DNA of 48,244 nt. Source: Actinomycetota bacterium. GTDB taxonomy: Bacteria > Actinomycetota > Acidimicrobiia > IMCC26256 > VFJJ01. Below are positions 1-48,244 of this stretch, in pieces. A program made the position numbers and the translations under genes. The notes below the pieces were generated by a model. That model searched no databases, was not told the DNA's origin, and saw only the letters and a program-made list of their open reading frames with translations. Where the stretch lies: contig VFJJ01000123.1 in NCBI GenBank assembly GCA_009886115.1, positions 1 through 48,244 of the forward strand, in the 5' to 3' direction. Every line of letters starts with the position of its first letter. The stretch's first letter is position 1.

Positions 1-208
1 CACCTCGACCTCGCTCGACGATGACGATGACGACGATGACGACCGCACCTCGACCTCGCTCGACGATGACGATGACGATGATGACGACCGCACCTCGACC
101 TCGCTCGACGATGACGATGACGATGACGATGGCGACAACTCGGGTTCGGGCGGTAACTCCGGTTCCGGGAGCGACAACTCGGGCTCGGGGAAGGGCTCCG
201 ACGACTGA
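1..208 (+). CDS. 3' end of a truncated gene encoding a protein with an acidic Asp-repeat tail
   Basis: The reading frame is open from the left edge (codons start at base 2) to a TGA at 206-208, so only the C-terminus is visible. It consists of about three copies of a 15-residue unit (TSTSL, about nine Asp, Arg), followed by a Gly/Ser/Asn-rich tail ending in two Asp. Such polyacidic, low-complexity tails occur in secreted or Ca-binding proteins and in acidic tails of nucleic-acid-associated proteins. Nothing here identifies the body of the protein. The frame was chosen because it ends properly before the next gene and because acidic runs coded by alternating gac/gat look like selected protein sequence. 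Function unknown. Confidence 0.6.
   Translation, partial: TSTSLDDDDDDDDDRTSTSLDDDDDDDDDRTSTSLDDDDDDDDGDNSGSGGNSGSGSDNSGSGKGSDD
2..133 (+). repeat. 45-bp tandem repeat, about three copies
   Basis: Copies start at 2, 47 and 92; each is 15 codons (TSTSL, poly-Asp, Arg). The first two differ only at silent gac/gat positions, and the third ends in Gly instead of Asp-Arg. The array continues off the left edge, so the copy number is unknown. Confidence 0.85.
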
Positions 209-233
209 CCCGTCCACGGGGTGATGGCCGCCG

Positions 234-1130
234 ATGTCCCGGCTGTCGTCACCCCTGGTGCATTACCCTGCCCCGGTGCTCGTCGTCGACCAGCTCCCCA
301 GCCTGAACCGACCGGTCTTCGTGGTCGCGTTGTCGGGCTGGGTCGATGCGGGGACGGCGGGTGCCGGGGCTGCGGAGTACCTCGAGAACCTCCTCGTCGA
401 TCCCGTGACCTTCGCCCGGATCGACCTGGCCGACATCGTCGACCTCCAGCACACCCGGCCACAGGTCGGGCTCGACGGCGGTGAGACTCGCATCATCACC
501 TGGCCCGAGATCACCCTGGTGGCTGGCCAGGTGCCCTCGTCCGCCCGGCTCGCTGGTTCGCTCGACAGCCAGCACGTCGTGGTGATCCGGGGTCCTGAGC
601 CGGGCCTGCAGTGGCGGGCGTTCTGCGCCGAGCTGGTCGACCTCGCCCGCTCCGTCGACGCCCGGCTCGCCGTGATGCTCGCGGGGATGCCGGTGGTGGT
701 GTCGCACCGCCGCCCGATCCGGGTGCTGGCGACGGCGACGGCCCGTTCCCTGGCCCAGGAGGTCGAGCCGCTCCGGCCCGACTACGAGGGCCCGACCGGC
801 GTTCAGACGGTCCTCCAGCACGCCTTCGGGGCGGGAGGGGTTGCCGCCGTCGGGCTGTGGGCCCAGGTCCCGCACTATCTCGCCGGTGGCCCGTCGCCGG
901 CCGCCACGGCAGCCCTGATTCGACGGTTGGCCGAGATCGCCTCGCTGGCCGTCGACCCCGTCGATCTGACCGAGACCATCGCCGAGTACCACGTCAAGGT
1001 CGAAGAGACGTTGGGCGAGCGTCCCGACATGGCCGAGTTCGTCGAGCAGCTCGACAGCTCGTCTGACGGTCTGCCGACGGGTGACGAGCTCGCCTCGGAG
1101 ATCGAGCGGTTTCTTCGGGGCGACGAATGA
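234..1130 (+). CDS. PAC2 family protein (proteasome-assembly-chaperone fold)
   Basis: This 298-residue protein fits the PAC2 family. It has an N-terminal segment ending in ALSGWVDAG, a central segment typical of the family (VVVIRGPEPGLQW) and a C-terminal helical tail. PAC2 proteins are named for the eukaryotic proteasome assembly chaperone; the actinobacterial members are widespread but their role is not established, and no proteasome gene is visible here. The ATG at 234 is preceded by a GGGGTG stretch about nine bases upstream. It reads away from the truncated acidic-tail gene after a 25-bp gap and ends 123 bp before the zinc-ribbon gene. The family call is from remembered sequence pattern; the function is unknown. 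Confidence 0.75.
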   Translation: MSRLSSPLVHYPAPVLVVDQLPSLNRPVFVVALSGWVDAGTAGAGAAEYLENLLVDPVTFARIDLADIVDLQHTRPQVGLDGGETRIITWPEITLVAGQVPSSARLAGSLDSQHVVVIRGPEPGLQWRAFCAELVDLARSVDARLAVMLAGMPVVVSHRRPIRVLATATARSLAQEVEPLRPDYEGPTGVQTVLQHAFGAGGVAAVGLWAQVPHYLAGGPSPAATAALIRRLAEIASLAVDPVDLTETIAEYHVKVEETLGERPDMAEFVEQLDSSSDGLPTGDELASEIERFLRGDE

Positions 1131-1253
1131 CGAAGTTTCTCCCGAAGTCCGCTCAAGTTCGTCGATCAGGGTGCCGATCCCTCCTAGGGGGATTCAACCT
1201 TGTGGAATACCCCCCTTCGGCCGTGCCCGGCGAGGACGCGAGGTGACGGAGCA

Positions 1254-1586
1254 GTGAGCAAGCGAATAGATTCCCGCTGTCCCACCTGCGGGCCGCTCGT
1301 CGTCGACGCCGGTTCGGTCGATGTTCACCACGACCAGGCGCGCGGCGTTGCCCGCTATTCGTTCCGTTGCGCCAGTTGCAGCGAGGTGATCGTCGGCGAC
1401 CTCCACGAGGCCATCGTGCCGCTGCTCGTGCAGGCTGGAGCGCAGGTCACCGTGGTGTGCCGCTCGCCCGAGCTTCCCGAGGGGGAGCGGATCGACGCGC
1501 CGATCACCGAGATGCACGTCGCCGCGGCCGTCGCGCTGCTCGATCGGGTCGACCCCATCGCCGCGCTCCTGGCCATCGACGGCTGA
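1254..1586 (+). CDS. Small zinc-ribbon-like protein of unknown function
   Basis: A 110-residue protein with two CxxC knuckles (C9/C12 and C39/C42) separated by about 26 residues, typical of a treble-clef or zinc-ribbon site, followed by a helical C-terminal half. I chose GTG 1254 because AGGTGA at 1241-1246 gives a good ribosome binding site 7 bases upstream, whereas an ATG at 1200 in the same frame lacks one. The upstream 120 bp contain an imperfect palindrome around CCTAGG (about 1180-1196) that might be regulatory. It could be a small nucleic-acid-binding or regulatory protein, but no named family is recognised. It is convergent with metF, with only 39 bp between them. Confidence 0.65.
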   Translation: MSKRIDSRCPTCGPLVVDAGSVDVHHDQARGVARYSFRCASCSEVIVGDLHEAIVPLLVQAGAQVTVVCRSPELPEGERIDAPITEMHVAAAVALLDRVDPIAALLAIDG

Positions 1587-1625
1587 GTCACCCTCGACGC
1601 TTCGAACAGCTCGGCGCGGCCGGGC

Positions 1626-2483
1626 TCAGGTGACGGCGAGCCCGAGGTTCGCGTACACCTCACGCGTGGCGCTCGAACGGTTGAGCGTGTAGAAGTGCAA
1701 CCCCGGTGCGCCCCCTTCGAGGAGCTCGGCGCACAGCTCGGTAGCGGCTTCGACACCGATGCGCCGCACGTCGTCGGGAGTGGCGCCAGCGCGGAGGCGC
1801 TCGACGAGAGCGCTCGGAACCGCGGCACCCGACATGGCGGCCATGCGCTCGATCGAGGCCAGGTTCGTGATCGGCATGACGCCGGGGATGACGGGCTTGG
1901 TGGCGCCCAGGGCGGCCAGCTCGTCGACGAGTCGGCGATAGTCGTCGGCCCGGAAGAAGAACTGGGTGATGGCGAAGTCGGCCGTCGACAACTTGGTGGC
2001 CAGGTTGCGGCGATCGCTCGCCCGGTCAGGTGAACGCGGATGCACCTCCGGGTGGGCCGCGACACCGATCGAGAACGGGCCGACGCCACGCACCAGCTCG
2101 ACGAGCTCGTGAGCATTCGCGAGATCGGACTTCGGGGCATCGAGATCCTGGGGTGGATCGCCTCCCAGGGCCAGGATGTTCTCGACGCCCTCGTCGCGGT
2201 AACGGGCCACGATGTCGACCAGCTCGGCGCGGGTGTGAGCCACACAGGTCAGGTGGGCCATGGGCGTCATGGCTCCGGCCCGGAGGATCGAGGTCACGAT
2301 CTCGTGGGTACGTTGCCGGGTGGAGCCACCGGCTCCATAGGTCACCGACACGAACGATGGCCGCAACGGGGCCAGCTCGCCGAGCGTGGTCACGAGCTGG
2401 ATCGCCGCCTGCTCGGTCTGGGGTGGGAAGAACTCGAAGGAGAATGTGCGTCCTCGAGCGAGAAGGTCGGTGATGTTGGCCAT
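1626..2483 (-). CDS. metF: 5,10-methylenetetrahydrofolate reductase
   Basis: MetF reduces 5,10-methylene-THF to 5-methyl-THF with FAD, supplying the methyl group for methionine synthesis in the cytoplasm. The 285-residue protein has the family start FSFEFFPP with the catalytic Glu at about residue 17, the VSVTYGAGG segment, LALGGDPP, and FFFRADDYRR and PGVMPITN blocks, matching the usual 280-300 residues of bacterial MetF. The ATG at 2483 is followed immediately by MANITDLL; the frame runs open further upstream but enters the divergent neighbour. It is transcribed away from the membrane protein gene at 2553 across a 69-bp gap that holds an 18-bp palindrome. Confidence 0.95.
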   Translation of the reverse strand: MANITDLLARGRTFSFEFFPPQTEQAAIQLVTTLGELAPLRPSFVSVTYGAGGSTRQRTHEIVTSILRAGAMTPMAHLTCVAHTRAELVDIVARYRDEGVENILALGGDPPQDLDAPKSDLANAHELVELVRGVGPFSIGVAAHPEVHPRSPDRASDRRNLATKLSTADFAITQFFFRADDYRRLVDELAALGATKPVIPGVMPITNLASIERMAAMSGAAVPSALVERLRAGATPDDVRRIGVEAATELCAELLEGGAPGLHFYTLNRSSATREVYANLGLAVT

Positions 2484-2498
2484 GCCCGAGAGTCTCGC

Positions 2499-2516
2499 GC
2501 TCGCGCCGGCGCGAGC
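2499..2516. promoter_or_regulatory. 18-bp perfect palindrome in the metF divergent promoter region
   Basis: GCTCGCGCCGGCGCGAGC is self-complementary over its full length and lies 16 bp upstream of the metF start codon and 36 bp upstream of the divergent gene. The position suits a dimeric repressor's operator, or a leader hairpin. Which regulator would bind cannot be told from sequence alone. Confidence 0.45.
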
Positions 2517-2552
2517 CGGGTCTCGAGTGCCGCCTGCGCTAGAACCATCCTC

Positions 2553-2966
2553 ATGTCGGTCGTGGAGATCAACGCCCTCATGCTCGCGGTCGGTTCGGCA
2601 ACGCGGCATGCGCTCGACATCCACGCGTGGTGGGGGTGGGTCGCCATCGTGGCCAACGGCGCCGCGGGGGTCGTTGGCCTGGTGCTGTGGAGGCACTGGC
2701 AGTGGCGCGGACGCTGGTACTGGTGGATGTGCGCGACGGCCCAGGCGATCATGCTCGTCCAGGTGTTCCTGGGTGTGGTGGTCGTCTCCGACGAATCGAT
2801 CGTGGCGCCGCGCTTTCACATGTTCTACGGGTTCGTCGCGTTCATCACCGTCGGGCTCGTGTACTCGTACCGTGTGCAGCTCCCGGGGAGGGTGGAGATG
2901 CTCTACGGCTTCACCGGGCTGTTCATCATGGGCCTCGGTCTGCGGGCCTGGTTGCAGGTGGCCTGA
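2553..2966 (+). CDS. Small integral membrane protein, about four transmembrane helices
   Basis: The 137-residue product has four hydrophobic stretches, roughly residues 24-46, 55-75, 84-105 and 115-135, with short loops. Histidines sit near helix ends (HALDIHAWW near residues 19-26 and FHMFYGF in the middle), reminiscent of heme-ligand positions in small cytochrome-b-like proteins, but this is only suggestive. The ATG at 2553 is the first good start after the metF divergent region. Its TGA overlaps the ddl ATG by one base (TGATG), so it is probably co-transcribed and translationally coupled with ddl. No specific family was recognised. Confidence 0.7.
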   Translation: MSVVEINALMLAVGSATRHALDIHAWWGWVAIVANGAAGVVGLVLWRHWQWRGRWYWWMCATAQAIMLVQVFLGVVVVSDESIVAPRFHMFYGFVAFITVGLVYSYRVQLPGRVEMLYGFTGLFIMGLGLRAWLQVA

Positions 2967-4084
2967 TGGCCGGCCATGGACGTCGCCTGCGGGTGATGCT
3001 GCTGTTTGGTGGCCGCTCGGCCGAGCACGACGTGTCGCGCGTCTCTGCCGTGTCGGTGGGCCGGGCGCTCGATCCGGCCCGGTTCATCGTGGAGCCCATC
3101 GGCATCACCCGCGAGGGCCTCTGGGTGCGCGCTGACGCGGCCCGTGAGCTCCTGGCCGATCACGCGCAAGCCCTCCCCGAGGGTCTCCCGATGGAGGGCC
3201 GGCTCATCGGTGGCGGTACCACGCTCCCGGGCCCGGACCTGTTCGGCCCAGGCACAGCCGACCCCAACGGCCAGCCGGTCGACGTGGTGATCCCGCTCCT
3301 GCACGGCCCCTACGGCGAGGACGGGACCATCCAGGGGCTGCTCGAGATCGCCGGGGTGGCCTACGTGGGCTCGGGGGTGCTCGGCTCGGCGTTGGCGATG
3401 GACAAGGTCTCGATGAAGCGGGCCTTCCTGGCCTGCGGTATCCCGACCCCGAGGTTCATCGACTTCCGCGAGTGGGATGTCGGACCGGCGCTCATCGCCC
3501 GCATCGAACGTGAGCTCGGGTACCCGTGCTTCGTCAAGCCGGCCAACATGGGATCGTCGATCGGGGTGTCGAAGGTCGTCGATCGCGCTGGCCTGGCTGG
3601 TGCCATCGCCCTGGCCCTGGAGCTCGACGAGTACGGGATCGTCGAAGAAGCGGTGACCGGGCGGGAGATAGAGGTCGGGGTCCTGGGTGATCACCCGCCG
3701 ATGGCCTCCGTGCCGGGCGAGATCGTGCCGGGCGCCGAGTTCTACACCTACGACGACAAGTACCTCGACGGGCTGGCCCAGCTGATCGCACCGGCCGCTC
3801 TCGGCCCTGCCGACATGGCCGAGGTGCGGCGACTCGCCATCGAGGCGTTCGTGGCCTGTCGCTGCGATGCCATGGCCCGGGTCGACTTCTTCTTCGAGGA
3901 GGGCGGTCGGGGCTTCGTGTGCAACGAGGTGAACACCATCCCCGGGTTCACGGCGATCTCGATGTATCCCCGCGTGTGGCAGGAGTCGGGAGTGAGCTAC
4001 CCCGAGCTGGTCGAGCGGCTCGTGGAGCTGGCCATCGAGCGCCACCAGCGTCGCATGCGTCGGGCCGGAGCCCCGCGTCGGTGA
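2966..4084 (+). CDS. ddl: D-alanine--D-alanine ligase
   Basis: An ATP-grasp ligase that joins two D-alanines for the peptidoglycan pentapeptide. The 372-residue protein shows the N-terminal LLFGGRSAEHDVS motif, LHGPYGEDGTIQG, the ATP-grasp segment CFVKPANMGSSIGVSK, and the C-terminal metal-binding block FVCNEVNTIPGF. Length and motif order match Ddl. The ATG shares a base with the stop of the preceding membrane protein gene. In many actinobacteria ddl lies in a neighbourhood with thiL, ung and the DAK2/recG pair; here the last two reappear 2.7 kb downstream but thiL and ung are not seen. Confident assignment. Confidence 0.97.
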   Translation: MAGHGRRLRVMLLFGGRSAEHDVSRVSAVSVGRALDPARFIVEPIGITREGLWVRADAARELLADHAQALPEGLPMEGRLIGGGTTLPGPDLFGPGTADPNGQPVDVVIPLLHGPYGEDGTIQGLLEIAGVAYVGSGVLGSALAMDKVSMKRAFLACGIPTPRFIDFREWDVGPALIARIERELGYPCFVKPANMGSSIGVSKVVDRAGLAGAIALALELDEYGIVEEAVTGREIEVGVLGDHPPMASVPGEIVPGAEFYTYDDKYLDGLAQLIAPAALGPADMAEVRRLAIEAFVACRCDAMARVDFFFEEGGRGFVCNEVNTIPGFTAISMYPRVWQESGVSYPELVERLVELAIERHQRRMRRAGAPRR

Positions 4085-4113
4085 GCCCTCGACGCCCGAT
4101 ACCCTGCTGCCTG

Positions 4114-4141
4114 CTGCCCGCTGCCCGCTGCCCGCTGCCCG
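4114..4141. repeat. 7-bp tandem repeat (CTGCCCG) x4
   Basis: Four perfect copies of CTGCCCG, preceded by degenerate CTGCTGC units, lie in the 68-bp gap between the convergent ddl and Lrp/AsnC-like genes. There is no inverted repeat here, so no obvious terminator. Confidence 0.9.
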
Positions 4142-4152
4142 CTACACGGCCG

Positions 4153-4389
4153 TCACAGGTGGACGATGGGGCAGGTCAAGGTGCGGGTGATGCCGTCGAC
4201 GAGCTGGATCTTGGAGACGACCATCTTGCCCAGGTCGTCGACGGAGTCGGCCTCGGTCTTGGCGATCACGTCGTAGGGTCCGGTCACGTCCTCGGCCGAC
4301 AAGACGCCGGAGATGGCTCGGATCGACGTCGCGACGTGGGCCGCTTTGCCCACCTCGGTTTGGATCAGCACGTACGCCTGGACCGACAT
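4153..4389 (-). CDS. Stand-alone Lrp/AsnC ligand-binding (RAM) domain protein
   Basis: A 78-residue protein with only the beta-alpha-beta-beta-alpha-beta RAM domain of Lrp/AsnC regulators: AYVLIQTEVGKA at the start, then an alternation ending in GITRTLTCPIVHL. The helix-turn-helix part is missing. Such stand-alone domains are common in actinobacteria; they form ring-like dimers or octamers and may bind amino acids or modulate full-length Lrp proteins. Its place between ddl and PEP carboxykinase fits amino-acid/carbon sensing, but that is inference. The ATG at 4389 is the only good start. Confidence 0.85.
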   Translation of the reverse strand: MSVQAYVLIQTEVGKAAHVATSIRAISGVLSAEDVTGPYDVIAKTEADSVDDLGKMVVSKIQLVDGITRTLTCPIVHL

Positions 4390-4479
4390 CGGACCTCCCG
4401 GAGGGTTTCGGATGCGTCACACTAGCGCCGGCTCCGTGACGGGGCCCGGGGAACGCCCGAGGTGGGCTCCGACGTCGAA

Positions 4480-6276
4480 TCAGTCCTGCGCGAGCCGCTT
4501 CTCGAGGTCGCGCAGCTGATCGGTGAGCGCTCCCGGCATGTTCTCGCCCAGTGTGCCGTAGTACTCCTCGATGAGCGGGATCTCGTGGCGCCACTCGTCC
4601 TCGTCGACGGCGAGGAGCTGCCCGAGCTGATCGGGGGAGATCGCCAGACCATCGAGATCGAGGGACTCCGGTGCGGGCACCCAGCCGATGGGCGTCTCGA
4701 CGGCCGAGCCGGCGTCGGTGACACGCTGCACGATCCACTTCACGACCCGGCTGTTGTCGCCGAAGCCGGGCCAGAGGAACGAGCCGTCGGCGCCCCTGCG
4801 GAACCAGTTCACGTAGAAGATCTGGGGGAGCTTGGCCGGATCGGCGCCGGCGCCGATCTCCAGCCAGTGTGCGAGGTAGCCGGCCATGTCGTAGCCGCAG
4901 AACGGCAACATGGCGAACGGGTCGCGTCGCACGATTCCCACGCCGCCCGATTGCGCTGCCGTCGTCTCGGACGAGACGACCGATCCGAGGAAGACCCCGT
5001 GCTCCCATGAGGCCGCCTGGGTGACGAGGGGGATGGTCGACGCCCGACGACCGCCGAAGAGGATCGCCGAGATCGGAACGCCTGCCGGGTCTTCCCACTC
5101 GGGGGCGATCGACGGGCATTGGCTCGCCGCCACCGTGAAGCGGGCGTTGGGATGCGCAGCCGGGGTTCCCGAGGCGGGCGTCCAGTCCTGACCACGCCAA
5201 TCGGTGAGGTGCGCCGGAGTCTCGCCATCCATACCTTCCCACCAGACGTCGCCGTCGTCGGTGAGCGCGGTGTTCGTGAAGATGCAGTTGGCGCGGAGGG
5301 TCTCGAGGGCATTGGGATTGGTCGTGGCCGAGGTACCGGGCGCGACCCCGAAGAAACCGGCCTCGGGGTTGATCGCGTAGAGGCGTCCGTCGGCCCCGAA
5401 CTTCATCCACGCGATGTCGTCGCCGACCGTCTCGATCTTCCATCCTGCGATCGTGGGGACCATCATCGCCATGTTCGTCTTGCCGCACGCCGACGGGAAC
5501 GCAGCGGCGATGTAGCGCTTCTCCCCGTTGGGAGGCGTGACGCCGAGGATCAGCATGTGCTCGGCCAGCCAACCCTCGTCGCGAGCCATCACCGAGGCGA
5601 TCCGGAGCGCGAAGCACTTCTTGCCGAGCAGCGCGTTGCCGCCGTACCCCGAGCCGTACGACCAGATCTCGCGGGGCTCGGGGAAGTGCACGATGTACTT
5701 GCGGTCGGGATCGCACGGCCAGGCGACGTCGGCCTCTCCGTCGGCGAGAGGCTTGCCGACGGAGTGCAGGCAGCGCACGAACTCGCCGTCACCGAGGGTG
5801 TCGAGCACCGACTGGCCCATGCGGGTCATGATCCTCATGGAGGCGGCGACGTACGGGGAGTCGGTGAGCTGCACGCCGATGTGGGCGATCGGGCTGCCGA
5901 GCGGGCCCATCGAGAACGGCACCACGTACATGGTGCGGCCCCGCATCGACCCGGTGAAGAGCGCGGTGAGCTCGGTGCGCATCTCGGCCGGCGGGCGCCA
6001 GTTGTTGGTGGGACCGGCCGCCTCGGCGGTCGCTGAGCAGATGAAGGTGCGATCCTCGACGCGAGCGACGTCACCCGGATCGGAGCGGGCCCAGAAGCTG
6101 TTGGGACGAAGCTGCTCGTTGAGCGGTGTGAACGTGCCGGCCGCGACGAGCTCCGCGGTGAGCCGGTCGTACTCGCTCTGGGAGCCATCGCACCAGACCA
6201 CGTGGTTCGGCTCGAAAATCCCGGCCCAGGTTTCGACCCAATCGAGCAGCGGACGATTGCTCGTCGTCGCAGCCAT
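4480..6276 (-). CDS. pckG: Phosphoenolpyruvate carboxykinase (GTP)
   Basis: Cytoplasmic enzyme converting oxaloacetate and GTP to PEP, CO2 and GDP, the entry step of gluconeogenesis. The 598-residue length is right for the GTP-dependent class. Visible motifs include VCWCDGS-like N-terminal [12 protein letters not shown], the [16 protein letters not shown] substrate region, [18 protein letters not shown], the P-loop FPSACGKTN near residue 265 with the class-specific Cys, and WVNWFR-like [10 protein letters not shown]. The ATG start at 6276 gives the normal N-terminus. About 190 bp separate it from the OB-fold gene upstream on the same strand, room for its own promoter. Confidence 0.97.
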
Positions 6277-6470
6277 CTGCGCTCCTTCCGGCGCCCCGTC
6301 GCGCCGTCACCGGACCGTTCATCCATTGCGGCGAACGGCCTCCAAGAGGTCCGAGGATGGTACTTGTCGGCGACCCGACCCGAGGAACGGCCCGCGCTCG
6401 CCGGCTGAACCTCCGAGGCATTCGGCCCGATCGAGATCGCGTGGTCGTCGTCGCGGCGATCGCGCCGGCC

Positions 6471-6695
6471 TCAGCCGGGGCGGGGCAGCCCCATGTCGAC
6501 CTCGGCGCCTGTGCGGAGCCGGCGGGCGTGACCATCGTCGTCGAGGTCGAACACCACCCGCTGACCCTGTCGCAGCATCCGGAAGATCGACCCGTCGAGC
6601 GCGTCGCCCGCCAGGAGGTACTCCGTTCGGTCGAGGTCACGCACGACGATGCCCTCGCCGGTGGTCGGATCGTAGGCCTTGATCACACCCTGCAT
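6471..6695 (-). CDS. Small cold-shock/OB-fold-like protein
   Basis: A 74-residue protein beginning MQGVIKAYDPTTGEGIVVRD, which aligns by eye with the cold-shock domain start (GxVKxFxxxxGxGFI), though it lacks the aromatic RNP motifs of true cold-shock proteins. The remainder is basic and beta-rich (QGQRVVFDLDDDG). It may bind RNA or act as a small regulatory OB-fold protein. I chose the ATG at 6695 rather than the longer in-frame extension, because the extension would overlap the divergent FakA-like gene's promoter and lacks conserved features. It is divergent from the FakA-like gene with 94 bp between starts. Confidence 0.7.
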   Translation of the reverse strand: MQGVIKAYDPTTGEGIVVRDLDRTEYLLAGDALDGSIFRMLRQGQRVVFDLDDDGHARRLRTGAEVDMGLPRPG

Positions 6696-6789
6696 GATCC
6701 CGAGCGTAGTAGCGACCCGAACCCGGTTCTCGGCTCGACCCAGGCGCACGAGGGCCGTCCCAGGCGACGGGTACGCTTCGGAGGTGACC

Positions 6790-8454
6790 GTGCTCGACAC
6801 GCTGGCCGCCGACGATGTCTCCCGGGTCACCGTGTGCTTTCGCGACGCGCTCCGCGACCATCAGGACGAGCTGAACCGCCTCAACGTGTACCCCGTCCCC
6901 GACGGCGACACCGGCACCAACATGGCCTTGACGATCGAGTCGGTGGTGGCCGAGCTCGTCGGCGCCGACGACATGGGCTCGGTGTGCGCGGCCCTCGCGC
7001 ACGGCTCGCTCATGGGCGCCCGGGGCAACTCGGGCGTGATCTCGAGCCAGGTGTTGCGGGGCTTGGCCGAGACCTGGCGTGAGCGCAGACAGGTGCGGGC
7101 CCGCGACATCGCGACGGCGTTGCGTCGGGCCACCGATGCGGCCTACGACGCCGTGCTCAGGCCCGTCGAGGGCACCATCCTCACCGTGGTGCGCAAGGCG
7201 GCTGAGGCGTGCGAGGCTCGACTGGCCGATGTCGACAACGCTGGTGTCGATCCTCCCTTGGGGGAGATGGTCGAGGTGGCGTCGAACGCCGCTGCGCGGG
7301 CGCTGGCCGAGACGCCCGATCAGCTCAGCGTCCTCGCTGAGGCCGGGGTGGTCGACGCCGGCGGCAAGGGCTTCACGCTCCTGCTCGACGCGCTCCGTCA
7401 TGTGGTGGGCGGGCGACCCGTGCCTCGTTCAGCCCCGGCGCCGTCGACCGGTGTCGACGCGGCCCGTCCCACAGCGGTCGCGGCCGGCGCGGGTTCGTCC
7501 GACATGGTCGGCTCGGCCCGCTACGAGGTGATGTTCCTGCTCGACGGGCCGTCGACGGCGCCGTCGGGGCTCAGGCGGGCGTGGGATGCCATCGGCGAGT
7601 CGATCGTCGTCACGGGGGGCGAGGGTGTGTACAGCTGTCACGTCCACACCGACGACATCGGGGCCGCGATCGAGGCCGGGATCGCGCTGGGGCGCCCGCA
7701 TCGTATCCGGATCACCGACCTGCACGATGAGGCCGGCGCCGATGTCGCCGATCCTGTGCCCGCGCCGCCTCGGGCGGTCTCGGCTCCTGGTATGAGCGCC
7801 GTGGTCGCGGTGGCGGCCGGAACGGGTGTCGCTGAGCTGTTCCGGACGCTCGGGGCGGCGGTGGTCGTCCCGGGCGGACAGACCATGAACCCGTCGACGG
7901 CCGACCTGCTCGTGGCCGTGCGCTCGGCCGGCGCCGAGCACGTCATCGTGCTGCCGAACAACAAGAACATCGTGGCCGTCGCGTCCCAGCTCGCCGGCCT
8001 CGTCGAGCTCGCCGGGCAGACGGTGCACGTCGTGGCGACCCACTCGGTGGCCGCGGGTCTCTCAGCCATGGTGGCCTTCGACGCCGCGACGTCCGGGGCC
8101 GCCAATCGCCAGAGCATGGGCGACGCTGCATCGCGAACCCGAACCGCCGAGGTCACGCGCGCGGTACGTGCTGCCTCCACCGAGGTCGGTGTCGTCACCG
8201 AGGGACAGTGGATGGCCTTGGCCGAGGAGCACATCGTCGGGGTCGCCGATGACGCAGTCGCCGCCGTGCTCGCGGCGCTCACGCCCCTGGTCGAGGACCG
8301 CACCGAGCTCCTCACCGTGATCGTGGGCGCCGACACCGATGCCATGCTCGTCGACGGGGTTCGCCGAGCGATCGCCGAGGCCTGGCCGGCGGTCGCCATC
8401 GAGGTGCACGACGGCGGGCAACCCCACTACCCGTTCGTCATCGGCGTCGAGTAG
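6790..8454 (+). CDS. DAK2/DhaL-domain protein, FakA-like fatty acid kinase
   Basis: The 554-residue protein has an N-terminal DhaL domain with the nucleotide/Mg site NVYPVPDGDTGTN (residues 32-44) and the GARGNSGVI loop, a linker rich in Ala/Pro near residues 215-240, and a C-terminal domain with GGQTMNPST and LPNNKNI. This is the FakA/YloV layout: ATP-dependent phosphorylation of fatty acids carried by a FakB (DegV) partner, which is not in this window. GTG 6790 was chosen because GGAGG at 6780-6784 is spaced five bases from it; a GTG at 6784 lies inside that site. The adjacency to recG is a conserved actinobacterial arrangement. Confidence 0.85.
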   Translation: MLDTLAADDVSRVTVCFRDALRDHQDELNRLNVYPVPDGDTGTNMALTIESVVAELVGADDMGSVCAALAHGSLMGARGNSGVISSQVLRGLAETWRERRQVRARDIATALRRATDAAYDAVLRPVEGTILTVVRKAAEACEARLADVDNAGVDPPLGEMVEVASNAAARALAETPDQLSVLAEAGVVDAGGKGFTLLLDALRHVVGGRPVPRSAPAPSTGVDAARPTAVAAGAGSSDMVGSARYEVMFLLDGPSTAPSGLRRAWDAIGESIVVTGGEGVYSCHVHTDDIGAAIEAGIALGRPHRIRITDLHDEAGADVADPVPAPPRAVSAPGMSAVVAVAAGTGVAELFRTLGAAVVVPGGQTMNPSTADLLVAVRSAGAEHVIVLPNNKNIVAVASQLAGLVELAGQTVHVVATHSVAAGLSAMVAFDAATSGAANRQSMGDAASRTRTAEVTRAVRAASTEVGVVTEGQWMALAEEHIVGVADDAVAAVLAALTPLVEDRTELLTVIVGADTDAMLVDGVRRAIAEAWPAVAIEVHDGGQPHYPFVIGVE

Positions 8455-8490
8455 GCGTCGGGCCGCTCCGTCGGACATCGGGGACTCGTC

Positions 8491-10668
8491 GTGGTGGTCA
8501 CGTTGGAGGTGCTCCAGGCGACGCCGGTCGTCGCGCTCGACGGAGTCTCGGCCAAGATGGAAGCCGAGCTGGCCAAGCTCGGGATCGAATCGGTGCTCGA
8601 CCTGCTCGAGCACTTCCCGCGCCGCTATCACGATCGGCGCAACCGGGCCTCGATCGCCGAGCTCCAGGTGGGCCAGGAGGCCACGGTGGTGGCCGAGGTC
8701 GTGCGGTCGCAAGAACACCGGCGAGGCCGCAACGTCCGGGTCGAAGTGGCCGTCACCGACGGCCAGGCGATGCTCTCGTTGACCTTCTTCGGTCAGGGTT
8801 GGCGCATTCGACAGCTCACGCCGGGCACCGAGGCCAGCTTCTTCGGCAAGGTCGACCGCTTCCAGCACAAGCTGCAGATGGTGAACCCGGTCGTCGACGT
8901 GATCGGCCCCGAAGGGGAGGCGCACAACCAGAGCACAGGGGTGATCGTGCCGATCTACCCGGAGTCGGGCAAGGCCGACGTCGCGACCTGGCAGCTGCGA
9001 CGGTTCATCGCCGAGGCCCGTGAGCGTTTCCCCGACATCGACGATCCGCTTCCCGCCGACCTTCGGGCCCGGGCCAAGGTCATGAACAGGGCCGATGCCT
9101 ATCGCGGGATCCACCAGCCCGAGAACGAGCGCGACCACTACCAGGCCCGTCGCCGCCTCGTGCTCGACGAGTTCCTCCGCATCCAGCTCGAGCTCGTGCA
9201 ACGCAAGCGGATCGCCGAGACGACCGAGCGGGGAATCGCCCACCAGGTCTCGGGCGCGCTGGTCGACGAGTTCCTGGCATCGCTGCCCTTCGCGCTGACC
9301 GCCGGTCAGCACGGCGCCCTGTCGGACATCGCGAGCGACATGGGCGGTCCGCATCCCATGCATCGCCTGCTCCAGGGCGACGTGGGATCGGGCAAGACCG
9401 TCGTGGCGGTCGCTGCGCTCCTCATGGCTGTGCAGAGCGGGCACCAGGGGGCGCTGCTCGCGCCGACCGAGGTGCTGGCCGAGCAGCACCATCGCAGCGT
9501 CACGGCGCTCCTCGGCGACCTCGTCGTCCCGGCGCCGGTCGGGGAGGGGTCGTTGTTCTCGGCCCGGCCGCTGCAGGTGCGGCTGCTCACGAACCGGACG
9601 ACACCCAAGGGCCGTCAGCAACTCCTGGCCGATCTGGACGCCGGTGCGGTCGATGTCGTCGTGGGCACGCACGCCCTGCTCGAGCCCGACATCGGCTTCC
9701 GGTCCCTCGGGCTCGTGGTCGTCGACGAGCAGCACCGCTTCGGCGTCGAGCAGCGCACGGCCCTGCTCGACAAGGGGCACCATCCCGACGAGCTGGTGAT
9801 GACCGCGACGCCCATCCCCCGCAGCGCTGCCATGCTCGTCTACGGCCACCTCGAGCACACCGAGATGCGCGACATGCCGGTGGGCCGTACCCCCATCACC
9901 ACGATCTGGTGCCAAGACGCCGATGAGCGGGCGGTGGCGTACGAGCGCGTGCGCGCGGAGGTGGCCGCCGGACGTCAGGCGTACGTCGTGTGTCCGCTCG
10001 TCGACCCGTCGACATCGGGGGCGGGGTCTCGGGGCGATGGCGCCGCCGAGGTGAAGTCGGCCCTCGAAGAACGCGACCGCCTGGCCGAGGAGGAGTTGAA
10101 GGGCCTCACCATCGAGGTGCTGCACGGCAAGATGCGCCCCGCCGACAAGGAACGCGTCATGGCGGCCTTCCGGTCGGGTGAGATCGCCGTGCTCGTCGCC
10201 ACGACCGTCATCGAGGTCGGCGTCGACGTTCCCAATGCCACCGTGATGATCATCGAGTCGGCCGACCGCTTCGGGCTCTCGCAGCTGCACCAGCTGCGTG
10301 GCCGCGTCGGGCGGGGCGGCGGAGCGAGCTGGTGTCATCTCTTCGCTGAGCCCACCACCGAGGACGGCCTCCGGCGCATGGAGGCCATGGTCGCCTCGAC
10401 CGACGGGTTCCATCTGGCGGAGGTCGATCTCGATCTCCGAGGCGGCGGCCAGATCTTCGGCGAGCGCCAGCACGGCCGGTCCGACCTCAAGCTCGGGCGC
10501 ATCCCGCGTGACGAGAAGGCCGTGGCCTTCGCCCGCAAGGAGGCCGAGGGCCTGCTCGACGCTGATCCCACCCTGGCTCGTCATCCTGCCCTGCGGGCCG
10601 AGGTGGCGTGGTACCTCTCGACGCTCGAACGCGACGACGTCGACTTCGCCAAGGTCTTCCGGAGCTGA
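8491..10668 (+). CDS. recG: ATP-dependent DNA helicase RecG
   Basis: RecG remodels stalled replication forks and branched DNA. The 725-residue protein shows the N-terminal wedge/OB region (LLEHFPRRYHDRR near residue 35), Walker A GDVGSGKT near residue 296, the DEQH box VVDEQHRFGVEQR near residue 411 (RecG has DEQH in place of DEAH), TATPIPRS, and the C-terminal helicase block ESADRFGLSQLHQLRGRVGR. The length is usual. GTG 8491 is the first start, 36 bp after the FakA-like gene; other in-frame GTG/TTG codons just downstream are possible. The rsmD-coaD pair often found after recG is absent. Confidence 0.96.
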   Translation: MVVTLEVLQATPVVALDGVSAKMEAELAKLGIESVLDLLEHFPRRYHDRRNRASIAELQVGQEATVVAEVVRSQEHRRGRNVRVEVAVTDGQAMLSLTFFGQGWRIRQLTPGTEASFFGKVDRFQHKLQMVNPVVDVIGPEGEAHNQSTGVIVPIYPESGKADVATWQLRRFIAEARERFPDIDDPLPADLRARAKVMNRADAYRGIHQPENERDHYQARRRLVLDEFLRIQLELVQRKRIAETTERGIAHQVSGALVDEFLASLPFALTAGQHGALSDIASDMGGPHPMHRLLQGDVGSGKTVVAVAALLMAVQSGHQGALLAPTEVLAEQHHRSVTALLGDLVVPAPVGEGSLFSARPLQVRLLTNRTTPKGRQQLLADLDAGAVDVVVGTHALLEPDIGFRSLGLVVVDEQHRFGVEQRTALLDKGHHPDELVMTATPIPRSAAMLVYGHLEHTEMRDMPVGRTPITTIWCQDADERAVAYERVRAEVAAGRQAYVVCPLVDPSTSGAGSRGDGAAEVKSALEERDRLAEEELKGLTIEVLHGKMRPADKERVMAAFRSGEIAVLVATTVIEVGVDVPNATVMIIESADRFGLSQLHQLRGRVGRGGGASWCHLFAEPTTEDGLRRMEAMVASTDGFHLAEVDLDLRGGGQIFGERQHGRSDLKLGRIPRDEKAVAFARKEAEGLLDADPTLARHPALRAEVAWYLSTLERDDVDFAKVFRS

Positions 10669-10811
10669 AGGCTGGGGGTGAGCCCCGGCGCGGGCGGGTG
10701 CCGGCAACGTCCCGAGCTGTGCTCCCTTGGACGTCACATGGCCCGTCCGTGCGAACCGTGCTCGGGTGGGGTGTTGGCGGGACGCGTCATCGGCGGCCCA
10801 GACTGCGGGAC

Positions 10812-11426
10812 ATGGCCGTCGACCTTGCTGAGCTGCTCGACCCGACCCACACCGCGCTCGTCTTGCAGGAGTGCCAGAACGGCATCATCGGGACGTCGTC
10901 AGCGCTCCCCGCGCTGGCCTCCTCGCCCACGCTGGTGCCGAACCTGGCCCGTCTCGCTTCAGCGGCCCGGGCTGCCGGGGTGCGGGTCATCCACTGCACC
11001 GCGCATCACCGCCCCGACGGGTTCGGTGCCAACCGCAACGCCCGCCTGTTCCGGGCCATGGACAAGTCGCCGGTGAAGCTCCACGTGGGTACCGAGGCCG
11101 TGGATCCCGTCCCCGAGGTCGGTCCTGAGCCCGAGGACCTCGTGCTGGCGCGCTTCCACGGGCTCTCGCCGTTCCAGGGCACCGAGCTCGACTCGATCCT
11201 GCGCAACGCCAAGATCTCGACGATCGTCGGGGTGGGCGTGTCGGTCAACGTCGCCATCACCAACTTCACCTTCGACGCTGTGAACGCGTCCTACGACATG
11301 GTGATCCCGCGCGACGCGGTGATGGGCTTCCCTGCGGAGTACGTCGACATGGTCTTCCAGAACACCCTCGGCCTGCTCGCCACGATCACCACGACTGACG
11401 CCGTCGTCGACGCCTGGGCTCGCTGA
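10812..11426 (+). CDS. Isochorismatase-fold protein with altered catalytic residues
   Basis: The 204-residue protein has the isochorismatase/cysteine-hydrolase fold: a first strand ALVLQECQNGIIG, the SPFQGTELDSILR block, and the IVGVGVSVNVAITN segment. Normal family members use Asp, Lys and Cys. Here the first-strand Asp position reads Glu (E20), the Lys position reads Arg/His (RFHG, R114/H116), and the nucleophile Cys position reads Asn (N146). I therefore doubt classic cysteine-hydrolase chemistry; it may be non-catalytic or use another mechanism. The ATG at 10812 is the chosen start. It lies 47 bp before the mycofactocin-type SDR on the same strand, suggesting a shared catabolic operon. 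Confidence 0.8.
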   Translation: MAVDLAELLDPTHTALVLQECQNGIIGTSSALPALASSPTLVPNLARLASAARAAGVRVIHCTAHHRPDGFGANRNARLFRAMDKSPVKLHVGTEAVDPVPEVGPEPEDLVLARFHGLSPFQGTELDSILRNAKISTIVGVGVSVNVAITNFTFDAVNASYDMVIPRDAVMGFPAEYVDMVFQNTLGLLATITTTDAVVDAWAR

Positions 11427-11473
11427 CGTCGTCGGAGCGCCGACGATCCAACCACGAACGAGACGAGGACCGC

Positions 11474-12310
11474 ATGGGAACACTCGACGGGCAGGTCGCG
11501 ATCATCACCGGGGGCGGGCGAGGGCAGGGCCGTTCCCATGCCGTGCACCTGGCGCGAGCGGGAGCGTCGATCGTGGTGTGCGACGTCGCGACGGATCCCG
11601 GTACCGCCCGCTACGAGAGCTCCACACCCGAGGATCTGGCTGAGACCGTCCGTCTGGTGGAAGCCGAGGACCAGCGCTGCATCGCCGTGCACGCCGATGT
11701 CCGTGACCATGCGCAGATGGTCGCCGTGGCCGACATGGCGGTCGCCGAGTTCGGCAAGATCGACATCTTGTTGGCCAACGCCGGGGTCATGCGCATGAAC
11801 GCCGTCCACCTCATGGAGCCCGGCGATTGGAGTGATGTCATCGACACCAACCTCACGGGCGTGTTCAACGCCATGCACGTGTGCATCCCCCACATGATCA
11901 CCAACGGGTACGGCCGGATCGTGGCGACCGCCTCGACGATGGCTCGAGGCGCCGCCGGGAACTGCTCGGCCTACACGGCCTCGAAGTGGGGAGTCGTCGG
12001 TCTGGTCAAAGCGGCTGCCCAGGACGTGGCCATGCACAACATCACCGTGAACGCCGTGGCTCCCACCGCGGTGGGGACGCGCATGATCTTCAATGACGAC
12101 CTGCTTGGCTTCTTCCGGCCCGACCTCGAATCGCCGACGCCCGAGGACGCGAAGGAGGCCATGAAATCGCTCAACGTGCTCCCGGTGGCCTGGCTCGAGC
12201 CGGCCGACATCTCCCGGTCGATCCTGTTCCTGCTGTCTGACGACGCGAAGTACATGACCGGTGCCGTGCTCGACATCAACGCCGGCCACTCCGCCCGGGT
12301 CCCCACCTGA
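11474..12310 (+). CDS. Mycofactocin-coupled SDR family oxidoreductase
   Basis: A 278-residue short-chain dehydrogenase with the nucleotide motif TGGGRGQGRSHAV, the NAG motif (LLANAGVM), and Tyr167-x3-Lys171 in YTASK, with the Ser in ASTMARG. The GQGRSHAVxLAxxGA signature, together with the extended loop after the second strand (DPGTARYESSTPEDLAETV), matches the subfamily defined as mycofactocin-coupled, whose members hold NAD tightly and pass electrons to the peptide-derived cofactor mycofactocin. Substrates are usually alcohols. The GACGAGGACCGC leader before ATG 11474 supplies a fair GAGGA ribosome site. No mycofactocin biosynthesis gene (mftA-F) is in the window. Confidence 0.88.
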   Translation: MGTLDGQVAIITGGGRGQGRSHAVHLARAGASIVVCDVATDPGTARYESSTPEDLAETVRLVEAEDQRCIAVHADVRDHAQMVAVADMAVAEFGKIDILLANAGVMRMNAVHLMEPGDWSDVIDTNLTGVFNAMHVCIPHMITNGYGRIVATASTMARGAAGNCSAYTASKWGVVGLVKAAAQDVAMHNITVNAVAPTAVGTRMIFNDDLLGFFRPDLESPTPEDAKEAMKSLNVLPVAWLEPADISRSILFLLSDDAKYMTGAVLDINAGHSARVPT

Positions 12311-12370
12311 GCCCGGCCACCGGACTGGATGCCCGGCTTGGGCGTCCCCGACCGACCCGACCCGTGCGCC

Positions 12371-13381
12371 TCACAGGTGGCGATCGAGGAACGGGTACGC
12401 GCCTTCGTTCCAGCGGTGGCCGCCGTCGAACACGTCGAAGCCGAGGCGGTCGGTCGCGTCGAACGCTCGGTAGACCTTCTGGAGCCGTCCCCACGCGTGC
12501 GCGGCGACCTGGACCGGGAAGATGGGGTCGGCAGTGCCGCTCTGGATGAGAAGCGGACGGGGCGCGATCAGCGCTCCGAGGTCGACGTGGTCGAACGCGC
12601 CGAGCATCCCGAACGTCACCTGCGAGCCACACAGGTTCCAGGGCAGCGCCGCGGCCTGTACGAACGACGAGAAGTAGCCCGACACGACCGCGCAGGAGAT
12701 CCGCTCATCGAGAGCCGCGGCGAACAGGGTCATCGTGGCGCCCTGCGAGAGGCCGACCATGCCGATGCGTGACGGGTCGACGAGCGGATGCGCGGCCAGC
12801 ACGTCGATGCCGCGGGCGACGTCCCACAGGTCGAGGGTCAGCTTGTTGAATCCGAGGAGCGCCAGGTGCACGAAGTTGAGGTCGCAGGGATACCGCTCGG
12901 CCGGGCTCAGGCCGTCGCGGCGCTCGCCGAAGGCCCGGAGGTCGGGGGCCAGCACGACGTAGCCTCGGAGGGCGAGCTGGTGGGCGTAGTCGCCGTGGTC
13001 ATCGGGAGTCGCGTGGGCGCCGACCCCGCACACCTGCTCCTTGCCCGGCCCGTGACCGTGCTGGGCCAGGACCGCGGGGCCCACGCCGCCAGGTCGCGAT
13101 GACGGGATCAGCAGGTACGCCGGCACCGACATGAACCGCTCGGTGTCGTAGACGACCTTCTGTCTTGTGTATCCATCGACGACGATCTCGTCGAGCACCT
13201 CGAAGTTCACGGGTACGGGCTCGGGGGTGGGGCCGAGGTGCCGGGCCAGACGAGACCGGAACCGCTCCCGCCATGCAGGGATCGCCGAAGCGATGTCGAC
13301 GGGAACGGGATCGTCGACGTGGCGCTCGCCGGCTCCGGCGAGGAAATGCTCCCAGGGCGAGAAGTTCCGGCGGCTGGTCAC
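12371..13381 (-). CDS. Alpha/beta hydrolase, dienelactone-hydrolase/acetyl-esterase type
   Basis: A 336-residue alpha/beta hydrolase. A helical N-terminal cap (about residues 1-60) precedes a core with an oxyanion strand AVLAQHGHG, the nucleophile elbow GLSQGA, the acid in GTADPIFP and the final His in GGHRW. The VPAYLLIP and YVVLAPDLRAFGER blocks resemble bacterial acetyl-xylan-esterase or prolyl-oligopeptidase-like family members that act on small esters. No signal peptide is seen, so it is likely cytoplasmic. It lies convergent to the SDR and directly downstream of the phosphotriesterase-like gene on the same strand (58 bp apart), and may belong to the same catabolic unit. Substrate unknown. 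Confidence 0.82.
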   Translation of the reverse strand: MTSRRNFSPWEHFLAGAGERHVDDPVPVDIASAIPAWRERFRSRLARHLGPTPEPVPVNFEVLDEIVVDGYTRQKVVYDTERFMSVPAYLLIPSSRPGGVGPAVLAQHGHGPGKEQVCGVGAHATPDDHGDYAHQLALRGYVVLAPDLRAFGERRDGLSPAERYPCDLNFVHLALLGFNKLTLDLWDVARGIDVLAAHPLVDPSRIGMVGLSQGATMTLFAAALDERISCAVVSGYFSSFVQAAALPWNLCGSQVTFGMLGAFDHVDLGALIAPRPLLIQSGTADPIFPVQVAAHAWGRLQKVYRAFDATDRLGFDVFDGGHRWNEGAYPFLDRHL

Positions 13382-13439
13382 GGGTGCCCTCGGGAACCGG
13401 ACGCCCTGTGCCCGTCGGGGCGTGAGGAGTCGGTGGCGG

Positions 13440-14435
13440 TCACGAGCCGGTGAGGAGTCGGCGGGGGTTGTCGGTGAGGATCGACTCCACGACGGCCTCG
13501 GAAACGCCTCGCTGCAGCAGGCGCGGGACGAAGTCGGTGGCGAGGTAGGTGTAGGGGCGTTGCCAGACCTGCCAGTCGATCTCGGCCTGACGGGCGGCGC
13601 GGGCCTGCTGCTGCTCGGGCGGCACGTAGTAGCTGCTCCGGGGAGCGGTGAGCGTGCAGATGTGGTCCTGGGACAGGCAGAGCCGGTGGGCGAAGCCGTC
13701 GTGCACCAGGCTGGCGACGTGGTCGGCCCGGCGCTCGTCGGGGGCCAGCAACTCGAGCCCCACCCGATCGATCCCCACGAACGTGCCGCGTTCGGCCAGT
13801 GCTCGGATGGGAGCCACGCTGGTCTGCTCGTCCTGATGCCCGATCATGATCCGGCTCAGGTCGGCCCCGTGCTCGGCGAAGATCTCCTGTTGCACGTCGC
13901 CGTGACGGGAATTCTCGGTGTGGGTGATGATGGCGACGCCGCGCTCGCGCTGCGCGATGGCGGCGCCCCCCAGGACCCGACGCTCGGCGGCGGTCACCTC
14001 GAGGCCGCTGGCCGCCTTGATGATCCCGGGTCGGATGCCGGTGTCTCCGATGCCGTCGGTGAGCTCGGCCACGTAGAGCTCGGCGATCTCCTCGGGCTCT
14101 CGAGCCCGCCAGTAGAACGGCAGCCCCGAGTCGAGGTGCTGGGTGTAGAACCCCGTTGCGCACACGATGTTCATGCCGCTGCGCTGGGCGATCTCGGCGT
14201 AGAGCTCGGGATTTCTCCCCAGCTCGATGGGACACGGGTCGACGAAGGTGCGGAAGCCGATGTCGAGCAGCTCGGCCATCTTGTCGAGCGCGATGGCCAC
14301 CGTGTCGGCGGGCTTCCACGTGCGCTGCGGGTCGAGCTCCTCGCCGGCGTAGGAGATGACGATGTGCTCGTGGACGAGCGCTCGCCCCAGCGAGCCGGCC
14401 TCGACCGGTCCGGTGACGGTCATCACGGTCGCCAC
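13440..14435 (-). CDS. Phosphotriesterase-family metal-dependent hydrolase
   Basis: The 331-residue protein has the binuclear metal site of the phosphotriesterase amidohydrolase group: HEH at residues 22-24, a candidate carboxylated Lys in GIIKAASG, His in ITHTENS, His in IGHQDE, and Asp in LSQDHIC. Many family members are lactonases, so substrate cannot be called from sequence. GTG 14435 was chosen since GGAGG lies seven bases upstream; longer in-frame extension over 500 codons would run through the neighbouring gene and is rejected. Its start overlaps the end of the upstream small gene by 13 bp, implying translational coupling. Confidence 0.88.
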   Translation of the reverse strand: MATVMTVTGPVEAGSLGRALVHEHIVISYAGEELDPQRTWKPADTVAIALDKMAELLDIGFRTFVDPCPIELGRNPELYAEIAQRSGMNIVCATGFYTQHLDSGLPFYWRAREPEEIAELYVAELTDGIGDTGIRPGIIKAASGLEVTAAERRVLGGAAIAQRERGVAIITHTENSRHGDVQQEIFAEHGADLSRIMIGHQDEQTSVAPIRALAERGTFVGIDRVGLELLAPDERRADHVASLVHDGFAHRLCLSQDHICTLTAPRSSYYVPPEQQQARAARQAEIDWQVWQRPYTYLATDFVPRLLQRGVSEAVVESILTDNPRRLLTGS

Positions 14436-14962
14436 GGCAGCACCTCCGCCCACGATTCGATCTGGTCGTGCACCTTGGCGCGCCCGCTCGCGCCCTGTCC
14501 AGCGGTACGCCCCGCCGGCTCCGGCGCCGGAGCCCCGAGCGGCTCGGTCGGCGGGCGCCGCTGCCGCCGCGCCGAGCGCGGTCGGCCGTTGACCCCGAGG
14601 GCGCAGTGGGCACACACCAGCTGCTGGAGCACGACGGGCGTCTCGCTGCCTTCGGCGAGCAGCCCACCCTCGCCGAGAAACCCGAAGTAGGCCCAGAGGG
14701 CCTCGCCCAGCGCCACCGGGCGGGCGCGGCCGGTGGCCTCGCACCACAGCAGCACGTCGACCCAGATGAGGGCCTCGACATCGCTGCCCGTCCACATCGA
14801 CGGGCTCGAGAGCGGCCGACCGGCGGCCCCGACGATGGCCTCGACGGCGTCGGGCTCGACCGACCGTCCCCGAGCGAGCGCCCAGATACGGAGCGCGAGC
14901 ACGAACCGACGGAGCTCGGCGGACTCGACGGTGGTCGGGGTTCCGGTGGCGATGGTGGACAT
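14423..14962 (-). CDS. Conserved-looking small protein coupled to the phosphotriesterase-like gene
   Basis: A 179-residue protein with a helical N-terminal two thirds (LRRFVLALRIWALARG, VLLWCEATGRAR) and a basic, proline-rich C-terminal third that contains a CxxC pair (CAHC) followed by an Arg cluster. I do not recognise the family. The ATG at 14962 begins MSTIATGTP. Its last 13 bp overlap the start of the phosphotriesterase-like gene on the same strand, the layout of a coupled operon, so it may be an accessory or specificity factor for that enzyme. That role is inference. Confidence 0.6.
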   Translation of the reverse strand: MSTIATGTPTTVESAELRRFVLALRIWALARGRSVEPDAVEAIVGAAGRPLSSPSMWTGSDVEALIWVDVLLWCEATGRARPVALGEALWAYFGFLGEGGLLAEGSETPVVLQQLVCAHCALGVNGRPRSARRQRRPPTEPLGAPAPEPAGRTAGQGASGRAKVHDQIESWAEVLPWRP

Positions 14963-15052
14963 GGTCGGAGCATGACAGGCCCCTGTGACAAGAACGCCGC
15001 CATCCGGACGGACGCCGGGTGCCGCCCGCCGACTCGTCGAGACCCCTCGGTG

Positions 15053-15079
15053 TCTCCGGTATCGCCGGTATCTCCGGGC
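15053..15079. repeat. 9-bp imperfect tandem repeat x3
   Basis: TCTCCGGTA, TCGCCGGTA and TCTCCGGGC follow each other in the divergent intergenic region upstream of the gene at 15117. Meaning unknown; possibly random GC-rich sequence. Confidence 0.6.
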
Positions 15080-15116
15080 TCGCAGCCGAAGGGGGGGCGC
15101 CGATAGCCTGCCGGCG

Positions 15117-15914
15117 ATGACACAGATCGAGCTCGGCCACGCCATGGTCACCATGGTCGAACCCCACCGCGACACCCTGCGCGAGTACAACACCTGGTAC
15201 GAGCACGATCACTGCTACTCGGGCGTCATGTGTGGACCGGGGGCGTTCTCGTTCAGGCGCTTCGTGGCGACCAAGGCGTTGAAGGCGCTTCGGTACCCCG
15301 CCGACGGTCCGATCGCCGACCCGGTCACGTTGGGGTCGTTCATCGCCCTCTACTGGATCGAACGCGACAAGATCGACGATCTCTTCGCCTGGTCGTATGC
15401 CGAGATGCCGGCGCTGATCGAGCAGGGACGCATGCACCCCGGGCGCGACCACGTCTCCACGGCCTGCTACGACCGCCTGGGCGGCTCGGCGCCGTCGGTT
15501 CCCATCGAGATCGCGCTCGACCATCCGTACACCGGCCTGGTCTGCACCTGGACCGATGTCGCCGACGGCGTAGCGACGGCCGACCTGTCGGCCTGGTTCG
15601 CAGCCGAGTGCTTCCCGGCCGTGGTCGGGGCCGGGTCCGGTCGAGGGGGAACGGGCGGACCCGTCGGGCAGGTGGTCGAGCTCGTCGTGCGCGACTTCCC
15701 GGGCACCCCGAGCGGCGTACCCTCGGCCCCGGGTGTCGGTACCCGCCTGTTGCACACCTGGATGCTCACGGTGGAGCCAGATGCGTGTTGGGCGTCGCAC
15801 TTCGCCGGCCTGGGCGCCTCGATCACGTCCTCGGGCCTCGGGCGCCTGGCGCTGGCAGCTCCGTTCGTTCCCACCGTCCCGGGAACCGACCGCTACCTCG
15901 ATCAGCTCTGGTAG
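15117..15914 (+). CDS. Unknown protein with a possible dimeric alpha-beta barrel (EthD-like) fold
   Basis: A 265-residue protein. Its N-terminal stretch (YNTWYEHDHCYSGV, then a block with SFRRFVATK) resembles the start of dimeric alpha-beta barrel proteins such as EthD-like enzymes, where a conserved His near the first helix is typical; a second half with TWMLTVEPDACWASHF could be a duplicated barrel. This is a fold guess, not a family match. The ATG is at 15117, divergent from the small gene ending the phosphotriesterase unit with a 154-bp gap, so it may be regulated with those genes. No signal peptide or membrane segment is visible. Confidence 0.6.
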   Translation: MTQIELGHAMVTMVEPHRDTLREYNTWYEHDHCYSGVMCGPGAFSFRRFVATKALKALRYPADGPIADPVTLGSFIALYWIERDKIDDLFAWSYAEMPALIEQGRMHPGRDHVSTACYDRLGGSAPSVPIEIALDHPYTGLVCTWTDVADGVATADLSAWFAAECFPAVVGAGSGRGGTGGPVGQVVELVVRDFPGTPSGVPSAPGVGTRLLHTWMLTVEPDACWASHFAGLGASITSSGLGRLALAAPFVPTVPGTDRYLDQLW

Positions 15915-16156
15915 CTCGCGCGCCGGGCCCGCCGGCTCCGTGCGATCGAGCCGTCGCCTTTCGCGCCAAGTGTCCCTGCGCGAGGCGCTGAACCGGAGCA
16001 AGTCTCACGGGGGCCCGGAGACGGGACCGGTGTCGCTCGGTACAGTTCCGTCGACCGCCAGGCGATGTGAGTGCCGACCGCGGCGAGGCTGGCGCACGAG
16101 CTGCGTGGCCCTTCCGTGGAACGTTCGTGTCCGACGATTGAGGGAATGCCCGTCCC

Positions 16157-17485
16157 ATGCCCGAATCGAGCCCGCTGGAGTCTTCGGAGCACGGGGCCGG
16201 CTCGCCCCGCGCCACCGACCGGCCCGGCGAGGCCACGTGCAACTTCTGCCGCGCTCCGCTGCAGCAGGTGTTCACCGATCTGGGGATGCATCCGCTGTGC
16301 GAGCGGATCATCCCGCCCCAACGGGCCCTGGAGATGGAGCCCTTCTACCCCTTGCGGGTGCTGGTGTGCGAGCACTGCCTGCTCGTCCAGGTGCCCGAGT
16401 GCGCCAGCGCAGCCGAGATCTTCGATGACGAATACCCGTACTTCTCGTCGTTCTCCGACTCGTGGGTCGAGCACGCCCGGCGTTTCGTCGAGTCGTCGAT
16501 CGACCGGTTGGGCTTGGGGGAGCACAGCCTGGCTGTCGAGATCGCCAGCAACGACGGCTATCTCCTGCAGTGGTTCGTCAAGGCCGGCGTGCCCTGCTTC
16601 GGGGTCGAACCGGCGGGCAACGTGGCTCGGGCGGCCGAGGAGCGCGGCGTCACGTCGATCGTCCGGTTCTTCGGACAGCAGACGGCCCGCGACCTCGTCG
16701 CCGACGGCCACCGCGCCGATCTGCTCATCGGGAACAACGTGCTGGCCCACGTACCCGACATCAACGACTTCGTCGCCGGGCTGGCGATCCTCCTCGCCCC
16801 CCGGGGTGCGATCAGCATGGAGTTCCCCCACCTGCTCCGGCTGATCGAGGGCACCCAGTTCGACACCATCTACCACGAGCACTTCTCGTACCTGAGCTTG
16901 GGTGTCGTCGAGCGCATCTTCGCCCGGCATGGTCTGGCGGTCTACGACGTCGAGGAGCTTCCGACGCACGGCGGATCGTTGCGGGTGCATGCCCAGCATG
17001 CCGACTCCGGCCCCCACCCGTCGACAGCACGGCTCGCGGCGCTCCGGATCTCGGAAGACGATTTCGGATTGTCGCGGCTCGAGACCTACACCCGCTTCGA
17101 CGAGCGTGTGCAGGCCGTGAAGCACGGGCTGTTGGAGTTCCTGCTCGCGGCGCGGCGCGAGGGCAAGACGGTCGTCGGCTACGGCGCTCCGGGCAAGGGC
17201 AACACCCTCTTGAACTACTGCGGTATCAAGCCCGACCTGCTCGAGTACACCGTCGATCGCAACCCGTACAAGCACGGGAAGCTCTGCCCGGGAAGTCGTA
17301 TCCCGATCCTGCCGGTGGAGGCCATCGGCGAGACCCGTCCCGACTACGTCCTGATCCTGCCCTGGAACCTCACGACCGAGATCACCCGTCAGATGGCATT
17401 CATCGCCACCTGGGGCGGGCGTTTCGTGGTGCCGATCCCCGAGGTGACGATCGTCCCCGTGGCCGAGACCGGGGAGGGGCCGTGA
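16157..17485 (+). CDS. NDP-hexose C-methyltransferase family protein
   Basis: The 442-residue protein has the three-part layout of sugar C-methyltransferases of the TylCIII/NovU type. An N-terminal zinc-binding domain has two CxxC pairs (CNFC at 28-31 and CEHC). A SAM domain carries VEIASNDGYLLQWF and the IYHEHFSYLSL block with the catalytic His region, and a C-terminal domain carries GYGAPGKGNTLLNY and DRNPYKHGK. Such enzymes add a methyl group to a 4-keto sugar bound to a nucleotide. It is the first gene of an operon in which the next start (GTG 17482) overlaps its stop by 4 bp. About 240 bp upstream are gene-free and could hold the operon promoter. Confidence 0.9.
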   Translation: MPESSPLESSEHGAGSPRATDRPGEATCNFCRAPLQQVFTDLGMHPLCERIIPPQRALEMEPFYPLRVLVCEHCLLVQVPECASAAEIFDDEYPYFSSFSDSWVEHARRFVESSIDRLGLGEHSLAVEIASNDGYLLQWFVKAGVPCFGVEPAGNVARAAEERGVTSIVRFFGQQTARDLVADGHRADLLIGNNVLAHVPDINDFVAGLAILLAPRGAISMEFPHLLRLIEGTQFDTIYHEHFSYLSLGVVERIFARHGLAVYDVEELPTHGGSLRVHAQHADSGPHPSTARLAALRISEDDFGLSRLETYTRFDERVQAVKHGLLEFLLAARREGKTVVGYGAPGKGNTLLNYCGIKPDLLEYTVDRNPYKHGKLCPGSRIPILPVEAIGETRPDYVLILPWNLTTEITRQMAFIATWGGRFVVPIPEVTIVPVAETGEGP

Positions 17486-18291
17486 AGGTCGTGCTGTTCT
17501 GCGGCGGCCTCGGGATGCGCATTCGCGACTACAGCGACAACATCCCGAAGCCCATGGTGCCCATCGGTTATCGACCAATCATGTGGCACGTGATGAAGTA
17601 CTACGCACATTTCGGCCACAATGATTTCGTCCTATGTCTCGGATATCGGGCGGACGTCATCAAGCGGTATTTCCTCGATTATGAGGAGTGCCTATCGAAT
17701 GACTTCGTGCTGAGCGGTGACGGTCGTGCGGCCGAGCCGCTCAAGACCGACATCACCGATTGGCGGATCACCTTCTGCGACACCGGGATCAACGCCAGCA
17801 TCGGCGAACGGCTCCGTGCCGTGAGACGCCATCTCGATGGGGAGGCGGAGTTCCTCGCCAACTACAGCGACGGGCTCACCGACTGCCCCCTCGACGATGT
17901 CGTCGAGTACCACCGGCGGATGGACGTCACCGCCACGTTCATGGCGGTGACCCCGAACGTGTCGTACCACTTCGTGCAGTCCGACGCCGACGGATACGTG
18001 CACAACATCGAAGCGGCGTCGAACATGGGGCTGCGCATCAACGGCGGCGGGTTCGTGCTCCGCAACGAGATCTTCGACGAGCTCCATCCCAAGGAGGACC
18101 TCGTCACCGACGCGCTCCCACGTCTCATGGCGCAGCATCGCGTGGCGGCGTTCCGATACGACGGCTTCTGGGCCAGCATGGACACCTTCAAGGACAAGCA
18201 GTCGCTCGACGAGATGCACTCGGCAGGGAACGCGCCTTGGGAGGTCTGGGAACGCGACGGCGATCCCCGCCCGGAGGCGGTCGGGGCGTGA
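17482..18291 (+). CDS. RfbF-like sugar-1-phosphate nucleotidyltransferase
   Basis: A 269-residue protein of the glucose-1-phosphate cytidylyltransferase type: the activation loop LFCGGLGMRIRDYSD (usual GTR replaced by GMR), IPKPMVPIG, HVMKYYAHFGHNDFVLCLGY and RYFLDYEE. The product would be a CDP- or similar NDP-sugar for later modification. The GTG start overlaps the previous TGA, and the end overlaps the next start (GTGA at both junctions), showing tight coupling with the C-methyltransferase and the deacetylase. The usual partner, a CDP-glucose 4,6-dehydratase, is not found in the window. Substrate and nucleotide are inferred from family resemblance only. Confidence 0.87.
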   Translation: MKVVLFCGGLGMRIRDYSDNIPKPMVPIGYRPIMWHVMKYYAHFGHNDFVLCLGYRADVIKRYFLDYEECLSNDFVLSGDGRAAEPLKTDITDWRITFCDTGINASIGERLRAVRRHLDGEAEFLANYSDGLTDCPLDDVVEYHRRMDVTATFMAVTPNVSYHFVQSDADGYVHNIEAASNMGLRINGGGFVLRNEIFDELHPKEDLVTDALPRLMAQHRVAAFRYDGFWASMDTFKDKQSLDEMHSAGNAPWEVWERDGDPRPEAVGA

Positions 18292-18938
18292 GCGCGCTCC
18301 GGCTGCCGGTCGAGATCCCCGAAGGACGCCCGCTGCGGGTCTTGGCGCTCGGGGCTCATGCCGACGACATCGAGATCGGCTGCGGCGGTACCCTCTTGCG
18401 CCTCGTCGAGGAGGTGCCCGGCCTCGAGATCGGCTGGGCCGTCTTCTCAGCACGGGGAGAGCGTCGATTCGAGGCCGAGCGGGCCGTCGAGCTCTTCGCC
18501 GGTGCGGCGGCCACGCACGTGGAGTTCCACGACTTCGACGACTCGTACTTCCCGGCCGCCTTCGCCGAGCTCAAGGACGCGCTCTTCGCATTGCGGGCCC
18601 GGTTCGTGCCCGACGTCGTGCTCACCCACGCTCGCGACGACGCCCACCAGGATCATCGGACGATCGCCGAGCTCACCTGGAACACCTGGCGTGACCACCT
18701 GGTCATGGAGTACGAGATCCCCAAATGGGATGGTGACCTGGGTCGCCCCAATTGCTATGTTCCGCTCAGCGAGACCCTGCTCGATCGCAAGATCGAACTC
18801 CTCCACAAGGCCTTCGTGTCCCAGGCATCGAAGCGGTGGTTTGCCCCATCGACGTTCAGAGGGCTGGCCCATCTCCGCGGGGTCGAGTGCAACGAGGTTG
18901 CAGCCGAGGCGTTCACGTTCCGCAAGCTCGTGCTCTGA
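18288..18938 (+). CDS. PIG-L family (LmbE-like) deacetylase
   Basis: A 216-residue zinc-dependent N-acetyl-sugar deacetylase. The metal site motif is AHADDIE (H24, D26, D27), and the second metal/active-site block is THARDDAHQDHR, both typical of PIG-L enzymes. In this operon it probably removes an acetyl group from an N-acetylated NDP-sugar or glycoside. The GTG start at 18288 overlaps the preceding stop by four bases. It is distinct from the MshB/Mca-like protein at 43732, which has the mycothiol-type GGYGHPDH motif instead. Confidence 0.88.
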   Translation: MSALRLPVEIPEGRPLRVLALGAHADDIEIGCGGTLLRLVEEVPGLEIGWAVFSARGERRFEAERAVELFAGAAATHVEFHDFDDSYFPAAFAELKDALFALRARFVPDVVLTHARDDAHQDHRTIAELTWNTWRDHLVMEYEIPKWDGDLGRPNCYVPLSETLLDRKIELLHKAFVSQASKRWFAPSTFRGLAHLRGVECNEVAAEAFTFRKLVL

Positions 18939-18939
18939 C

Positions 18940-19899
18940 ATGGATCCCGAGCTCGCCCCTTCCGCCGCTTCGCTCGCAGCTGGTGGCTCGCCGCTGCCGT
19001 CCGACCACGTGAGCATTGGGCTGCCCGTCTACAACGGTGCTCGCTACCTGGCCGAGACGCTCGACGGTGCGCTGGCACAGACGCATCGGAACTTCTCGAT
19101 CATCGTGTCCGACAACGGCTCGACCGACGACACGTTGGCGATCCTCGATCGCTACGTTCGCCTCGACCCGCGCATCAGGGTGATCGCGCACGAGCGCAAC
19201 CGGGGCCCGGCGTGGAACTTCGAGTTCGTGCGCACACAGGCCGAGGGTTCCTACTTCAAGTGGATGGCCCACGACGATCTCCACGCCAGCACGTATCTCG
19301 AGCGGTGCGTGGCCGCCCTCGAAGCCGATCCCGAGGCCGTGATCGCCCAGCCCCGGGCGATCTACATCGACAGTGACGGAGCCGAGCTGCTGCGATCGTT
19401 CCGCAACGCTCCCGGACCCGCCGCCGGCCCCGCGGCCCGCTTGCGCTACGTGCTGGAGCGGGCCCACGACTTCACCTTCGGCTTCGGTGTGATCCGCATG
19501 CCCGCGCTACGCCAGCTCTCGCCGTGGCGATCACGGTACGGGGCCGACGAGCTGCTGCTGGCCGAGCTGGCGTTGCTGGGCCGGTTCGTCGAGCCGCACG
19601 CCCACCTCTTCATGAATCGCCTGCACCCCGGGCGATCGATGGTTGCCAACAGCGGCATCCGCCAACGCCTGTACTGGAACTCGTGGTGGGCGGCGACGCC
19701 AGCCCGGGGCGCCGAGTACCCGTCATGGCGCTTCCTCGCCGACCTCCTGGCCATCGTGCGCCGCAGTCCCATCTCGGTGGCTGAACGCCGCGAGTGCCTG
19801 TCGTCGATCGCACTGTGGATCAGGTGGTACTGGCCGCACTTGGCCATCGACGTTCCCCTCGGAATCGAGCAGTGGTGGCGAGTTCGATCCGCGTCGTAA
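18940..19899 (+). CDS. Family 2 glycosyltransferase
   Basis: A 319-residue GT-A fold glycosyltransferase. It opens with VSIGLPVYNGARYLAETL, has the nucleotide-binding SDNGSTDDT, and carries the DxD-like MAHDDLH. The C-terminal half contains a basic, tryptophan-rich end (WIRWYWPH) that may touch the membrane. It would transfer one of the sugars made by the neighbouring genes. The ATG at 18940 sits 1 bp after the preceding stop. Acceptor unknown; surface polysaccharide or glycolipid is likely from context. Confidence 0.88.
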   Translation: MDPELAPSAASLAAGGSPLPSDHVSIGLPVYNGARYLAETLDGALAQTHRNFSIIVSDNGSTDDTLAILDRYVRLDPRIRVIAHERNRGPAWNFEFVRTQAEGSYFKWMAHDDLHASTYLERCVAALEADPEAVIAQPRAIYIDSDGAELLRSFRNAPGPAAGPAARLRYVLERAHDFTFGFGVIRMPALRQLSPWRSRYGADELLLAELALLGRFVEPHAHLFMNRLHPGRSMVANSGIRQRLYWNSWWAATPARGAEYPSWRFLADLLAIVRRSPISVAERRECLSSIALWIRWYWPHLAIDVPLGIEQWWRVRSAS

Positions 19900-20894
19900 A
19901 GACCTGGGAGGAGCTGGCCGCTGCCCGGGCGGCCTGGGTCGACCTCGTCGAACGCTCCGGCGCGCTCCCGACCGCGTCGCCCGAATGGGTGCTCCCCGGT
20001 TGGCGAGCGTTCGGGTCGGGGCGCCTCTGCAGCGTCATGGTCGACGATCCCGTCGACACGGGACGGCTGCTCGGTCTGGGTCTGTTCATCGAGAGTCGGG
20101 CTCCGGGGCCGCGCCTGGTGCGCTCGGTCGTGGCTTCGACCGGAGCCGTCGCCGAGATCCTGGTCGATCCCGACCATCCCGATCTGGCCCGCGAGATCGT
20201 GGTCGCGGCGTTGGGCTCGTCGCCGGCGCTGTTTCGCTGCTCGGCGTTCCTCGGTGGCGAGGGCCTGCGGGGAGCGACACTCGACGATGTCGCCGGTGCT
20301 GGTGGCGCCGGGCGGGCAACGGTGGTGCTCCGACCGAACGACGCGGGCACGACCCTGTGGGAACTGACGGTCGACGCGCTCGAGAGCGGGCTCTCGGGTG
20401 TGGCCGAGGCCGCCCGGGACGCCGGTCTCGAGGTCCGCCTCGGCCGTGACGTCGATGTCGACGAGAAGGCGTTCCGCCATCTCGACCACGTGTTCCACGG
20501 GCCCGAACCGGTGGACGGCGCCGATCGGCGGGCGGCGTTCGTCCCCGAGGTGCTCGACGGCTTCGCCCGTCACGGGCGCCTGGTGTGGCCCATCGTCACC
20601 CGGGGCGAGGAGATCGTGGCCACCAGCGCCTGGCTGGTCTCGGGTCACCGGGCGATGCTCTGGCTCCGGTGGGAACTCGATCCGGTCGACGGTCCGGGCG
20701 TCGACGTCGTCGCGGCGATCGAGCCGTTGCGCCGTGCGGGCGTCACGTCGATGGCCGTCTCCGACCGACTGGTGCTCCCGGCGTTCGCCGCGGTCACTCG
20801 ACGGGTGCCCGACCTCGTGGAGGTCACGAACCGTTCCTGGCTCGGGGCGGCCGGGCGCCTGTGCTCGCGAAGCGCAGCCCGGCGCCGGCGATGA
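19875..20894 (+). CDS. BioF2-like/GNAT-fold acyltransferase candidate
   Basis: The 339-residue protein has the layout of the GNAT-fold 'BioF2-like' (CelD-type) family found in polysaccharide clusters: an N-terminal WEELAAARAAWVDLVERSG helix, a central TGAVAEILVDPDH region, then the C-terminal fold core with WPIVTRGEEIVATSAWLVSGH. These proteins may acylate sugars or peptides in surface polymers. GTG 19875 was chosen for position inside the end of the GT gene (25-bp overlap); GTG 19872 is equally possible. The end overlaps the next ATG by 4 bp. Family call is moderate. Confidence 0.65.
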   Translation: MASSIRVVKTWEELAAARAAWVDLVERSGALPTASPEWVLPGWRAFGSGRLCSVMVDDPVDTGRLLGLGLFIESRAPGPRLVRSVVASTGAVAEILVDPDHPDLAREIVVAALGSSPALFRCSAFLGGEGLRGATLDDVAGAGGAGRATVVLRPNDAGTTLWELTVDALESGLSGVAEAARDAGLEVRLGRDVDVDEKAFRHLDHVFHGPEPVDGADRRAAFVPEVLDGFARHGRLVWPIVTRGEEIVATSAWLVSGHRAMLWLRWELDPVDGPGVDVVAAIEPLRRAGVTSMAVSDRLVLPAFAAVTRRVPDLVEVTNRSWLGAAGRLCSRSAARRRR

Positions 20895-22327
20895 CGTCGG
20901 GCCATCGGGAAGCCGCTGCGGCACAGATCGAACCGCAGGCGTCAGTGCCCTTCCGCGACCTCGAGGCCGACATCGTCGAACGTCTGCTCGTCGATCTCTA
21001 CCCGATCGGGCGATCGATCACCGGTGACGGCGTGCGGGCGACCCTGCACCGCATCGCGAACGAGATCCCCGACCTGGTCGTCCACGAGGTGCCGTCGGGC
21101 ACGGCCGTGCTCGACTGGGTGGTGCCCGACGAATGGAACCTGCGCCAGGCCTGGATCGCCGGGCCCGACGGCCGACGCCTGATCGACGTGGCCGACTCCT
21201 CGCTGCACGTCATGGGCTACTCGGAGCCGGTCCGAGCCACGATGACGCGCGACGAGTTGCTGGCCCATGTGCACACGCTCCCGACCCAGCCGACGCTCGT
21301 CCCGTACCGGACCTCGTATTACAAACGGGCCTGGGCGTTCTGCCTGAGCCACGACCAGCTCGACGCGCTCGGCGATGGTCCGTTCGACGTGTGCATCGAC
21401 GCGACCCTGGCCCCCGGCTCGTTGACCTACGGGGAGTTGACGATCCCGGTCAGCACCGGAGTGGTCGACGAGGGCGAGGTGCTCCTGAGCACCCACGTGT
21501 GCCATCCGGGCCTGGCCAACGACAACCTCACGGGCATTGCCGCGCTCGTCGCGATGGCCCGGCGCCTGGCGGCTGCTCCGCTGCGACGACACACCGTGAG
21601 GATGCTCTTCATTCCCGGGACCATCGGCGCGATCGCCTGGCTGGCGACGCATCGGGCCGAGGTCGAGCACATCCGGGCCGGCCTGGTGGTGACCGGCCTG
21701 GGCGACGCTGGGGGGCTGGTGTACAAGCGCAGCCGGAGGGGAACGACGCTCGTCGACCGGGCCGCGCATCACGTGCTCGGACGGGCCTCGACGCAGGGCG
21801 TGGCTCCGCGGATCGTCGACTTCTCGCCCTACGGCTACGACGAGCGGCAATTCTGCTCCCCGGGCTTCGATCTCCCGGTCGGACGGCTCACGCGCACTCC
21901 GCACGGCGAGTACCCCGAGTACCACACCTCGGGCGACGACCTGTCGTTCGTTTCGGCGAGCCAGGTGCTGTCCGCGGTCGACGACATCGAGGCCATCGTG
22001 GCCGTGGTCGACCGGAACGCCACCTACGTGAACCTGGCTCCGTTCGGTGAGCCGCAGTTGGGTCGCCGCGGTCTCTACGGCGACACCGGCGGCACCCGTC
22101 CCGGCGTCGAGATGGGCTATCTCTGGCTGCTGTCGTGCTCGGACGGCTCGAGCGACCTGCTGGCCGTCGCCGAGCGATCGGGGCTGCCGGTCGACGACCT
22201 GGCCGACGCCGCCGACCGTCTGGTGGCCGCGGGCCTGCTGCAGCGGATCGCCTCGGACCCGAGCGGCCCCGAAGCGGGTGCAGGGCTCGAAGCCGTTGCC
22301 GACACTCAGGTCCCGGCGACCTCGTAG
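20891..22327 (+). CDS. DUF4910 aminopeptidase-like protein
   Basis: A 478-residue protein matching the DUF4910/DUF2172 pattern, common in sugar-modification clusters: YPIGRSITGDGVRATL near the start, LSTHVCHPGLANDNLTG with candidate zinc ligands (His and Asp), and a C-terminal EYHTSGDDLSFVS block. The fold is aminopeptidase-like, but the family's real substrate is not firmly known; it may cleave an amide in a sugar-linked intermediate. The ATG overlaps the previous stop by four bases. Its 3' end overlaps the convergent epimerase gene by 22 bp on the opposite strand. Confidence 0.82.
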   Translation: MTSGHREAAAAQIEPQASVPFRDLEADIVERLLVDLYPIGRSITGDGVRATLHRIANEIPDLVVHEVPSGTAVLDWVVPDEWNLRQAWIAGPDGRRLIDVADSSLHVMGYSEPVRATMTRDELLAHVHTLPTQPTLVPYRTSYYKRAWAFCLSHDQLDALGDGPFDVCIDATLAPGSLTYGELTIPVSTGVVDEGEVLLSTHVCHPGLANDNLTGIAALVAMARRLAAAPLRRHTVRMLFIPGTIGAIAWLATHRAEVEHIRAGLVVTGLGDAGGLVYKRSRRGTTLVDRAAHHVLGRASTQGVAPRIVDFSPYGYDERQFCSPGFDLPVGRLTRTPHGEYPEYHTSGDDLSFVSASQVLSAVDDIEAIVAVVDRNATYVNLAPFGEPQLGRRGLYGDTGGTRPGVEMGYLWLLSCSDGSSDLLAVAERSGLPVDDLADAADRLVAAGLLQRIASDPSGPEAGAGLEAVADTQVPATS

Positions 22328-22845
22328 GGCGCAGCGGCATCGTCCTTCGTGGAGATCCGGGCGATGGGCACGGGCCAGGTGATCGCGAACGCCGGCGAGA
22401 GGTGGTGGGCCCCTCGCTCGTGCTCGGGGCTGTAACGCTCGCTCATCTGGTACGTGATCTCGGTGTCGTCGGTGAGGGTGACGTAGCCGTGGGCGAACAG
22501 CGGCGGCACGTACAGGGCCCGACGGTTGTCGGCACTCAGCTCCACGGCGATGTTTCGGAGGTGGGTGGGGGAGTCGGGGCGCAGGTCGACGATCACGTCC
22601 CAGATGGCGCCCCTCGTGCACCGGACGAGCTTGGCCTCGGCGGCCGGGGGCACCTGGTGGTGCATGCCCCGCAAGGTCCCTGCGACGTGGTTGTACGCGA
22701 TGGAGCACTGGGCCACGACCGGGCTGAGCCCGTGCGCCTCGAACTCGTCCCGGCAGAACGTCCGGGCGAAGAAACCGCGATCGTCGCCGCGGCGATCGAC
22801 GTCGACGAAGAACGCGCCGGGGAGCTCGGTCTCGGTGAAGATCAC
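22306..22845 (-). CDS. RmlC-like dTDP-4-keto-6-deoxyhexose 3,5-epimerase family protein
   Basis: A 179-residue cupin epimerase. It shows RGFFARTFCRDEF, the core GTLRGMHHQ containing the catalytic His, KLVRCTRGAIWDVIVDLRPDSP, and LFAHGYVTLTDDTEITY. It would epimerise a 4-keto sugar, consistent with the sugar operon that converges on it from the other strand. GTG 22845 was chosen as it lies nine bases after a GGAG in the antisense orientation. The gene is divergent from the aldo/keto reductase at 22906 with only 60 bp between starts. Confidence 0.88.
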   Translation of the reverse strand: MIFTETELPGAFFVDVDRRGDDRGFFARTFCRDEFEAHGLSPVVAQCSIAYNHVAGTLRGMHHQVPPAAEAKLVRCTRGAIWDVIVDLRPDSPTHLRNIAVELSADNRRALYVPPLFAHGYVTLTDDTEITYQMSERYSPEHERGAHHLSPAFAITWPVPIARISTKDDAAAPYEVAGT

Positions 22846-22905
22846 GCCAGTCGGCTCCCTGCGCTCGCTGAGCGATCGACGAACGGTGAACGTAGCATCG
22901 CCCAC

Positions 22906-23946
22906 ATGGAATACCGATTGCTCGGTGACACCGGGATCCGCGTCAGCTCGTACTGCCTCGGCGCCATGATGTTCGGCGAGGTCGGCAACCCCGACCACGA
23001 CGAGTGCATCCGCATGACCCACCGGGCACTTGACGCTGGTGTCAACTTCATCGACACGGCCGACCGGTACTCGATGGGCGAGTCGGAGGTCATCGTCGGC
23101 AAGGCGCTCAAGAACCGCCGTGACGACGTGGTGATCGCCACGAAGTTCCACGGCCCCATGGGTCCCGACCGCAACCAGCAGGGTGGGTCGCGCCGGTGGA
23201 TCGTGCGTGCGGTCGAGGATTCGCTGCGGCGGCTCGACACCGACCGGATCGACCTGTACCAGCACCATCGGCCCGACTGGGACACCGACCCCGAGGAGAC
23301 GCTCTCGGCGCTCACCGACCTGGTGCGTCAGGGCAAGATCCGCTCGATCGGCACCTCGACGTTCCCGGCCGAGCGGATCGTCGAGATGCAGTGGATCTCA
23401 CAACGACGCGGGTTGGAGCGGGTGCGCTGCGAGCAGCCGCCGTACTCGATCTTCGTCCGGTCGATCGAGCGGGCCGTGCTGCCCACCTGCGCCCGGTACG
23501 GGATGGGCGTGATCGTCTGGTCACCGCTCAACGGTGGATGGCTGGCCGGGCGCTACCGCAAGGGTGAGCAGCCGCCCGAGGGGTCGCGCGCCGCCCGGCG
23601 GTTCGTGTCGAGGAAGCGATGGTCGGAGGAGATGAACCCGGCCGTGGGGCGCAAGCTCGACCTCGTCGAGGAGCTTCGTTTCATCGCCGACGGCGCCGGG
23701 ATCACCTTGTCGCACTTGGCGCATGCCTTCGTGCTCGAGCACCCGGCAGTGACCTCGGCCATCATCGGGCCGCGGATCCCCGAGCAGCTCGACGATGCGC
23801 TGGCCGGCGTCGACGTGCGCCTGAGCGCCGACGTGCTCGATGCCATCGACGGACTCTGCCCACCGGGTTCCGACGTCGACCCCGGCGACATGGTCCTGAT
23901 GCTGCCGTGGATGGCCGTGAGCGAGCGCCGCCGCCGCGGCGTGTGA
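22906..23946 (+). CDS. Aldo/keto reductase
   Basis: A 346-residue (alpha/beta)8-barrel NADPH-dependent reductase of carbonyls. The catalytic tetrad is visible: Asp in FIDTADRYS, Tyr in the same segment, Lys in VIATKFHG and His in LYQHHRPD. The nucleotide end is marked by IIGPRIPEQLDDAL. Substrate unknown; its position next to the epimerase suggests but does not prove a role with keto sugars. The ATG 22906 starts MEYRLLGDTGIRVS. It ends in a strong inverted repeat shared with the convergent serine hydrolase. Confidence 0.93.
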   Translation: MEYRLLGDTGIRVSSYCLGAMMFGEVGNPDHDECIRMTHRALDAGVNFIDTADRYSMGESEVIVGKALKNRRDDVVIATKFHGPMGPDRNQQGGSRRWIVRAVEDSLRRLDTDRIDLYQHHRPDWDTDPEETLSALTDLVRQGKIRSIGTSTFPAERIVEMQWISQRRGLERVRCEQPPYSIFVRSIERAVLPTCARYGMGVIVWSPLNGGWLAGRYRKGEQPPEGSRAARRFVSRKRWSEEMNPAVGRKLDLVEELRFIADGAGITLSHLAHAFVLEHPAVTSAIIGPRIPEQLDDALAGVDVRLSADVLDAIDGLCPPGSDVDPGDMVLMLPWMAVSERRRRGV

Positions 23947-23959
23947 CGCCCGAAGTGTG

Positions 23960-23992
23960 CGCGGAATTGCTCATGACATGAGCAATTCCGCG
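23960..23992. terminator. Perfect 16-bp inverted repeat between convergent genes
   Basis: Arms 23960-23975 and 23977-23992 (CGCGGAATTGCTCATG and its complement) are perfectly paired about a single central base. It lies between the stop of the aldo/keto reductase and the stop of the serine hydrolase, the place for a bidirectional terminator. No poly-T run follows on either side. Confidence 0.75.
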
Positions 23993-24012
23993 TAAGATTG
24001 GTGTCGGGGGGT

Positions 24013-25170
24013 TCAGAGGCTGCGGTAGACGGCGTCGAGGAGGGCTGAGGCGCGCAGGTCGCCTTGCGGCTCGTGGCACTGGTTCATCACGTAGCCGATG
24101 GCCAGCCCGGCGTCGGGGTCGGCCATGCCCAAGGAACCGTAGGCGCCACCGTGGCCGAACGACCGGGGTCCGGGTCCGAGCCGCAGGTACGCCCCGGGGA
24201 GCATGTACCCCAGACCGAAGTGCGTGTCGGCACCGATCGTGCGGTCGGGGCCGCGGCACTGGCTCGTGGTCGCGGCCTCGAGGGTCGCGGCGGGGAAGAG
24301 CCGACCGTCGATCACCGCGGCGTACACCCGAGCCAGTCCTCGGGCGTTGCCGTGCCCGTTGGCACCGGGGATGGCCGATCGCCTCCAGGCGTCCGTGTTG
24401 ACGATCGGCGGGGTCAGCAGCGCGGGATCATCGATCCGCTCGACGGTCATGGGGTCGATCCCCAACGCGGCCATGGCGATGGGCCCGAGCATCGTGTCGG
24501 GCCCGGGCATGAGCATCGGGTTCACCCGGCCGTCGTCGGCCGGATCGATCCCGATCATCACGTCGGCGCCGAGCGGCCCGGCGACCTCCTCGGCGAGGAA
24601 CTGCCCGATCGGGCGCCCGTCGACCCGGCGCACGATCTCGCCGACGAGATGACCGAAGCTCAGCGTGTGGTAGCCGTGGGCCGTGCCCGGTTGCCAGTGG
24701 GGCGCTTCGGCGGCCAGCGCGCTGCACACGCCGTCCCAGTCGAACAGGCCGCCCGCCGGGAGGGGTTCTCGAAGGCGGTTGAGCCCAGCCTGGTGCGAGA
24801 GCACCTGGCGGACCGTCACCTCGTCCTTGCCCGCGGCGGCGAACTCGGGCCAGTACCGGGCGACGGGCGCGTCGTGGTCGACGAGGCCGCGGCCGTGGAG
24901 GACGTGGAGACAAGTTGCAGCCATGGCCTTGGTGCAGCTGAAGAAGCACACGACGTCGTCGCGCTTCCAGGCGTGCTGCTCGGCCGGATCGCGAAAACCT
25001 CCCCACAGATCCACCACCGGGTGCCCGTCGACGAGCACGCACAGCGCGGCACCCACGTCGCCCCGCTCGGCGAACGATGCCACGAACGCCTCCCGAACCC
25101 CGGCGAAGCGAGGTTCGCACAGGCCTTCGACCGTGATGTCGACGTTGGCGGGTCGGCTGGCCTCGTTCAC
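24013..25170 (-). CDS. Serine hydrolase of the beta-lactamase/esterase family
   Basis: A 385-residue penicillin-binding-protein-like hydrolase: the nucleophile motif SxxK reads SCTK, the Tyr-containing second motif is GYHTLSFG, and the third motif is GHGGAYG. The length and the order fit class-C-type esterases. Without a signal peptide it is probably cytoplasmic and more likely an esterase than a true antibiotic-inactivating beta-lactamase. GTG 25170 was chosen because GAGGAG lies six bases upstream. It is divergent from the DUF523-DUF1722 gene across 144 bp of CGGCCGG-rich sequence. Confidence 0.88.
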   Translation of the reverse strand: MNEASRPANVDITVEGLCEPRFAGVREAFVASFAERGDVGAALCVLVDGHPVVDLWGGFRDPAEQHAWKRDDVVCFFSCTKAMAATCLHVLHGRGLVDHDAPVARYWPEFAAAGKDEVTVRQVLSHQAGLNRLREPLPAGGLFDWDGVCSALAAEAPHWQPGTAHGYHTLSFGHLVGEIVRRVDGRPIGQFLAEEVAGPLGADVMIGIDPADDGRVNPMLMPGPDTMLGPIAMAALGIDPMTVERIDDPALLTPPIVNTDAWRRSAIPGANGHGNARGLARVYAAVIDGRLFPAATLEAATTSQCRGPDRTIGADTHFGLGYMLPGAYLRLGPGPRSFGHGGAYGSLGMADPDAGLAIGYVMNQCHEPQGDLRASALLDAVYRSL

Positions 25171-25314
25171 CGCTGTCTCCTCGGCTCGGTGCGCTGCAAC
25201 CGTGGCGGCCCTCGGCCGGGTCTGACTCGGCCGGGACGGCCATGCTGTTCCGGCCGGCCATGTCGGCCGGAGTCGGTCGGGGTGGGGCGCCGCCGGGAGC
25301 GTACGCTCGGCTGC

Positions 25315-26307
25315 ATGGTCGCGTCGGTGATCCGCCTGGGTGTGAGCTCGTGTCTGCTCGGCGAGCGGGTCCGGTTCGACGGTGGACACAAACGTGACGG
25401 GTACCTGGTGGGCACCGTCGGTCCGCTCGTCGAGTTCGTGACCATGTGCCCCGAGATCGAGATGGGTCTGGCGGTGCCCCGCGAGGCGATCCGGCTCGTC
25501 GCGGTGGCTGTTGCCGACGGGGCCGACGATCCGTCGGCCCAGACGGCGAAGCCCATACGCCTCGTCGGCCGTCGCTCGGGGATCGACCACACGGAGCGGA
25601 TGGCCCTGTGGGCCGAGCGCCGCTTCGCGGAGCTCGCCGCCGCGCCATTCGACGGGTTCGTGCTCAAGCGGGGTTCACCGTCGTGCGGGCTCAAGGCCAA
25701 GGTGTACGACGAGTCGGGGATGCCGTCGACGATGGCGAAGGGCCGTTTCGCCGAGGCGCTCACGCAGCGCTGGCCCCATCTCCCCGTCGAGGACGACGGT
25801 CGGCTCCAAGATCCGGCGCTGCGCGAGCATTTCTTCGTGCGGGTCTTCGCCCACCACCGTTGGCGGGCGTTCCTCGCGAGCGGTCCAACGACCCGCGATC
25901 TCGTGGAGTTCCACAGCGCCCACAAGTACCTGCTCCTGGCTCACAGCCCGGCCCACGCCAAGGCGCTGGGACCGCTCGTGGCCGATGCGGGCCGACGGGC
26001 GTTCCCCGAGGCCCTGGCCGAGTACGAGGAGCTGTTCTTCTCGGCGATGGCGGTTCAGGCCACCGTCGGCAAGCACGTCAACGTGCTCCAGCACCTGGCG
26101 GGCTTCGTGAAGGACGCCATCGACGCTGATGACCGAGCCGAGCTGGCGGGTCTCGTCGACGACTATCGGGCCGGCATCGTCCCTCTCCTCGTGCCCGTGA
26201 CCCTCCTCCGACACCATCTGCTCAAGCGCGGGGTGCACGAGTGGGCCCGTCATCAGGTGTACCTGGCGCCCCATCCGAAGGAGTTGGCGCTGCGCACCGG
26301 ATGGTGA
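25315..26307 (+). CDS. DUF523-DUF1722 fusion protein
   Basis: The 330-residue protein joins an N-terminal DUF523 domain (about residues 1-150) to a C-terminal DUF1722 (YbgA-like) domain (about 180-320, with HSAHKYLLLAHSPAH and NVLQHLAGF). Three DUF523 cysteines stand at C13 (SSCLLG), C44 (TMCPE) and C124 (PSCGLK); DUF523 enzymes such as the described 2-thiouracil desulfidase use three Cys to hold a [4Fe-4S] cluster. The fused form is known in other bacteria, but its role is not. ATG 25315 is the start. No partner gene is evident; the SDR downstream begins 88 bp later. Confidence 0.85.
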   Translation: MVASVIRLGVSSCLLGERVRFDGGHKRDGYLVGTVGPLVEFVTMCPEIEMGLAVPREAIRLVAVAVADGADDPSAQTAKPIRLVGRRSGIDHTERMALWAERRFAELAAAPFDGFVLKRGSPSCGLKAKVYDESGMPSTMAKGRFAEALTQRWPHLPVEDDGRLQDPALREHFFVRVFAHHRWRAFLASGPTTRDLVEFHSAHKYLLLAHSPAHAKALGPLVADAGRRAFPEALAEYEELFFSAMAVQATVGKHVNVLQHLAGFVKDAIDADDRAELAGLVDDYRAGIVPLLVPVTLLRHHLLKRGVHEWARHQVYLAPHPKELALRTGW

Positions 26308-26394
26308 GAGCGAGATAGCGTCCGAACCGATCACGCGAGCACTCGATCGCTCGCTGGCGCGGTCGCACGGGGACGAACACGAAACGGGGGCGGG

Positions 26395-27150
26395 ATGGTC
26401 GCATCGCTCGACGGTAAGGTCGCCATGGTCACCGGGGCCGCGGGTGGCATCGGCTCGGCCTACGCCCGGGCGCTCGCCGAGGCGGGCGCGGCGGTCGTCG
26501 TCGCCGACGTGAACACCGAGGGCGTCAAGACCCAGACCGACGCGCTGCTGGCGGGCGGCCACCAGGCGATGGGCATCACGATCGACATCGGCGACGAAGC
26601 GAGCGTGCGCGACGGTGTCGCTCGCGTCGTGGGCACGCTCGGTGGAGTCGACATCCTCGTCAACAACGCCGCGATGATGGCCGAGATCGGCTACGGCACG
26701 GTGAGCGACATCCCTGTTGACCTGTGGCGCAAGGTGATCGACGTCAACCTCACCGGCGCGCTCTTGTGCATCCAGGCCGTGGTGCCGTCGATGAAAGAGC
26801 GCGGCGGCGGCAAGATCGTGAACCAGTCCTCGGGCGGGGCGTTCGTCGCCGGAGGGGTCTACGGGGTCTCGAAGCTGGCGCTCGTTTCGCTCACCGTCAC
26901 GCTGGCTCGTGAGCTCGCGCCGTTCAAGATCAACGTCAACTCGATCGCACCCGGCTTCGTGAACACCGAAGCGGGCCTGCGGGCGACACCCGACGAGATG
27001 GCCGCCATGCGCGATCTCATGGCGCCGTTGAAGGGACTGGGTGAGACCGACGATCTCCTGGGCGCGCTGCTCCTGCTCGTCACCGACGCCGGATCGTGGA
27101 TCACCGGCCAGACCATCAACGTCGACGGCGGCTGGGTGATGAGGATCTGA
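26395..27150 (+). CDS. SDR family oxidoreductase
   Basis: A 251-residue classical short-chain dehydrogenase with TGAAGGIGSAYA (cofactor loop), LVNNAAMM (NAG-like), the catalytic Ser in NQSSGG, YGVSK (Tyr and Lys), and the C-terminal TGQTINVDGGW. Asp in VVVADVN after the second strand suggests NAD rather than NADP. The ATG 26395 follows a GGGGGCGGG run. It stands 65 bp before the molybdenum hydroxylase genes on the same strand and probably oxidises an alcohol or keto intermediate in the same pathway. Confidence 0.92.
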   Translation: MVASLDGKVAMVTGAAGGIGSAYARALAEAGAAVVVADVNTEGVKTQTDALLAGGHQAMGITIDIGDEASVRDGVARVVGTLGGVDILVNNAAMMAEIGYGTVSDIPVDLWRKVIDVNLTGALLCIQAVVPSMKERGGGKIVNQSSGGAFVAGGVYGVSKLALVSLTVTLARELAPFKINVNSIAPGFVNTEAGLRATPDEMAAMRDLMAPLKGLGETDDLLGALLLLVTDAGSWITGQTINVDGGWVMRI

Positions 27151-27214
27151 GCTCCCACCCCGACTCGACTGCTTCCCCGTCCGTTTCGACGTCCGCCATC
27201 CGCCAGGAGACACC

Positions 27215-28087
27215 GTGAAACCGGCACCGTTCGAGTACCACGCCCCCGAGACGATCGCCGACGCCGTCGGCCTGCTCGCCCAACACGGCGACGACGCCAA
27301 GCCCCTCGCCGGGGGTCAGAGCCTCGTTCCCCTGCTCTCCTTGCGCCTCACCCGCTTCGACCATCTGGTCGACCTCAACAAGATCGGCGCGCTTTCGGGC
27401 ATCAGCCGAGACAACGGCCACGTCGTCATCGGCGCCATGACCCGTCACCGGGCGGTCGAGCTCGACCCGTCGATCGCCACGTCGGTGCCGATGCTCGCCG
27501 CGGCGATGCCGTGGATCGGCCATTTCCAGATCCGCAACCGGGGCACGATCGGCGGCTCCATCGCCCACGCCGATCCGGCCGCCGAACTCCCGGCCGTCGC
27601 GGCCGCCCTCGACGCCGAGCTCGAGATCACGTCGAAGTCGGGGGTTCGCCGCGTTGCGGCCGCCGACTTCTTCCAAGGTACGTTCATGACGGCCATCGAC
27701 ACCGGCGAGCTCCTCACCGCGGCTCGCTTCCCCGTGTGGGGTAAGGGCTCGGGATTCGCATTCACCGAGTTCGCCCGCCGCAGCGGTGACTTCGCGATCG
27801 CCGGTGTGGGCGTGGGGCTCGAGGCCACCGGGGGGAAGATCACCCGGGCCGCCATCGCCTTCATGGGGATGGGACCGGTTCCCGTGCGCGCCACCGATGC
27901 CGAGAAGGCGCTCCTCGGCGTGAGCATCGCCTCGCTCGATGCCGCTGCCGTCGCCCGGGTTGCCGTGGGCGCCACCGACCCCACCGGCGACGTGCACGCC
28001 TCGGCCGCCAACCGCACCAAGATCGCCACCCATCTCGCAGAGCAGGCCCTCACCCGAGCGGCCTCGAACGCTGCGGCCAACGCCTGA
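27215..28087 (+). CDS. Molybdenum hydroxylase FAD-binding subunit (CoxM/XdhB-like)
   Basis: This 290-residue subunit binds FAD in the xanthine-oxidase-family hydroxylase: the AGGQSLVPLL and TIGGSIAHADPAAELP motifs are the two FAD-contact blocks. With the small iron-sulfur subunit (28102) and the large molybdenum subunit (28616) it forms the typical M-S-L gene order. The GTG start at 27215 has GGAGA upstream (CCAGGAGACACC). Electrons pass from the Mo centre through two 2Fe-2S clusters to this FAD. Substrate unknown. Confidence 0.92.
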   Translation: MKPAPFEYHAPETIADAVGLLAQHGDDAKPLAGGQSLVPLLSLRLTRFDHLVDLNKIGALSGISRDNGHVVIGAMTRHRAVELDPSIATSVPMLAAAMPWIGHFQIRNRGTIGGSIAHADPAAELPAVAAALDAELEITSKSGVRRVAAADFFQGTFMTAIDTGELLTAARFPVWGKGSGFAFTEFARRSGDFAIAGVGVGLEATGGKITRAAIAFMGMGPVPVRATDAEKALLGVSIASLDAAAVARVAVGATDPTGDVHASAANRTKIATHLAEQALTRAASNAAANA

Positions 28088-28101
28088 GAGTCGAGCCGAC
28101 C

Positions 28102-28614
28102 ATGAGCGAAGTCACAGTTCACATGTCCGTCAACGGCACGGCCCGCCGAGGGCGGGTCGAGCCCCGCAAGACCCTCGCCGACTTCCTCCGCGAGGACTGC
28201 GTCGCAACGAGCGTCCACCTCGCCTGTGAACACGGCGTGTGCGGCGCGTGCACCGTCATCGTCGACGGTGTCGCCTCACGCTCCTGCCTGATGTTCGCCG
28301 TGCAGGCCGACGGCGCGTCGATCACCACGGCCGAGGGGCTCGCCAATCCCGACGGCTCGCTCGGGATCGTCCAAGACGCCTTCCGGCAGTGCCACGGGCT
28401 CCAGTGCGGCTTCTGCACGCCGGGCTTCGTGGTCTCGGTGACAGCCTTCCTGCAGGAGAATGCCGACCCCTCGCTGGAGGAGATCCGGGAGGGCATCGCC
28501 GGAAACCTCTGTCGTTGCACGGGATACCAGGGGATCATCAAGGCCGTTCAGCACGCAGCCGCCACCATGGCGGGCACCCCGACGGCCATGACCACCTCGA
28601 CGGAAGGGAACTGA
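28102..28614 (+). CDS. Molybdenum hydroxylase 2Fe-2S subunit (CoxS-like)
   Basis: The 170-residue subunit has the plant-ferredoxin-like cluster motif CEHGVCGACTV, and the second cluster set CGFCTPGFV and CRCTGYQGI. It transfers electrons from the Mo site to FAD. Starts at ATG 28102, 14 bp after the FAD subunit stop. The C-terminal tail (about 20 residues, Thr-rich) is ordinary for the family. Confidence 0.95.
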   Translation: MSEVTVHMSVNGTARRGRVEPRKTLADFLREDCVATSVHLACEHGVCGACTVIVDGVASRSCLMFAVQADGASITTAEGLANPDGSLGIVQDAFRQCHGLQCGFCTPGFVVSVTAFLQENADPSLEEIREGIAGNLCRCTGYQGIIKAVQHAAATMAGTPTAMTTSTEGN

Positions 28615-28615
28615 C

Positions 28616-30991
28616 ATGGCGCAGGCTCACGTCCCCATGGCCGACAAGCACCGCGACCGGGCCCCGCTGTTCGAGGGCACGGCGGCCCGCTTCGTCGGCC
28701 AGAAGGTGCTCCGCAAGGAAGATCCCCGTCTCGTCACCGGCCATGGCCAGTACGTCGACGACATCGTCCTGCCCGGCATGGTGCACGCGGCGTTCCTGCG
28801 TTCGAACGTGGCCAAGGGCCGCATCACCAAGCTCGACACGAGCCCGGCGCTCGCGCTCGACGGGGTCATCGCCGTGTACACGCACGCTGATCTGCGCTAC
28901 GTGCCGGGCACGATCGTCGCCACGATGATGCAGGCCATGGGCGGGGCAGCCTGTCCCGAGAACCTCCTCGCCACGGACGACGTCCGCTTTGTCGGCGACT
29001 GCATCGCCGTCGTGGTGGCCGAGAGCCGCTACATCGCCGAGGACGCACTCGAGCTCATCGACCTCGTGGTCGTGGCGGAGACGCCCGTCGTGAACCTCGA
29101 GGAGGCGCTCACCGATACGCACATCGTCCACAAGGAGCTCGGCACCAACATCACCGGGACCATCGACATCCCGCGTGATCCCCACATCGAGGGCCTGCTC
29201 ACCGAGTCGGCGCACGTCGTCACGGCCACGTTCAATCAGGCCCGCCAGACCAACAGCCCCATGGAGACGCGGGGGATCGTGGCGTCGTGGGACCGCTTCC
29301 GGGGCGAGTTGCAGCTCCACATGTCGAACCAGAACCCCCACGAGATGCGCCGACGGGCCGCCGATCTCCTGGCGGTCGACGAGTCGAAGGTGCACGTCGC
29401 CCAGCAGGACGTGGGTGGCGGCTTCGGCCAGAAGATGTTCATGCCCCGCGAGGAAGCGGTGATCGTGTTGCTGTCGCGCGAGGTCGGCCGTCCGCTCAAG
29501 TGGATCGAGGACCGGCGCGAGAACCTGATGGCGTCGAACCACGCCCGTCGCGACCGCGCCACGGTCACCTTCGCGCTCGACGCCGACAAGAAGATCGTTG
29601 CGGGGTACGTCGACATCAACGAGGACGCCGGCGCGTATCCCTTCGGTGGCGCCGGCGCCGGCGCCATGGCCGGGATGCTGCTGCAGGGGCCGTACAAGCT
29701 GCAGCGAACCGCGTTCAAGTCGTACGCGGTGTTCACGAACACCTGTGGACGGGCGGCGTATCGCGGCCCGTGGCAGTTCGAGTCGGTGATTCGCGAGCAG
29801 ATGGTCGAGCACGTGGCCCGGCGCATCGGGATCGACCCCGTCGAGCTTCGGCGCCGCAACGTGATCCAGTGGGAAGACCTCCCGTGGACGACCCCGATGC
29901 AGGTGATGGTCTACGACAACATGTCGCCGGCCGAGACGCTCGACCAGGCCGTCGAGATGATCGGCTACGAGGCCTTCCGGGCCGAGCAGAAGCGGGCCTT
30001 CGAGGAGGAGGGCCGACTGCTGGGCATCGGTTTCTCGCTCTACATCGAGCCCTCGGCGCAGAACATGGGTGCGTTGGCGACCGAGGGGGCGACCGTCCAG
30101 ATCAGCGGGACCGGCAAGGTCGACGTGTTCATGGGCACCGGCTCGCACGGCCAGTCGATCGAGACGACCATGGCCCAGATCGTGGCCGAGGAGCTCGGCG
30201 TGCACGTCGACGACGTCGAGGTGCACCAGGGCGACTCCAACACGCCCTTCGGTGGGGGTACCGGCGGTTCACGGACCGCAAGCATCGTGAGCGGTGCCGG
30301 TCGGGCGGCGGCCATCCAGGTGCGACAGAAGGTCTTCCAGATCGCCGCGCACCTCCTCGAAGCCAACCCCGACGACCTTGAGATCGACTCGAGCGTGATC
30401 TCGGTGAAGGGCACGCCGGCCGGCAAGACGGTGACGCTGGCCCAGGTGTCCCACACGGCCCTGTACGCCACCGAGGGCCTTCCCCCCGGCATGGAGACCG
30501 GCCTGGAGGCCACCGCCCGGCATCGTCAAGAGGCCGTGACGTGGTCGAACGCCTGCCATGTCTGCACCGTGGAGATCAACCGCAACACGGGCGCGGTGAG
30601 CTTCGCTCGCTACATCGTGAGCGAGGACTGCGGCCTCATGATCAACCCGATGGTCGTCGAGGGCCAGGTGGCCGGCGGCGTCGTGCAGGGAATCGCCGGG
30701 GTGCTCTACGAGGACTTCCGCTACGACGCCGACGGCAACCCGCTCACGACCACGTTCATGGACTACCTGTTGCCCACTGCGGCCGAGGTACCGATCATCG
30801 AGCACGGCCACATCGAGACCCCGTCGAACACGCCCGGCGGCTACAAGGGCATGGGCGAAGGCGGCGCGATCGGCGCTCCACCGTGCGTGTTCAACGCCGT
30901 CGCCGACGCCCTGTGGTTGCTCGGCGTCGAGGTCTTCGACCACCCCCTTGGCCCCAACGAGATCCTCGACGCCCTGGCCACCGCCGGCTGA
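28616..30991 (+). CDS. Molybdenum hydroxylase large (molybdopterin) subunit
   Basis: This 791-residue catalytic subunit of a xanthine-oxidase-family hydroxylase binds molybdenum-pterin. The Mo-pterin block GGGFGQKMF, the substrate-region motif AYRGPWQ (residues 381-387) and the catalytic Glu in GMGEGG (E748) are visible. The AYRGPWQ sequence differs from the AYxCSFR loop of true CO dehydrogenases and from the AYRGAGR of many form II relatives, so a CO dehydrogenase assignment would be wrong. It likely hydroxylates an aromatic or N-heterocyclic compound. It starts at ATG 28616, 1 bp after the 2Fe-2S subunit stop. Confidence 0.93.
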   Translation: MAQAHVPMADKHRDRAPLFEGTAARFVGQKVLRKEDPRLVTGHGQYVDDIVLPGMVHAAFLRSNVAKGRITKLDTSPALALDGVIAVYTHADLRYVPGTIVATMMQAMGGAACPENLLATDDVRFVGDCIAVVVAESRYIAEDALELIDLVVVAETPVVNLEEALTDTHIVHKELGTNITGTIDIPRDPHIEGLLTESAHVVTATFNQARQTNSPMETRGIVASWDRFRGELQLHMSNQNPHEMRRRAADLLAVDESKVHVAQQDVGGGFGQKMFMPREEAVIVLLSREVGRPLKWIEDRRENLMASNHARRDRATVTFALDADKKIVAGYVDINEDAGAYPFGGAGAGAMAGMLLQGPYKLQRTAFKSYAVFTNTCGRAAYRGPWQFESVIREQMVEHVARRIGIDPVELRRRNVIQWEDLPWTTPMQVMVYDNMSPAETLDQAVEMIGYEAFRAEQKRAFEEEGRLLGIGFSLYIEPSAQNMGALATEGATVQISGTGKVDVFMGTGSHGQSIETTMAQIVAEELGVHVDDVEVHQGDSNTPFGGGTGGSRTASIVSGAGRAAAIQVRQKVFQIAAHLLEANPDDLEIDSSVISVKGTPAGKTVTLAQVSHTALYATEGLPPGMETGLEATARHRQEAVTWSNACHVCTVEINRNTGAVSFARYIVSEDCGLMINPMVVEGQVAGGVVQGIAGVLYEDFRYDADGNPLTTTFMDYLLPTAAEVPIIEHGHIETPSNTPGGYKGMGEGGAIGAPPCVFNAVADALWLLGVEVFDHPLGPNEILDALATAG

Positions 30992-31014
30992 GCCCCGATC
31001 TGACCCCGACCCCA

Positions 31015-31069
31015 CCCGTTCTTTGTGGCTGAGCCCGCGCCAGGCGTGGTCCTGGCCACAAAGAACGGG
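31015..31069. terminator. 15-bp perfect inverted repeat between convergent genes
   Basis: Arms 31015-31029 and 31055-31069 (CCCGTTCTTTGTGGC and complement) flank a 25-nt loop that can pair further (CCAGG with CCTGG). It lies between the stop of the molybdenum large subunit and that of the CrtC/AttH-like gene. Likely a shared bidirectional terminator. Confidence 0.8.
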
Positions 31070-31089
31070 GATGGGCGAGCGGGCGGGCG

Positions 31090-32256
31090 CTACTTCGCGC
31101 CGTCGAGGAGCTCCTGGAAGCCGTACTGGTCGTGGGGGCCGATGATCATGAACTCCCACAGGCCGTGGCCGACCTTGCCGTCGAGCTCGGGGCGGGCCGG
31201 GGCTCGCACGGTGAAGCGGCCGACGCTGTCGATGATGCCCCACTTCTGCGCCTGGGCCTCGGGGGTCGCGAGGTCGACGACGACGGCCTCGGTCAAGGCC
31301 TGACCCTGGTACATGCCGTGGCGCCAGCCGGGCTCCGCGCCGTAGCCCGTCCCGATGCCGAGGTACACGGGGTAGCGCATCTCGACGTCGACCTCGATCG
31401 GTCCGCCGATGGCGTGCGGGAAGCGGATGACGCCCCGGTCGGCGATACGGGTCCCGGGCACGAAGTGCAGGTCGTGCTCGGGCCGGCCCAGCAGCTCCAT
31501 GGGCTTGCCCGTGGCGTCGGGCCACATGAGCTCGCCGGTCTCCATCACCCGGGTACCGTCGCGCTCCTCCTGGCAGATGTAGATGAACGAGAACTCGTCG
31601 AACCGCACGGGCGCGTAGTTCCAGTAGAACGTCGACATCTGCGAGCCCTGGATGCCCGGGGCCTCGGGCTCACCGACCGGACGGACGCCCCACGAGCGGT
31701 CGCGTGAGCCCCACCACCGGTCGGGGGTGACCGCCAACGTTTCACCGGCAACCTCCAGCGTGCCTTCCCACACCCCGTTCTGGGCCAGGCGCTGGGTGTC
31801 GAACGTGACCCGTCCGTGCTTGCGGATGAAGTGCCGGGGCTCGAGCGTCGGATGGTGCGATCCGGTCCAGGTGATGTCGGCGGCGACGCCGGCGTCGTTG
31901 GGTTCCACGATCACCCGCAGCCGCTTGAGCCCTTCCAACACCTCGATGCGGATGGGTCCAACGCGGGTGTCCATCCGGTCGAGGCCGAGCTCGCGTGAGG
32001 ACCGCACGACCCGTTGCATGTCGGAGCCCGCCGCGCCCGGCGTCGTGCGGCGCACGCAGAAGAAGGCGTCGGTGGTTCCCAGGTTGGGGTATTGCCCGAG
32101 CCCGAAGATGCAGAACACGTCGTCGGAGCACGAGTGCATGTTGAAGTAGTAGCGGTCGTAGAAGTTCCGATCGCTCGGGCCGGCATAGCGCATCGGCTCG
32201 GCGATCTGGTGGACCGGGTAGTCGTCGAGCGGCGAGAGCGGGTTGTCGAACGTCAT
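31090..32256 (-). CDS. CrtC/AttH-like protein of unknown function
   Basis: A 388-residue protein of the CrtC/AttH (hydroxyneurosporene-synthase-like, double-lipocalin) type: YYFNMHSCSDDVFCIFGLGQ, WWGSRDRSWGVRP with the conserved GxRDxSWGxR pattern, and DLHFVPGTR. No signal peptide is apparent. Related proteins act on isoprenoid or other hydrophobic molecules, but the actinobacterial members are uncharacterised. It ends at the shared terminator and starts (ATG 32256) 49 bp after the end of the phosphotransferase gene on the same strand, so the two form a likely pair. Confidence 0.78.
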   Translation of the reverse strand: MTFDNPLSPLDDYPVHQIAEPMRYAGPSDRNFYDRYYFNMHSCSDDVFCIFGLGQYPNLGTTDAFFCVRRTTPGAAGSDMQRVVRSSRELGLDRMDTRVGPIRIEVLEGLKRLRVIVEPNDAGVAADITWTGSHHPTLEPRHFIRKHGRVTFDTQRLAQNGVWEGTLEVAGETLAVTPDRWWGSRDRSWGVRPVGEPEAPGIQGSQMSTFYWNYAPVRFDEFSFIYICQEERDGTRVMETGELMWPDATGKPMELLGRPEHDLHFVPGTRIADRGVIRFPHAIGGPIEVDVEMRYPVYLGIGTGYGAEPGWRHGMYQGQALTEAVVVDLATPEAQAQKWGIIDSVGRFTVRAPARPELDGKVGHGLWEFMIIGPHDQYGFQELLDGAK

Positions 32257-32304
32257 CGGGATCCTTGTCGGACGAGGGGGACGGTGATGTGACGGGGCAG
32301 GGGA

Positions 32305-33414
32305 TCAGGCGGGAGGGGCGAGGACACCGGGGGCGGGGAGCCCCAGCAGGCCAGCGGTGAGGTGCACGACGATGTTGTTCTCGTAGGCGTCGGTGTCGGG
32401 AGGCGCGATGTCGAACTTCACGAACATCGTGATGAGGCGGATCATCACCACGCTGAACCGGAACCCGGCGAAGACCTTGAACCAGTGGAGATGGTCGGCC
32501 CGCAAGCCGGTGAGCTCCTCCCAGCGGACCACCAGCGCCTCGTGCGACGGCAGGCCGGGCAAACGCTTGCCGCCGGCGCCGGCCGTGTGGAACTCGTCGA
32601 GGAACAGCCACCATCCGAGATCCATCTGCGGATCACCGTGACAGACCATCTCCCAGTCGAGGACGGCCGTCACCGTCCAATCCTCGAAGAGCTGGTTGCC
32701 CATCCGGGCGTCACCCCAACACAGGAAGTCGCGCGCTTCGGTCGGCCGGTGCGCCAGCAGCCACTCCCACACCGCATCACAGGTGGTGTACCCACGACCT
32801 GATTCGGCCTTGGCCCAGTCGTAGTACTCCTGGTAGTAGGCGATCTGCTGGTCGAGGCCAGTCCGTCCCCGGTCGGGCATCTCGACGACGGGTCCCAGCC
32901 CCAGCTCGCGCCAGGGCGTGGTGTGGATCTTGGCCATGGCCTCGATCCCTGACCAGGCCACCGATGTCTGGTGCTCGGGCGTTGCGTCGAACAGCCAGCC
33001 CTCGTTCATGTACGGCGGTTGGTCGCCAGCGGCCTGCCCCGGCATCTTGCCCATCACGTAGAACGGGGCGCCGAGCACCGAGGTGTCGGCTTCGAACCAC
33101 AGCATCGGGGGGAGGGGTACTTCGGTGTGCGCGGCGAGGGTGCTCATGACGACCCACTGGCGGTCGAACCACGACTCCATGAACACCGTGTAGCCAGTGG
33201 GCTTGACCCGGACGACGAGACCCTCCACCACGGGCTTGCCGTCAGCGTCGGTGGAGGTCGCGTCGAAGATGATCGTCTCATTCGAGAACCCCGACGACGC
33301 GGGGCCGCCCAGCGTTCCGACACTGAGATCGGGGGCCTCGGGACGCTTCGCTCTCAACCAGTCCTGCAGGGCGACCCTGGTCTGCTCGGGATTGCGTTGC
33401 TCGGGGATGGGCAT
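32305..33414 (-). CDS. Aminoglycoside-phosphotransferase-like kinase family protein
   Basis: A 369-residue APH/choline-kinase-fold protein. The catalytic loop reads CWGDARMGNQLF: the Asp and Asn of the HxDxxxxN motif are present but the His is replaced by Trp. The metal-binding motif is VLDWEMV. An N-terminal small lobe (LGGPASSGFSNETIIF) supports the assignment. The W variant occurs in a subgroup next to fatty-acid and sterol catabolic genes in related actinobacteria, which would fit the neighbouring hydroxylase genes. Substrate unknown; antibiotic resistance is not implied. ATG 33414, divergent from the AI-2E-type permease with a 79-bp gap. Confidence 0.85.
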   Translation of the reverse strand: MPIPEQRNPEQTRVALQDWLRAKRPEAPDLSVGTLGGPASSGFSNETIIFDATSTDADGKPVVEGLVVRVKPTGYTVFMESWFDRQWVVMSTLAAHTEVPLPPMLWFEADTSVLGAPFYVMGKMPGQAAGDQPPYMNEGWLFDATPEHQTSVAWSGIEAMAKIHTTPWRELGLGPVVEMPDRGRTGLDQQIAYYQEYYDWAKAESGRGYTTCDAVWEWLLAHRPTEARDFLCWGDARMGNQLFEDWTVTAVLDWEMVCHGDPQMDLGWWLFLDEFHTAGAGGKRLPGLPSHEALVVRWEELTGLRADHLHWFKVFAGFRFSVVMIRLITMFVKFDIAPPDTDAYENNIVVHLTAGLLGLPAPGVLAPPA

Positions 33415-33493
33415 GACCGGGGAACCTATCGGGCTGGGGCCGGACGGTCGAGAAGCCCCGGCGACCCTTTCGCGGGTCTACTCTTCACGCCTC

Positions 33494-34723
33494 ATGGTCC
33501 ACCTCGAACCGCCGGACCCCAGCGAGATGCCTGACGACGGTCCCCTCATTCTGCGTCGACGCCCTCCGTCGGAGCCCATTCCGCGTTGGATACCTAAGGC
33601 GATGGTGGTTTTTTTCGCCATGTATGTCGCGGTGACCACCGGCGGTATATTGCTCGACAAGCTGCGGACGCTTATCATCATCGTCCTCCTATCGCTGTTC
33701 TTGTCATTCGCCATTGAGCCGGCGGTCAATGCCATGTCACGGCGAGGAATTCGACGGGGTGCGGCAACAGGGCTCATGTTTCTGATCCTGTTGGCGTTGA
33801 TGGCGCTGTTCTTCTGGGCGATCGGCTCGCTCATCGCCGACCAGGTGGCCAAGTTCGCCGACGAGGCCCCTGGCTACGTCGACGAGATCGTGAACTTCAG
33901 CAACGACCGCTTCAACACCGACCTCAACGCCGACGAGCTCCGAACCCAGCTCACCGACCCCGAAGGACCGTTCCGGAGCTTCGCCGAGGGCTTGGCCGAC
34001 GATGTCGTGGGCCTGAGCTTCACCGTGGTCAGCCTGTTGTTCCAGATGTTCACGGTTGGCCTGTTCACGTTCTACCTCGTCGCCGACGGCCCACAGTTGC
34101 GTCGGACGATCTGCTCGATGCTGCCCGAGGCCCGTCAACGCGAGGTGCTGAGGGCCTGGGAGCTGGCCATCGACAAGACCGGCGGGTACATCTACTCCCG
34201 GGCTCTGCTGGCCCTTTTGTCGGGTATCGCCCATTGGATTCTGATGGCGTCGCTCGGTGTCCCGTTCGCCTTGGCGCTGGCCCTGTGGGTCGGTGTCATC
34301 TCGCAGTTCGTGCCTGTGGTCGGCACCTACATCGCCGGTGCGCTCCCCATCCTCATCGCGTTGTTGAACGAGCCGGTGACCGCGCTGTGGCTCGTCATCT
34401 TCGTGTTCGCATATCAGCAGCTCGAGAACTATGTGTTCGCCCCCCGAGTCACGGCCCATACGCTGGAGATCCATCCCGCTGTGGCCTTCGGCTCGGCCAT
34501 TGCCGGCGCCGGTATCCTCGGGCCGGTGGGCGCGGTGTTGGCCCTGCCGACCGCGGCGGTGTTGCAGGCGTTCATCTCCACCTACATCCGTCGCCACGAC
34601 GTGGTTGACACGCCACTGACCGAAGAGGTCCGCCGACGTCGGCGGCGATGGTTGCGCCGCAAGACCGTCATCGTGGAGGAGCTCGAGGTGGAGCAACCCC
34701 CCGATCTCACGAGTTCGACATGA
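33494..34723 (+). CDS. AI-2E family transporter (permease-like)
   Basis: The 409-residue protein has the multi-helix layout of the AI-2E transporter (TqsA/PerM-like) family: N-terminal helices (FFAMYVAVTTGGILL and TLIIIVLLSLFLSFAIEPAV), a central extracytoplasmic segment (about 110-190), and a helical core ending in QLENYVFAPRVTAHTLEIHP, a strong family marker. Substrate is uncertain in this family. The Arg-rich C-terminus (EVRRRRRRWLRRK) is cytoplasmic. ATG 33494. The coding sequence near 33600-33760 is less GC-rich than the surroundings, perhaps only because hydrophobic codons use T. Confidence 0.9.
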   Translation: MVHLEPPDPSEMPDDGPLILRRRPPSEPIPRWIPKAMVVFFAMYVAVTTGGILLDKLRTLIIIVLLSLFLSFAIEPAVNAMSRRGIRRGAATGLMFLILLALMALFFWAIGSLIADQVAKFADEAPGYVDEIVNFSNDRFNTDLNADELRTQLTDPEGPFRSFAEGLADDVVGLSFTVVSLLFQMFTVGLFTFYLVADGPQLRRTICSMLPEARQREVLRAWELAIDKTGGYIYSRALLALLSGIAHWILMASLGVPFALALALWVGVISQFVPVVGTYIAGALPILIALLNEPVTALWLVIFVFAYQQLENYVFAPRVTAHTLEIHPAVAFGSAIAGAGILGPVGAVLALPTAAVLQAFISTYIRRHDVVDTPLTEEVRRRRRRWLRRKTVIVEELEVEQPPDLTSST

Positions 34724-34747
34724 GCCGCTCAGCGTGAACCCTGAGCC

Positions 34748-35584
34748 TCAGCCGGGCTCGCAGACGAAGTCGACGAGACGCTCGACGGCCCCGACCAGGT
34801 CGGGCTCGAGGTCGGCGTAGGTTCGTACCCGGGCCAGCAGCACGCGCCAAGCCCGGCCGGGCTCGGAGGGCAGTCCGAGCGCCTCGATCATGCCGTCCTT
34901 CCACGACCGGTCGCGGGGGATGTGGGGCCAGGCGTCGATGCCCAGCACCTTGGGGCGGATGGCCTGCCACACGTCGACGTACGGGGTGCCGGTGACGAGC
35001 ACGTGCGGATGGGCGACGGCCGCAGCGATGCGCCATTCCTTGGAACCGGGTACGAGATGGTCGACGAGCACGCCGAGGCGGGCATCGGGTCCGGGACCGA
35101 ACTCGGCAACCACGTCGGCGAGATGGTCGATGCCGTCGAGTCGCTCGACGACCACGCCTTCCGCCCGCAGGTCGTCACCCCAGACACGCTCCACGAGCTC
35201 GGCGTCGTGGATGCCTTCCACCAGGATGCGGCTCGCTCGGGCGACCTGCGCTGCGGGCCGACCGGAGGCTGCGATCGACCCCGATGCCGTCCGACGCTGG
35301 AGTGGATCGCGATCGGGGTCGGGGTCGGAGACTCGTGCCCGCAGGGCGAGCGACACCGGGCGACCGTCGACGGCGAAGGAGCCCCGCTCCCACGGGAACG
35401 TCCGCTCGCGGCTCATCCGGTCGGAGAGGACGACCCCGGAGGGATCGACCTTCACGATGGCCCCGCAGAACCCGGAGTCACGGTGCTCGACCACCAGCCC
35501 GAGCTCGGCATCGACGTCGGGGTACTCGATCTTCTTCCGGCGCGGCTCGTTCAGGACGTCGTGTCCAGGCTTCCAGCGGGTCAC
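34748..35584 (-). CDS. DUF3097 protein with a TOPRIM-like core
   Basis: A 278-residue protein fitting DUF3097, an actinobacterial family of unknown function. The N-terminus (about residues 1-70) is beta-rich and resembles an SH3/OB barrel. The middle has ILVEGIHDAELVERVWG, which looks like the first TOPRIM motif (Glu-Gly-x2-Asp-Ala), and LGVLVDHLVPGSKE, where the second motif has only one of the two usual Asp. A role in nucleic acid metabolism is thus possible. GTG 35584 is chosen, 4 bp after the YaaA stop on the same strand, so the two may be coupled. Confidence 0.8.
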   Translation of the reverse strand: MTRWKPGHDVLNEPRRKKIEYPDVDAELGLVVEHRDSGFCGAIVKVDPSGVVLSDRMSRERTFPWERGSFAVDGRPVSLALRARVSDPDPDRDPLQRRTASGSIAASGRPAAQVARASRILVEGIHDAELVERVWGDDLRAEGVVVERLDGIDHLADVVAEFGPGPDARLGVLVDHLVPGSKEWRIAAAVAHPHVLVTGTPYVDVWQAIRPKVLGIDAWPHIPRDRSWKDGMIEALGLPSEPGRAWRVLLARVRTYADLEPDLVGAVERLVDFVCEPG

Positions 35585-35588
35585 CCCG

Positions 35589-36365
35589 TCACGGTACCTG
35601 GACCACCACCGCGGTTCGCGGCATGTCGCCCGATCCCGAGCGTGTGCGCTCGGTGCGGTCGTAGCGCCAACCGGGTGTCTCGAACGACCGCAGACGCGCC
35701 GGCAAGGGGCCCGGCGAGCAGAGCACGTGCCGGGCCAGGAGCCCCTTGACCGCCTTGGCGTCGTGGCCGATGGCCGTGCCCGCCCGGGAGCCCGACTCGA
35801 ACCGCACGCACCACCGGTGGGCGACGGGGTCCCACGCTGCTGCGTGCTCGCCCGGCAACAGGTCGAGGACGTCGGCCTCGGCCAACGTCGCGTGGAGGAC
35901 GCTCGAGAGCAGCGGCTTCCACCAGCGGGCGAGCACCCCCAGGTCGGGGAGGCGGACGCCCATCTTGAGCCGGTAGTCGGGCACCGGGTCGTTGATGTCG
36001 ACGAGGCCCAGCAATCCTGACACCACGAGCACGGAACCCTTGGGGCGCTTGATGGAAGCCGGGTCGAGGTGTTCCCACACGACACCCGTGTATCGCCGTG
36101 ACGCGGGCAGCGTCGCACTCCCGACGAGCTCGAGATTGGCGGTCCGAGCCCTCTCGAGGCGTCGCCCGCCGACGCCGAGCAGCCGGGCCGTGCCTTCGGG
36201 GTCGGCCATGGCCGCCGCCAGCGCACCGGCCACAGCGGCTCTGGCTTCCCCGAGCGCAGCGCCGAAGCGGCCATCGTGCGGATCCCACCCGGACCCGTCG
36301 CCGCCTTCGGCCTTGCCTTCCGACGGTGGGAGCAGGATCGTGACGGGTGATCGGGGAGAGGCCAC
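35589..36365 (-). CDS. yaaA: Peroxide stress protein YaaA family (DUF328)
   Basis: The 258-residue protein carries the YaaA hallmarks: ILLPPSEGK at the start, RYTGVVWEHLD in the middle and KAVKGLLARHVL near the end. YaaA reduces free iron and protects DNA from peroxide damage in E. coli, where it acts in the cytoplasm. Here it is likely the first of a two-gene unit with DUF3097. The start is GTG at 36365, with only 26 bp to the divergent Nudix gene, so the promoters must overlap. Confidence 0.87.
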   Translation of the reverse strand: MASPRSPVTILLPPSEGKAEGGDGSGWDPHDGRFGAALGEARAAVAGALAAAMADPEGTARLLGVGGRRLERARTANLELVGSATLPASRRYTGVVWEHLDPASIKRPKGSVLVVSGLLGLVDINDPVPDYRLKMGVRLPDLGVLARWWKPLLSSVLHATLAEADVLDLLPGEHAAAWDPVAHRWCVRFESGSRAGTAIGHDAKAVKGLLARHVLCSPGPLPARLRSFETPGWRYDRTERTRSGSGDMPRTAVVVQVP

Positions 36366-36391
36366 GGCGGCGGAGAGTAGCGTCCGCGGGC

Positions 36392-36997
36392 GTGGAACCC
36401 GTTGTCCCGGTTGGAGACGAGCCTGTGGGTGAGCCCGAGTCTGACGACTCGGTCACGCCCTGGCGCACGATGTCGTCCCGGCCCGTCTACGAGAACCCGT
36501 GGATCAGCGTGCGGGAAGACTCGGTGTCGTTGCCCGACGGGCGCAGCACGATCTACGGGGTGGTCACGGCGGGGGAGTGCGTCGGGATGCTCCCCTTCGT
36601 CGACGACCATCACGTGTTGTTGGTGCGCCAGTACCGCTACGTGTTCGGCCATCCCACCTGGGAGATGCCCACGGGTGGCCTCCACGAAGGCGAGAGCCGG
36701 GAGGAAGCCGTCCAGCGCGAGCTGGCCGAGGAGGCCGGCTATCACGCAGATCGCCTGCACCCGCTGGCCTCGTTTCACACGTCCAAGAGCGTGATGTGGG
36801 AGATCGCCCACGTGTTCGCGGTCGCGGGCCTCACCTCGGTCGAGGTGCCGCCCGACGACACCGAGTTCATCGTGCCGCGGGTGTTCGGCTTCGACGACGT
36901 GGTGCAGATGGTCGACTCGGGCGAGATTCTCGATTCCATGACGGTCGTGGCGGTCCTCCATGCTGCGCGCCGTCGGGCAGCCGGCTGGCGGGCCTGA
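36392..36997 (+). CDS. Nudix hydrolase
   Basis: A 201-residue pyrophosphohydrolase. The Nudix box reads GGLHEGESREEAVQREL, then AEEAGY, matching GX5EX7REUXEEXGU exactly. The N-terminal part (SSRPVYENPWISVRED) resembles ADP-ribose/NDP-sugar diphosphatases. GTG 36392 is preferred for position; the downstream ATG at 36470 is possible and would give about 175 residues. It follows the divergent YaaA promoter region and precedes 90 bp of repeat-like sequence. Confidence 0.9.
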   Translation: MEPVVPVGDEPVGEPESDDSVTPWRTMSSRPVYENPWISVREDSVSLPDGRSTIYGVVTAGECVGMLPFVDDHHVLLVRQYRYVFGHPTWEMPTGGLHEGESREEAVQRELAEEAGYHADRLHPLASFHTSKSVMWEIAHVFAVAGLTSVEVPPDDTEFIVPRVFGFDDVVQMVDSGEILDSMTVVAVLHAARRRAAGWRA

Positions 36998-36999
36998 AA

Positions 37000-37062
37000 C
37001 CCAGCACGGCCGCGAAGCGCAATTCCCGGCACGGCCGCAGGCGCATCTCCCGGTACGGCCGT
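37000..37062. repeat. Three direct repeats with 24-25-bp spacing
   Basis: CCCAGCACGGCCGC (37000), CCCGGCACGGCCGC (37025) and CCCGGTACGGCCGT (37049) occur between the Nudix and MFS genes. Their near-equal spacing is iteron-like. They could be a protein-binding array upstream of the transporter gene. Confidence 0.65.
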
Positions 37063-37087
37063 GGGAACTCCTCGGTAGGGTGACCGC

Positions 37088-38326
37088 GTGGGCCTCCTCC
37101 GCCGCGACCGGCGTCTCCAGCGGTACCTGGTGTGTGAGTCGATCTCGGCGATCGGGTCGTGGGCGACGCTCATCGCCCTCTGGGGAGCAGCTGGCTACCG
37201 CTTCGACGCCGGCGCCGCAGGGGTGACGCTCATCGGGCTGGGCTGGTCGATGCCGGCCCTGGTGCTCGGACCCGTCGTCGGGGCGGTGATCGACCGGATC
37301 GGTCCACGCCGGGTACTCGTTGCCTCGCAGGCGGTCGCCCTCCTCACCTCGCTGTCGATGACCCTTGCTGGCTCGTTCGCGACGTTGGTGGTGCTGGGCT
37401 TCGTCAATGGCTGCTGCTCGGCGTTCGCCCATCCGGCGATGGCGGCGCTCCCGCCGAGGATCGTCGACCCCGTCGACGTGGCGTCGGTCAACGCCCTGGT
37501 GCGACTCACGCACAGCCTGGCGATCGTCGTCGGCCCGGCGCTGGGGGGCGCGGCGATCGCCACGGTGGGTGTCGACGGGGCGTTCCTCGTCGACGCAGCG
37601 ACGTACCTCGTGGGCATCGTCGGCGTGGTGCAGCTCGGTCGGCGAGAGGATCGGGCGGGCCAACGCACGGCCGATGCGGGACCGAGACCGTCGATGTGGC
37701 GCGACGCAGGCGACGGGCTGCGTCTGGCCCGCGCCAACCCCATGGTGCGCCGCCTGATCGGGCTGAACGCGGCAGTCGGCGTGCTCTACGGCTCCGCGAT
37801 CGTCCTGGAGCCGCTCTACGTGCGCACGGTGCTGCACGAGCCGGCATCCACCTTCGCCCTGTTGCAGTCGGTCTTCGGCGTCACCCTGCTCGGTACCGGG
37901 CTCCTCGCGGTCCGCCATGCCGAGCGGCTGGCCCGGGTGCGCCACGTCGCTCTCTCGGTGATCGCCTCGGGAGCGTTCGCCATTGTGTATCTGGGTTCAC
38001 GCTCGGTCGTCGTCGCGTTCATCGGGGTCGCGTGCTGGGGCGTGGCCACGGCCTTCATCGGGGCGCCCGTGGCGACGCTGTTGCAGCGGGCGACGCCCCC
38101 ACAAGCCCACGGTCGGATCATGGCGCTCGACCGGTCCGTCGATGCCGCGATGAAGATGCTCGCCACGGTGGTTGCCGGGATCCTGAGCGGTGTCGCCGGG
38201 GTCCGCGTTGCTGCATTGGTGCTCGCCAGCGTCACGGTGATCGTGGGCCTGGCCGGGCTCGTCCGGCGGGTCGAAGGTGGTGCCGGCACACCCGAACCCG
38301 TGGTACGCGCCAGAATCACGCTGTGA
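37088..38326 (+). CDS. Major facilitator superfamily transporter
   Basis: A 412-residue permease of the DHA3/enterobactin-exporter-like type with about 12 helices. The loop GAVIDRIGPRRVLVAS between helices 2 and 3 is the MFS A motif, and the sequence NALVRLTHSLAIVVGPALGG is typical for the MFS_3 group. The GTG start at 37088 follows an array of direct repeats. Its stop overlaps the GTG of the next gene by four bases, so it is co-translated with a cupredoxin lipoprotein. Substrate unknown. Confidence 0.9.
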   Translation: MGLLRRDRRLQRYLVCESISAIGSWATLIALWGAAGYRFDAGAAGVTLIGLGWSMPALVLGPVVGAVIDRIGPRRVLVASQAVALLTSLSMTLAGSFATLVVLGFVNGCCSAFAHPAMAALPPRIVDPVDVASVNALVRLTHSLAIVVGPALGGAAIATVGVDGAFLVDAATYLVGIVGVVQLGRREDRAGQRTADAGPRPSMWRDAGDGLRLARANPMVRRLIGLNAAVGVLYGSAIVLEPLYVRTVLHEPASTFALLQSVFGVTLLGTGLLAVRHAERLARVRHVALSVIASGAFAIVYLGSRSVVVAFIGVACWGVATAFIGAPVATLLQRATPPQAHGRIMALDRSVDAAMKMLATVVAGILSGVAGVRVAALVLASVTVIVGLAGLVRRVEGGAGTPEPVVRARITL

Positions 38327-39993
38327 CGCGACGATCGCATCCCCGTTCCATCGTGGTCATGGCATTCGCGGCCGTGCTGGCCCTGCTCGCCTCGGCCTGC
38401 GGTGACGACGACGATGATGATGGCGCCACCGTTCCCACGTCCGGCCCCTCCGAAGCGGCGGCAACCGCCGCGACCGCGGCGACTGATCCGGTCGCGGCGG
38501 TTGAGGCGCTCGACGACGTGTTCGAGCCGGCGGTCCTCACCGTCGCTGTCGACACGACGGTCACGTTCACGAACAACGGCCGCAACGAGCACGACGTCCT
38601 GCTCGCAGCCGCGGTCGAGGGGGCCGAGGGCTTCGGTGCCGACCGCTCGTCCTTTGTTCCCAAGGGCGGGACGTACAGCTACCAGTTCGAGTCGGCGGGG
38701 ACGTTCGCCTACTACTGCTCGATCCACGGCACGCCCACTGCGGGCATGACGGGCACCGTGATCGTGGGCGACAGCGGTGAACCGCCGACGGTCGAGGCCA
38801 CGACCCTCACCACGGCCACCCCCGACACCTCGGTGGACGGCGTGGTGCGGGTGCCCGAGGACTTCGACACCATCCAGGCGGCGGTCACGAACGCGGTCGA
38901 GGGCGACCTGATCCTCGTGGCGCCGGGGGAGTATCACGAGTCGGTCGCGGTGGAGACCCCGAATCTCACGATCAGGGGCCTCGACCGCAACGCGGTGATC
39001 GTCGACGGCGACTTCGCGCTCGACAACGGCTTCAAGATCCTGGCCGACGGGGTGGCCGTCGAGAACCTGACCGTCCGGAACTTCACCGAGAACGGATTGT
39101 TCTGGAACGGCGTGAGCGGCTACCGGGCGTCGTACGTCACCGTCTACCGCAACGGCGACTACGGGATCTTCGCGTTCGACAGCTACGACGGGCAGTTCGA
39201 CCACTCGTACGCCTCGGGTAGCCCCGACGCCGGCTTCTACATCGGCGGCTGCTACCCCTGTAACGCCGTCGTCACCGACGTCGTCGCCGAGTACAACGGG
39301 CTCGGCTACAGCGGCACCAACGCCGGCGGGAAGGTCGTCATCGCCAACTCGGTGTGGCGCCACAACCGGGCCGGCATCGTTCCCAACTCGGGCGACTACG
39401 AACCCAACCCGCCCGCCCGCGAGAGCATCATCGTCGGCAACCTCGTGTACGACAATGGCGATCCGTCGACTCCGGCGATCGAGATCGCCGGGGTTGTCCA
39501 CGGGAACGGAATCCTGGTGGCCGGCGCGGTCGACATCTCGATCGTCCGCAATCGGGTCATCGGCCATGAGTACTTCGGGATCACCCTGCTGCCGTACCTC
39601 GACGAGAACAACTACCTGCCGCAGCGCAACATCGTGCGTGACAACGTGATCTCGGAGTCGGGCGTCGCCGACCTCTCGATGGCGGCCAACCCCGATGCCG
39701 GAAACTGCTTTGCCGGCAACACGTTCTCGACGAGCCTGCCCCGCTTCATCGAGCGCGACGCGCCGTGTGACGGAGACGAACCGCTGGTGGCCGAGTTCGA
39801 CGGTGCGATCGACTTCGCCGGCACGATCCTGGCGGTCCATCCGCCCTCGACCGACTACAAGGTCTCGCCCGTTCCGCCCACCCAGGCCCCGATGCCGGGT
39901 GCGGCGACCGCACCGGCCCGTCCGGCAACCGACGCGCCCGAGCCCATCGACGTCGACGCCATCGAGCTACCCGCAGCCCCCACCGACCGCTGA
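38323..39993 (+). CDS. Cupredoxin/right-handed beta-helix (NosD-like) lipoprotein
   Basis: The 556-residue protein has a lipoprotein signal (hydrophobic segment 10-24, lipobox LASAC with Cys26) and an Asp-rich linker. A plastocyanin-like domain follows, with copper ligands H90 (NEHDV), C132, H135 and M142 (YYCSIHGTPTAGM). Next comes a parallel beta-helix with repeated turns (AVENLTVRNFTENG, VANSVWRHN-like, NNYLPQRNIVRDNVI) and a Pro/Ala-rich tail. The beta-helix part resembles NosD/carbohydrate-binding repeats. It is likely anchored outside the membrane. Its GTG overlaps the MFS stop, tying it to transport. The fusion order, copper plus beta-helix, is not one I know as a named family. Confidence 0.85.
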   Translation: MTRRSHPRSIVVMAFAAVLALLASACGDDDDDDGATVPTSGPSEAAATAATAATDPVAAVEALDDVFEPAVLTVAVDTTVTFTNNGRNEHDVLLAAAVEGAEGFGADRSSFVPKGGTYSYQFESAGTFAYYCSIHGTPTAGMTGTVIVGDSGEPPTVEATTLTTATPDTSVDGVVRVPEDFDTIQAAVTNAVEGDLILVAPGEYHESVAVETPNLTIRGLDRNAVIVDGDFALDNGFKILADGVAVENLTVRNFTENGLFWNGVSGYRASYVTVYRNGDYGIFAFDSYDGQFDHSYASGSPDAGFYIGGCYPCNAVVTDVVAEYNGLGYSGTNAGGKVVIANSVWRHNRAGIVPNSGDYEPNPPARESIIVGNLVYDNGDPSTPAIEIAGVVHGNGILVAGAVDISIVRNRVIGHEYFGITLLPYLDENNYLPQRNIVRDNVISESGVADLSMAANPDAGNCFAGNTFSTSLPRFIERDAPCDGDEPLVAEFDGAIDFAGTILAVHPPSTDYKVSPVPPTQAPMPGAATAPARPATDAPEPIDVDAIELPAAPTDR

Positions 39994-40001
39994 GGGATCA
40001 C

Positions 40002-40706
40002 ATGACCGTCTCGATCACCACGCCGCTCACCGACGAGGAGGCCCGGGTGCTGGGCTGCCTGATCGAGAAGGCCGTCACGACGCCCGAGTACTACCCGCTC
40101 ACGCTCAACGCCTGTACCAGCGCGTGCAACCAGACCTCGAACCGCAACCCTGTCGTGCATTACTCCGACGGCGAGGTGCAGACGGCCCTCCTCGCCTTAC
40201 GGGAGAAGGGATTGGCGCGGACGGTCAGCGCGCCGGGTAGTCGCGGACCCAAGCAGAAGCACGTCCTCGAAGAAGCGCTGGCGCTCGATGCCGCCGGCGT
40301 TGCGGTGCTGGCGATCCTGCTGCTGCGTGGCCCGCAGACGGTCGGTGAGATCAAGGGCCGCACCGAGCGCATGCACGGTTTTGGCGGGCTGGGCGCGGTC
40401 GAGTCGACGCTCGAAGATCTGGCCGGACGGTCCGAGCCGCTGGTGGTACGCCTGCCCCGACAGCCCGGCCAGAAGGAGGAGCGCTGGGTGCACCTCCTCT
40501 CGGGGATGCCCGATCTCGACGCGCTCTCGGCATCGGCGGCAGCTGCGGCCGAATCGGCCTGGTCCGGTGGGGCGGCGATCGCCCCATCCCGTCCGGCTCC
40601 TCGCGATGAACGGCTCACGCAGCTCGAGGCCGATCTGACCGCCACGCGTGACGAGCTCGCCCGGCTGCGGGCCGAGTTCGACGAGTTCAAACGATCGTTC
40701 GAATGA
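40002..40706 (+). CDS. YceH family (DUF480) protein
   Basis: The 234-residue protein has two winged-helix domains typical of YceH: LTDEEARVLGCLIEKAVTTPEYYPLTLNA is the strong family marker, and NQTSNRNPVVHYSDGEV follows. A coiled-coil tail (about residues 205-234) ends the protein. Function is not settled, though it is suspected to act as a DNA-binding regulator. The GAGGGA before ATG 40002 gives a fair ribosome site. It ends 72 bp before the aat gene. Confidence 0.9.
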   Translation: MTVSITTPLTDEEARVLGCLIEKAVTTPEYYPLTLNACTSACNQTSNRNPVVHYSDGEVQTALLALREKGLARTVSAPGSRGPKQKHVLEEALALDAAGVAVLAILLLRGPQTVGEIKGRTERMHGFGGLGAVESTLEDLAGRSEPLVVRLPRQPGQKEERWVHLLSGMPDLDALSASAAAAAESAWSGGAAIAPSRPAPRDERLTQLEADLTATRDELARLRAEFDEFKRSFE

Positions 40707-40778
40707 CAGCCGCCGGGCCCCGTCGACAGGTCGCCGCGCTCGCGTGAGCAGGCGCGAGCAAGGCTGGGGGCGTGGAAC

Positions 40779-41513
40779 GTGAGCAGTGCGACGCCGGTTG
40801 AACCTGAGCCGACCCCGTGGTCGTTCCCGTCGGTCGCCGACATCGAATCAGCCGAGGACGAGGTCGTCGGTGTCGGGGCCGACCTGGCCCCGGGAACGTT
40901 GCTCGCGGCCTATCGCCGAGGACTGTTTCCCATGCGGCTCAAGCGCAAGGGCCCGCTGGGCTGGTGGTCGCCCGATCCCCGCGGCGTCATCCCGCTCGAC
41001 GGCTTCCACTGGTCGCGCTCTCTGCGGCGCTCGGCCCGGAGCTACAGGGTGAGCGTCGATCGCGATTTCGTCGCGGTCATGCTCGGCTGCGCCGACGGTC
41101 GTCGCGCGCACGGCTGGATCGACGGCGCGTTCGTCGAGGCCTATTCCGAGCTGCACCGGCTCGGATGGGCTCATTCCGTCGAGGTGTGGACCGCCGACGG
41201 TCGTCTGGCCGGTGGCACGTATGGTGTTTCGATCGGCGGCCTGTTCGCCGCCGAGTCGATGTTCCGCAACCTCGACCTGGGTCCGGCTTCGACCGACGCG
41301 GGCAAGGTGGCTGTCGGTCGGCTCAGCGATGTGCTTCGAGGGAGAGGGGCCGCCCTGCTCGACGTCCAGTGGGCGACGCCGAACCTCGTTCGTCTGGGCG
41401 CGATCGAGGTCCCACGCTCGGCGTATCTCGAACACGTTGCCGCGGCGGTCGCTGCGCCCGCCATCCCCTTCCAACTGTCAGCGTCAGACCCCGGATACGG
41501 GGCCCCACGCTGA
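40779..41513 (+). CDS. aat: Leucyl/phenylalanyl-tRNA--protein transferase
   Basis: Aat adds Leu or Phe from charged tRNA to the N-terminus of proteins, tagging them for ClpS/ClpAP (N-end rule). The 244-residue protein shows WWSPDPRGVIPLDGFH, GWIDGAFVEAYSELHRLGWAHSVEVW, and the core GGTYGVSIGGLFAAESMF, all canonical. GTG 40779 precedes a 13-residue N-terminus. The 3' end of the coding sequence forms the left arm of the terminator shared with the convergent SPFH gene. Neither clpS nor clpA is in the window. Confidence 0.96.
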   Translation: MSSATPVEPEPTPWSFPSVADIESAEDEVVGVGADLAPGTLLAAYRRGLFPMRLKRKGPLGWWSPDPRGVIPLDGFHWSRSLRRSARSYRVSVDRDFVAVMLGCADGRRAHGWIDGAFVEAYSELHRLGWAHSVEVWTADGRLAGGTYGVSIGGLFAAESMFRNLDLGPASTDAGKVAVGRLSDVLRGRGAALLDVQWATPNLVRLGAIEVPRSAYLEHVAAAVAAPAIPFQLSASDPGYGAPR

Positions 41514-41519
41514 CAGTTG
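41472..41519. terminator. 13-bp perfect inverted repeat between convergent genes
   Basis: Arms 41472-41484 and 41507-41519 (CAACTGTCAGCGT and complement) enclose a 22-nt loop that itself pairs as CCCCG/CGGGG. The left arm lies inside the last codons of aat and the right arm ends 8 bp before the stop of the SPFH gene. Likely a bidirectional terminator. Confidence 0.78.
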
Positions 41520-41526
41520 AGGGATC

Positions 41527-43674
41527 TCAGTTCGGAGCGTCGGACGGGGGTGTGGGTGTGGCCGGGGCCGGCTGCGCTGTGGCTGCCATCGCGGCCGCAG
41601 CCTCTCGAACCGGTGTCGCTTCTGGCGAGGCGCCGCCGGGTGCGTCGGTACCCGCTGGCCCCGTTGGCACTGGCCCCGCTGGCTCCGCCGGCACTGGGGG
41701 CACTGGGGGCACTGGGGGAAGCGCGGGACGGGAGCCGATGCCGAAGTAGCGCATCAGTGTGGCGGCGAGGCCCTCGACCGCGCCGCCGCCTCCGGTGACG
41801 AGCACCTCGGGCACGATGGTGAGCCGGCCGTCAGCGACGGCGTTGGCGATGGCGACGACGGCCGTGGCCTGTGTTCCCAAGGCTTCGCGCTGAGCCTTGA
41901 AGCCCTCGGCCCGGGCCAACCCGAGGGCCTCGACGGCCTTGGCCTCGGCGAGACCCAGAGCCTGGACCTTGGTCGCCTCGGCTTGACCGGTGCGCTCGAC
42001 GAAGGCGGCCTCGCCCTCGGCCTCGGCCTTGCGGGCCTCGGAACGGTTGCGGTTGATGTCGATCGAGACCTGCGAAGTGGCCAGCTGGCCCTGCATGTCG
42101 GCGGTCCCCTTGGCCTTCTCGACGTTGATGCGGGCGGTCTGGGCGCGCTCTTGCTCCTCGAACGTGGCCTTCTCCTGCTTGGCGATCTCTCGCTGGGTCA
42201 GCACGGTCACGAGCTCGGCGGGGAACTGCACGTTCTGGATGTACACGCCGCGGGTCTCGACCTCGTAGGCGCTCAGATAGCGCGAGACGGCATCGAGCGC
42301 GGTCTGCTGCACCTGCATGCGGGTCTCGATGAATCGAATGGCTTCCTGGTCCTGGAGCGTGTTGCGGAAGTGGTTCCCGACCGCTGACGAGAGAACCTCG
42401 TTGACGAGGTTCAACATCGTGCCCACCATCGAGATCACCTTGGGGGCCTTGGTGTCGGGCACGTGGATCTGCACCTGCAGCTCGATCGTGAACACGAAGC
42501 CCTCACGGCTCTTGCCCTCGATGGGCGCCAGGTTGGCGTCGAGCGAGTGCGCCGACGAGACCAGGTTCGACCAGTTGAGCGTGAGGATCGAGGTGGGCAC
42601 GATCTCGGCCGCGTAACAGCGGGGGTTGATGGGGTACTTGCCCGTCCGCAGGGGCTCGGCCCAGATCCCGCGATGGCCGGGAGCGACGATCGAGCCGAAC
42701 TTGAAGTCGGTGCCCGAGGTGTCGAGGGTGGGGAGGCCCACGAACGCCTTGACCACGGCCACCTCGCCCTGCTGGACCAGGAGCATCGGTGTGAGCTCGA
42801 CCTGGATCAGGAACGGGTTGAGGAGGTACGCCCCGTAGAGCAGCGGGTCGTGCTGGAGGCCGATCTTCCCGCCGGCGTCCATGAACTTCTGGAAGTCCTG
42901 GTAGTTGTTGTGGAGCGTGTTCTTGTTGCCGAGCAGGATCTCGATGATCGCCGCTGGCATGGCGTCGGCGGCTTCCATCGCCGAGACATCGTCGTAGCCC
43001 CCGAGGCGCGATGCGATGTCGCCCGAAAGCAGAGGCTCGCCTTCGAGCGCGGTGACGATGCCCATCACGTCGGCGTTGCCGACGGGCGCGATGACCACGA
43101 CCTGGAGCTGCTCGTCGGTGAGCCCGAACGAGTCGGCGCCGAGCAGCCCACCGGCCGACGCCGCCCGGGCGTGCAGGTCAGGTGAGACGGGCATGCCGTA
43201 GATGGCGTGCGCCGTCAGCACGAGGAAGGCCACCGGGTGGATCGGCACGAGCGTGCCGGGAGGCAGCACCGGGCGCTGCACACCCTTTTGGCCACCGCCG
43301 TCGAGGAACGCCCGAAGGTCGGTGAAGTTCCCGAACGTGGGGTTGTAGAACGCGCTCTTGGCCCCGATGGGCAACGGACCGCCCACCTGGGAGATGACGA
43401 CGCCGATCTCGCCTGCTGGCACTTGCACCCACGGGAACTTCTGGACGCCGTACATGGGCCAGATCTTGAACCGGAGGCCCGGCATCATCAGCTCGGCCTG
43501 AAAGCCGGCTTCCCCGTTGAAGGCGATCGGGTCGTCGTCGGTGAGCTTCTTGAACCCGAAGCGCTTGTTGAGCAGACCCACCTCGGACGGGCCGATGGAG
43601 TGCAACGACTTGAACACCGTGACGACGAGCAGAAGTACGACAACGCCGGCGAAGATGGCGATCGCCAGTCCCAT
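41527..43674 (-). CDS. Large SPFH/flotillin-like membrane protein
   Basis: A 715-residue protein with one N-terminal membrane helix (GLAIAIFAGVVVLLLVVTVF) and a long unusual SPFH region. A family-typical coiled-coil follows around residues 540-620 (TARINVEKAKGTADMQGQL), with repeated Glu/Ala-Lys stretches (AEAEGEAAFVERTGQAEAT). The C-terminal tail (about 660-715) is Pro/Ala/Gly-rich, including the repeat PPVPPVPPVP, coded by a 9-bp tandem repeat at about 41697-41725. SPFH proteins organise membrane domains. ATG 43674. It is co-directional with the deacetylase upstream. The length exceeds the usual 300-500 residues. Confidence 0.82.
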   Translation of the reverse strand: MGLAIAIFAGVVVLLLVVTVFKSLHSIGPSEVGLLNKRFGFKKLTDDDPIAFNGEAGFQAELMMPGLRFKIWPMYGVQKFPWVQVPAGEIGVVISQVGGPLPIGAKSAFYNPTFGNFTDLRAFLDGGGQKGVQRPVLPPGTLVPIHPVAFLVLTAHAIYGMPVSPDLHARAASAGGLLGADSFGLTDEQLQVVVIAPVGNADVMGIVTALEGEPLLSGDIASRLGGYDDVSAMEAADAMPAAIIEILLGNKNTLHNNYQDFQKFMDAGGKIGLQHDPLLYGAYLLNPFLIQVELTPMLLVQQGEVAVVKAFVGLPTLDTSGTDFKFGSIVAPGHRGIWAEPLRTGKYPINPRCYAAEIVPTSILTLNWSNLVSSAHSLDANLAPIEGKSREGFVFTIELQVQIHVPDTKAPKVISMVGTMLNLVNEVLSSAVGNHFRNTLQDQEAIRFIETRMQVQQTALDAVSRYLSAYEVETRGVYIQNVQFPAELVTVLTQREIAKQEKATFEEQERAQTARINVEKAKGTADMQGQLATSQVSIDINRNRSEARKAEAEGEAAFVERTGQAEATKVQALGLAEAKAVEALGLARAEGFKAQREALGTQATAVVAIANAVADGRLTIVPEVLVTGGGGAVEGLAATLMRYFGIGSRPALPPVPPVPPVPAEPAGPVPTGPAGTDAPGGASPEATPVREAAAAMAATAQPAPATPTPPSDAPN

Positions 43675-43731
43675 GGAACGTTGCTCCTTGTCGGCACCGA
43701 TCTCGATGGAGGATCGATCGCGGCGCGAACG

Positions 43732-44571
43732 CTACGCCTTCGGGGAGTCTCCGGTGAACAGATCGTGCACGACGGCGATCGGCTCCCCGAGCGGGCGGGG
43801 ATACCCGTAGCGGATGTAGAACTCCCAGCCGAACGACTCGGCGAACACCTCGACCGGCATCTGCATGAAGAACGAGGTCTCGTCGATCTGGCTGGCATGC
43901 GCCGCCATGGCCTGGCGCTTGCGCGGCGCATGCTCGCGGACGTCGACCGCGTGGGTGATGCGCTCCTCGGGCACGCCGAAGTCGTCGTCGAACTCATCGA
44001 TCTCCAGCATGCCCTCGGGCATCTGGCCACCGTTGCTCTCGGCGGCTGCGCGCATGAGTCGCTCGAAATGGGCCCGGTTGATGGTGGCCTCGTACACCTC
44101 GGTGACGCCGGCGATGGCTGCGGCCCGGAGTCCGACGCGGTGCACCTGGATGTGGTCGGGATGGCCGTAGCCGCCGTTGTCGTCGTAGATCGTGAGCACG
44201 TCGGCGTCGACCTCGGTGAGGATGGCGGCCAGTCGCTGCGCTGCCTCCTCGACGTCGGCCTGCCAGAAGCAGTCGGGGCGCTCGGTCGTGGGCGTCGCCT
44301 TCATCCCCGAGTCGTGGTAGCCCAGGAACTCGACCCGCTCGGCCCCGAGCACCGCCGCCGCGTCCGCGGACTCCGTGCTGCGCCGGTCGCCCAGGGTCTC
44401 GCCGGGTTCGAGGAACCCGTCGGCCACCTCGCCGACCTCGCCCCTGGTCGCCAGCACCAGCACGACCCGGTGCCCGTCGGCCGCGGCTCGCGCCATCAAC
44501 CCGCCCGTGGCGATCGACTCGTCATCGGGATGGGCATGGAAACAGACCAAGGTGGGCATCCCGGAAATCAT
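43732..44571 (-). CDS. PIG-L deacetylase, MshB/Mca-like (mycothiol type)
   Basis: A 279-residue zinc deacetylase. The metal motif AHPDDES lies close to the N-terminus and GGYGHPDHIQVH follows near residue 150. This is the pattern of MshB (mycothiol biosynthesis) and Mca (mycothiol conjugate cleavage). I cannot separate the two; MshB-like motif details look slightly better. ATG 44571 or 44559 could start it, neither with a clear ribosome site. It is divergent from the GNAT gene starting at 44608 by only 36 bp. Confidence 0.82.
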   Translation of the reverse strand: MISGMPTLVCFHAHPDDESIATGGLMARAAADGHRVVLVLATRGEVGEVADGFLEPGETLGDRRSTESADAAAVLGAERVEFLGYHDSGMKATPTTERPDCFWQADVEEAAQRLAAILTEVDADVLTIYDDNGGYGHPDHIQVHRVGLRAAAIAGVTEVYEATINRAHFERLMRAAAESNGGQMPEGMLEIDEFDDDFGVPEERITHAVDVREHAPRKRQAMAAHASQIDETSFFMQMPVEVFAESFGWEFYIRYGYPRPLGEPIAVVHDLFTGDSPKA

Positions 44572-44607
44572 GACGCGCCATCGGTGGCCATCCGGCACCA
44601 TGGCCCG

Positions 44608-45419
44608 ATGGCGCCCTCGACGCATCGCCATTGGCCCCTCTTCGACCTACGGATCCGAACGCCCCGATTGGAGCTCCGACTTCCGAGCGATGCCGACCTG
44701 TTCGCTCTGGTTGACCTGGTGCTCGGCGGGGTGCATGACCCGGCCACCATGCCGTTCTCCGTGCCGTGGACGGATCTCCCGCGTCCCGACCTCGAACGTG
44801 GCGTCCTGCAGTACCACTGGGATCCCGGGCTGCATGGAAGCCAGGCGTGTGGGACCTTGGGCCGGCCGTCGTGCTCGGCGACGAGATCGTGGGGCAGCAG
44901 TCGCTGCACGGGCCGCGGTTCGGGCACGTGGGTGAGATCAGCACCGGCTCGTGGCTGGGCCAGCGATTCCAAGGGCGGGGGATAGGCCGTGAGATGCGCG
45001 TAGCCGTCGTGGACTTCGCGTTCTCCGTTCTGGGCGCCCGCGAGGTCGTCTCAGCAGCGAGGGTCGACAACGCCGCATCGAACGCCGTCTCCCGCGGCTT
45101 GGGCTACGAGGAGAACGGTCGCTACCTCGACGCTCCTCGTGGCGTGCCGGTTGAGTTCCTTCATTGGCGACTGACCCGATCTCGGTGGCTCGAGCTGCGC
45201 GAGCGTTACGGCGTTCCCGTCACGGTGACGGGTGTCTCCGAGTGCCTCGAGATGTTCGGCGCGCCGTCGGCCCAGGATGCCGCGACCGACGACGTCGATC
45301 GGAAGTTACGAGCGCTGCAAGTGGCCATGACCCACGAGTACCCCACCGGCGACATCGAGGACATGCTCGCCGAGATCGAGCGGGGCCGTGGCGATGGTGC
45401 GGCCGGGAACGAGCCGTAG
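44608..45419 (+). pseudogene. GNAT N-acetyltransferase interrupted by a one-base frameshift
   Basis: The first part (ATG 44608: RIRTPRLELRLPSDADL, then LERGVLQYHW) and the second part (WDLGPAVVLGDEIVGQQS, WLGQRFQGRGIGREMR with the acetyl-CoA loop, then DNAASNAVSRGLGYEENGR) are halves of one family protein but lie in different frames. The Trp codon at 44818-44820 and the Ser codon at 44823-44825 are two bases apart where three are needed, so exactly one base is missing between them. No slippery heptamer supports programmed shifting. It is a pseudogene or an assembly error. The intact product would be about 270 residues. Confidence 0.85.
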
Positions 45420-45430
45420 GCTCACCAGCC

Positions 45431-45877
45431 ATGCTCGCGATCTCCGTGGTGAGGCTCGATCCAGATCTCCCGCTTCCTGGGCAGGCCAACGACGGTGATG
45501 CTGGCTACGACCTCGTCGCCCGGGAAGGCGTCGTGCTCGCGGCCGGCGGTGGACGAGCGGCCATCCCCACCGGCATCGCGCTGGCGATCCCGCCCGGCTT
45601 CGCCGGGTTCGTCCTGCCACGCTCGGGCCTGGCGCTGCGCCACGGCGTCACCTGCGCCAACGCCCCCGGCCTGATCGACGCCGGGTACCGCGACGAGCTG
45701 CGGGTGATCCTCGTGAACCTCGATGTGACTCACAGCTACGAGGTGCACCGGGGTGATCGAATCGCCCAGCTCGTCATCCAGCGCTTCGAGGCTGTCGCCT
45801 GGCATGAGGTCGGCTCGATCGTCGAGCTCCCCGTTTCCGACCGGGGACAGGGCGGCTTCGGCTCGTCCGGCCGCTGA
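45431..45877 (+). CDS. dut: Deoxyuridine 5'-triphosphate nucleotidohydrolase (dUTPase)
   Basis: dUTPase hydrolyses dUTP to dUMP, preventing uracil entry into DNA and feeding thymidylate synthesis. The 148-residue length is right for the trimeric class. Motifs: DAGYDLVA (1), PRSGLALRHGV (2), NAPGLIDAGYRDELRV (3), RIAQLVI (4) and RGQGGFGSSG (5, with Ser-Ser instead of Ser-Thr). ATG 45431 starts the gene 11 bp after the GNAT frame ends. Assignment is secure. Confidence 0.96.
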   Translation: MLAISVVRLDPDLPLPGQANDGDAGYDLVAREGVVLAAGGGRAAIPTGIALAIPPGFAGFVLPRSGLALRHGVTCANAPGLIDAGYRDELRVILVNLDVTHSYEVHRGDRIAQLVIQRFEAVAWHEVGSIVELPVSDRGQGGFGSSGR

Positions 45878-45897
45878 CGCGCGAGCCCCCGGACAAG

Positions 45898-45929
45898 TTG
45901 ACGGGCCGGCGAAGGGCGTTTGCTAGAGT
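45898..45929 (+). promoter_or_regulatory. Candidate promoter of the tRNA-Gly gene
   Basis: TTGACG at 45898-45903 and an extended -10 (TGCTAGAGT, 45921-45929) stand 12 bp upstream of the tRNA 5' end. The 20-nt spacer is longer than ideal, but the extended -10 can compensate. Confidence 0.5.
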
Positions 45930-45941
45930 CGCACCGTTCAT

Positions 45942-46017
45942 GCGGACGTGGCTCAGCTGGTAGAGCATCACCTTGCCAAGGTGAGGGTCGCGGGTTCGAA
46001 TCCCGTCGTCCGCTCCA
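45942..46017 (+). tRNA. tRNA-Gly (GCC), CCA encoded
   Basis: A 76-nt cloverleaf with a 7-bp acceptor (GCGGACG/CGTCCGC), D-arm, 5-bp anticodon stem TCACC/GGTGA with loop TTGCCAA and anticodon GCC at 45975-45977, a T-arm with GGTTCGAATCC, discriminator T and encoded CCA. It reads Gly codons GGC/GGU. Its 3' half is repeated about 2.1 kb downstream, so the gene has probably served as an attachment site. Confidence 0.96.
45971..46015 (+). repeat. Left 45-bp direct repeat (att-like) inside tRNA-Gly
   Basis: From the anticodon stem to the base after the discriminator, 45 bp are identical to 48067-48111. Immediately outside, the sequences differ at both ends. This is the standard signature of tRNA-targeted integration. 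Confidence 0.93.
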
Positions 46018-46030
46018 CAGAAGCGCAGCT

Positions 46031-46054
46031 CAGGGGCCATTTCGGTGGCCCCTG
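46031..46054 (+). terminator. Hairpin after the intact tRNA-Gly
   Basis: CAGGGGCCA (46031-46039) pairs with TGGCCCCTG (46046-46054) around a six-base loop. There is no T run after it. It may stop tRNA transcription inside the island. Confidence 0.6.
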
Positions 46055-46204
46055 GTTCGCGTCTGGAGCGTCGAATCGGATTTCCATCTCGCGTCCATCC
46101 CGCGAGCGGATCATCGGGCCGGTCGCGGTTCCGGCGATGGATCGACCGGTCCGCACGTATTGAGCCCTTGCGAGGCTGACAGGCTGCAGAGCTGCGGTCG
46201 CCCG

Positions 46205-46630
46205 ATGATCATCCCCACCGGCCTCATACAGCTCGGGATCGAGCGAGCCGTCAGCAACTACCGAGAGATGCGTGGGGCGTTCCGCGTCTACGTGTCGTCG
46301 TCGGACGGGCGCAGCATGGTCAGTCGCTGCAACCTGAGCTTCGTCTCGACCGACGACGGGCCCGGCCTCGCGCTCGTGGTCCGCGATCGGGACAGCGACG
46401 AGCGGTCCCTGATCATCCTGGGGTCGTCGATGACTGGAGCCGTTGCGCGATTGTTCGTGTTCCGCAAGGACGAGCTCTCGATCCGTCTGGCTGACGGCAC
46501 GATCCTTCGGATACGGGACCTGGCGGACCAGGGCGACATGCGCGAGGTCGCGCTGTTGCTTCGGAAGTGGTGCGGCGTCGACGTGCTCAAAGCGCGCCGC
46601 TTCAGTCCCCGTTCAGCGATCGACTCGTAA
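46205..46630 (+). CDS. Unknown protein inside the mini-island
   Basis: A 141-residue protein starting at ATG 46205 with a beta-rich middle (FRVYVSSSDGRSMVS, LALVVRDRD, LSIRLADGTILRI) and a C-terminal helix (EVALLLRKWCGVDVL). No family was recognised. The frame is also open upstream through the tRNA, so the start is uncertain. Its place inside the island suggests cargo. Codon pattern looks like the rest of the window, so it may be real, but homology support is absent. Confidence 0.5.
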   Translation: MIIPTGLIQLGIERAVSNYREMRGAFRVYVSSSDGRSMVSRCNLSFVSTDDGPGLALVVRDRDSDERSLIILGSSMTGAVARLFVFRKDELSIRLADGTILRIRDLADQGDMREVALLLRKWCGVDVLKARRFSPRSAIDS

Positions 46631-46786
46631 GGACCAGAGGGCGCCCGCGTCCAAGCGCCGCAGTGGCTACCGAGACGCTCGCTGGTCGCCGTCGCATCCG
46701 TCGCACGCTGCTACCCGCCTACGTTCGCCTCCGGCACGTGTATCGGGATCGCGGCTGGGGCACCACGCGAGCCCCAGAGGACGGTG

Positions 46787-47455
46787 ATGGCACAACGACG
46801 ATGGCGTGACTACCGAACCGCAGCCGGAGCGCGACCGGTCCGCGACTTCCTCCGGGAGCTGTCCGACGACGACGCGGCTGCTGTGTTCGCCGCGATGGCG
46901 GCCGTCCGAGTTCAAGGGCTCCTTGGCGTCCTTGCGGGCACGAGCGCGCCGTTGAAATTGTCGACAGTTCACCGGCTTGCCGGTCGTGGGTCGCTGAGCG
47001 GTGTTCGCCGGGTGTTGGGCCGCCTTGTCGGGGCAGGCATCGTGCTCGACGTTCCTGGCGGGTATGTGCTCAACCGTGATCACGTTGCTGCTGCTGGGGT
47101 TGAGGCGCTGGCCCGATCATGGGGTGAGGTTGCGGATCGGATCCGACGTTGCGTCGACGAGTGGTCTCTGGTGCCGAGCCTTGTCGGCATCTTTGGGTCG
47201 GCGGCCCGGCGTGATGGCGATGAGGCCAGCGATATCGATGTGGTGGTGGTCTCCGATGCGCGAGGAGCCTCCGATGAGGCGGCGGAGTTGGCGGCGAAGC
47301 TCGAGCGGTGGACTGGAAATTCGACGCATGTTGTCACCGTGGGGTCGAAGGATCTTCGCCGGATGCGTCGTGCAGGCGAGCCCATTCTCGACGATTGGGA
47401 GCGAGACCTCGTGGTGGTCGTCGGCAACAGGGACGTGCTCAAGGTCACCCGTTGA
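46787..47455 (+). CDS. Chimeric MNT nucleotidyltransferase (wHTH-MNT) with a HigB-like N-terminus
   Basis: The 222-residue protein has three parts. Residues 1-44 (WRDYRTAAGARPVRDFLREL) match the start of HigB/Gp49-type toxins. Residues 45-100 (LAGTSAPLKLSTVHRLAGRG) are a winged helix-turn-helix. Residues 130-222 are a minimal nucleotidyltransferase with the catalytic G137-S138 and D149/D151 (DID). MNT antitoxins of this kind adenylylate and silence HEPN toxins. AGAGGA at 46776-46781 gives ATG 46787 a good ribosome site; an in-frame ATG at 46895 near the junction could make an MNT-only product. Its TGA overlaps the next ATG by one base. Confidence 0.75.
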   Translation: MAQRRWRDYRTAAGARPVRDFLRELSDDDAAAVFAAMAAVRVQGLLGVLAGTSAPLKLSTVHRLAGRGSLSGVRRVLGRLVGAGIVLDVPGGYVLNRDHVAAAGVEALARSWGEVADRIRRCVDEWSLVPSLVGIFGSAARRDGDEASDIDVVVVSDARGASDEAAELAAKLERWTGNSTHVVTVGSKDLRRMRRAGEPILDDWERDLVVVVGNRDVLKVTR

Positions 47456-47870
47456 TGGCGGCCAAGGGGCCCAGGACCGTCGACTGTAAGGCCGCACACG
47501 GGAGATCCCGCTTGCAACAGGCCGAGGCTTTCGTGATGACCGCCGACCTCGGCTGAGCGACGACACCGACGCCGCCAGCCCGGGCGTTGCTGCTGCCATC
47601 GCCGTGTTGGCGGGCATCGCGGCGTCTGACGCAGCCTGCTGCACCAAGCTGGGTAGGCGATCACGCGGCCAGAACCAGATGGAGGCGGTCAAGATACTTC
47701 GCACGGTCGTACCCCACGGCGAGGACATGGCGAAGGATCTCGGTCGACTGCTGGCGGCCAAGGACGAATCGCACTACGGGCTGACGCTGGTCGACCGAGC
47801 GAAGGCTCGCCGGCTCCTGGGGTACGCCCGGCGTATCACCGAGCGAGCGGGCCAAGTCCTCGCTCAGTGA
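47455..47870 (+). pseudogene. HEPN-type toxin partner, frameshifted
   Basis: From ATG 47455 the frame reads MAAKGPRTVDCKAAHG, then RLQQAEAFVMTADLG, and hits a TGA at 47554. In the -1 frame the same family continues without a break as LSDDTDAASPGVAAAIAVLA, GIAASDAACCTKLGRRSRG and HYGLTLVDRAKARRLLGYARR to a stop at 47868-47870. A one-base loss near 47540-47556 explains both. The intact form would be about 138 residues, helical, in the position of the HEPN toxin next to its MNT antitoxin. The expected RNase motif RxxxxH appears as RSRGQNQ, with Gln where His is expected, so activity is doubtful even apart from the frameshift. Confidence 0.7.
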
Positions 47871-48066
47871 CGTCGTGAGCGTCGAGGCCCGGTCCGGATT
47901 GAGAACGCCGTCTTGGTAGGGCGATGGTCACATCAGGCTCGCAGAGTGTCGAACGCGTTCGACGTCGACGGGCTGAATGGGGCGAACTCTGCGAACTGGG
48001 TGGACGACGCAGCTGAATCGAGCGTGCTCAGCGGACAGGGGGTGACTCGGGGGACGGCTCCCACGG
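47871..48066. other. Non-coding end of the mini-island
   Basis: I see no convincing gene here. GCGGACA at 48031 resembles the tRNA acceptor 5' strand (six of seven pairs with CGTCCGC), but the D-arm and the anticodon 5' stem are absent, so it is not a functional tRNA. Confidence 0.6.
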
Positions 48067-48111
48067 CCTTGCCAAGGTGAGGGTCGCGGGTTCGAATCCC
48101 GTCGTCCGCTC
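48067..48111 (+). repeat. Right 45-bp direct repeat: 3' half of tRNA-Gly
   Basis: Identical to 45971-46015 (anticodon stem to after the discriminator), without CCA. The original chromosomal 3' end displaced by integration is the simplest reading, as a terminator follows directly. Confidence 0.93.
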
Positions 48112-48116
48112 GGAAC

Positions 48117-48160
48117 AGGTCGGCGATCGTCACTTTGGACGGTCGCCGACCTGCGGTTTT
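48117..48160 (+). terminator. Strong intrinsic terminator after the distal tRNA half
   Basis: Stem 48117-48131 pairs with 48138-48152 (15 bp with one G-U) over a six-base loop, followed after GCGG by four T residues (48157-48160). It suits the original tRNA-Gly transcript end before the island was inserted. Confidence 0.8.
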
Positions 48161-48244
48161 CCGGCGGGTTGACCAACCCCTGACCGGTCCGCTGCATACG
48201 CAACTCGGTCCCGCTGCGCCGGAGCCGAGCTTTGAAGCGCGACG

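Follow-up and report, generated by a model that had tools for sequence, protein, structure and literature searches.

A sugar-building operon that encodes a C-methyltransferase and lacks a local 4,6-dehydratase belongs to a locus family spread over many bacterial phyla

Background

Sugar C-methyltransferases of the TylC3/TcaB9 type belong to antibiotic pathways with dTDP-6-deoxy sugars, a setting unlike that of the operon described here. The C-methyltransferase of this operon (CMT) nevertheless matches them over nearly its full length and keeps their Tyr/Glu/His residues. A second point of comparison is the CDP-sugar route of RfbF and RfbG, since the nucleotidyltransferase of the operon (RfbF') resembles RfbF. 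One genome (G030) carries an RfbF-RfbG-CMT-RmlC set in which CMT and RmlC are 52% and 45% identical to those studied here.

In the heptose route of Campylobacter jejuni, a 4-keto sugar is formed by oxidation, as Cj1427 oxidises C4 without dehydration, and a C3/C5 epimerase then acts (PMC10680097). That route differs in using GDP-heptose, and C-methyltransferase, PIG-L and DUF4910 proteins are not mentioned in the portion of the paper available to us (PMC10680097).

DUF4910 (CA_C2195, PDB 3k9t) was tied to carbohydrate gene neighbourhoods by Das et al. (2014), who left its function open (PMC4000134). According to the available text, it is the same three-domain protein as ours, with a one-zinc site and the M28 catalytic residues replaced, and its neighbours also include a nucleotidyltransferase, glycosyltransferase, sugar methylase, acetyltransferase and epimerase/dehydratase. 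The RfbF' clade, the PIG-L core, the link to CMT rather than to the DXR-like oxidoreductase DRL, and the missing dehydratase go beyond that text. The Anabaena HEP island (alr2825, cytidylyltransferase; alr2827, epimerase/dehydratase; alr2830, rfbC) carries similar gene labels in the part of the source available (PMC4390870) and, likened by labels alone, is possibly a DRL-type relative. A literature search for vinelose retrieved no paper, and one for the present gene set nothing relevant.

Results

Organization of the operon

The window is a whole contig (C28; VFJJ01000123.1, 48,244 nucleotides) of an Actinomycetota bacterium. Six genes on its forward strand form a tight operon, on which an RmlC-like gene converges:

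16157..17485, + strand: CMT, TylC3/TcaB9-type sugar C-methyltransferase, 442 aa (Pfam Methyltransf_13/_23/_14)
17482..18291, + strand: RfbF' nucleotidyltransferase, divergent RfbF-like clade, 269 aa, GTG start (NTP_transferase 2.1e-7)
18288..18938, + strand: PIG-L/LmbE deacetylase, 216 aa, GTG start (PF02585 2.1e-16)
18940..19899, + strand: GT2 glycosyltransferase, 319 aa (PF00535, Glycos_transf_2, 1.1e-29)
19872 (alternative start 19794)..20894, + strand: GNAT/Acetyltransf_6-like protein, 340 aa (PF13480 22.7 bits, cut-off 22)
20891..22327, + strand: DUF4910-DUF2172-HTH_47 protein, M28-peptidase-like, 478 aa (PF16254 3.3e-92)
22306..22845, - strand: RmlC-like 3,5-epimerase (PF00908, dTDP_sugar_isom, 4.6e-57)

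Operon genes overlap by 4 bases at three junctions and by 28 bases at one (assuming the 19872 start), and a 1-base gap separates them at another; the RmlC-like gene overlaps the end of the DUF4910 gene by 22 bases. ORF coordinates and Pfam matches confirm the six overlapping or nearly touching genes and the converging RmlC-like gene of the initial annotation. Its reading as an operon for an NDP-sugar that includes a C-methyltransferase gene and lacks a local dehydratase is likewise upheld, as Pfam and NCBIfam profile searches matched no dehydratase or aminotransferase family in any of the seven proteins. The call "acyltransferase-like" is backed by an Acetyltransf_6 match, but a weak one.

Proteins encoded by the operon

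CMT displays the Methyltransf_13-SAM domain-Methyltransf_14 architecture (Methyltransf_14, 1.6e-64) and the active-site Tyr/Glu/His of sugar C-methyltransferases, as in enzymes of the TylC3/NovU/TcaB9 type. These residues, located in its YHEHF motif (Y239, E241, H242), are invariant in all 58 aligned CMTs. The closest solved relative is 4rv9, D-mycarose 3-C-methyltransferase (5.9e-85). PIG-L has the metal motifs HxDD and HxxH of the PIG-L/LmbE family; HxDD is found in 85 of 86 aligned relatives (one gap) and HQDH in all 86. GT2 has at least 12 relatives at 32-39% identity among the matches listed for 80 loci. The GNAT-like protein is accessory and rare, nearly unique to this genome: matches at E 1e-8 occur in 2 of 325 genomes of the class, one being this genome. 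An AlphaFold prediction of it from the single sequence was too poor to use (pLDDT 35.7).

The RmlC-like protein scores 139.9 bits against the TIGR01221 equivalog, under the cut-off of 155.75, and its H62, K72 and D168, the catalytic His, Lys and Asp, are invariant in 50 of 50 aligned sequences. We rejected the idea that it is the housekeeping rhamnose epimerase, on grounds that are not decisive: the genome has a second PF00908 gene on contig C57, and the window protein, 34% identical to the genome's other RmlC, is closer to several RmlCs of related loci (L090 59%, L083 51%, L089 46%, L058 45%, L084 44%, L094 42%, L049 37%).

The DUF4910 protein matches 3k9t (5e-104) and contains the DUF2172 insert, HTH_47 and an H/D/H zinc site whose ligands are invariant in 41 of 41 aligned sequences. 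At a position where 38 of the 41 have Ser, it has Gly. Its role had been noted as an open question; the link of DUF4910 to surface-sugar operons is, however, already in print, as far as the available text of Das et al. goes (PMC4000134).

A divergent clade of RfbF-like nucleotidyltransferases

The nucleotidyltransferase had been called RfbF-like. This likeness stands (3e-45 with the solved structure 1tzf), but the protein fails as a glucose-1-phosphate cytidylyltransferase RfbF, with 212.8 bits against TIGR02623 (curated cut-off 300.25) and altered motifs. At the lysine column of EKP, the sugar-phosphate site of RfbF, none of 91 aligned RfbF' has lysine; the G of GDG is replaced by S, A or T in 90 and by C in one, and that of RFG by H in all 91. 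Among eight aligned true RfbF, GDG is present in eight, the R of RFG in seven, and the EKP lysine in seven, being shifted by one column in the eighth. The catalytic Arg and Lys (R13, K23) and Mg-binding Asp residues (D130, D234) of the RfbF type are invariant in all 91 RfbF'. In the phylogenetic tree, the eight true RfbF separate from RfbF', whose rows were selected by likeness to RfbF', on a branch with support 100. Judged by sequence, RfbF' is a distinct clade with a predicted altered sugar site, hidden under the "RfbF-like" label. A further difference from the CDP-sugar route is that no CDP-glucose 4,6-dehydratase (RfbG) over cut-off is found in the genome (best 77.2 vs 278.45 bits).

Composition of related loci

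At least 572 candidate RfbF' loci were confirmed, and the best 80 were analysed. These are a chosen subset, and 36 of them do not reach 16.6 kb in length, so the counts of genes present are minimum values. PIG-L occurs in 76 of these best 80 loci, CMT in 47, RmlC in 42, an extended SDR with the motif SSCSxYG ("GYIG-SDR") in 41, DUF4910 in 37 and an RfbG-type dehydratase in four. Some genes of relatives were named by similarity to the window proteins and a few others; for L070 and L086, which have antisense ORFs, gene calling used a model whose training set was this genome. RfbF' loci occur in sequence records whose titles name Cyanobacteria, Nitrospira, Acidobacteria, Planctomycetes, Gemmatimonadetes, Bacteroidales, Proteobacteria and others. 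Caenimonas soli S4 (L137) bears the full set of genes, and Hydrococcus (L114) has a linked set. The operon itself is genuine, one of a sugar-building type spread over many bacterial phyla.

Among the same 80 loci, 33 of the 37 with DUF4910 also carry CMT and four show none. On phylogenetically independent pairs this link is not significant (4.1 vs 1.1, median p 0.375), nor is that of DRL with DUF4910 (0 vs 4.0, median p 0.125); CMT and DRL, likewise without significance, gave 0 pairs the same way vs a mean of 3.2 opposite (median p 0.25). G046 and G126 combine DUF4910 with CMT and GYIG-SDR alongside true RfbF, without this PIG-L, so DUF4910 does not depend on RfbF'.

This PIG-L is found in none of 12 control loci with true RfbF, all from one class, and in 13 of 325 genomes of the class. 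GYIG-SDR is present in 11 of these 13 genomes vs 18 of the 312 others (Fisher 2.7e-11, kinship ignored); for CDP-glucose 4,6-dehydratase no such association is seen (1 of 13 vs 15 of 312, p 0.49). The two exceptions, G193 and G258, have no CMT in the stretches examined. Co-occurrence in G259 is ambiguous because the GYIG-SDR there sits in a different sugar locus, together with true RfbF, RmlC and DRL.

4,6-dehydratases in loci and genomes

The 80 loci were searched with RfbG, RmlB and GMD (GDP-mannose 4,6-dehydratase) models of one sequence each at a 250-bit threshold. None of the 47 CMT loci has a match of any of the three types; the four RfbG-type matches all lie outside these 47, and RmlB- and GMD-type matches over threshold are found in none of the 80. 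Best matches below threshold (57-91 bits, seven loci) were left uncounted. That the pathway lacks its dehydratase is therefore true locally, but such local absence is usual for this locus family.

The dehydratase is not simply missing from the genome, which encodes a dTDP-glucose 4,6-dehydratase (RmlB, C48) and a GMD (C86, 448 vs 415), both over NCBIfam cut-offs. The suggestion that it is encoded elsewhere holds for these two types, but not, at the cut-off, for the CDP-glucose type. With RmlB and GMD a 6-deoxy 4-keto sugar is available, which counts against the reading that we favour below, C4 oxidation with the 6-hydroxyl kept.

In a classical route, RmlA and RmlB would supply dTDP-4-keto-6-deoxyglucose, CMT would methylate it in the manner of TylC3 and TcaB9, RmlC epimerise it and GYIG-SDR or RmlD reduce C4, leaving RfbF' a side role. 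The nearest solved relatives of CMT belong to dTDP-sugar pathways, RmlA, RmlB and RmlD of the genome all exceed their cut-offs, and TIGR01181 is present in 10 of 16 searched genomes bearing the module or parts of it. We consider this route rather doubtful nonetheless. TIGR01181 has no match in four genomes with the module PIG-L, G087 (100% complete), G108 (98%), G233 (90%) and G277 (83%), and in G087 and G277 CMT adjoins RfbF'. G087, a draft of ~100 contigs, carries SDR-CMT-RfbF'-PIG-L, and within the limits applied it matched neither TIGR01181 nor TIGR02622, the two dehydratase families searched. The lack of RmlB-type matches over threshold in the best 80 of at least 572 loci points the same way, as does the motif STCE in the genome's RmlB, where STDE is usual.

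A candidate partner on another contig

GYIG-SDR, encoded by many relatives, is not found in the window. We rejected its absence from the genome, as contig C39 encodes one; the seven sequences that match it best (57-66% identity) all come from DUF4910 loci. Among the 47 CMT loci, as far as flanks are available, 26 have GYIG-SDR, eight a UXS-like SDR (motif SSE) and 13 neither. The T/S-D-E or T/S-D-K catalytic motif of NDP-sugar 4,6-dehydratases is lacking: SSC is found in 47 of 47 aligned GYIG-SDRs, with no TDE or TDK. The nearest solved structure is 6vo6, which we take to be Cj1427, a C4-dehydrogenase dependent on NAD and alpha-ketoglutarate; a literature search found no confirmation of this identity. 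The kinship between GYIG-SDR and the C. jejuni enzyme is distant (E 4.9e-22 and 8.5e-29).

In four of the 12 true-RfbF loci, a GYIG-SDR frame (one partial) follows RfbF, where G030 has RfbG, and TIGR02622 finds nothing at E 1e-70 in these four genomes. GYIG-SDR therefore stands in place of the keto-forming enzyme there. The C39 copy is likely the partner that the operon, compared with many relatives, lacks in the window. GYIG-SDR could equally be an epimerase or a 4-ketoreductase. In that case it would end the pathway, with the keto sugar coming from another dehydratase, e.g. the GMD on C86. GalE-type profiles are its best NCBIfam matches (MoeE5 also matches), its SSC motif is reminiscent of GDP-fucose synthase, and the GMD is over cut-off; we still hold such a late role to be unlikely, given the position after RfbF just described and the lack of GMD-type matches over threshold in the best 80 of at least 572 loci.

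A remnant operon, whose partner was lost or moved and whose product is no longer made, would fit the unlinked SDR and the nearly unique GNAT-like gene. We find this reading highly improbable: all frames are open, the checked active-site residues are kept, junctions are tight, and the genome has an SDR 66% identical to a linked relative. Split sets occur in G126 and G046 as well, though with true RfbF.

Discussion

Gene identities, conserved residues, module composition and the matching SDR in the genome rest on direct data; from them we infer all the reactions below and the order in which they run, as well as substrates and glycan. The operon product seems to be a sugar with an extra methyl branch, made without the usual dehydratase step. 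In the reading that we favour, with confidence evenly balanced for the whole taken together, the operon represents a widespread NDP-branched-sugar module in its CMT/DUF4910 form, with RfbF' and PIG-L as core, and C4 is oxidised without 6-deoxygenation to give the substrate of the C-methyltransferase.

RfbF' would convert a sugar-1-phosphate, probably one other than plain glucose-1-phosphate, to a nucleotide sugar. The C39 SDR would oxidise C4 with the 6-hydroxyl kept, the RmlC-like enzyme would epimerise beside the keto group, and CMT would methylate the keto sugar at C3 (or C5). PIG-L would take off an N-acyl group, perhaps because an N-acetylamino sugar is the starting point of the route; that would account for the absent local aminotransferase. 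DUF4910 would work in the C-methylated version, probably by amide or acyl chemistry on the sugar; the GNAT-like protein may re-acylate the sugar, and GT2 would move it onto the presumed destination, a surface glycan.

More tentatively, we propose a pathway class present in many phyla: C-branched nucleotide sugars made without a 4,6-dehydratase, via RfbF' with a new sugar specificity, an oxidising SDR and a core deacetylase, plus one of two alternative enzymes related to the branch, either CMT, often with DUF4910, or the DRL oxidoreductase. Annotated by family models, parts of the module would be labelled "cytidylyltransferase" and "epimerase". If the proposal is true, a large RfbF-like clade is misnamed, a common surface sugar has so far escaped notice, and DUF4910, whose function was open in the 2014 structure paper, gains a testable pathway, that of C-methylated sugars.

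The operon and dehydratases in its genome

The window constitutes the entire contig C28 of its 5.4 Mb assembly (G000; 224 contigs, completeness rated 95.6%). ORF calling gave two features:

16157 to 22327, + strand: six-gene operon with overlapping or nearly touching genes, namely sugar C-methyltransferase (CMT), RfbF' (divergent RfbF-like nucleotidyltransferase clade, distinct from true RfbF), PIG-L, GT2, a weak GNAT-like protein and DUF4910
22306-22845, - strand: RmlC-like gene, convergent with the operon

Family profile searches bore out the families named in the initial annotation, except that the acyltransferase was matched only weakly; the predicted structure of this protein was unusable. 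No further sugar-operon genes were seen among called frames on both sides, inspected by eye. A second PIG-L-like protein (43732-44601, - strand; FHAHPDDE, by eye) has the look of a mycothiol-type deacetylase.

The missing 4,6-dehydratase had been expected elsewhere in the genome, unless the pathway is new. RmlB (C48) and GMD (GDP-mannose type, C86) pass NCBIfam cut-offs, as do RmlD (C48) and RmlA (C190), but no CDP-glucose 4,6-dehydratase does (top score 77.2 versus 278.45 bits). True RfbF was not seen in G000, where the sole other match to the RfbF' protein is partial (C48, E 1.9e-6). Aminotransferases, also sought outside the operon, are present, since 14 DegT-family matches were obtained, six at E < 1e-80. 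The RmlB (L063:12218-13249, C48) carries STCEVYG, yet passes TIGR01181; the usual RmlB motif is STDEVYG.

Gene content of RfbF' loci

The RfbF' alignment was scanned against one genome per species, yielding at least 572 confirmed relatives, and loci of the best 80 of 572 were kept. PIG-L occurs in 76 of these 80 (63 on the same strand, at most 700 bases downstream), CMT in 47, RmlC in 42, DUF4910 in 37 and GT2 in 19. GYIG-SDR, an extended SDR with SSCSxYG motif and without copy in the window, is found in 41, UXS-like SDR in 13 and RfbG-type dehydratase in 4, while RmlB- or GMD-type dehydratases over threshold are found in none of the 80. Among the 47 CMT loci, 26 contain GYIG-SDR and eight UXS-like SDR.

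A DXR-like oxidoreductase (DRL) is present in 18 of the best 80 loci, 17 of which have RmlC. Seventeen have DRL beside RfbF' and PIG-L without CMT (e.g. L083, L090, L123, L143, L153); only L145 has both (Fisher 1.6e-7, kinship ignored). The copy in L083 matches PF21135, and we take DRL to be DXR-like. Within the same 80, DUF4910 accompanies CMT in 33 of 37 cases and DRL in 0/18, kinship again ignored; kinship-aware pair tests of CMT/DRL/DUF4910 association were not significant, with too few pairs. In the RfbF' tree, CMT and DRL replace each other several times (eight changes in the best tree, at least five forced by starred branches under either label). DRL loci possibly represent a second route to a branched sugar. 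Separately, a 363-375 aa protein follows PIG-L/DUF4910 in L093 (5548-6675) and L092 (740-1831); the L093 copy has no match in Pfam or NCBIfam.

Active sites

Compared with RfbF, all 91 aligned RfbF' have the first G of GDG replaced by S/A/T (C in one), RFG altered (R to S/T, G to H) and no lysine in the EKP column; Arg, Lys and two Asp are invariant (91/91). Residues checked in PIG-L, CMT, RmlC and DUF4910 are kept. The window DUF4910 retains the zinc ligands, with Gly at the Ser position (1/41). According to Das et al. (PMC4000134), the DUF4910 family is devoid of M28 catalytic residues; the activity they suggest is sugar transacylation or, with lower likelihood, amide hydrolysis. All 47 aligned GYIG-SDRs contain SSCSxYG and YxxxK, and none a dehydratase motif; the closest solved chain is 6vo6.

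A likely partner SDR on another contig

Six of the 325 class genomes encode DUF4910, and 13 encode the window-type PIG-L subfamily. The order SDR-CMT-RfbF'-PIG-L is found in G087, G195, G277, G178 and G213, directly followed by DUF4910 in the latter two. GYIG-SDR is encoded somewhere in all nine genomes with CMT beside RfbF' (these five, G000, G001, G201, G259). In G259, where CMT-RfbF'-PIG-L lacks an adjoining SDR, it lies within a separate sugar locus having true RfbF, RmlC and DRL; in G000 it is on a different contig from CMT-RfbF':

C39 83072-84088: GYIG-SDR gene, neighbour GT2

No other module genes were found in the 39 kb read around it. Its closest relative (66.5% identity) is the SDR of L114 (Hydrococcus). 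That locus has the order SDR-GT2-CMT-RmlC-DUF4910-RfbF'-PIG-L, in which a further pair of genes separates DUF4910 from RfbF'. The next six matches (57-64%) likewise come from DUF4910 loci. That the best matches all lie in such loci, L114 having the whole set, suggests that G000 carries the same gene set, apparently divided in two. The C39 and L114 GT2s show no BLAST match at E 1e-4.

GYIG-SDR is also present in all six DUF4910 genomes. In two of them, G126 and G046, CMT shares a contig with GYIG-SDR, whereas DUF4910 lies on a different one; both genomes possess true RfbF and lack window-type PIG-L. DUF4910 therefore tracks CMT and SDR, not RfbF'. These are split sets, with DUF4910 on the same contig as true RfbF in G046 (L187, L054) and as RmlC in G126 (L188, L094).

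True RfbF is followed by GYIG-SDR in L053, L057, L059 (partial frame) and L060, likewise in L186, L188 and L190; at E 1e-70, their genomes gave no hit for CDP-glucose 4,6-dehydratase. G030 (L058:9074-13529) has RfbF-RfbG-CMT-RmlC, then CmcI/rhamnosyl O-methyltransferase, which fits a 6-deoxy-3-C-methyl-2-O-methyl sugar. CDP-vinelose of Azotobacter is an example of such a sugar; a literature search for vinelose gave no paper.

Is RmlB or RfbG needed?

Among the 13 PIG-L genomes, TIGR01181 (RmlB) has no match at E 1e-60 in six (G087, G108, G193, G233, G258, G277), and TIGR02622 (RfbG) at E 1e-70 matches only G193. G087, rated 100% complete and possessing SDR-CMT-RfbF'-PIG-L, matches neither at these thresholds. 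This gene content suggests that, at least in that lineage, neither of these two usual dehydratases, RmlB and RfbG, is required.

The literature searched yielded no description of the module as such. The operon is an ordinary-looking member of this broad module, for which, all chemistry being our reading of gene content, a dehydratase-free route is plausible.
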